In this document: piece after piece, positions 1-28,857 of the stretch
Numbering within the stretch: the first letter of the stretch is position 1
How the letters are laid out: each line of letters starts with the position of its first letter
Source of the DNA: a virus
Direction: 5' to 3' (one strand)
Length of the DNA: 28,857 nucleotides
Virus record (IMG/VR): IMGVR_UViG_3300020470_000152
Coordinates: 1-28,857 of that record
Made by a program: the position numbers and the translations under genes
The notes under the pieces: model-generated
What the model was told of the DNA's origin: nothing
Database searches by the model: none
What the model saw: only the letters and a program-made list of their open reading frames with translations

Positions 1-1856
1 CATACGCTCGTCGTTTAAACGAGTTTGATCCGGACGTTAACGGAACTGAAGAGTGGTATCAAACATGCCGCCGAGTCATTGAGGGCATGTTTAATATTCA
101 AAAACAACATGTCGCACGATTGGGCTTAGAATGGAATGATGCAAAAGCTCAGAGAACTGCAAAAGAAGCATACGATAGGCTCTTTAATTTAAAGTGGACA
201 CCCCCTGGTCGTGGTTTATGGATGATGGGCACTCAATTTCTTCAAGAGAAAACGGGTGCTGGTCTTTTCAATTGTGCTTTTCGCTCCACCAAAGAAATTT
301 CATCAAAAGGTGGCTACTTGTTTGCCTGGATGATGGATGCACTAATGGTTGGAATTGGAGTTGGTTTTGATACAAAGGGCGCCGGCACAACTAAGATTAA
401 AGAACCACAGTGGCTGGAAGACATTTATAAGATCCCTGATTCGCGTGAGGGATGGGTAGAGTCTGTTAGGATCATGCTTGATGGCTATTTCTTTGGAGCC
501 AAGGTGCCCAAATTTGATTATTCACTTATCAGACCAGCAGGCGCCGCCATTCGCGGTTTTGGTGGCACCTCTAGCGGCCCCAAGCCGCTGATGGAGCTTC
601 ATCAAAATTTAATTGATCTTTACGGTTCAAAGATTGGCGAAACTATTACTTCCGTTGATATTGTTGACACCGAAAATCTTATCGGTCGTTGTGTCGTCGC
701 AGGAAACGTTCGCCGCAGCGCTGCATTAGCTCTTGGTGATCATGATGACATGGACTACCTTAGCATGAAAAATGATGAAGAAAAACTTTACCATCACAGA
801 TGGGGGTCCAATAATTCTTTTATCGCAAAGGTTGGTATGGATTATGAGTGGCATGCAAAGCAAAGTCAGGTAAATGGTGAACCTGGGTATATTTGGCTTG
901 AAAATGCCAAAACACGCGGTAGATTCAAGGATGAGCCAAGAGACGATGATAAAAACGTTATGGGCTTCAATCCCTGTGTTGAGCAGCAGCTAGAGGATGC
1001 AGAGCTTTGCTGTCTTGTGGAAACATTCCCGGCGAAGCATGACTCATACGAAGATTATTTAAGAACATTAAAGATTGCTTATCTTTATGGAAAAACTGTA
1101 ACCCTTGTGAATACTCACTGGCCTGAAACAAATGCCATCATGCTTAAAAATAGACGCATTGGCCTATCTCAATCTGGAGTTGTGCAAGCTTTCAATAAAC
1201 ATGGTCGTAGAGAAATGTTTGAGTGGTGTGATATGGCGTATGGCCATGTGCAGCAGTTAGATCAGGAATATTCTGATTGGCTCTGTGTACCTCGATCAGT
1301 TCGCATGACCAGCATTAAACCATCAGGCACCGTTTCGCTATTAAATGGCTCAACCCCAGGTATTCATTTTCCCGAGGATGAATACTATATTAGACGAGTT
1401 AGATTTTCTAAAAATTCAGAATTAGTTAAAATTTTAGTTAAAAACGGTTATAATGTTGAGGACGATAAGTATTCGCCAAACACAGTTTGCGTTGATTTTC
1501 CAGTTCACGAGGAGCACTTTATAAAAGGTAAGAAAGATATATCGATATGGGAACAGCTTGAGATTGCAGCACAATACCAACATTACTGGGCAGACAATTC
1601 TGTTTCGATAACTGTGACATTTAAGCCAGAGGAAGCAGAGCAAATTAAGGATGCGCTTGAAATGTACGAAACTAGATTGAAGGCTGTTTCTTTTTTAAGA
1701 TATCAAGAAACCGGATATGTCCAGGCACCTTATGAGCCAATAACAAAAGAAAAGTATGAAGAGTTGATCAAAGACATTAAAGTAATAACAAAAATTGAAA
1801 CAGATTCTGCAGGAGCAGGAACTAAATTTTGTGACGGTGACACGTGTACTTTGTGA
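1..1856 (+). CDS. nrdJ: Class II (adenosylcobalamin-dependent) ribonucleotide reductase, 5' truncated by window edge
   Basis: Reduces ribonucleotides to deoxyribonucleotides using coenzyme B12. The reading frame is open to the left edge, continuing from base 3, so the start lies outside the window. Landmarks match the monomeric Lactobacillus-type triphosphate reductase. The active-site stretch NPCVEQ carries the thiyl-radical Cys and the Glu two residues on. A second Cys lies 11 residues after the radical Cys (ELCC), and an upstream NCAF holds its redox partner. The C-terminus ends in CDGDTCTL, the CxxxxC shuttle pair re-reduced by thioredoxin or glutaredoxin. The segment DALMVGIGVGFD and the late SIKPSGTVSLL are also family hallmarks. 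B12 must come from the host. The glutaredoxin at 19415 is a plausible reductant (inference). Family assignment is secure. Confidence 0.96.
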   Translation, partial: YARRLNEFDPDVNGTEEWYQTCRRVIEGMFNIQKQHVARLGLEWNDAKAQRTAKEAYDRLFNLKWTPPGRGLWMMGTQFLQEKTGAGLFNCAFRSTKEISSKGGYLFAWMMDALMVGIGVGFDTKGAGTTKIKEPQWLEDIYKIPDSREGWVESVRIMLDGYFFGAKVPKFDYSLIRPAGAAIRGFGGTSSGPKPLMELHQNLIDLYGSKIGETITSVDIVDTENLIGRCVVAGNVRRSAALALGDHDDMDYLSMKNDEEKLYHHRWGSNNSFIAKVGMDYEWHAKQSQVNGEPGYIWLENAKTRGRFKDEPRDDDKNVMGFNPCVEQQLEDAELCCLVETFPAKHDSYEDYLRTLKIAYLYGKTVTLVNTHWPETNAIMLKNRRIGLSQSGVVQAFNKHGRREMFEWCDMAYGHVQQLDQEYSDWLCVPRSVRMTSIKPSGTVSLLNGSTPGIHFPEDEYYIRRVRFSKNSELVKILVKNGYNVEDDKYSPNTVCVDFPVHEEHFIKGKKDISIWEQLEIAAQYQHYWADNSVSITVTFKPEEAEQIKDALEMYETRLKAVSFLRYQETGYVQAPYEPITKEKYEELIKDIKVITKIETDSAGAGTKFCDGDTCTL

Positions 1857-1868
1857 GAGAGGTGTGTT

Positions 1869-2120
1869 TTGAAACTAAATCATTTATTGCCTAAGCATCT
1901 AGAGCTAGGTAGGTGCCGAAGCGGTAAGCAGCACTATTGGCTACCTACAGGCTCAATCGAAGCAAAGCTGGGCGACAACGTTGCAATCGCTTTTTTTTGT
2001 AAGCATTGTGACAAGCGAGAATATATTTTTTTAAGTCATGGTGAATATAATATTCACAAAGGAGTTATTGATAATGCAATTCAAACCAATGAATCGACAT
2101 TTACTAATCGAGTTTCTTAA
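1869..2120 (+). CDS. Small zinc-finger-like protein
   Basis: 83 residues from a TTG start, supported by AGAGAGGTG just upstream and by its position 12 bases after the nrdJ stop. A CKHC knuckle near residue 44, followed by a conserved-looking His in YNIHKG, suggests one zinc site; a further Cys lies near residue 16. No catalytic motif is visible. The 3' end overlaps the GroES gene by 47 bases in another frame, so the two are probably translationally coupled. The function is unknown. The main doubt is the non-ATG start and the long overlap. Confidence 0.65.
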   Translation: MKLNHLLPKHLELGRCRSGKQHYWLPTGSIEAKLGDNVAIAFFCKHCDKREYIFLSHGEYNIHKGVIDNAIQTNESTFTNRVS

Positions 2121-2367
2121 CGAGGAGACTGAAGCATCGGAGCAAGATGATCTCGGCATTGTGTTGCCGGAAACCTATAAGCCGAAGCAGGAGCATTATG
2201 CTGCTGTCAGGTTGTTGGCATGTGCAAATGATTGCAATAGTGTCGGCGATCTCAAGAAAAATGCAACGTTACTTGTTGAGTCTTCAATGATTAACGAGAT
2301 ACGATTCAAGGATGAGACGTATCAAATTATTTTAGAAAATTACGTTATCGGTAGGATTCGAAACTAG
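2074..2367 (+). CDS. groS: GroES-like co-chaperonin
   Basis: 97-residue lid protein for a GroEL-type chaperonin; the usual GroES length is about 95. The order of elements fits Cpn10: an N-terminal strand MQFKPMNRHLLIE, then a mobile-loop region (LGIVLPET), a VGDL-like segment, and the closing strand YQIILENYVIGRI, which corresponds to the usual IxExDILAVI ending. The start at 2074 is chosen because AAAGGAG lies 9 bases upstream. A start 36 bases earlier would place that site inside the gene. Phage GroES homologues such as T4 gp31 help fold the major capsid protein. The matching GroEL is 14.5 kb away at 16644, an unusual split. Confidence 0.88.
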   Translation: MQFKPMNRHLLIEFLNEETEASEQDDLGIVLPETYKPKQEHYAAVRLLACANDCNSVGDLKKNATLLVESSMINEIRFKDETYQIILENYVIGRIRN

Positions 2368-2375
2368 TTAATATT

Positions 2376-2549
2376 ATGAGATTACCTTACAAAAAACAAA
2401 TATTATACGCCTTCATGGGAGTGAATGCTGTTCTTTTTTTAGCTGGTTTTGCCCTTGAGAGTCCAAAGATTAGTTTATTGGCCATTGCCTCTGGAGCAGC
2501 GTGCTATATCGGAGTTAGACTAGACCATGATCAAGAAGATAAAGAATAG
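2376..2549 (+). CDS. Small membrane protein, unknown
   Basis: 57 residues beginning MRLPYKKQILYAFMG and ending in the acidic tail DHDQEDKE. Two hydrophobic stretches (about residues 9-26 and 32-47) suggest two membrane passes or a hairpin. It starts 8 bases after the GroES stop and overlaps the next gene by 23 bases. I do not recognise the family. Support comes from the tight packing and a coherent composition; it has no strong ribosome-binding site. Confidence 0.5.
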   Translation: MRLPYKKQILYAFMGVNAVLFLAGFALESPKISLLAIASGAACYIGVRLDHDQEDKE

Positions 2550-2838
2550 TTTTAAAAATAAGTTTAAATTTTGGACAAGTTTAAAAAAATATTTAGTTGA
2601 ATATGGCATGCCATTTCTTGTGATTCTTATTGTTTGGGAAATAATTGAAGATGTAGTGTTCCCAATTATATTTTATATTATGGGCCACCACGTGCATAGT
2701 GGCTTCTTTGCTGCTATTCCTGTTGCGTGGATATTATGCCTACATCCAATAGCGGTGCCGATTTTGTGGTCACTGTACTGCTTTGTGTGGAGAAAGAAGA
2801 AAACAAAACCACCAAAGACTTGCAATCATGATCACTGA
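2527..2838 (+). CDS. Membrane protein, unknown
   Basis: 103 residues. A basic N-terminus with about ten Lys in the first 25 residues is followed by two or three hydrophobic segments (about 29-56 and 62-88) and a basic, His-rich tail ending CNHDH. The layout suggests both ends are cytoplasmic. It starts inside the preceding membrane gene, so the two are likely translated together. No family is recognised. A membrane role during infection such as holin-like or exclusion activity is only a guess. Confidence 0.65.
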   Translation: MIKKIKNSFKNKFKFWTSLKKYLVEYGMPFLVILIVWEIIEDVVFPIIFYIMGHHVHSGFFAAIPVAWILCLHPIAVPILWSLYCFVWRKKKTKPPKTCNHDH

Positions 2839-2846
2839 CAATTAAT

Positions 2847-3263
2847 ATGAAAAAAATATTTAACGATTGGCATAATTATTTAAAAGAGGATAAGCAGGTG
2901 GACTCTAACAAAGTTGCAAAGGCAGTTATTTTTAATGATGATTTAGAAGTTCTTCTACTAGCTACAGATAATAATCCTCAATTTGAAGGTCACTGGGATT
3001 TACCCGGTGGCCATGTAATGATCAATGAAAACACTATTGATGGCTTAATTAGAGAAGTTTGGGAAGAAACCGGACTTATATTAAAAGATCCCGAAGAGCT
3101 TTACACAAAGGGAACCACTACTTTTTATGTAGCCTCGCTACCGCCGGGCGATATTAAATTAAGCAGCGAACATAAAGACACTATGTTTGCCACTTTGCAG
3201 CAGCTTGACGATTTATTAATCACTGATAGGTATAAAGATGCCATTAAGAAGGCTTATGAGTAA
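2847..3263 (+). CDS. Nudix hydrolase
   Basis: 138 residues hydrolysing a nucleoside diphosphate linked to another group; the substrate cannot be told from sequence. The complete Nudix box spans residues 55-77 and fits GX5EX7REUXEEXGU exactly, with Glu61, the REVWEE core (69-74) and Gly76-Leu77. The fold begins at the strand VAKAVIF near residue 23. The first 16 residues, MKKIFNDWHNYLKEDK, sit outside the domain. They resemble the short amphipathic N-terminal tags of T4-like internal head proteins, including an LKE (L-x-E) site (inference only). The gene sits 8 bases after a membrane gene and 5 bases before the next frame. Confidence 0.92.
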   Translation: MKKIFNDWHNYLKEDKQVDSNKVAKAVIFNDDLEVLLLATDNNPQFEGHWDLPGGHVMINENTIDGLIREVWEETGLILKDPEELYTKGTTTFYVASLPPGDIKLSSEHKDTMFATLQQLDDLLITDRYKDAIKKAYE

Positions 3264-3268
3264 TCATA

Positions 3269-4201
3269 TTGAAGGATCATGTTTACCACTACGAAAAAAT
3301 AGTAATTGGTGGCGACTTACGCGCCATAATTTTTGCTTATTATAATTCTTTACCATTAGTCTTTGTAAATTTGCAGGAGCCAAAATTTTATGAAAGGTTT
3401 CGATGGAATCTAGATTTAGCCTCATTAGGTATAAAAAACTTAGCTACCTCTCTGAATACTCCCAATGGACCTTGGACATATGGTGTTCAAAAAAATAAAA
3501 TTTGGAGACATTTGCTTTATATTTTATCAATGTCTGGTTTAGTTCCCTTGTCTGATAAGGTACAAAAATTACGCATTGAAGATAATAATATTTTAAAAGT
3601 TACAACAGAACACTCGCGAATGATCAAGCTTTCATTTGACAAAATTGTAGTATTTGATAATGAAAGCTTAGAAGGCTTTCCCGCACCTCATGCTTCAGAT
3701 GATCCGCAAAAAGTCTACAAGGTGTTAGATTGGATGAACGTTCGATCTGGCATGTCACATCCGTATGATGTAATCGAGGGTGATGATACGTTTGTTACTC
3801 AAATTTATTTCTATCCATCTGAAAGAATTGATGGCAACCATCGTGATAAAAAAGATTTAGTTGCGATATCTTACTTGACAAAGGATGAAATGAATGATTT
3901 TCAATTTTCTGATACATATGCCAGATTTAAAGTTTGTGACTTGATGAAGAAGTCAGGTATACGTGGCAAGAAGAATGGTAAAGACCCTAACAATCCCGAA
4001 AAACATAAGCACTATGCAATTAAAGTTGAAGCTTTTAAAAGAGAAATAATTCCATTACCAGAGACTGATTTTCCAGAGATGGAAGAGGAGAAGGATAATT
4101 TACTAATAGTACGCATGACTGATGAGGAGTTGATTGAGTGGCGATTTGATGGACCTAACCAGAAATTAAAAAAACTATCGAGCTGTTTGTGGAAGTTATA
4201 G
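3269..4201 (+). CDS. Unknown protein with a Rossmann-like N-terminus
   Basis: 310 residues from a TTG start 5 bases after the Nudix stop. The beginning, YEKIVIGGDLRAIIFAYYN, looks like the strand-loop-helix of a dinucleotide-binding fold, but the glycine pattern is GGDLRA rather than GxGxxG. FAD or NAD binding is therefore uncertain. A basic stretch (RGKKNGKDPNNPEKHKH, about 230-247) and an acidic run (EMEEEKD, near 270) follow. The gene overlaps the nucleotidyltransferase-like gene by 13 bases, so the two products may act together. I cannot name a function. Confidence 0.7.
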   Translation: MKDHVYHYEKIVIGGDLRAIIFAYYNSLPLVFVNLQEPKFYERFRWNLDLASLGIKNLATSLNTPNGPWTYGVQKNKIWRHLLYILSMSGLVPLSDKVQKLRIEDNNILKVTTEHSRMIKLSFDKIVVFDNESLEGFPAPHASDDPQKVYKVLDWMNVRSGMSHPYDVIEGDDTFVTQIYFYPSERIDGNHRDKKDLVAISYLTKDEMNDFQFSDTYARFKVCDLMKKSGIRGKKNGKDPNNPEKHKHYAIKVEAFKREIIPLPETDFPEMEEEKDNLLIVRMTDEELIEWRFDGPNQKLKKLSSCLWKL

Positions 4202-5097
4202 AAAACAAAAGTAAGTTGGCATTTCACCTAGCCGGTATAATTCCAGTCGCCGGCCAGCCCTTGGATTTTAAAATGGACTGGTCTGATTGTTTAATGCCAA
4301 TTGCGCCAAACTATACAGCAGTTGAATCTGCTGTATATGAATGCGCAGTTGCTGGCTGCGAGACGATTTGGATTGTATGTAATGATGATACCTCGCCACT
4401 GATTAGACACAGGATAGGCGAATATATTTTTGATCCAGTTTGGTTTAATCGTTCCATGGATAAGTTTCCAAATGCTAGCAGAAGAGTAATTCCGATTTTT
4501 TATGTTCCAATACACCCAAAGGATCGTGATAAGCGTGATTGCTTGGCTTGGAGTGTTTTGCATGGCTCATTAACAGCCTTCAAGATTGGACACAAGATTA
4601 GTAAATGGACTGCACCCGATAAATACTATGTATCGTTTCCGTATGGCATCTTCGATCCAGAAATTATTCGACCTTATAGAAAAACAATTTCAAGTCATGA
4701 AACCTTTTGTTTGCGCCACAATGATAAAACAATAAAGGATGGCGAGTACTTAAGTTTTACTTTTAATGGTCGTGATTTTATAAACTTTAGGCGAGTGATT
4801 CGTGAGGAGGGAACTGGCATTTGGGATCCTGAATCAGAATTAAGAGATGGCCTTTATCCAACAAAACGCCTGCCCATTGAAAAAAGATGGTCGGCTAGGC
4901 ATTTTTCGCTTGACAAAATCTTCAAAGATGTTATATTAGATAATGTAAGTATTATTGATTTGCAGTGGTACTACAACATAGGTAGTTGGAGGGGATATCG
5001 AAACTTTCTTGCTTCACGGCATGAAGTTGCGAGGCCGCCTGAAAAACTACTTGGCTATAAAGAATTTAACCCTATAGGAGAGGACAATGGCTACTAA
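4189..5097 (+). CDS. Nucleotidyltransferase-like protein (degenerate sugar-nucleotide transferase fold)
   Basis: 302 residues from a GTG start inside the previous gene; an in-frame TTG at 4216 is an alternative. The N-terminal pattern GIIPVAGQ, then a short gap, LMPI, then TAVESAVYECAVAGCETIWIVCND follows the layout of GlmU/GalU-type nucleotidyltransferases: nucleotide-binding loop, Pro-Ile, helix, strand. The normal GxGTRL signature is not preserved, so substrate and activity are uncertain. The C-terminal half has no recognised domain and is rich in aromatic residues. It overlaps the next small gene, whose ATG begins before this stop. Confidence 0.65.
   Translation: MEVIENKSKLAFHLAGIIPVAGQPLDFKMDWSDCLMPIAPNYTAVESAVYECAVAGCETIWIVCNDDTSPLIRHRIGEYIFDPVWFNRSMDKFPNASRRVIPIFYVPIHPKDRDKRDCLAWSVLHGSLTAFKIGHKISKWTAPDKYYVSFPYGIFDPEIIRPYRKTISSHETFCLRHNDKTIKDGEYLSFTFNGRDFINFRRVIREEGTGIWDPESELRDGLYPTKRLPIEKRWSARHFSLDKIFKDVILDNVSIIDLQWYYNIGSWRGYRNFLASRHEVARPPEKLLGYKEFNPIGEDNGY
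4910..4937 (+). promoter_or_regulatory. Possible intragenic sigma70 promoter
   Basis: TTGACA at 4910-4915 and TATATT at 4932-4937 are separated by 16 bases. The site is inside the nucleotidyltransferase-like gene, about 150 bases before the small gene at 5087 that leads into dnaE. A perfect -35 with a 5/6 -10 could be chance in this AT-rich sequence. Confidence 0.35.
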
Positions 5098-5281
5098 AAC
5101 AGAAGTTGAGAAAGAACTGTCTAAGACAAAGAACAAGTTAAAGTGGGAATCTAACCGACGAAGGAACACGTTGGAGGCGGTCAGCAATCTAAGATCGTGG
5201 GTAGTATATAATACTAAAATTGGTGGAGATCTTAGAACGGATATTATTAGCAAAATTGACGAGATTATTGATAGGAGCTAA
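5087..5281 (+). CDS. Small coiled-coil protein, unknown
   Basis: 64 residues, ATG start with TAGGAGAGG 5-13 bases upstream. The first half (residues 5-35) is highly charged and helical with a heptad-like pattern (VEKELSKTKNKLKWE), and the second half ends SKIDEIIDRS, again helical. The start overlaps the stop of the preceding gene. It is probably a small oligomerising protein, but its partner is unknown. It lies two genes ahead of dnaE and is likely on the same transcript. Confidence 0.72.
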   Translation: MATKTEVEKELSKTKNKLKWESNRRRNTLEAVSNLRSWVVYNTKIGGDLRTDIISKIDEIIDRS

Positions 5282-5284
5282 GAT

Positions 5285-5494
5285 ATGAACGTAATTCGTA
5301 AAATTTCATTGGTTATGAACGCCAATGAGCTTAAGTCAGCAGTTCAATATTGGATAAGACAAACCGATGCAGATATTGCTAATCATCTTGCAAAAAATAG
5401 GTGCAACTTTGTAATCAATAACGAAGGTGAAGACGGTTTTACAATCACAATTGATATCGCAGGAGAGTTCATTGATTCAGCCCAAGAAGAGTAA
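5285..5494 (+). CDS. Small protein of unknown function
   Basis: 69 residues, ATG start with AGGAG about 8 bases before it. It is a mixed alpha/beta protein without Cys-pair, membrane or nucleotide motifs. The C-terminal part (FVINNEGEDGFTITIDIAGEFI) reads as two beta strands around an acidic turn. Its last 23 bases overlap the TTG start of dnaE, and the AGGAG that initiates dnaE lies within its final codons. This suggests translational coupling to the polymerase. Confidence 0.7.
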   Translation: MNVIRKISLVMNANELKSAVQYWIRQTDADIANHLAKNRCNFVINNEGEDGFTITIDIAGEFIDSAQEE

Positions 5495-8400
5495 TATTGA
5501 TTTTGTAGGTTTGCATGCCCACAGCGTGGCTGGCTCCATCTTTGATGCGATGGGCTATCCACAGGAGCATATGGACTTTGCATATAAAAATGGATGTAAT
5601 GCACTTGCACTAACCGATCATGGAAACATGAACGGCTTGGCATACCAAGTTTTACATGCAAAAAAAATGCATGCTGCCGGTCATGACTTCAAGCCTATTT
5701 ACGGATGCGAAGCATATTTTATTCCTTCAATTGCAGAGTGGCGAGAAGATTATGAAAAAGTCATGGAGGATAAAAAGAAACGCAGAGCACACGCAAAGGA
5801 GGATCAGTCTGGTGCAACAATTGAAGACGAGGATGCTAGTAAAAAGGCGATTAAAAGTATTCTTAATCGTCGTCGTCATCTTATTCTTCTAGCTCAAAAC
5901 CAAACCGGTTTAAATAATATTTTTAAGCTAATCTCAGAAAGCTACAAAGCTGAGAATTATTATCGCTATCCTCGCATGGATTACGATTTGCTTGCAAAGT
6001 ATTCCGAAGGTGTGATTGCTGCGTCTGCTTGTTTGGGCGGTGTATATGCTGGAAACTATTGGAAGAACCGCGAGGATGGGCCTGAAGCTGTGTTGGATGC
6101 GATGCGCGATACAACACGTCGGATGATGGATATTTTCGGAGATCGCTGGTATGGAGAGTTGCAATGGAACAACATTCCGGAGCAACATGAACTTAATCAA
6201 TACATTATTAAGATGCATGAAGAGTTTGGCATCAAGCTTATTTCTACAGCCGATAGCCACTATCCAAATCCCGACGCTTGGCGAGATCGAGAATTGTATA
6301 AGCGTCTAGGTTGGCTTGGCAAAAGCAAGCCTGACTACGAAGACACAGAACTTCCAGCCGGCACTGATGACATTGGCTATGAGTTGTATCCAAAGAACGG
6401 CGACCAGATGTGGGAGTCATATAAAAAGTATTCAGCCGAATGTAATGTTGAATACGACGATAGCTTGGTTATGAATTCGATTACCGAAACACATAGGATT
6501 GCACATGAACGAATATCTAATTTTTATCCTGATAATACTGTGCGTCTGCCTGATTTTGTGGTCCCTGCAAACCTAACCGCAACACAGGCTTTGACAAGCT
6601 TAAGCATCGATGGTCTTAAATCTCTGGATTTACATAAAAATACAGAGTATATTGAGCGCCTCAAGCACGAGCTACATGTAATTGATGATCGTGGTTTTAG
6701 TAAATACTTTTTGACCATGAAGGCCATTTCTGATCGTGCCAGCAAAGAAATGCTGACCGGTCCAGGTCGAGGCTCTGCCGCTGGCTCACTGGTTGCTTAT
6801 GTTCTTGGAATCACACAGGTTGATCCAATCAAGTATGGTCTTTTGTTCTCTCGGTTTCTTCGATCAGACGCGACAGACTATCCCGATATTGACTATGATG
6901 TTGCCGATCCTATGAAACTTAAGGAAATGTTGATTGAGGAGTGGGGCGAAGATACTGTTGCACCTATTTCGAATTGGAACACGCTACAGCTTCGCTCACT
7001 CATCAAAGATATTTCTAAGTTCTATGGGATTCCGTTCACAGAGGTAAACGCTGTCACCGGTCGCATGCTTCACGAAGCTAAAGCACCGGCAAAAAAGAAG
7101 CACGGTATCAAGGCGGGTATATACAATCCAACCTTTGAAGAAGTTATGGAGTTTAGCACTACGCTACAAGCTTTTTTGAGGAAGTATCCCCATGTTAAGA
7201 CCCATGTCGAGGCATTGTATGGACAAGTTCGCTCTTGCTCTCGTCATGCTGGTGGTGTTGTTGTTGCTGAAAATTTAGATCAGTATATGCCACTGATTAA
7301 TTCTGGAGGTGTTCGTCAGACGCCTTGGTCCGAGGGGCAGAACGTTCGACATCTTGAGCCGATGGGGTTCATTAAGTTTGATATTCTTGGTTTGTCAACT
7401 CTGCGCATGATCGAGGGTTGTATTGAGCATGTCCTTCGTCGTCATCATGGTGTCGATAATCCAAGCTTTGAGGATGTAAGAGATTTTTACAATAATAATC
7501 TTCATCCTGATCAAATTGATTTCAACGATCAACAAGTATATGAAAATGTTTTTCATGCTGGCAAATGGGCTGGGATATTTCAGTTCACCGAAGGTGGGGC
7601 ACAAGATTTTTGTAAACTTGCCAAACCAACTAGCTTGATTGATATCTCGGCTATTACTTCGATTTATCGACCTGGGCCCTTGAGTGCTGATGTTGATAAA
7701 CAGTTTGTTGAAGCTAAAGAATCGCCACAATACATCAGGTATTTATCTGAGGAGGTGCAAGAGATTACAGAGGAGACATATGGCTTTCTAATCTTTCAAG
7801 AACAGATTGCTTTGTTGGCACACAAGCTTGGAAAAGACTTGACTCTTGATGAGGGTAACTTGTTACGCAAGCTACTTACTAAAAAGGGCACGGGCAAAGG
7901 CAATGAAGCAAAGACGAAAATTTATGAAAAGTTTATGCAAGGCTGCCGCGAGAAAGGCATGCAAAAAGTGGATTCCCAAAAACTATGGGACACTTTTGAG
8001 TATTTCTCTGGGTATGGTTTTAATAAATCACACGCTGTCTCATATTCAATCCTGTCGTTTCAATGCGCGTGGTTAATGAATTACTATCCGGTAGAATGGA
8101 TGGCAGCATTTCTTGATAAAGAACCTGAAAGCAGAAAAGAAAAAGCAATCAATATTGCCAAAAAGCATGGTTTTGACATAGAGACGGTTGATATTAATCG
8201 ATCTGGTATGGTGTGGGAAATTGGAGACAATGACAGCACGCTAGTTCAGCCGCTCAGTTCAATTAAGGGCTTGGGCGAAAAGGCAATCGAACAAGTCTTA
8301 AATCATAGGCCATTTTATACTATTGAAGAGTTTTTGTTTCATGATGAAATGAGCTATTCAAAGTTAAATAAGAAGTGCTTAGATGTTCTTGTTCGTTCTG

Positions 8401-8909
8401 AGGCACTAGCTCCTCTAATGGATGAGCGATTTACAAACATGAAACATTTTTGGTATTGCGTAGCGGTGGATCGTGTACGAAAAGCAAACAAGTTTCATGA
8501 GAACATTGAGCTTACAAAGAACGAGAATGATTTTACGGAAGAGGAAAAAATTCAATACTTAGTTGATTTGACTGGCATTTTTCCTATGAACCGCGTTGTC
8601 GATGAGGGCATCATTCGCAAACTAAGTGAAAAGTATGTCCCACCTATTTCTGAATATGATCCAGATTTACAATTGACATGGTTTATTCCACGTGATATAA
8701 TTCCCAAGAAGACAAAGAACGGAAAGACATATTGGATTGTTGAAGTTATTGATTCAACAAGCTCAGTCACAAAAATTAAATGCTGGGGCGTTCGGCCCGA
8801 AAAGGATATGATTCACATTAACCGTCCGTATCTTGCAAAACTTGATTTTGATCCTCAGTGGGGATTTTCAACACGCTCGATTCGACACAACTTTAGGCTA
8901 TTAGGATGA
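5472..8909 (+). CDS. dnaE: DNA polymerase III alpha subunit (DnaE-type replicase)
   Basis: 1145-residue replicative polymerase, close to bacterial DnaE length. An N-terminal PHP domain carries HAHS (residues 15-18), LTDHGNMNG and YGCEAYF. The C-family palm has GPGRGSAAGSLVAYVLG (from about 428), the metal-binding pair in PDIDYD (Asp472, Asp474) and IKFDILGL (third Asp, 637). Fingers motifs include YRPGPL and FNKSHAVSYS, a helix-hairpin-helix has IKGLGEKA, and a C-terminal OB-like region follows. TTG at 5472 is preferred because AGGAG is 6 bases upstream and the PHP starts ten residues in. The GTG at 5427 would need a long overlap and lacks a site. The gene overlaps the ClpP-like gene by 4 bases. 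Confidence 0.96.
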   Translation: MIQPKKSNIDFVGLHAHSVAGSIFDAMGYPQEHMDFAYKNGCNALALTDHGNMNGLAYQVLHAKKMHAAGHDFKPIYGCEAYFIPSIAEWREDYEKVMEDKKKRRAHAKEDQSGATIEDEDASKKAIKSILNRRRHLILLAQNQTGLNNIFKLISESYKAENYYRYPRMDYDLLAKYSEGVIAASACLGGVYAGNYWKNREDGPEAVLDAMRDTTRRMMDIFGDRWYGELQWNNIPEQHELNQYIIKMHEEFGIKLISTADSHYPNPDAWRDRELYKRLGWLGKSKPDYEDTELPAGTDDIGYELYPKNGDQMWESYKKYSAECNVEYDDSLVMNSITETHRIAHERISNFYPDNTVRLPDFVVPANLTATQALTSLSIDGLKSLDLHKNTEYIERLKHELHVIDDRGFSKYFLTMKAISDRASKEMLTGPGRGSAAGSLVAYVLGITQVDPIKYGLLFSRFLRSDATDYPDIDYDVADPMKLKEMLIEEWGEDTVAPISNWNTLQLRSLIKDISKFYGIPFTEVNAVTGRMLHEAKAPAKKKHGIKAGIYNPTFEEVMEFSTTLQAFLRKYPHVKTHVEALYGQVRSCSRHAGGVVVAENLDQYMPLINSGGVRQTPWSEGQNVRHLEPMGFIKFDILGLSTLRMIEGCIEHVLRRHHGVDNPSFEDVRDFYNNNLHPDQIDFNDQQVYENVFHAGKWAGIFQFTEGGAQDFCKLAKPTSLIDISAITSIYRPGPLSADVDKQFVEAKESPQYIRYLSEEVQEITEETYGFLIFQEQIALLAHKLGKDLTLDEGNLLRKLLTKKGTGKGNEAKTKIYEKFMQGCREKGMQKVDSQKLWDTFEYFSGYGFNKSHAVSYSILSFQCAWLMNYYPVEWMAAFLDKEPESRKEKAINIAKKHGFDIETVDINRSGMVWEIGDNDSTLVQPLSSIKGLGEKAIEQVLNHRPFYTIEEFLFHDEMSYSKLNKKCLDVLVRSEALAPLMDERFTNMKHFWYCVAVDRVRKANKFHENIELTKNENDFTEEEKIQYLVDLTGIFPMNRVVDEGIIRKLSEKYVPPISEYDPDLQLTWFIPRDIIPKKTKNGKTYWIVEVIDSTSSVTKIKCWGVRPEKDMIHINRPYLAKLDFDPQWGFSTRSIRHNFRLLG
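8673..8701 (+). promoter_or_regulatory. Perfect-consensus sigma70 promoter inside dnaE
   Basis: TTGACA at 8673-8678 and TATAAT at 8696-8701 with a 17-base spacer, all inside the dnaE reading frame. It would give a transcript beginning near 8708, about 200 bases before the ClpP-like gene. Both hexamers and the spacer are ideal, so it may boost the downstream genes independently of dnaE. Activity is inferred. Confidence 0.55.
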
Positions 8910-9508
8910 AAATTAAATATACAAAAGATCCACTACTTCATAAAATTGAATTACGTCGAACACCTGTTATCATTCGTGTTAATAAGTTTGATGAAAAATC
9001 GGCTCAAGAATTTTCTGAAAAAATGAGTGATGCTCACAACACGGGACAACCGGTCATTCCAATCGTCATTGACTCATATGGCGGCCAAGTATATTCATTG
9101 ATGGCAATGATATCTGAGATTGAACATTCAGAATTACCCATAGCCACAATTGTCGAGGGTAAGGCAATGTCATGTGGTGCTATCTTATTTTCATTTGGTG
9201 CTAAGGGCATGCGATTTATGGATCCCAACGCCACCGTTATGATTCATGATGTATCGTCTATGGATAGAGGAAAGGTTGAGGAAATTAAAGCCAGTGCTGA
9301 AGAAACTGATCGACTTAATAAAATAGTTTACAAGATGATGGCTAGAAATTGTGGTAAGAAAGAAGATTATTTCTTAAATATTGTGCACGAAAAGGGTCAT
9401 GCTGATTGGTTTCTTGATGCAGAGGAGTGCATGAAACACAAACTGGCTAATCAATTGCGAGTGCCTAAGTTTACTTTCGATGTTAAAGTTGATTTTAATT
9501 TTGAATAG
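8906..9508 (+). CDS. ClpP-like (S14) serine protease homologue, triad Asp replaced by Asn
   Basis: 200 residues, the length of ClpP. The order is typical: IDSYGGQV (oxyanion/substrate strand, 55-62), the nucleophile loop GKAMSCGAIL with Ser89, MIHD with His114, and the C-terminal segment FLDAEECMKHKLANQL. In ClpP this last segment reads FMSAEEAxxYGLID with the catalytic Asp; here the aligned residue is Asn182. The enzyme may thus be weak, or may use another acid, or may act as a non-catalytic ring subunit. A second ClpP-like gene with an intact triad lies at 13703. The ATG overlaps the dnaE stop (ATGA). Confidence 0.85.
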   Translation: MKIKYTKDPLLHKIELRRTPVIIRVNKFDEKSAQEFSEKMSDAHNTGQPVIPIVIDSYGGQVYSLMAMISEIEHSELPIATIVEGKAMSCGAILFSFGAKGMRFMDPNATVMIHDVSSMDRGKVEEIKASAEETDRLNKIVYKMMARNCGKKEDYFLNIVHEKGHADWFLDAEECMKHKLANQLRVPKFTFDVKVDFNFE

Positions 9509-9511
9509 TCC

Positions 9512-9540
9512 TTGACATAGAGATCGCCAGAGACTATAAT
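9512..9540 (+). promoter_or_regulatory. Perfect-consensus sigma70 promoter
   Basis: TTGACA at 9512-9517, 17 bases, TATAAT at 9535-9540, located in the 45-base gap after the ClpP-like gene. Transcription would begin near 9547. The tempting ATG at 9539 lies within the -10 box and cannot be on that transcript. It probably drives the 9554-12289 nucleotide-metabolism run. Confidence 0.8.
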
Positions 9541-9553
9541 GTATAAAGATCAA

Positions 9554-9745
9554 ATGATCTACAAGATTGGAGATTTAGTTAGAGTCGCTTTTGATGAACC
9601 TTTGTCAAAGCATAATATTGGAATCATCATATCAATTAACGAGAATGCTACAATTTATGGTGTTAAGACCGCAAATTATGTACAAAAATTTCACTACTCA
9701 TTTATACAACATGTCAAAGGAGGCATAAATGAACGAACAAAATGA
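9554..9745 (+). CDS. KVGDLV-family small SH3/KOW-like protein
   Basis: 63 residues beginning MIYKIGDLVRVAF. The pattern (K-[VI]-G-D-L-V-R, then a variable loop, then G-I-I-I) matches the paralogous proteins at 25939, 27129 and 27922-28611. They resemble small five-stranded SH3/KOW barrels (inference). An ATG 15 bases earlier is rejected because it overlaps the -10 box of the promoter. From 9554 the mRNA would be nearly leaderless and no Shine-Dalgarno sequence is visible. The gene overlaps the next one by 17 bases. The function is unknown. Confidence 0.62.
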   Translation: MIYKIGDLVRVAFDEPLSKHNIGIIISINENATIYGVKTANYVQKFHYSFIQHVKGGINERTK

Positions 9746-9995
9746 AAAGGAACTTATGATTGTCGAGTATATCAAGTCAATCAAGGCTCTAGAGGATGCA
9801 ATGGAGCCTTTTAAGGAGCAGCGTCGAGAACTTCGCAAGGAGTATCAAGATAATGGCTGGCTTACCCGCGAGGAGATCAGAGTTGCAATCAAGGCATATC
9901 GATTGATGCGCTCAGGTGACGATCTTGATGATTTGTATGATATGTACGGACTCTTGGCAAAGGCCAAGAATGGAGCAGTAAGTAATGCTTCTTGA
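9729..9995 (+). CDS. Small helical protein, GapR/DUF2312-like
   Basis: 88 residues with an excellent AAAGGAGG 6 bases before the ATG. The core from about residue 10 to 76 is helical. Its arrangement is a long helix with LEDAMEPFKEQRRELRKEY, then a G-x-L turn, IRVAIKAYRLM, and a closing DDLYDMYGLL. This resembles GapR-type (DUF2312) proteins that bind overtwisted, AT-rich DNA. The resemblance is by pattern only and no functional claim is secure. It overlaps dUTPase by 11 bases and shares its operon. Confidence 0.72.
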   Translation: MNEQNEKELMIVEYIKSIKALEDAMEPFKEQRRELRKEYQDNGWLTREEIRVAIKAYRLMRSGDDLDDLYDMYGLLAKAKNGAVSNAS

Positions 9996-10449
9996 GTACG
10001 ACAGAATTCGGCGTGATGTCAAGCCCCCGACAAGGGGGCACCCATCTGATGCTGGCCTTGATGTTTATTATTGTCCAGAGTCGATGGAGTTCGGCACAGT
10101 TGAGATGGCCCCTGGCCAATCAATGTTATTTGCCACCGGTTTAAGATTTGGCATACCACACGGGTATATGCTAGAAGTAAAGAACCGCTCCAGCATGGCA
10201 TCAAAACGCAGCTTGATTGTTGGGGCATGCGTGATTGATTCTGGGTACGATGGCGAAGTTTTCATTAATCTTCACAACATCGGACATAAAACTCAGTTTG
10301 TCGAGCCCGGTACAAAAATTGCACAAGTTGTCATGGTTCCGGTTGTATCGTTTCGACCAATTGAAACTGCATCTGGCGATCTTTATGATTGGTATCCAAT
10401 CGCAATTAGCGACAGAGGCGCAGGCGCTCTTGGGAGCACCGGTGAATAG
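9985..10449 (+). CDS. dut: dUTP diphosphatase
   Basis: 154-residue trimeric-type dUTPase that converts dUTP to dUMP and pyrophosphate, keeping uracil out of phage DNA and feeding dTMP synthesis. All five motifs are present in order: SDAGLDVY (residues 21-28), the RSSMASK loop (about 68-74), VIDSGYDGE with the catalytic Asp and uracil-discriminating Tyr (83-91), GTKIAQ (about 109-114), and the P-loop-like RGAGALGSTG at the C-terminus that closes over the triphosphate. It begins within the last codons of the previous gene. Confidence 0.96.
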   Translation: MLLEYDRIRRDVKPPTRGHPSDAGLDVYYCPESMEFGTVEMAPGQSMLFATGLRFGIPHGYMLEVKNRSSMASKRSLIVGACVIDSGYDGEVFINLHNIGHKTQFVEPGTKIAQVVMVPVVSFRPIETASGDLYDWYPIAISDRGAGALGSTGE

Positions 10450-10699
10450 AGCCCAGCGCAGAGCCGCAGCAAAAGCAGCGAAGAAGGGTGGAGACAAAGA
10501 ACTTTCCGAGAAAATTTTTTTATTTGACCAGATGCCAGACGAGTGCTCCGCATGCGTAAAGCCATTTGACAAGACAAATAAAGATATGGTAAGATCGTGG
10601 AATGTGGTTGTGAGAGAAGAAGAAAAAATTGTTAGATTATATTGTCCAAATTGTTGGCACAAGGCTAAAACACTTATTGAACAATTGGAGGAAAAATGA
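10442..10699 (+). CDS. Zinc-ribbon protein with basic N-terminus
   Basis: 85 residues from GTG at 10442, set by GGGAG 4 bases upstream and by overlap with the dut stop; longer in-frame starts would run deep into dut. A basic N-terminal helix (NRAQRRAAAKAAKK) is typical of small phage nucleic-acid or assembly proteins. A CSAC knuckle (about 36-39) and a CPNC knuckle (about 70-73) together make a four-Cys zinc ribbon. It ends in a helix LIEQLEEK. The role may be nucleic-acid binding. The gene overlaps the purine enzyme gene by 4 bases. Confidence 0.75.
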   Translation: MNRAQRRAAAKAAKKGGDKELSEKIFLFDQMPDECSACVKPFDKTNKDMVRSWNVVVREEEKIVRLYCPNCWHKAKTLIEQLEEK

Positions 10700-11718
10700 A
10701 AATCAAAGAGACACTTAGCTATGACGATGTGCTTTTGGCCCCGCAATACTCAGATATAAATTCTAGAAAACAAATAAATATCGGAAACAAATTTAACAAT
10801 GCAGAGTTTAGTTTGCCAATCATATCTGCTCCTATGGACACTGTTACCGAGGCTGCTATGGCCATTGCCATGCAAGAGGCTGGTGGGTTAGGAATCATTC
10901 ATCGATACAATTCTATAGACAGGCAATGCAAGCTAGTCCACAATGCAATATCTGCCGGGGCAAAAAATGTCGGCGCAGCGGTCGGTGTCTCTGATGATTG
11001 TTTGAATCGCGCCATGGCACTGCACAACGCCGGGGCAAAAGTAATTTGTGTTGATGTTGCCCATGGTCACCATTCATTGGTAAAGCGGGCCTTAGAAAAT
11101 CTAAAGAATATTTTTGATGATAGCATCCACATCATGGCTGGAAATGTCGCAACTCTTGAAGCTTTTAACGACTTGGCTGACTGGGGAGCTGATAGTGTTA
11201 GGATTGGCATCGGTGGTGGCTCAATTTGTTCAACTAGGATTCAAACTGGGCATGGTATACCAACCTTGCAATCTGTTATGGATTGTGCAAAATCAGATCG
11301 GGATGCGCTCCTAATCGCAGATGGCGGTATCAAAACTTCTGGAGACATCGTTAAATCACTAGCAGCCGGTGCAGATTTTGTTATCGTTGGATCTTTGTTG
11401 GCAGGCACCACAGAAACGCCCGGCGAGGTTTTATATATTCGCGGCGATAAGTACAAGGCATATCGTGGCATGGCATCTGAAGAGGCGCAAAAAGACTGGA
11501 GAGGTTCGGCCTCCTCCTTAGAGGGAATCGCGACTAAGATCCCCTACAGAGGCCAGGTTAGTCCGATTTTAACGAAATTAGAGCGGGGTATACGCAGCGG
11601 CTTTTCTTATACTGGCGCAAAAAATATAAAAGAATTGCAAAACAAAGCAACCTTTGTGAAGCAAACTATTGCTGGTCAGTTTGAAAGTTCAACGCACATT
11701 GATAAAAGATACAGATGA
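10696..11718 (+). CDS. guaB: IMP dehydrogenase / GMP reductase family enzyme without CBS domains
   Basis: 340-residue TIM-barrel enzyme of purine nucleotide metabolism. MDTVTE (47-52) and GLGIIHR (64-70) are IMPDH-like. The nucleotide loop [11 protein letters not shown] holds the catalytic Cys178, phosphate-binding [10 protein letters not shown] follows (208-217), then [11 protein letters not shown] and YRGMAS. The CBS pair found in most IMPDHs is absent. The flap region (about 265-284) is short and lacks the Arg-Tyr dyad used for water activation in IMPDH, while the end ([11 protein letters not shown]) also resembles GMP reductase. Family certain; reaction (IMP to XMP, or GMP to IMP) uncertain. 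The ATG overlaps the upstream stop. Confidence 0.88.
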
Positions 11719-12041
11719 GTTATGGAATTAACAATAAAAAGATTATATTTTATGATACAGACAAGCGTCATGTTGAACTAAAAATACGATTGCAACACGA
11801 TAGCCTGAAGCAGTCAGAATTTTTTCGTGCTGTAGTGACTGCGTATATTGAAAAGAATCCATTGTTTTTACAATTTTTAGACGATTATAGAGAGCAAAAC
11901 AACACACAAAGCAAACAAAAGATTAAAAAATCAAACAAATTAATTGAGAAAGGAAGAGAATTGGAAAAGAAATTTAATTTAAAAGAAGACGAAAAAGAAA
12001 GTATTTTTGATTTGATTGCAAGGGAGCACCCCGATTTATGA
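11715..12041 (+). CDS. Possible ribbon-helix-helix regulator
   Basis: 108 residues overlapping the purine enzyme stop by 4 bases. One strand, HVELKIRLQ (about 19-27), is followed by QSEFFRAVVTAYIEKN (about 33-48). This is the strand-helix-helix arrangement of Arc/MetJ-type DNA-binding proteins, which bind as dimers through the strand. The C-terminal half is a long Lys/Glu-rich helix (QKIKKSNKLIEKGRELEKK) that could be a coiled coil. It directly precedes the sigma-region-4-like gene, so a regulatory role is plausible but unproven. Confidence 0.7.
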   Translation: MSYGINNKKIIFYDTDKRHVELKIRLQHDSLKQSEFFRAVVTAYIEKNPLFLQFLDDYREQNNTQSKQKIKKSNKLIEKGRELEKKFNLKEDEKESIFDLIAREHPDL

Positions 12042-12289
12042 AAAAATGTTCAACCCTTTGCTATAGAAATAATATTGATTGTAAATCGACTGAGTGTAGG
12101 TATTGGATTAAATTTTCAGAAGATCACAACTGTAGCTTACTATCTATTTATAAGAACGGAAAAATGAATCTTAGAGAAATTGCGGTGCGTGAGGGTATCA
12201 GCTACGCAAGAGTCAAACAAATACAAGATGCTGCGCTAACTAAATTGAAAAAACGCGGTTTTGATCTTAAGCAATTTTTATATGATTAA
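12038..12289 (+). CDS. Stand-alone sigma region 4-like protein with Cys-rich N-terminus
   Basis: 83 residues. The C-terminal half (43-73: MNLREIAVREGISYARVKQI, then QDAALTKLKKRG) closely follows sigma70 region 4.2, which recognises the -35 element. It has the LxEIA helix, the G-I-S turn and the R-V-K-Q-I recognition helix ending in A-L-x-K-L. The N-terminal half has five Cys (4, 8, 15, 20, 32) in a CxxxC...CxxxxC pattern suggesting a zinc-bound module instead of sigma regions 2-3. It may redirect host RNA polymerase or act as a plain HTH regulator. It overlaps the upstream gene by 4 bases. Confidence 0.78.
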   Translation: MKKCSTLCYRNNIDCKSTECRYWIKFSEDHNCSLLSIYKNGKMNLREIAVREGISYARVKQIQDAALTKLKKRGFDLKQFLYD

Positions 12290-12358
12290 AAAGCTTTTTA
12301 CCGAAGACATAACTATTTAATAACAGTTGCTTGTTAAAGTATCAGGAGATAATTAAGC

Positions 12359-13225
12359 ATGAGTAAAAAAACACTTTTAAACGAAACACAGATTCGTAGG
12401 TTTATGAAACTTGCAGATCTTGGTGCTACAGAAAAATTTCAAAGCCTTTCTGAAATGGGCGGTATGGGCGCAGCTTATGACCGCGATGAAGATATGGGCG
12501 ATATGGATGATATGGGTGGCCCACCCGAAGACGAGGGCGCAGACCCCGTTGGCGATATGGGCGGCGACATGTCGCTTCCACCCGAAGCTGTTGAAGCTGT
12601 CGAACAGGCTGTTGAAGCCGCTGTCGATGCTATGGGTCAGGAGCTTGAAAAATTTGGCGTCTCAGTTGACGCAAGTCGTGAAGGCGATATGCCTGAGCCT
12701 GAAGCCGATATGCCCGACGCACCTGGCGGTGATGACGAGCTTATGGAAGATAGGACCGATAATTTAGGACACGGCCCTGGCAAAGAAGTTAAAGACGGCA
12801 ACGGCAAGCCTACCGGTCGCTATCTTAAAGAAGAAGAGGACGAAGAGCTTGAGGAAGCTGCCCGCGTTGTTCGTGGAAGGCAAGCCCAAAAAGATCGCGA
12901 AGAAAAAGAAAAGCGCGAGAGAGAGGCTAAAGGCAAGAAGGGCTTCATGCAAGAAGGTGATGAAGAGGAATTGGAAGAACTTGCAAAAGCAACTCCAGGA
13001 TCCACCCACCGTGATCGTTTGGAGAAGCGCAAAGAAGACGCAAGAAAAAGAAAAGAACAACAGTCCGAAGGTCTAGACGAAATTGACTACATTGATGACG
13101 AAGCCGTTGTTGAAGAGGTTGCCCGACGAGTTGCTGCGCGTTTGATGAGAGAGTCTCGCGCTCAAAAAAGAGAGCGTCAGATTGAAGAGCTTGCAGAAAA
13201 AATCGCAAATAAGTTAAACCAGTAA
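12359..13225 (+). CDS. Acidic, charged low-complexity protein (possible scaffold/core protein)
   Basis: 288 residues with AGGAG about 11 bases before the ATG. The N-terminus (KTLLNETQIRRFMKLADLG) is an amphipathic tag. It is followed by a Met/Asp/Gly-rich stretch (about 33-70, repeated MGD and DMGG), a helical Val/Glu/Ala section (75-100), and then alternating Glu- and Lys/Arg-rich blocks. It closes with a long helix VVEEVARRVAARL...RQIEELAEKIANKL. No enzyme domain is visible. Such composition is common in phage prohead core or scaffold proteins, and this is my best guess. A strong terminator follows directly. Confidence 0.8.
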   Translation: MSKKTLLNETQIRRFMKLADLGATEKFQSLSEMGGMGAAYDRDEDMGDMDDMGGPPEDEGADPVGDMGGDMSLPPEAVEAVEQAVEAAVDAMGQELEKFGVSVDASREGDMPEPEADMPDAPGGDDELMEDRTDNLGHGPGKEVKDGNGKPTGRYLKEEEDEELEEAARVVRGRQAQKDREEKEKREREAKGKKGFMQEGDEEELEELAKATPGSTHRDRLEKRKEDARKRKEQQSEGLDEIDYIDDEAVVEEVARRVAARLMRESRAQKRERQIEELAEKIANKLNQ

Positions 13226-13253
13226 GTGATTTAGTGTAAAATACTTATGTAGG

Positions 13254-13280
13254 ATGCCACAGTGTTACTGTGGCATTTTT
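13254..13280 (+). terminator. Rho-independent terminator
   Basis: A perfect 9-base stem, ATGCCACAG (13254-13262) with CTGTGGCAT (13268-13276), a 5-base loop TGTTA, and a T run to 13280. It ends transcripts coming from the acidic protein gene. The ribosome-binding site of the next gene follows at once. Confidence 0.9.
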
Positions 13281-13293
13281 ATTGGAGATTATT

Positions 13294-13677
13294 ATGGAAT
13301 ACGTTATTGGGATTAGTTGCTTTCTTTTTGGATTTGTGACCCACAGAATGTTAAATTTTATTTTTAACTTAGGAAAAAGCGGTCTTTTAGTCAAGGCGAT
13401 TGGTTGCCAATCGCTATACCTGCTATCAACAACTGCTGCAACTTTTGTAGTTATTAAACAAATTAGGCGGAAAGCCTTGATTGAAAGCGGCGTTGATGGT
13501 CAGGCACTGACAAACACAGAACGATTATACGATGCGGCATATAATAACTGGAAACATTCGGCAATCCAAAACTTTTTACACTCCTATCCAGAGTTATTTA
13601 GAAATCAATTAGGATTTGATGATTGGGATGGCGCCATGCGTTATTTGCGAAAAGAATATAAAAATGTAAAAATATAA
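13294..13677 (+). CDS. Membrane-anchored protein, unknown
   Basis: 127 residues; the ATG at 13294 has TTGGAG 6 bases upstream, which excludes an in-frame start inside the terminator. An N-terminal hydrophobic segment (3-18, VIGISCFLFGFVTH) would anchor it. The rest is soluble and helical, ending with a motif WDGAMRYLRKEYK. A second mildly hydrophobic stretch lies near 43-60. No enzymatic signature is visible. It precedes the ClpP-like protease and may be a structural or assembly factor, but I cannot assign it. Confidence 0.75.
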   Translation: MEYVIGISCFLFGFVTHRMLNFIFNLGKSGLLVKAIGCQSLYLLSTTAATFVVIKQIRRKALIESGVDGQALTNTERLYDAAYNNWKHSAIQNFLHSYPELFRNQLGFDDWDGAMRYLRKEYKNVKI

Positions 13678-13702
13678 CAATAAACAGGCTGGAGAAACTA
13701 CA

Positions 13703-14353
13703 ATGCCAAAAAAATTTACTGAAAATGCAGATGAAAAAACAGATGACAATAAAACATTTATACTAGTTGGGTCTGATGAGAAGAGCGACGACGAGTTTCG
13801 AGTTTTTGGTATCGTAGGCGATATAAACGAGGAAAAGTCATCGGAAGCTATTTATTCGCTTATGCACTTTCACCGCACACGCGAAATAGAACAACTATCA
13901 GATCCTGCTGATGTTAATTCAGAGATTATTAAAACTGTTCGACCTATTCAATTTATTCTATCTACCCACGGTGGATCCGCCGAGGAGATGTTTGGTATCT
14001 ACGATGTCATGCGTAATGTAAAAAAAGATTGCGACATTATCACCCGTGGCCTTGGAAAAGTTATGTCTGCCGGTGTTTTGCTGCTCGCAGCCGGAACCAA
14101 GGGTCAAAGGGAGATTGGCCGCAACTGTCGAGTAATGATTCATAGTGCGGTTGGTGGCTACGCTGGCTCTCTACATAATCTTGAAAATGAAATGGAAGAA
14201 GTAAGATATATTCAAGAACAATACATTAAGGCACTTGTAGATGAAACAAACATGACCACCAGACAGTTGAAAAAAATGTTAGAAAAAAAGGTTAACGTTT
14301 ATTTAAGTGCCGAAGAAGCGGTAAAATTGGGCATCGCTGACCTAATTATATAG
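13703..14353 (+). CDS. clpP: ClpP-like (S14) serine protease, intact triad
   Basis: 216 residues. An acidic 30-residue leader rich in Asp/Glu/Lys precedes the fold, which may be a propeptide. The catalytic triad is complete: Ser122 in GKVMSAGVLLLAAG, His147 in VMIHSAVGG, and Asp213 in AEEAVKLGIADLI. STHGGSAEE (87-95) is the oxyanion/substrate strand. Phages use ClpP-fold enzymes as prohead maturation proteases, and the scaffold-like protein at 12359 is nearby, so a head-processing role is plausible. A host-ClpP-like regulatory role is the alternative. It is clearly diverged from the 8906 copy, which lacks the Asp. Confidence 0.92.
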   Translation: MPKKFTENADEKTDDNKTFILVGSDEKSDDEFRVFGIVGDINEEKSSEAIYSLMHFHRTREIEQLSDPADVNSEIIKTVRPIQFILSTHGGSAEEMFGIYDVMRNVKKDCDIITRGLGKVMSAGVLLLAAGTKGQREIGRNCRVMIHSAVGGYAGSLHNLENEMEEVRYIQEQYIKALVDETNMTTRQLKKMLEKKVNVYLSAEEAVKLGIADLII

Positions 14354-14373
14354 TAAAAAGGAGTTATAGTTAG

Positions 14374-15000
14374 ATGGCAAAGATTACCGGTGTCGAAGCG
14401 CGAGTGCTTGTTAATCATTTTCGCTGCGTCATGGAAAAAAAGGGTTATGTATTTTTTGAAGGCAAAAAGCCATATGATTTAAATATTGTAGGCGTTCGTA
14501 GCTACAATATGCGTGCCAACAAGTTCGATGACAATATTAATGTTTTTTATAAAAACACAAAAAAAGATTGGGAAGTTAGGGTTTATAAAATCACAACAGA
14601 CCCAGGCTCTTATTATTTAAAAAATCCCATGAGAGTTGCCGGAACTGCGATTATGGTGCCGGGACAGTATAGATCGGCATACACTATTGGTACCCATAAG
14701 ACTTATGAAGCACTGGTGCAAAGAGGTAAAAATCCAATAAAAGTATATCGCGATTCTAACTTGGATGAAATTTTAGACATGCATGCAGATTCAGTGATGG
14801 AGGGTTGGTACGGGGTCAACATCCATAAAGCAGGTTCTGACTCCACAATCGTCCATCGCTGGTCGGCTGGCTGCCAGGTTTTCAAAACTAGTAGTGATTT
14901 CAATGACTTTATGACACTAGTGAATCGTGCCGCAAAGTATTGGGGACCAACGTTCACATATACACTTTTAGAAGAAAAAGATTTTGAGGATTGCCAATGA
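14374..15000 (+). CDS. YkuD-like (L,D-transpeptidase fold) peptidoglycan-active protein
   Basis: 208 residues, AAGGAGT about 10 bases before the ATG. The C-terminal third has GVNIHKAGSDS (His151) followed by HRWSAGCQVFK (Ser164, Cys167). This is the H...SxGC layout of the YkuD catalytic site, where Cys is the nucleophile. Earlier, a PGQY segment (97-100) and TIGTHKTYEAL fit the same barrel. Phage versions are thought to act on cell-wall peptides, so it may be a lysin or a virion-associated wall enzyme. No signal peptide is seen. It overlaps the next gene by 4 bases. Confidence 0.65.
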   Translation: MAKITGVEARVLVNHFRCVMEKKGYVFFEGKKPYDLNIVGVRSYNMRANKFDDNINVFYKNTKKDWEVRVYKITTDPGSYYLKNPMRVAGTAIMVPGQYRSAYTIGTHKTYEALVQRGKNPIKVYRDSNLDEILDMHADSVMEGWYGVNIHKAGSDSTIVHRWSAGCQVFKTSSDFNDFMTLVNRAAKYWGPTFTYTLLEEKDFEDCQ

Positions 15001-16589
15001 AAGATTTAGACAAGGCAGTTGAAAAGTTTTTTGCCAAAGATCAAAAAATAACTATTAAAACTTTATTTGAGGAAGTCGAAAAGGCTATGGAGCTTTTTGA
15101 TTCACGACCTCTAACCGAGCAAGAAAAAAGAAAACCCGGTGGTCGCTTTAGTTATTCGATTCCAATTCCAAAATTAATTCCCACTGAGGCGTGGGGAGAT
15201 CCTGATAGCCAATCACGCCAAGAGATCTCTAAAATATTTGCGGCGGTTACCGGTGGTGACAATATGAAGGCTCGTATACAATCTGTTAATAGTTTTTTAG
15301 ATCCAAAGAGGGCCACAGGCAGACGATCTCAAACTAGAATCTTGAATATGATGATGATCATTGAGGCGCTTCAAGCGACTCTGAACGATTATAATGAAGC
15401 CTCTGCCGGATTCGTATTTGAGGCATTCATGGCCGCACTTACCGGTGGTTTTCAAGAGTCCGGTCGGGTCGGAGGCACACTCCCAATCGAAGACTTCGCA
15501 ACCCGAGCCGGTGAAAATGTCAGTCTCAAACTTCTTAGCCCCGACACACCAATCCATGGCAGCTTTACTAATCTTATGGATTATCTTTTTATTCGTGGTG
15601 GCGAAGGTTTGCCTGAAATTAAATATTTGATTGCTTTTAAGTTAACAATTGGTGGTCGAATTGGTGAGGGCGTTGTTGAGAGGTTGCAGATTTTTGATTT
15701 TATGATTACACGAGATAATGTGGTTGACTTAATGATAGGCACCGGAAACGCTGGTGTTATGGGTAAAAGAGCCGCAGAATTAAAAGCAGCGATTGAAATT
15801 TTCAAAAGCAGAGGCCCCCGCGAAGGGCAAGCAGCCCTTGCAAAAGTTCTGGTGGCAAACTTAATTCCTGATCCTAAACGAAAAGGTAAAAAAATGAAGG
15901 ATCCAAAAGATCCTGGCGTCCCAGGCTACACTGTTAAGGGCATGTTTTATAAAAATTATGACAAACTGACCGGAGATGTTGTAAATATTTCTGACCCAGA
16001 GCACATCTGTATTGATCCAGATGAGCCAGACCCAGAGAAAGCTAAGATACCAGACACTCCCGAGGGCCGCGAAAGGTGTAAGGAAATTGAGCGGAACATT
16101 AAATTACAAAAGGGCAGTTACGCTGCGCTTTCAAGAAAAGCTGCAAAATATGATCAGCCGACCATACCCGATGAGGAAAGGCCAGAATCTATGACTGAGA
16201 GCTTCCATGCAAGAGAGAAAAGACTAATGGAGTGGGAGACACAACAAATGCTATTGGAGGCTCAAGCAGGCCCAGGTGACAAATCGCAGTGGTCTATCAC
16301 CAGAACACAGATGGATGCCAACAAAGAGCTTGCAGCAACAGACTATCACGGCGAGGTCAATTTGTCGCAGGAAAATATTGACCAACTGGTTGAAATATAT
16401 AGCGATATTCTTGGCGAACAAATGATTCAGCTTTTGGAATTAACAAAGAACTTTACAGAGAATGTTGGAAGATATTTTAGTGCCGAAGATAGAACTGAGG
16501 GTCAATCGGCAAACAGTGAAGCCCAGGAGCAAGGTAAGGAAATTATTACTAACCTTGCAGCGGATCCAATTAAACAGAAAGATACATAA
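14997..16589 (+). CDS. 530-residue protein of unknown function, possible PD-(D/E)XK-like core
   Basis: The ATG at 14997 overlaps the previous stop and is preferred to the TTG two codons earlier. A conserved-looking central part contains GFVFEAFMAALTGG (138-151), LPIEDF (162-167) and VSLKLLSPDTPIHGSFTNL (175-193). The spacing of Glu142, Asp166 and the S-x-K at 176-178 recalls PD-(D/E)XK nucleases, but one acidic residue is missing, so this is a hypothesis. The C-terminal half has charged, linker-like stretches and long helices. A structural virion protein is the alternative. It lies between the wall-active gene and groEL. Confidence 0.8.
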   Translation: MKDLDKAVEKFFAKDQKITIKTLFEEVEKAMELFDSRPLTEQEKRKPGGRFSYSIPIPKLIPTEAWGDPDSQSRQEISKIFAAVTGGDNMKARIQSVNSFLDPKRATGRRSQTRILNMMMIIEALQATLNDYNEASAGFVFEAFMAALTGGFQESGRVGGTLPIEDFATRAGENVSLKLLSPDTPIHGSFTNLMDYLFIRGGEGLPEIKYLIAFKLTIGGRIGEGVVERLQIFDFMITRDNVVDLMIGTGNAGVMGKRAAELKAAIEIFKSRGPREGQAALAKVLVANLIPDPKRKGKKMKDPKDPGVPGYTVKGMFYKNYDKLTGDVVNISDPEHICIDPDEPDPEKAKIPDTPEGRERCKEIERNIKLQKGSYAALSRKAAKYDQPTIPDEERPESMTESFHAREKRLMEWETQQMLLEAQAGPGDKSQWSITRTQMDANKELAATDYHGEVNLSQENIDQLVEIYSDILGEQMIQLLELTKNFTENVGRYFSAEDRTEGQSANSEAQEQGKEIITNLAADPIKQKDT

Positions 16590-16597
16590 TAAATAAC

Positions 16598-16626
16598 TTG
16601 ACAAAAAACTAAAAATAAACTATTAT
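16598..16626 (+). promoter_or_regulatory. Sigma70-type promoter for groEL
   Basis: TTGACA at 16598-16603, 17 bases, TATTAT at 16621-16626, in the only intergenic gap of this block. The inferred start of transcription near 16633 falls very close to the ribosome-binding site AAGAGGTG, so the leader is short. Confidence 0.85.
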
Positions 16627-16643
16627 CATACAAGAGGTGTAAA

Positions 16644-18221
16644 TTGTCAGATTTAAAAATGCGTTTTGATTCAGAAACTTCTTTGAATCAAAAAATTATT
16701 GACGGCGTTAATGTGCTTGCCGATAACGTCGCTTCTACATTAGGTCCAAAGGGGCGTAATGTAATATTGCAAGAAAAAGGAAAGAGCCCAATCATTACAA
16801 AGGATGGGGTTACCGTGGCTCAGTTTGTTCATTTGGATGATCCATTCATGAACGCTGGTGTACAAATTATTAAACAAGCAGCAACACAAACAAATAATAT
16901 TGCCGGTGATGGTACAACGACCTCGACAGTCTTAGCACGCGCTATATTGACGCAGGCTCAAAAATACCTCACTGCTGGGGCTAGCCCGATTGAACTCAAG
17001 CGAGGGATTGACAAGGCTTCTGAGGCCATTATTGATAATTTGAGAGAACTCGCTACGCCAATTACTAGCGAGGAAGATATCGCCCATGTTGCCACCATCT
17101 CTGCCAATAACGATAAGAGTATTGGCAACTTAATTGCCATGGCAGTTGATCGCGTTGGTAAAGATGGTGCCATCACAATTGAAGAGGCCCGTTCTTCTGA
17201 GACTTCTCTTGACATTACAGAGGGTTTTATTTTTGATTCGGGCTACCGCGCCACCGCTTTCATCACTGATGAAAGACGAGGGTTAATGCGGTACGATGAG
17301 CCGCTTATTATGGTGACCGATCACACAATCTCGACAGTCGAACAAATTCTGCCCATCTTAGAAGTTATCGCAAGAGAGGGAAGACCATTTGTTTTGGTTG
17401 CAGAAGAGATTGAAAACCAAGCGCTTGCAGCCATGATCATGAATGCGATGCGTGGGACACTAAAGGTCGCCGCTATCAAGGCGCCTCGCTACGGTGAAGA
17501 ACGAAGAAGCATTTTGCAGGATTTGGCGATTGCCGTCAACGCTACATTTGTTTCGCGTGAATCTGGTATGAAGGCGCATGAAACTAAGTTGGAGGATCTT
17601 GGGTCTGCTAAGGTTATTGAATGTACAAAGACTTCCACAACCGTTGTGGGTGGAAATGCTAATTACGAATTGGTTGATCAACGCATCGAAACTTTAAAGG
17701 AGCAACTCAAAACAACTGAATCCATACGCGACTGTGAAAAAATTCAAGAAAGAATCACACGTTTAGCTAGCGGAATTGCAGTTATCCGAGTTGGTGCGGC
17801 AACCGAGGTTGAAATGGTAGAGAAAAAGCACAGAATTGAAGATGCCTTAGAAGCTGTTCGATCTGCACAGGTCGAAGGTATTGTGCCGGGTGGTGGCGTG
17901 GCGTTAATTCGTGCCAGTAAAGAATTGACCATTGATGCAGATAACGACGATCAGGCTATGGGTGCGAGCATTGTGCAGCATGCTGTTCGATCTCCACTAA
18001 GACAAATGGCTTTGAACGCTGGCTTGTCGCCTGATCTCATTGAATCGTTAGTCGAGAGTCTAAATGAAAATGAGGGCTATTGTTTTTACAATGGCGAACA
18101 ATGCGATATGATCAAAGCAGGAATTGTTGATCCGGTGAAGGTTACTGGCACAGCGTTGTCAAATGCTGTATCGGTTGCTGGGACTTTAATTACCACCAAT
18201 CACGCCATTATTGGTGTGTGA
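16644..18221 (+). CDS. groL: GroEL-type chaperonin (Cpn60)
   Basis: 525 residues, slightly shorter than bacterial GroEL (about 548). Equatorial ATP-site motifs are all present: LGPKGRNV, KDGVTVA (Asp), GDGTTTSTVLA, and GAATEVEMVEKKHRIEDAL (catalytic Asp equivalent of Asp398). These are followed by VEGIVPGGGVAL. The apical region includes a hydrophobic substrate surface. The Gly-Gly-Met repeat tail of bacterial GroEL is absent; the protein stops at NHAIIGV. The start is TTG, placed by AAGAGGTG upstream. It pairs in function with the GroES at 2074 but is expressed from its own promoter. Confidence 0.96.
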   Translation: MSDLKMRFDSETSLNQKIIDGVNVLADNVASTLGPKGRNVILQEKGKSPIITKDGVTVAQFVHLDDPFMNAGVQIIKQAATQTNNIAGDGTTTSTVLARAILTQAQKYLTAGASPIELKRGIDKASEAIIDNLRELATPITSEEDIAHVATISANNDKSIGNLIAMAVDRVGKDGAITIEEARSSETSLDITEGFIFDSGYRATAFITDERRGLMRYDEPLIMVTDHTISTVEQILPILEVIAREGRPFVLVAEEIENQALAAMIMNAMRGTLKVAAIKAPRYGEERRSILQDLAIAVNATFVSRESGMKAHETKLEDLGSAKVIECTKTSTTVVGGNANYELVDQRIETLKEQLKTTESIRDCEKIQERITRLASGIAVIRVGAATEVEMVEKKHRIEDALEAVRSAQVEGIVPGGGVALIRASKELTIDADNDDQAMGASIVQHAVRSPLRQMALNAGLSPDLIESLVESLNENEGYCFYNGEQCDMIKAGIVDPVKVTGTALSNAVSVAGTLITTNHAIIGV

Positions 18222-18259
18222 AACTAATTACCCATGCAGTATGATTGGGGGATTGTTTA

Positions 18260-18550
18260 ATGGATAATCAAAGCTATGAACTTAAAGAGGCTTTTATTCG
18301 ATTAGAATCGCAACTTGATAGAATGATGGATGGAATCGGTGTCGTTAAAAGCGAAATTGAATCTATGGCTGAGGACATAACAAAAATTAAAGAAGCAGTA
18401 TATAATCCAGATCAAGGAATTTATGCACGCTTACGCTCTTTAGAGTCTTGGAAGTCCACATCATCAAAAGTGATGTGGATTATGCTCTCTTCAATAGTTG
18501 GATTAGTTTCTTTGAGCGTGTGGCAATTAATATTTCCAAAACTTAGTTAA
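18260..18550 (+). CDS. Coiled-coil plus C-terminal TM protein, XhlA-like
   Basis: 96 residues; ATG at 18260 with TGGGGGAT about 8 bases upstream. Residues 8-50 form an amphipathic coiled coil (RLESQLDRMMDGIGVVKSEI), followed by YNPDQGIYARLRSLESWK and one transmembrane segment near the C-terminus (about 71-90, MWIMLSSIVGLVSLSVWQLIF). This architecture is shared with XhlA-type membrane proteins that accompany holins. A lysis role is inference. An internal 9-base hairpin lies at 18455-18479. Confidence 0.75.
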   Translation: MDNQSYELKEAFIRLESQLDRMMDGIGVVKSEIESMAEDITKIKEAVYNPDQGIYARLRSLESWKSTSSKVMWIMLSSIVGLVSLSVWQLIFPKLS

Positions 18551-18566
18551 TATTGTCGGAGTTTAC

Positions 18567-18866
18567 ATGAGAGTTAACATTCAATTTTCAGTTGATATTG
18601 ATGAAATACCTGATCGTGTCGTTGGTTTTGTACAGGAAGCGGAAAATTTATTAGATTTTTTGAACAATGAAATGATTGCCAGTGAGACAAAAACACATCT
18701 AAATAATAAAAATGTTTTAGCTGCAATTGATTTATTATCAAAGTTTCGTGAAACATTAGCTGAGGTGGACATACGATTAGATGACTGCATGAATATTTTA
18801 GGGGGCTATCAAAAATTATTGATGGGCGAATTGCCACAAATCAATAGTTTACCCGAAGAGGTGTAA
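18567..18866 (+). CDS. Unknown small helical protein
   Basis: 99 residues starting MRVNIQFSVDIDEIPDR, a strand, then mostly helical with acidic character (ENLLDFLNNE; LLSKFRETLAEVDIRLDDCM). There is no membrane segment or metal motif. A GGAG lies about 10 bases before the ATG. The gap to the previous gene is 16 bases and to the next 3 bases, so it is part of one transcript. No family is recognised. Confidence 0.7.
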   Translation: MRVNIQFSVDIDEIPDRVVGFVQEAENLLDFLNNEMIASETKTHLNNKNVLAAIDLLSKFRETLAEVDIRLDDCMNILGGYQKLLMGELPQINSLPEEV

Positions 18867-18869
18867 CAC

Positions 18870-19157
18870 ATGAAAGATTTTCAACCTGGAGACTTAGCTT
18901 ATGTTCCGTCTGACGTTTCCCTGATTCAATATAATGATGATGGCGGTGTTAGTAATTATTTTACAACCACTGAACCGCAATATGTTTTAATTTTGAATTC
19001 TCAATTAAAAAAAGGTAAACATGTTTTTGCATGTGAGGTATTATTTAGAGGACAAACTTGGTCAGCAAAGCCAATAGATTTATTTACAGTAGATAATCAA
19101 GAAAATGGAGTTAAAAATGGCGACTATTCGCTTAATAGAAGTGTCAAAAAGTTCTAA
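18870..19157 (+). CDS. Small SH3-like protein (PGDLAYVPS)
   Basis: 95 residues beginning MKDFQPGDLAYVPSDV, then VSLIQY...FTTTEPQYVLILN...FACEVLFRGQTWSAKPIDLFTV. The alternating strands and the P-G-D-L opening resemble the small SH3/KOW-like barrels found elsewhere in this window, although the K-V-G-D-L-V form is not exact. The ATG follows the previous stop by 3 bases with GAAGAGGTG upstream. The last 41 bases overlap the next gene in a different frame. The function is unknown. Confidence 0.7.
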   Translation: MKDFQPGDLAYVPSDVSLIQYNDDGGVSNYFTTTEPQYVLILNSQLKKGKHVFACEVLFRGQTWSAKPIDLFTVDNQENGVKNGDYSLNRSVKKF

Positions 19158-19413
19158 TGTTATAAAAAATTCAGCGTACACACTGAGAGAAGTGTACATC
19201 AATCCAGAGCATGTTGTTTGCTTACGAGAGGATATATTTACATCACAGCTTTTAAGAGAGGGTCAGTTACCCGAAGGCTTAGACGATCGCCAAAGGTTTA
19301 CCCGCGTTCAATTAAATCGTGGCTCCACTGGGCTTGATTTGGTCGTGGTAGGTTCGCCAGATACGGTCGAGAATCAATTAAGAACTGGCGCAAAACAATT
19401 ATTAAGAGGGTAA
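19117..19413 (+). CDS. Unknown conserved-looking small protein
   Basis: 98 residues from ATG 19117, with TGGAG about 6 bases upstream inside the previous gene; a longer in-frame start 12 bases earlier lacks a site. It opens MATIRLIEVSKSSN, continues REVYINPEHVVCLRED, then a basic stretch, and ends LDLVVVGSPDTVENQLRTG. The beta-rich pattern with a late VVVGS loosely recalls FlbD/SH3-like small proteins. No catalytic motif is seen. It is followed one base later by glutaredoxin. Confidence 0.72.
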   Translation: MATIRLIEVSKSSNVIKNSAYTLREVYINPEHVVCLREDIFTSQLLREGQLPEGLDDRQRFTRVQLNRGSTGLDLVVVGSPDTVENQLRTGAKQLLRG

Positions 19414-19414
19414 A

Positions 19415-19702
19415 ATGACAAATCATTTTCATATTTATGCCACCGGCACATGTCCATTTTGTATAGAAGCAATTAAAATTCTTGAAAATTCTGGGTACGA
19501 GTACGTTTTAACCATGCTCGATAAAAGTCCCGAGTTCCGAAATCAATTAAAGAAAAAGTGGAAGTGGGACACTGTGCCAATCATACTTGTCAGAGATATT
19601 AATGGTCAGGAGTGTTTGGTTGGTGGCTGTAGCGACTTAAAAGAGTATTTTGAAATAAAAAATAATTCTGATGAGTGTAAAGAGGAATGTTCAATAGAAT
19701 AA
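19415..19702 (+). CDS. Glutaredoxin-like protein
   Basis: 95 residues of thioredoxin fold. The active site CPFC is at residues 13-16 after a first strand HIYATG, the cis-Pro segment is DTVPIILV (about 52-59), and GGCSDLKEYF near 69-78 fits the glutathione-binding GG motif. It is likely to reduce the class II RNR C-terminal CxxxxC pair or other phage thiols (inference from co-occurrence). Its C-terminal tail is Cys/Glu-rich and overlaps the Dam-like gene by 16 bases. Confidence 0.92.
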   Translation: MTNHFHIYATGTCPFCIEAIKILENSGYEYVLTMLDKSPEFRNQLKKKWKWDTVPIILVRDINGQECLVGGCSDLKEYFEIKNNSDECKEECSIE

Positions 19703-20451
19703 TCACACCCCTGCGTTTTCAAAATGACGCATCTAAAATTACACATATTGTTGCTCAAATAATAAGCGGAGCTACAAGAAACATCACCTCACCATTTTTT
19801 ATGGGCGGTGGCTTGGAGGCCGGGTTATTAAATTACGGTTACAAAATTAAAGGATATACAGATTATAAAGATTTATTTGATTTTTGGAATTGTTTATTAA
19901 AAGATCCAGAGGCCGTCTTTCAAGCAGCAAAATGCTTGATGCCGATTGATGAGGATTTGTTTTATTTAATGCAGACCAATCTTAGTGAAAATGATGAGTG
20001 GTTCACTAAAGCTGCCATGTTTTTTGCAATAAACAGAAGCACAGCACATGGCACCGTCTCATATGGCAAAATGCAAAAAAACCACCCACATTTTAACGAA
20101 CATTCTTTGCGACTATTGAGAAACTTTAACGCTAAAAACTTGCAAGTTTTCTATGAGCCCAACTATACAAATATTATTGACAATAGCGATGATATTATTT
20201 TGTGCTGCCCACCAACGTATATCTCAATGCCCGGACTAACAGGTGGCCCAGTGCCCCACCCAGAAAACAAAAATATTGATCATTCTAATTTATGTGAATT
20301 ATTGTCTACAAAAAATAAATGGATTTTATTCTTAAATTATCACGAAGATTTGATTAAAATGTATGAGTCGTTTAATATTATTTTTATCAATAAATTTTAT
20401 AATAAAACAGAAGATGATCCTCAATACATTTTAGTGACCAACGGAGTATAA
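19687..20451 (+). CDS. Dam-like (D12-class) DNA adenine methyltransferase homologue with degenerate catalytic motif
   Basis: 254 residues. The order follows Dam: an N-terminal motif I-like PFFMGGGLEAGLL (37-48, for FxGxGs), GYTDYKDLFDFWNCL (acidic residue after the second strand), a helical NRSTAHG region matching the substrate domain, and a motif IV position reading ILCCPPTYIS (171-180). The catalytic DPPY is replaced by Cys-Pro-Pro-Thr. Without the Asp, N6-methylation is doubtful. It may bind DNA or nucleotide, or have another role. A methyltransferase-derived fold is likely, activity is not. A clear AGAGGA precedes the ATG. Confidence 0.68.
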   Translation: MFNRIITPLRFQNDASKITHIVAQIISGATRNITSPFFMGGGLEAGLLNYGYKIKGYTDYKDLFDFWNCLLKDPEAVFQAAKCLMPIDEDLFYLMQTNLSENDEWFTKAAMFFAINRSTAHGTVSYGKMQKNHPHFNEHSLRLLRNFNAKNLQVFYEPNYTNIIDNSDDIILCCPPTYISMPGLTGGPVPHPENKNIDHSNLCELLSTKNKWILFLNYHEDLIKMYESFNIIFINKFYNKTEDDPQYILVTNGV

Positions 20452-20453
20452 CA

Positions 20454-20831
20454 ATGCCATTATTTGAATCACAACACGTTCAGAAGCCATGGGGAAGCGT
20501 GACGACTATTGCAAAAAATAAACACTATTCTGCACGCATCCTAAGAATCAATCAAGGCCACAGAATTTCTAAACATTATCATATAGTTAAGGATGAAACA
20601 ATCTACATAATGCGTGGAAGATTGATGATTGAAATAGTCGAGGATGGTCATGAATCCGTGAGAATATTAAAGCGTGGTGATGTTTTCAGAATCAAGCCAA
20701 AAACGATACATAGATTTTGCGCTCACTGCAATTGTGATGTTAAACTTTTGGAAATAAGTGGTGCAAAAGTAGATGATGAGATTCGTCTTGAAGACGATTA
20801 TGATCGCGAAGTTATGATTGCAAAAACTTAA
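20454..20831 (+). CDS. Cupin, mannose-6-phosphate isomerase type II-like
   Basis: 125-residue single-domain cupin. It opens QHVQKPWGSV, the E-x-x-x-x-PWG start typical of type II phosphomannose isomerase / GDP-mannose pyrophosphorylase C-terminal domains. It continues with the metal-site motif HRISKHYHIVKDETIYIMRGRL (two His and one Glu) and KTIHRFC (third His). It ends EIRLEDDYDRE, like the family tail. The metal ligands look intact. Alone it may act as a sugar-phosphate isomerase or a sugar-binding cupin; its phage role is unknown. A terminator follows 25 bases downstream. Confidence 0.85.
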   Translation: MPLFESQHVQKPWGSVTTIAKNKHYSARILRINQGHRISKHYHIVKDETIYIMRGRLMIEIVEDGHESVRILKRGDVFRIKPKTIHRFCAHCNCDVKLLEISGAKVDDEIRLEDDYDREVMIAKT

Positions 20832-20855
20832 ATTTATAAATTTATTTTTTCAATA

Positions 20856-20880
20856 AAGACACCCTTTGGGCGTCTTTTTT
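20856..20880 (+). terminator. Rho-independent terminator with one A-C mismatch
   Basis: AAGACACCC (20856-20864), loop TTT, GGGCGTCTT (20868-20876), then T run to 20880. Eight of nine stem positions pair; position 20861 with 20871 is an A-C mismatch. It ends the run through the cupin gene. Confidence 0.75.
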
Positions 20881-20918
20881 GTTTTGTCGCTTATAGTTAC
20901 AAATGGAGGGCATGTTTA

Positions 20919-21716
20919 ATGCAACATGTTATGGGCTATAAATCCGCTCTGATTTTGTGGTTTGTTACCATATTCATGCTCTTAGGCTGCACACCTGTCC
21001 CATCTCACTCCACAGCACAAGACGGCGTTGACATTGATACTGAGGGGCTTGAAGTTAATATTTCTGAAAACTCAGAATCAAGCGCAAATGTGTCGCGACA
21101 ACACAGACGCACAGTTAAAATGTCTAAAGATGCCTCTGTTGTTGTTTGGGGCTCAGTTGGTGGCAGAAGGGTTGTTAGTGGCACTGGAACTTATTTTGAG
21201 CACAAAGGCTATCACATAGTTATAACAGCTTATCATGTTTATGATGATCCGCGAATCGAGGGAGCTTTAGTGCAAAGTCAATCGGGCGAAATGGTTGCCG
21301 GAACAATAATCTATTCCAATGCTGATCGAGATATTTGTGTATTGTTGGTGCCGCAAATGCGTACTGTTGATGCTGCGCGACTGAACCCAATAAGACCTTC
21401 GCAAGCTGATGAGGGACTCAGTGTGTTGTACACCGGGTTTCCTGGCCATCATAGCTACAATGAACCGCTAACTTTCAATGGCACGCTGGCTGGGATTAGC
21501 GATTCAAGTGGGTTCATAATTATGCAATCTTATGCGTGGATGGGTTCGTCTGGGTCGGGTGTTTTCGACACAAGAGGTCGATATGTCGGTGTTTTAGTTG
21601 CAATTGATGTCGAAAGAGGCATTTATGGTCCACAATTACAGGAAAATGTTGTGTATGTATCCCCCATATGGGCTGTTGGAGTTGAAGAAATAGAGGGGAT
21701 ATTGGAGGGAAGGTAA
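20919..21716 (+). CDS. Trypsin-like serine protease lipoprotein
   Basis: 265 residues; ATG with GGAGGG 8 bases upstream. The signal peptide (1-23) ends in lipobox LLGC with Cys24 as the lipidation site. A Ser/Glu-rich linker is followed by an S1 chymotrypsin-fold protease: VITAYHV with His106, DRDICVLLV with Asp138, and MGSSGSGV with Ser211 (GxSG). The triad is intact. It would be tethered in the envelope or outer surface of the host. It lies directly after a terminator and next to the VWA lipoprotein, suggesting a two-gene surface module. Inferred roles include proteolysis of envelope or competing phage components. Confidence 0.9.
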   Translation: MQHVMGYKSALILWFVTIFMLLGCTPVPSHSTAQDGVDIDTEGLEVNISENSESSANVSRQHRRTVKMSKDASVVVWGSVGGRRVVSGTGTYFEHKGYHIVITAYHVYDDPRIEGALVQSQSGEMVAGTIIYSNADRDICVLLVPQMRTVDAARLNPIRPSQADEGLSVLYTGFPGHHSYNEPLTFNGTLAGISDSSGFIIMQSYAWMGSSGSGVFDTRGRYVGVLVAIDVERGIYGPQLQENVVYVSPIWAVGVEEIEGILEGR

Positions 21717-22760
21717 ATGTTGTGGTGCGCCACGAAAAGAATTATTGCAATTTTTATTTCAATGCTTTTTGTAACTGGCTGCACGACAAATATGGAATAT
21801 TATATCGTTGGTTCGGGAACCGAAACAGTGGTCGAGACGGTTTATGAAACTGTTTACGAGGAAATAGAAATTCCAGTCTATATCGAAGTGGAGGTTCCCG
21901 CTAACCCTGGTGAGATTTGGGTTGATTCCTTTATTCAACCTCAGTCAGTTGATGGCGTAGACATTCTTTGGGTTATTGATACATCTGGCTCGATGAACGC
22001 CTATGACGAAGAACTGTTGGCAGGAATACAGGCGATGTTACTAGCACTCCCAGAAAGCGGCTGGCGTTTAGCCATGTTGTCTAATGACCCAGGAGAGGCA
22101 TCTATTGAATCTCAGTTTCCATTGGTTCCTGGCGATGATATTTTAGATGCTGAAAATATGTATCACAACATGGGAAGAGGCCATCGTGAGGAGGGGTTTG
22201 ATGCGGCATATGAGTATTTGATGAATAATACTTATGCTCAAACATGGCTTCGATATGACGCTGCTTTGTTGGTGGTTTTTGTATCAGACGAAGAAGAGCA
22301 AAGCGATGATCATTTTCCTACAGTTGATGGATTTATTTCATGGTATCAAGGACTTAGAGGTGGCTCAACTTATTTATCAAGTGTTGTTAACTTAGATCCT
22401 TCTGAATCATTATGTAATCCGAGTACCTACAATGCTGGATACAGATATATGCAAGCAACTAATCACTTCATGGGTCAAATCATCGATATTTGCTCTGAGG
22501 ATTGGAGTGCTGGCGTGGTTGATGCAGCAAGAAGACTGGAGCCACATGAACACATTCAGCTTACACATGAGCCAATTGAAGAATCTATAAGAGTTTTTAT
22601 AAATGGTGCATTAAATTATGATTGGACGTATTCGTCCTCCGATAATACTATTTACTTTACAATAATACCAGGCGGAAATGATTTGGTGGAAGTTGGATAC
22701 CGGTATTTTCCGGTCGATACTGGTGCTGCTGGCGATACTGGTATAGATACTGGCGCGTAG
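21717..22760 (+). CDS. VWA-domain lipoprotein with C-terminal Asp-Thr-Gly repeats
   Basis: 347 residues; the ATG directly follows the upstream TAA. The lipobox VTGC has Cys22. Residues 37-62 form a Val/Glu/Thr spacer (TVVETVYETVYEEIE). The VWA domain begins at VDILWVIDTSGSM (81-93) with an intact DxSxS metal site (Asp88, Ser90, Ser92); the acidic VFVSDEEEQ follows. Six cysteines may form disulfides. The C-terminus repeats D-T-G (DTGAAGDTGIDTGA). VWA domains bind protein ligands through Mg2+ and are rare as phage lipoproteins. It probably works with the neighbouring protease. Confidence 0.9.
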   Translation: MLWCATKRIIAIFISMLFVTGCTTNMEYYIVGSGTETVVETVYETVYEEIEIPVYIEVEVPANPGEIWVDSFIQPQSVDGVDILWVIDTSGSMNAYDEELLAGIQAMLLALPESGWRLAMLSNDPGEASIESQFPLVPGDDILDAENMYHNMGRGHREEGFDAAYEYLMNNTYAQTWLRYDAALLVVFVSDEEEQSDDHFPTVDGFISWYQGLRGGSTYLSSVVNLDPSESLCNPSTYNAGYRYMQATNHFMGQIIDICSEDWSAGVVDAARRLEPHEHIQLTHEPIEESIRVFINGALNYDWTYSSSDNTIYFTIIPGGNDLVEVGYRYFPVDTGAAGDTGIDTGA

Positions 22761-22771
22761 GAGGGTAAAAT

Positions 22772-22939
22772 GTGGAATTTACTGGAATTATACTATTAAC
22801 AGTTGGATGCATGTGCGTTTTTGTGATGCACAAACATTCACAATATAAAAAAAATGAAATGTACAGGTTACAAATAATGGATTATGAAATGAGAAAATTT
22901 ATGAATCAAGCGATTCATGATTTTGATAAAAAACGATGA
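22772..22939 (+). CDS. Small membrane protein, unknown
   Basis: 55 residues from GTG, 6 bases after AGGAGGG. The N-terminus is a single membrane segment (about 4-19, TGIILLTVGCMCVFVM) followed by a polar, basic tail with His, Lys and several Met. ATG two bases earlier opens a 9-codon frame and is not credible. It overlaps the next gene by 4 bases, so translation is coupled. Confidence 0.6.
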   Translation: MEFTGIILLTVGCMCVFVMHKHSQYKKNEMYRLQIMDYEMRKFMNQAIHDFDKKR

Positions 22940-23028
22940 TTAATTGTGGCACTTATATTTTATTGTTGGACTTGGCTGCTGTTATAGGAATTGCAATTTA
23001 CTGGCTACTTAGTAATAGAGAGGTGTGA
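22936..23028 (+). CDS. Very small membrane peptide
   Basis: 30 residues, MINCGTYILLLDLAAVIGIAIYW, then a short basic tail ending NREV. It is almost all one hydrophobic helix. It starts in the stop codon of the previous gene (ATGA) and ends 1 base before the TTG of the next. The short length leaves doubt, but the tight overlaps favour a real gene. Confidence 0.5.
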   Translation: MINCGTYILLLDLAAVIGIAIYWLLSNREV

Positions 23029-23029
23029 A

Positions 23030-23311
23030 TTGCAAAACATATTTTTATTTGCGTATGGATGCTGTATTTTATTTGGCGTTTATTACGTTGTATCTGGAAT
23101 TTTAATACACAAAGAATCAAAAAGAATAAAAAAACTCAATGAAACGGTCGATAATTTGTTGAACAACAATTACGATTATGATATAATTGATCCAGATGAC
23201 ATGAGATTTGAACACCCAATACCACGAAAAAATAGGAACAATCATGACACAGCATACAATAGACTCGTCTGGAACCCCGAGACAGAATCGTGGACAAAGA
23301 TTAGACATTGA
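23030..23311 (+). CDS. Single-TM protein, unknown (i-spanin-like layout)
   Basis: 93 residues from TTG 23030, selected by AGAGAGGTG 5 bases upstream. It has an N-terminal membrane segment (about 4-23, FLFAYGCCILFGVYYVVSGI), then a helical basic section (ESKRIKKLNETVDNLL), then a polar tail. An N-terminal anchor with a soluble coiled-coil-like domain and a gene nested in its 3' end is how inner-membrane spanin subunits are built. That comparison is weak. No sequence motif confirms it. Confidence 0.6.
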   Translation: MQNIFLFAYGCCILFGVYYVVSGILIHKESKRIKKLNETVDNLLNNNYDYDIIDPDDMRFEHPIPRKNRNNHDTAYNRLVWNPETESWTKIRH

Positions 23312-23582
23312 CGCGGAGGACAAGGCATTAAAAGCAGTTGCTTCAGGTGTCGCCAAATGCGTTTTATATATTTGTTTGACAATTTTTCTTTGTTTTTATG
23401 TTTCATCTTGCAATTTGGATACTGAAACAATTCAACAATGTGAGGCATCTTGTAGCACATCTGGCAACAGAATGAAATCTGTTTCAAATTCTACTTGCGA
23501 GTGTATTTCGCGACTTGAAAATGAATTTGGCGGCTTAGACGATGATATCTGGGTTTTGCCCAGGACTTCCGCGCCGCAATAA
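23244..23582 (+). CDS. Cys-rich single-TM protein, unknown
   Basis: 112 residues; ATG 23244 has AGGA about 8 bases upstream. It overlaps the previous gene by 68 bases in another frame. A polar N-terminus (1-32) precedes a membrane segment, AKCVLYICLTIFLCFYVSSC (about 33-52), and then a Cys-rich region with pairs (QCEASC and CECI) that would be extracytoplasmic and disulfide-bonded. The YVSSC at the segment end resembles a lipobox (V-S-S-C) but lies too far from the N-terminus for a normal lipoprotein signal. Function unknown. Confidence 0.65.
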   Translation: MTQHTIDSSGTPRQNRGQRLDIDAEDKALKAVASGVAKCVLYICLTIFLCFYVSSCNLDTETIQQCEASCSTSGNRMKSVSNSTCECISRLENEFGGLDDDIWVLPRTSAPQ

Positions 23583-23619
23583 AATCATTATAATTTGAAA
23601 ATGGAGCATAAAAAAATAT

Positions 23620-23862
23620 ATGGACAGTCGATGGATCAGGGTCGAGTATGAAAATGTAAACGATGTTCGTTTATCAGACTTTGATAGAAAAGTAATTTTT
23701 GAAAGACACGGAGAAAAACCAGTATGGTTTCATATTTTTTTTTCTTGGAAGCCAAATGAGACAATTGTCTTTGGTGAGAAATCTGTCGAGCGAATAGTGA
23801 AAAAGTATCCAGACTGTCATATATACTATAGGCGCAGAATTAATGAAAAAAGACTTAAATAA
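23620..23862 (+). CDS. Small protein of unknown function
   Basis: 80 residues, ATG 23620; a GGAG lies about 13 bases upstream, rather distant. It is rich in aromatic residues and basic at the end (IYYRRRINEKRLK). A strand-rich core (RWIRVEYENV; WFHIFFSWKP) suggests a small beta domain. The 3' end overlaps the next ATG by 20 bases. The start codon is the main uncertainty. Confidence 0.6.
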   Translation: MDSRWIRVEYENVNDVRLSDFDRKVIFERHGEKPVWFHIFFSWKPNETIVFGEKSVERIVKKYPDCHIYYRRRINEKRLK

Positions 23863-24058
23863 AAGTTTGATACAGTTTTGCAATCTTCAACTTTCTTTAT
23901 TGATTAAAGAAGAGTCACAACTTAGACAATCTGTTTATAATATACAACTCCAGAGAAAATATCTAAAAGATGTGTTGCAGGAGTTAACTGGTGAAAAAAT
24001 TAAGCCATTACCCGGAGAGGAAGAGTTTGATAACCTACTTCGCTTCCCTGATAAATAA
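23843..24058 (+). CDS. Small coiled-coil protein
   Basis: 71 residues, mostly helix (NKSLIQFCNLQLSLLIKEESQLRQSV), with an acidic tail EKIKPLPGEEEFDNLLRF. The helix has hydrophobic residues every 3-4 positions, so it could form a coiled coil. It overlaps the upstream gene and ends shortly before the first TTGAAT/CGTCTA-type promoter. No family is recognised. Confidence 0.6.
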   Translation: MKKDLNKSLIQFCNLQLSLLIKEESQLRQSVYNIQLQRKYLKDVLQELTGEKIKPLPGEEEFDNLLRFPDK

Positions 24059-24094
24059 GTTTGTAACTGTTGTATCAACTTTTTTCAAAAAAAA

Positions 24095-24122
24095 TCGAAT
24101 TTTTGAAGAAGACGCGCGTCTA
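24095..24122 (+). promoter_or_regulatory. Phage-type promoter motif, copy 1 (TCGAAT-N16-CGTCTA)
   Basis: TCGAAT at 24095-24100 and CGTCTA at 24117-24122, 16 bases apart, with A/T-rich bases upstream. It matches the four other copies except for C in place of T in the -35-like box. It would start transcription near 24130, supporting ATG 24192 as the next gene start. Confidence 0.6.
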
Positions 24123-24191
24123 TTACACGTCTCAAATAAAAATGAGACAAAACCTGAACCAAAAATCATTATTTTGAAAAAGGGCGAAAAA

Positions 24192-24449
24192 ATGGAAACT
24201 AATCTTGAATTGGCCAACACTGAAAAGACGTTAACTCCACTTGAAAGTGCGATTGAACGTGCGCTACTGTTTGGGGAAAACATGTATTTCTCAACCATGG
24301 CCTTTAGCACGTCAGAGTCTCTGACTGATCCCGAAAAGGCTCCACCTAATTTGACACCAGAGGCATATACCGCTTTTTGCGAGTACACCGCCCAGTTATT
24401 TGCAACAGCGGCGGCTGCACGTCAGGAATTAAACGGCATTAGCGCGTAA
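24192..24449 (+). CDS. Small helical protein, unknown
   Basis: 85 residues beginning METNLELANTEKTL. A longer frame from GTG 23991 has CAGGAG 7 bases upstream, so it is a real competitor. I prefer 24192 because a promoter of the repeated class lies between the two starts. The protein is largely alpha-helical with Ala/Glu-rich segments (ALLFGENMYFSTMAF; YTAFCEYTAQLFATAAAAR) and a moderately acidic first half. It overlaps the next gene by one base. No function is assigned. Confidence 0.6.
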   Translation: METNLELANTEKTLTPLESAIERALLFGENMYFSTMAFSTSESLTDPEKAPPNLTPEAYTAFCEYTAQLFATAAAARQELNGISA

Positions 24450-24724
24450 TGGGTATTTTTTGGACTGGCAAAAAAGCTCCTAAGCCAGAAGCTAAAAAAT
24501 GCTTGATGGAGCACATCGCAGATAACTGGACCGGTGGTTTCGCTGCTGCCTTTCATCATGATGATGGTGGCGAACACATTATGGCAGTTTTAGAAGTTAA
24601 CGACCCAGACGAAGCACTAAATGAGGAATTGCGTTCTAAATTTGGCGCTAAGTGGATGGGGTGGCGATTGGTAATATTAAAAGTTCCAATTGGCCACGTT
24701 AAAGTATTTTACAACAAAAAATAA
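24449..24724 (+). CDS. Unknown small protein
   Basis: 91 residues; ATG shares its A with the upstream TAA. A basic start (GKKAPKPEAKK) is followed by a beta-rich core (GGEHIMAVLEVNDPDEALN, KWMGWRLVILKVPIGHVKVFYNKK). The paired strands and Trp content suggest a compact domain. No catalytic or metal motif is seen. It is tightly linked to its neighbours in one transcript from the 24095 promoter. Confidence 0.68.
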   Translation: MGIFWTGKKAPKPEAKKCLMEHIADNWTGGFAAAFHHDDGGEHIMAVLEVNDPDEALNEELRSKFGAKWMGWRLVILKVPIGHVKVFYNKK

Positions 24725-24734
24725 AGGGAATAAA

Positions 24735-24959
24735 ATGTATAATTACATGGCGATTGTCGCCAGTTTGTTTTGTATTGGTGCGGTCGATATGATTGATAAT
24801 GGGGTGGCACATGTCATCTTTACAACCGATGGGCCTGAGAGTTATGAGGCCGATATCCCAATTGAATTATTTCCATGCGAAATTTCAGAGGGTGATTTGT
24901 TCTATGCTCAAGTTATAAACGGTGTTACTGAGATAAGGTGTGGACAGCCTGATTTATAA
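24735..24959 (+). CDS. DUF3006-like small protein
   Basis: 74 residues; ATG 24735 with AAAGGGAA 5-12 bases upstream. A longer frame from an upstream in-frame ATG lacks such a site. After a hydrophobic start (YMAIVASLFCIGAV) it reads DMIDNGVAHVIFTTDG, an acidic loop, IPIELFPCEISEGDLFYAQV, and TEIRCG. The D...G.A.V.....L.P....EGD pattern is similar to small DUF3006-type beta domains (pattern only). The second promoter of the repeated class begins just after its stop. Confidence 0.62.
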   Translation: MYNYMAIVASLFCIGAVDMIDNGVAHVIFTTDGPESYEADIPIELFPCEISEGDLFYAQVINGVTEIRCGQPDL

Positions 24960-24972
24960 TTTGAAAAAAATA

Positions 24973-25000
24973 TTGAATATTTTTGAATGCGACTCGTCTA
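24973..25000 (+). promoter_or_regulatory. Phage-type promoter motif, copy 2 (TTGAAT-N16-CGTCTA)
   Basis: TTGAAT at 24973-24978, 16 bases, CGTCTA at 24995-25000, in a 69-base gap. A second TTGAAT at 24983 is only 6 bases from CGTCTA and does not fit the shared spacing. It leads to the gene at 25029. Confidence 0.75.
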
Positions 25001-25028
25001 TGCACTGACAAGTAAAAAGGAGAAACTT

Positions 25029-25163
25029 GTGAATACTCTTATCAAGTACGCATTTTTAGCGTTTGGTGTTTATTTTGTTATTTCTTTTCTTGCCGACAAT
25101 CCGCATGCTTTTCGTGATTTGAAAAGCTGGATTGATGGCGTAATTGCGGGATTGATATCGTGA
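25029..25163 (+). CDS. Small membrane protein
   Basis: 44 residues from GTG 25029, with AAAAGGAG about 6 bases upstream. One membrane segment (about 6-22, KYAFLAFGVYFVISFLA) is followed by a soluble tail with a second, short hydrophobic end (VIAGLIS). It is the first gene after promoter copy 2 and overlaps the next gene by 4 bases. Confidence 0.62.
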   Translation: MNTLIKYAFLAFGVYFVISFLADNPHAFRDLKSWIDGVIAGLIS

Positions 25164-25375
25164 GTGAAGACCCGCTGATTGTGGTTATCGAGCGTTCGCC
25201 GGATGAAACAATATTTGTGCAAGTGTTCGATGATTTTTTATTAAACTGCATTGATGAAAATGGTAACGATGTTGAACTAACTAAAGAAGAAAGAAAGTAT
25301 ATTTTTATAAAATACAAAAATGGCGAGTGTGATGCTCGCTACTCTTGGGGGACTCATGAAAGTAACGCTAAATGA
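25160..25375 (+). CDS. Small acidic protein, unknown
   Basis: 71 residues from GTG 25160, overlapping the upstream stop (GTGA). Strands alternate with acidic turns (LIVVIERSPDETIFVQVFDDFLLNCIDENGNDVEL) and it ends with a more basic stretch. There is no cysteine cluster or membrane span. The C-terminal codons overlap the HNH gene by 20 bases. Function unknown. Confidence 0.58.
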   Translation: MSEDPLIVVIERSPDETIFVQVFDDFLLNCIDENGNDVELTKEERKYIFIKYKNGECDARYSWGTHESNAK

Positions 25376-25946
25376 ACATATTGAAATGGTTGACCAGAAT
25401 TCACAGGCGACCGCAAAAGAGATTGAAAGCCTGTGTGAGCGCATGCGTGGCAGATTTAGGGTGTGCGGCTTTGACAACGTATGGCAGAACTATAAGGCGC
25501 GTGGAAAACACAACGAGACAAAGCGAAAGCAGAGCAGGGCACTTGTTAGGCAATACGTTGATATGATTCTTGAAACTCAGGACTATCGCTGCACCCACTG
25601 GCTGCATGTTGAGGATGATGAGCTAAACGGAGTTTGGAACCGTCCAGGCGGCAACTATTGTAACTGGAAGATTACAAATATTATTTATGAAATTGACCAT
25701 GTTCATCCGACAAATGCAGGTGGTAAGGACTGTCTGACCAATTATCAATTTCTATCATCTAACGCGAATCAATTTGTAAAGTGTTCGCTGACCTACGATG
25801 ATTTGCTGAAGAGGGTTGATTTGTCTGACCGGCTCAAAGAAAGAATTTTGCACGTGCTCGACCAAAGACAAAAACTTTTTGCATCTAAGAGGTGGCAGAT
25901 TTTTATGGATACGCTCAATAAATACGAGGGAACATTTAATGATTAA
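25356..25946 (+). CDS. HNH endonuclease-like protein
   Basis: 196 residues; ATG 25356 has GGGGGA 4 bases upstream. The HNH core is at residues 112-138: EIDHVHP (Asp114-His115), then AGGKDCLTN with Asn129, then SSNANQF with Asn138. This follows the H-N-N layout of the HNH superfamily, which usually binds one metal and nicks DNA. No full CxxC pair is seen around it. The N-terminal third is helical and Lys/Arg-rich (KHNETKRKQSRALVRQY), fitting DNA contact. It could be a free-standing homing-type or host-DNA-degrading nuclease. Confidence 0.82.
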   Translation: MKVTLNEHIEMVDQNSQATAKEIESLCERMRGRFRVCGFDNVWQNYKARGKHNETKRKQSRALVRQYVDMILETQDYRCTHWLHVEDDELNGVWNRPGGNYCNWKITNIIYEIDHVHPTNAGGKDCLTNYQFLSSNANQFVKCSLTYDDLLKRVDLSDRLKERILHVLDQRQKLFASKRWQIFMDTLNKYEGTFND

Positions 25947-26136
25947 AGTTGGTGATTTAGTGAGACTTAACCCGGAACACCACGGGGGCATGGATAATTT
26001 GGTGTTTGTTATCGAGGTCCGTGACAATACGTTGCCACATGAATTGATTGTGCGTATGCAGGGCTATAATGGAGAAATTAGTGTTTATGAAGACGAAGTG
26101 GAGGTTATAAGTGAAGTATTACATAAGCAAGGTTGA
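25939..26136 (+). CDS. KVGDLV-family small SH3/KOW-like protein
   Basis: 65 residues beginning MIKVGDLVRLNPE and ending VEVISEVLHKQG. It shares the K-V-G-D-L-V-R opening and the V-E-V-I-S tail with the array at 27922-28611. The GGAGG encoding the tail is the ribosome site of the next gene (GTG 26111), which starts 26 bases before this gene stops. Its own start overlaps the HNH stop. Function unknown. Confidence 0.75.
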   Translation: MIKVGDLVRLNPEHHGGMDNLVFVIEVRDNTLPHELIVRMQGYNGEISVYEDEVEVISEVLHKQG

Positions 26137-26380
26137 TGTGAGGTATGGTGACCCTGACGCTGGGGAGCCTCGATTTGTTGCGAAAGAGAGGGTACTAACA
26201 AAGCCCAGCAACTACAAGACTGCGAAATATGCTGCTCAAAGGTACGAGAGCATGGGTATTGAAAATGTTTTTGTGAATGAACACAAGGCATCAAAATATA
26301 ATAAGCTGATGAAGGCTCAAAGAAAGAAGGCGAAACCCGTGACACTACAGGACATAGCGGAGGCGATGAATGATTCTTGA
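26111..26380 (+). CDS. Basic helical protein, unknown
   Basis: 89 residues from GTG with GGAGG 6 bases upstream, in the overlap with the KVGDLV gene. Its product begins MKYYISKVDVRYGDPDAGEP. The remainder is Lys/Arg/Ala-rich helix (TAKYAAQRYESMG; YNKLMKAQRKKAKPV) and ends ALQDIAEAMNDS-like. The nucleotide junction matches the KVGDLV array though the protein itself is unrelated, so this junction is a reused cassette boundary. Function unknown. Confidence 0.68.
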   Translation: MKYYISKVDVRYGDPDAGEPRFVAKERVLTKPSNYKTAKYAAQRYESMGIENVFVNEHKASKYNKLMKAQRKKAKPVTLQDIAEAMNDS

Positions 26381-26579
26381 AGAGGGCGATTTGGTCGCGC
26401 TTAAAGAGTTTTATTACCTGTCACCAGAAAAAAGACACAAGTCGTTAGCCATTGTCATTGAAGCTCAGTGGAAACAATGCAGGATTCGCACGATTTACAA
26501 TGGGATGACATGGTGGGTTCAAAACAATGAACTAAAACTTCTTTCTGGTGGTTCAAAGTCGATAAGCAAAAAAGTTTAA
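26370..26579 (+). CDS. Distant KVGDLV-family protein
   Basis: 69 residues starting MILEEGDLVALKEFYY. It keeps the G-D-L-V core but not the first Lys-Val. A variable loop, AIVIEAQWKQCRIRTIYNG, and WWVQNNELKLL follow, matching the barrel pattern of the family. The ATG overlaps the preceding stop and the gene ends just before promoter copy 3. Divergent membership is inferred from the pattern only. Confidence 0.65.
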   Translation: MILEEGDLVALKEFYYLSPEKRHKSLAIVIEAQWKQCRIRTIYNGMTWWVQNNELKLLSGGSKSISKKV

Positions 26580-26585
26580 TTTTTT

Positions 26586-26613
26586 TTGAATAAATCTCAA
26601 GGCTGCACGTCTA
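26586..26613 (+). promoter_or_regulatory. Phage-type promoter motif, copy 3 (TTGAAT-N16-CGTCTA)
   Basis: TTGAAT 26586-26591, 16 bases, CGTCTA 26608-26613, preceded by a T run. It leads to the gene at 26635, whose GGAG lies 10 bases downstream of the -10-like box. Confidence 0.78.
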
Positions 26614-26634
26614 TTGTGCATCGGAGTTAAAAAG

Positions 26635-26931
26635 ATGAAGACTGTAATCGTTTTGGATACTGAAGACACTAAGGGACTCGCGGCAGCAGTTCGCATTGCT
26701 AAACATCTTGAGCGCGAATACCTTAGCGACTTGATGCCAAATCAATACACCACTAAATATAGCAGTCACGATTTATCATTTAGTAGAATTCCGTTTATCA
26801 AAGTGCTGCGTGCTTTTGCAAAACAGATTCGCGACGATGTTGAAAGCGGAGACTTAAAGCTGGAAGACGTTGGTGGGCTTCGATATACAAAACAATTTAC
26901 CGATAGAGTGTGGAAAGATGAAAAATTCTAA
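26635..26931 (+). CDS. Unknown 98-residue protein
   Basis: ATG 26635 has GGAG about 8 bases upstream and lies directly behind promoter copy 3. The protein opens with MKTVIVLDTEDTKGLAAAVR, a strand-helix start that could suggest a small alpha/beta fold, and ends in a helical basic part (AFAKQIRDDVESGD; LRYTKQFTDRVWKDEKF). No catalytic signature is visible. It overlaps the next gene by 14 bases. Confidence 0.68.
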   Translation: MKTVIVLDTEDTKGLAAAVRIAKHLEREYLSDLMPNQYTTKYSSHDLSFSRIPFIKVLRAFAKQIRDDVESGDLKLEDVGGLRYTKQFTDRVWKDEKF

Positions 26932-27052
26932 AAAGAAAGTATCGCAACCCTCTGTGGTACATGTCGCCGCTTTTCTGCGCTCCGGTGCAGGCAAGCACAA
27001 AAGCAAAAAGATTTATAGCCGCAAGGCAAAACATAAAGGAAGGGCACAATGA
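26918..27052 (+). CDS. Short, very basic protein
   Basis: 44 residues, about one third Lys/Arg (KNSKKKVSQPS; KHKSKKIYSRKAKHKGRAQ), beginning inside the preceding gene with GTGGAAAG upstream. High positive charge suggests nucleic-acid or ribosome binding. A hydrophobic patch (VVHVAAFLRSG) sits in the middle. It overlaps the next ATG by 4 bases. Small size leaves some doubt. Confidence 0.55.
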   Translation: MKNSKKKVSQPSVVHVAAFLRSGAGKHKSKKIYSRKAKHKGRAQ

Positions 27053-27129
27053 TTGTTGCAATTGTAATTTATAGTTTGGTTTTCTCATTCGCTTATTCGC
27101 ATGCTCTTGATATGCACTTGGGTAATTAA
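27049..27129 (+). CDS. Very small membrane peptide
   Basis: 26 residues, MIVAIVIYSLVFSFAYSHALD then MHLGN, essentially one hydrophobic helix. GGAAGG lies 5-10 bases upstream. The stop overlaps the ATG of the next gene by one base, a placement typical of coupled genes. It is too short to name. Confidence 0.5.
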   Translation: MIVAIVIYSLVFSFAYSHALDMHLGN

Positions 27130-27335
27130 TGAAAGTTGGTGATTTGGTGCGCGTTGGCCCACCTTTGAGGCTTCAAAACAAAATTGGACTTATCGTCGGT
27201 CGTGATAGCAAATCAGACACGATGCAAATGGGACGCGACGGTGATTTTTTTTATACGATGTATTATAAAGTTGTCATTGATGGTCACGTTTATAGAATTG
27301 AAAAAAGTAATTTGGAGAAAATAAATAATGGATGA
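27129..27335 (+). CDS. KVGDLV-family small SH3/KOW-like protein
   Basis: 68 residues beginning MKVGDLVRVGPPLRLQNKIG and continuing LIVGRDSK...YYKVVIDGHVYRIEKSNLEKI. It has the full family core: K-V-G-D-L-V-R, a variable loop, G-L-I-V, a long loop and a final strand. The usual V-I-S tail is replaced by EKINNG. It is coupled to the preceding peptide by a one-base overlap. Confidence 0.75.
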   Translation: MKVGDLVRVGPPLRLQNKIGLIVGRDSKSDTMQMGRDGDFFYTMYYKVVIDGHVYRIEKSNLEKINNG

Positions 27336-27501
27336 TTACGAGGCAGTTGGAATTGCAGAAGGGTTTGTCGATTGCGATGATGAAGAGAGAATCATCGAGG
27401 CATGGCAGCATCTAATCGACACCGGCTTGGCCTGGACGCTGCAAGGTGCGTTTGGTCGGATGGCGAAATCCCTGATTGATGCTGGTGTTTGCACGCCTTG
27501 A
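27328..27501 (+). CDS. Small acidic protein, unknown
   Basis: 57 residues: MDDYEAVGIAEGFVDCDDEER, then helical IIEAWQHLIDTGLAWTLQG and RMAKSLIDAGVC. It is helical and acidic, with two Cys. GGAG in the preceding gene lies about 9 bases upstream of the ATG. Its stop falls at the start of the 32-base repeated promoter cassette, so the end of this gene borders promoter copy 4. Confidence 0.6.
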   Translation: MDDYEAVGIAEGFVDCDDEERIIEAWQHLIDTGLAWTLQGAFGRMAKSLIDAGVCTP

Positions 27502-27529
27502 AAAATAATTTAATTTTTTTTGAATATTC
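27498..27529 (+). repeat. 32-base promoter cassette, copy A
   Basis: This block and the one at 28601-28632 are 31/32 identical. Both run from the last codons of the upstream gene through an AT-rich stretch (AATAATTTAATTTT) to TTGAATATTC, the -35-like box. The single difference is an A instead of T at 28621. Confidence 0.85.
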
Positions 27530-27547
27530 GCGGAACTCCTGCGTCTA
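27520..27547 (+). promoter_or_regulatory. Phage-type promoter motif, copy 4 (TTGAAT-N16-CGTCTA)
   Basis: TTGAAT 27520-27525, 16 bases, CGTCTA 27542-27547, followed by ACG. It drives the gene at 27575, whose AAAGGAG is 7-13 bases upstream of its ATG. Confidence 0.8.
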
Positions 27548-27574
27548 ACGGGTGTCTAAACAAAGGAGACACAC

Positions 27575-27922
27575 ATGGGTTATCGTTCAGAAGTTGTCCT
27601 CGTCATTGGTAAAGAAGTTATGCCTCAGTTTATGGTCACCATGGCTAAGTCGCCAGAGGCTCGTAAACTTTGCTGGGGCGACCACGACCGCATGATTAAG
27701 GATTATGATGGCGAGGGAAATTTTCTTTTTGCATGGGGTGGCATCAAGTGGTACAACACCTATGAGTGCATTGGTGCCATCGAGGACTTTATGGACTGGT
27801 GCGAGGGCGAGGGCAAGGAAGAGGAATTCCGCTTTATTCGCATAGGCGAAGACGCAGACGATAACATCGAGCGTGGCTGGCTAACCCATGACGTTCACAT
27901 CACACGAGAGGTCAGCTACTAA
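27575..27922 (+). CDS. Unknown 115-residue protein
   Basis: Strong AAAGGAG and promoter copy 4 precede the ATG. The protein opens MGYRSEVVLVIGKEVM; a central WGGIKWYNTYECIGAIEDFMDW and a late FRFIRIGEDADDN read as strands and helices of a compact alpha/beta domain. It is Trp-rich and acidic at the end. I recall similar small proteins in phages but cannot name a function. Its stop overlaps the first gene of the KVGDLV array by one base, making it the head of that operon. Confidence 0.8.
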   Translation: MGYRSEVVLVIGKEVMPQFMVTMAKSPEARKLCWGDHDRMIKDYDGEGNFLFAWGGIKWYNTYECIGAIEDFMDWCEGEGKEEEFRFIRIGEDADDNIERGWLTHDVHITREVSY

Positions 27923-28116
27923 TGAAAGTCGGTGACTTGGTGAAGTTTGAAACTGAATCGTGGGTGATGCGCCGCGACTATGCAAACCCTGGCGTGGTTT
28001 TGGAAGTCAGGATGGCCCGGCACAATAAATCGCGGCGTATGCGGGTGATGTGGTCTGATGGAAGCATCACCTTAGAGCACAGTTGTTATCTGGAGGTTGT
28101 CAGTGAAAGTCGGTGA
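27922..28116 (+). CDS. KVGDLV array, member 1
   Basis: 64 residues from ATG, MKVGDLVKFETESWVM...GVVLEVR...RRMRVMWSDGSITLE, ending LEVVSESR. It is a probable five-stranded SH3/KOW-like barrel (inference). Its GGAGG (28092-28096), which encodes part of the LEV tail, is the ribosome site of member 2. The last 14 bases overlap member 2, in another frame. Confidence 0.82.
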   Translation: MKVGDLVKFETESWVMRRDYANPGVVLEVRMARHNKSRRMRVMWSDGSITLEHSCYLEVVSESR

Positions 28117-28258
28117 TTTGGTACGCTTTCGTGGTCATATTGGCATCATCATTGAGAGCACAGCGTGGGCCACACTCGTTTGCTGGAACAGTGGCGAAGT
28201 CGAGGACGTGGATAATTACGCACATTTGAATTTGGAGGTTATCAGTGCAAGTCGGTGA
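28103..28258 (+). CDS. KVGDLV array, member 2
   Basis: 51 residues from GTG 28103: MKVGDLVRFRGHIGIIIEST, then ATLVCWNSGEVEDVDN, ending LEVISASR. It is the shortest member, with a trimmed loop between strands. GGAGG at 28092-28096 gives 6 bases to the GTG. It overlaps member 1 by 14 bases (28103-28116) and member 3 by 14 bases (28245-28258). Confidence 0.78.
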   Translation: MKVGDLVRFRGHIGIIIESTAWATLVCWNSGEVEDVDNYAHLNLEVISASR

Positions 28259-28436
28259 TTTGGTTAGAGTAACAAGCGTGGACGGTTGGCCCGTGGGCAT
28301 GATTTTGCAGATTCGCGACCACACGTGCGGGTATCGCATCAAACATTATTCGGTGAAACTATTTGATTCACGGTGGCAACCTAAACCACATGATTTTCTA
28401 CAGCATCAAATGGAGGTAATTAGTGAAAGTCGGTGA
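28245..28436 (+). CDS. KVGDLV array, member 3
   Basis: 63 residues from GTG 28245: MQVGDLVRVTSVDGWPVG, then MILQIRDHTCGYRIKHYSVKLFDS, ending MEVISESR. GGAGG at 28234-28238 gives 6 bases spacing. The family core is intact with Gln in place of the second-residue Lys. The overlap with member 4 is 14 bases (28423-28436). Confidence 0.82.
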   Translation: MQVGDLVRVTSVDGWPVGMILQIRDHTCGYRIKHYSVKLFDSRWQPKPHDFLQHQMEVISESR

Positions 28437-28611
28437 CCTCGTTTATGCAAAGCAGGATTTGAGAAACGGTTTTCAATGCATCGGACTTATTCTGGAGCGT
28501 AGGGGTGCCACCCATGAACGCTTGGCAGAGTACAAAATTTTATGGAACTCTGAGAGCAACCCTATCGGCTGGTGGAGGATTAGCCAGCTACAACCTGCCA
28601 TTGAAAAATAA
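28423..28611 (+). CDS. KVGDLV array, member 4 (last)
   Basis: 62 residues from GTG 28423: MKVGDLVYAKQDLRNGFQCIG, LILERRG, then AEYKILWNSES, ending LQPAIEK. The tail lacks the E-V-I-S motif, as expected if that motif exists only to carry the ribosome site of a following array gene. GGAGG at 28412-28416 gives 6 bases spacing. The stop lies within the repeated promoter cassette. Confidence 0.82.
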   Translation: MKVGDLVYAKQDLRNGFQCIGLILERRGATHERLAEYKILWNSESNPIGWWRISQLQPAIEK

Positions 28612-28632
28612 TTTAATTTTATTTGAATATTC
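28601..28632 (+). repeat. 32-base promoter cassette, copy B
   Basis: Matches 27498-27529 with a single substitution. It starts three codons before the stop of the last array gene and ends just after the -35-like box of promoter copy 5. A recent duplication or strong selection on this stretch would explain it. Confidence 0.85.
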
Positions 28633-28650
28633 TGAATTCTGGCGCGTCTA
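28623..28650 (+). promoter_or_regulatory. Phage-type promoter motif, copy 5 (TTGAAT-N16-CGTCTA)
   Basis: TTGAAT 28623-28628, 16 bases, CGTCTA 28645-28650, followed by ACG as in copy 4. It lies in the 65-base gap ahead of the gene at 28677. Confidence 0.8.
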
Positions 28651-28676
28651 ACGAACATACACAAAGGGGTGGTAAA

Positions 28677-28857
28677 ATGATTAAAACTTGTAAACATTGC
28701 AACGTCGAATTTGATACACACTCGACCGCAAAGCGACAGGCTGGCGGCAAGATTAACGAGTGTCCGTCATGTGTCGAAGAGCTTGGCACTGAGACTACTG
28801 TAAAATATTTGGGCTTGTCTGCTGGTGACGGCAAGGCATCGGCTCTTTCGATTGTTG
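28677..28857 (+). CDS. Zinc-binding protein, 3' truncated by window edge
   Basis: 60 residues visible, open to the right edge. It begins MIKTCKHCNVEFDTHS with a CKHC knuckle (5-8), and CPSC follows at 29-32, giving a four-Cys zinc ribbon near the N-terminus. AAAGGGG lies 7-13 bases before the ATG, behind promoter copy 5. The remaining part is outside the window, so the function cannot be told. Confidence 0.72.
   Translation, partial: MIKTCKHCNVEFDTHSTAKRQAGGKINECPSCVEELGTETTVKYLGLSAGDGKASALSIV

Follow-up and report, generated by a model that had tools for sequence, protein, structure and literature searches.

How does a virus come to carry a run of small related genes in which each gene begins inside the end of the one before it, and what does the shared overlap do? 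This question is raised by the window, a whole IMG/VR virus record (IMGVR_UViG_3300020470_000152) of 28,857 bases, which encodes a DnaE-type DNA polymerase, a ribonucleotide reductase, GroEL (16644-18221), and two ClpP-like proteases (8906-9508 and 13703-14353, assigned to head-maturation-protease PHROGs). Four paralogous genes on the forward strand form the array. Unit A (27922-28116) starts with ATG and encodes 64 amino acids with the tail LEVVSESR. The other units start with GTG: unit B (28103-28258, 51 amino acids, tail LEVISASR), unit C (28245-28436, 63 amino acids, tail MEVISESR), and unit D (28423-28611, 62 amino acids), the last member, which ends in QPAIEK. We propose that the overlap is both a translation signal and a 32-bp homology joint, and that the units are, very likely, interchangeable cassettes of a fast-turnover family of small phage proteins, predicted to be SH3-like barrels. 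At the sequence level, the comparisons below show the geometry of the overlap, the tracking of the tail with the next gene, the gain, loss, and reordering of whole units, exchange within the joint, and purifying selection on the unit bodies.

A sequence-only reading of this DNA had claimed that the units overlap by exactly 14 bases at all three junctions, and the ORF coordinates confirm this base for base, with GTGAAAGTCGGTGA at 28103-28116, GTGCAAGTCGGTGA at 28245-28258, and GTGAAAGTCGGTGA again at 28423-28436. It had also placed a GGAGG 6 bases before each GTG, doubling as Glu-Val codons of the upstream gene, and this is what we find at all three junctions (28092-28096, 28234-28238, and 28412-28416), where the upstream frame reads (Leu/Met)-Glu-Val. 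Each of these SD sequences lies in a conserved 32-nt block on the forward strand, at 28091-28122 for A/B (GTG at 28103, TGA at 28114-28116), 28233-28264 for B/C (GTG at 28245, TGA at 28256-28258), and 28411-28442 for C/D (GTG at 28423, TGA at 28434-28436). The overlap is 14 nt long because the upstream frame reads its TGA from the Gly-Asp codons, GGT-GAY, of the next start. The upstream proteins end in VVSESR, VISASR, and VISESR. Thus, the S-E-S-R tail that had been described for every junction holds at A/B and C/D, but the middle tail departs from it, since the S-A-S-R of unit B matches the CAA codon in the start of unit C. Unit D was correctly seen to lack the tail. The sequence AGTGAAAGTCGGTGA, allowing up to 2 mismatches, matches the 28.9-kb record five times, in each case at a family start, and the reversed control never matches it, so the junction sequence is not a product of chance.

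Four KVGDLV proteins had been described as a tandem array. They stand as an array, but the family is not confined to them, as dispersed members are found on the same strand at 25939-26136 (C-terminus EVISEVLHKQG), 26370-26579 (MILEEGDLV...), and 27129-27335 (MKVGDLVRV..., without the array tail and overlapping an unrelated gene by 8 nt). These three are more diverged than the array units, and still more distant members lie at 9554 and 18870. The member at 25939-26136 ends as it does because the GTG of an unrelated gene, at 26111, sits inside its tail; this GTG also has a GGAGG at 6-nt spacing, as in the array. An AT-rich repeat with a promoter-like TTGAAT-N18-TCTAAC lies 5′ of the gene that precedes the array (27498-27566, forward strand), and a second copy directly follows the array (28601-28652, forward strand). 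The promoter-like motif TTGAAT-N18-TCTAWY occurs within this repeat at 26586, 27520, and 28623, flanking the array blocks, and in the related locus L141 it is also found between array blocks, at 2473, 3407, 4527, and 8109.

The window members are so strongly divergent that their family alignment is unsuited to scanning a sequence collection. The junction pattern GGAGGTNNTNAGTGAAAGTNGGTGA, with 21 fixed bases, matched more than 119 stretches of viral contigs. The 188 viral loci collected (1.56 Mb) contain about 1,440 distinct KVGD-type members. The 20 whole records, of 22-293 kb, contain 7-31 KVGD-type starts each, nearly all on one strand, with at most one for the reversed control. On the bacterial and archaeal side, a search of about 85,000 species genomes gave the junction pattern in only four MAG contigs, assigned to bacteria or an archaeon, and these are probably binned viral DNA. 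A tblastn search of cultured phages (INPHARED) with three units gave no match. The 19-nt DNA matches in Salmonella Kuttervirus, antisense to annotated genes in both records inspected, were judged to be due to chance. A literature search found neither the string KVGDLV nor an account of such overlap-joined arrays. With up to about 30 members in a record, the arrays point to a protein family that is under strong selection and still unnamed.

How constant is the junction across this family? In 870 members, a paralogue starts no more than 60 nt from the stop; 686 of these overlap by exactly 14 nt and 92 by exactly 4 nt, and 744 of the overlaps are in one relative frame (2 mod 3). As a control for seed bias, junctions matching the search pattern were excluded and a separate count was made on the junction-blind loci (L125-L188), which gave 192 junctions at 14 nt and 26 at 4 nt. 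Free variation in junction length, which the sequence-only reading had said would count against it, is therefore not seen. The Gly codon is GGT in all 735 overlapped starts, compared with 140 of 211 starts not so overlapped, and the Val codon is GTC in 598 of the 735, compared with 21% of Val codons in the bodies. DNA conservation across junctions is limited to positions -12 to +19 around the start, and the joint has a consensus of about 32 bp, TGGAGGTNATCA[G/A]TGAAAGTCGGTGATYTRGT. In one unit on the reverse strand of locus L118 (2106-2321), the junction stop has been lost, which adds 16 residues reading into the next unit and gives a 62-nt overlap.

What does the conserved tail reflect? It had been claimed that the tail is dictated by the start of the next gene, and its distribution supports this. 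The tail residue is S when the next start is GTG (n = 416) and N when it is ATG (n = 221). Furthermore, the ESR-type tail ends unrelated genes that precede a family member, and before a GIY-YIG gene it becomes SENK or SESN, an out-of-frame reading of the 5′ codons of that gene. Since the tail changes with the next start, whatever gene carries it, we assign its last four codons to the gene that follows. In the junction-blind loci, the tail is present in 149 of 192 junction members, in 3 of 112 members that no paralogue follows, and in none of the 26 members of the 4-nt class, so that a tail with no paralogue behind it is rare. Most tailed members without a strict downstream match precede a variant start (KVGS, KVGN, or KVGE), and only about ten have no recognisable start downstream. 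The Leu-Glu-Val before these four codons, with its Glu codon GAG in 428 of 441 junction members compared with 45% of body Glu codons, is present in about a third of terminal members. It is under a mixed constraint, as the last β strand of the predicted barrel and as the SD, and only the 3′-most four codons are thus purely imposed by the next gene. A frayed tail is found in 15% of members that end without a 14-nt junction, against a background of 0.4%, as if these members had formerly been internal in an array. A conserved C-terminal motif such as SESR can be unrelated to the protein that carries it.

The unit bodies have a dN/dS of 0.15 (272 pairs), showing purifying selection, and thus the unit proteins are used. 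The predicted structure of unit B (pLDDT 94.5) is an SH3-like barrel of five strands with one short helical turn, the fold of the SH3-like small barrels. The model resembles the Tudor domain of UvrD/PcrA, the KOW domain of Spt5/NusG, CarD, and the MscS β domain, with Z of about 5.7-6.5 over 46-49 residues. This fold is common and the match unspecific, so it tells little about function. The likeness to these barrels is one of fold, without a sequence match at curated cut-offs: the window units have no Pfam match at that level and only weak, unnamed matches in PHROGs, and a PDB profile search gave a weak match to Spt5 KOW (E 0.08).

Genes from outside the family also ride in the arrays. GIY-YIG nuclease genes that end in the array tail lie in or at the edge of arrays in L040 (4593-4853; Pfam PF01541, E 1.5e-16), L038, L180, L181, and L088, and in L040, L180, and L038 their start is inside the tail of the preceding unit. 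A second guest gene (VKVEDWECNPRKK..., 94 amino acids, no Pfam match) is found in the arrays of L026, L052, and L088, with overlaps of 11 nt upstream and 14 nt downstream. In L103 (reverse strand, near 10634), a junction is followed, inside the next short ORF, by what seems to be the beginning of a tRNA-like sequence.

Near-identical phages differ by whole units. Over 16 kb, loci L127 and L128 share 99.4-100% identity, the difference being exactly one unit (176 nt) between two copies of a 20-nt repeat, ATGAAAGTCGGTGATTTGGT. A one-unit indel of 232 nt with 34-nt direct repeats separates L147 and L171, and one of 175 nt with 40-nt direct repeats separates L078 and L083, with flanks about 99% identical in both pairs. 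In L147, the remaining unit starts with ATG in place of GTG, forming a hybrid joint. L055 and L118 have both flanks in common and two units in reversed order. The window itself has a close relative in L141, which is 97.8% identical over 24114-27799, with three dispersed members at 99-100%. The array differs thereafter, reading Y-A-T-D in L141 and A-B-C-D in the window, where Y and T are absent. Unit D of L141 is 94% identical at the nucleotide level. Homologues of unit A lie at other array positions in L141 (86%) and L125 (76%), and the L125 homologue of unit C (90%) has another upstream neighbour and A instead of D downstream. The flanking genes of L141 and L125 keep their order while units A and C are reordered. 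The three one-unit differences at junction repeats are changes in array length of the kind that the sequence-only reading had proposed to look for in related phages, and they bear out its description of each unit as a cassette ready to duplicate. However, duplication is no more important here than shuffling within a large pool of units that have diverged.

Is the joint also the site of exchange over the whole collection? For units 80-95% identical in the body at different loci, the next unit is different in 83 pairs and the same in 18. Blocks of DNA similarity stop at the joint for 95% of right ends and 86% of left ends, compared with an expected 21%. Linkage to the left unit is about 0.9 at -18 and has dropped to about 0 at +20, and linkage to the right unit, about 0 at -13, has climbed to about 1 by +24, so that the curves cross within the overlap. 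This crossover is expected from exchange there and not from mere conservation of the joint. Even without recombination, purifying selection on the SD, the start, and two frames would keep much of the joint unchanged, and the two accounts can be told apart only by the linkage gradient, the block ends, and the indels.

In the mechanism that we propose, the joint would have three roles, as the last β strand and tail of the upstream protein, as the SD and start codon for the gene that follows, and as the opening seven codons of that gene's protein. All units share this joint, and in one phase. Recombination of one joint with any other, in a single genome or between co-infecting phages, would therefore delete, add, or swap whole units and always restore the ribosome site, start, stop, and frame. 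The exchange itself is most likely due to general homologous or annealing recombination, or to replication slippage on the direct repeats of 20-40 nt. The chain of units may be translated by coupled re-initiation, with which the SD and a stop just past the start are consistent. The barrels may be early proteins that interact with the host or counter its defences, a role in which a changing repertoire would pay.

Could the overlap serve translation alone? The overlapping stop and start with their embedded SD would then couple an operon of paralogues, with no special role of the joint in exchange, as is suggested by the GGAGG at 6-nt spacing, the GAG preference in Leu-Glu-Val, and the common coupling of overlapping genes. 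However, Val3 mostly has C at its wobble position, which is more than an SD needs, and the spacings that favour coupling are -4, -1, and -8, longer overlaps such as -14 being rare and less efficient (PMC12548453, PMC10666635). This suggests that what maintains the 14-nt form is its use as a shared joint and not an advantage in coupling. Since translation alone also leaves the unit turnover, the joint-bounded similarity, and the linkage gradient unexplained, we consider it improbable. A different use of the overlap would be programmed +1 frameshifting, giving fused multi-barrel proteins. The excess of one frame and the position of the SD upstream of CGG-TGA are what it would predict, but about 14 nt separate the last sense codon from the SD, whose 6-nt distance to GTG or ATG fits initiation. 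In the prfB frameshift site, the SD is only a few nucleotides from the last sense codon. In addition, 92 junctions have a 4-nt overlap instead, and we find frameshifting scarcely credible here.

The arrays might also have arisen by plain local duplication and divergence in place, without exchange between phages. All members are on the same strand, in runs, and paralogous within a genome, but the closest relatives of a unit are often in other phages beside different neighbours, and A and C are reordered while their flanking genes are not; these observations contradict such an origin, which we regard as extremely unlikely. It is very unlikely that assemblers fused strains at the shared joints. 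All of the data are assembled metagenomic contigs, in which direct repeats of 20-40 nt, sized to confuse short k-mers, could in principle be misassembled. Nevertheless, the units are in frame and under purifying selection, the identity between homologous units is continuous from 40 to 98% rather than strain-level, and the linkage gradient requires a real history. We give somewhat more weight, while still doubting it, to a dedicated cassette-shuffling system, with its recombination site fused into the joint of overlap and ribosome site. A specific enzyme could then drive exchange, and a UvsX-type phage recombinase or the cassette-riding GIY-YIG nucleases could be the driver. RecA/UvsX-like proteins are encoded in 15 of the 24 array records searched and in none of the short ones, including the window. 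RecT (0 of 24) and GIY-YIG (only 6 of 24) were rejected as a universal recombinase and a universal driver, respectively. Such a system, if real, would equip each phage population with a combinatorial set of small SH3-like effectors.

We thus favour general recombination at a joint that is also a translation signal. Accessory regions of uncultured phages could in this way turn over rapidly without gene breakage, each exchange being in frame and with its own ribosome site because the homology used for exchange is the sequence used for translation. The near-identical phages with differing arrays make the rate and mechanism of this turnover directly measurable.

What known systems does this resemble? 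The nearest ideas are the PeSL linkers of T4-like phages and the lpl clusters of Staphylococcus aureus. PeSL is said to consist of an intergenic early promoter and a stem-loop terminator, a short conserved gene-boundary sequence by which genes are reportedly shuffled between related phages. The phage arrays likewise have a short conserved border sequence that bounds the exchange of units between related phages. However, their joints are wholly coding, lying inside two overlapping frames and carrying a ribosome site, the promoter-like repeat is found only around whole blocks, and nearly all units are paralogues of one family. To our knowledge, neither PeSL nor lpl embeds its homology in a coding overlap that doubles as a ribosome site. 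PeSL elements are described as mobile regulatory cassettes (Arbiol 2010 and Comeau 2014, as cited in PMC4503421). In the account of the tandem lpl/set paralogues of S. aureus nuSa-alpha given in PMC4470592 (Tsuru & Kobayashi 2008), a conserved stretch flanked by variable regions, described as intragenic, is held responsible for shuffling, duplication, and diversification. The phage arrays, too, consist of paralogues in tandem on one strand that share a conserved stretch, and close relatives differ in how many there are and in what order, but their conserved sequence is a gene-gene joint with a 14-nt coding overlap, where the similarity blocks end, and not a recombining stretch in mid-gene. Integron arrays are likewise built from exchangeable units of one gene each that share a joint. 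Integrons, however, rely on an integrase and on attC sites that lie outside the coding frame, and their genes do not overlap, whereas the phage joint lies in a coding overlap. Finally, as in translationally coupled pairs with spacings of -4, -1, or -8 (PMC6728339, PMC10666635, PMC12548453), stop and start overlap and the SD is in the upstream gene, but in the phage arrays, the overlap is 14 nt, a rare spacing that is tied to the exchange of units.
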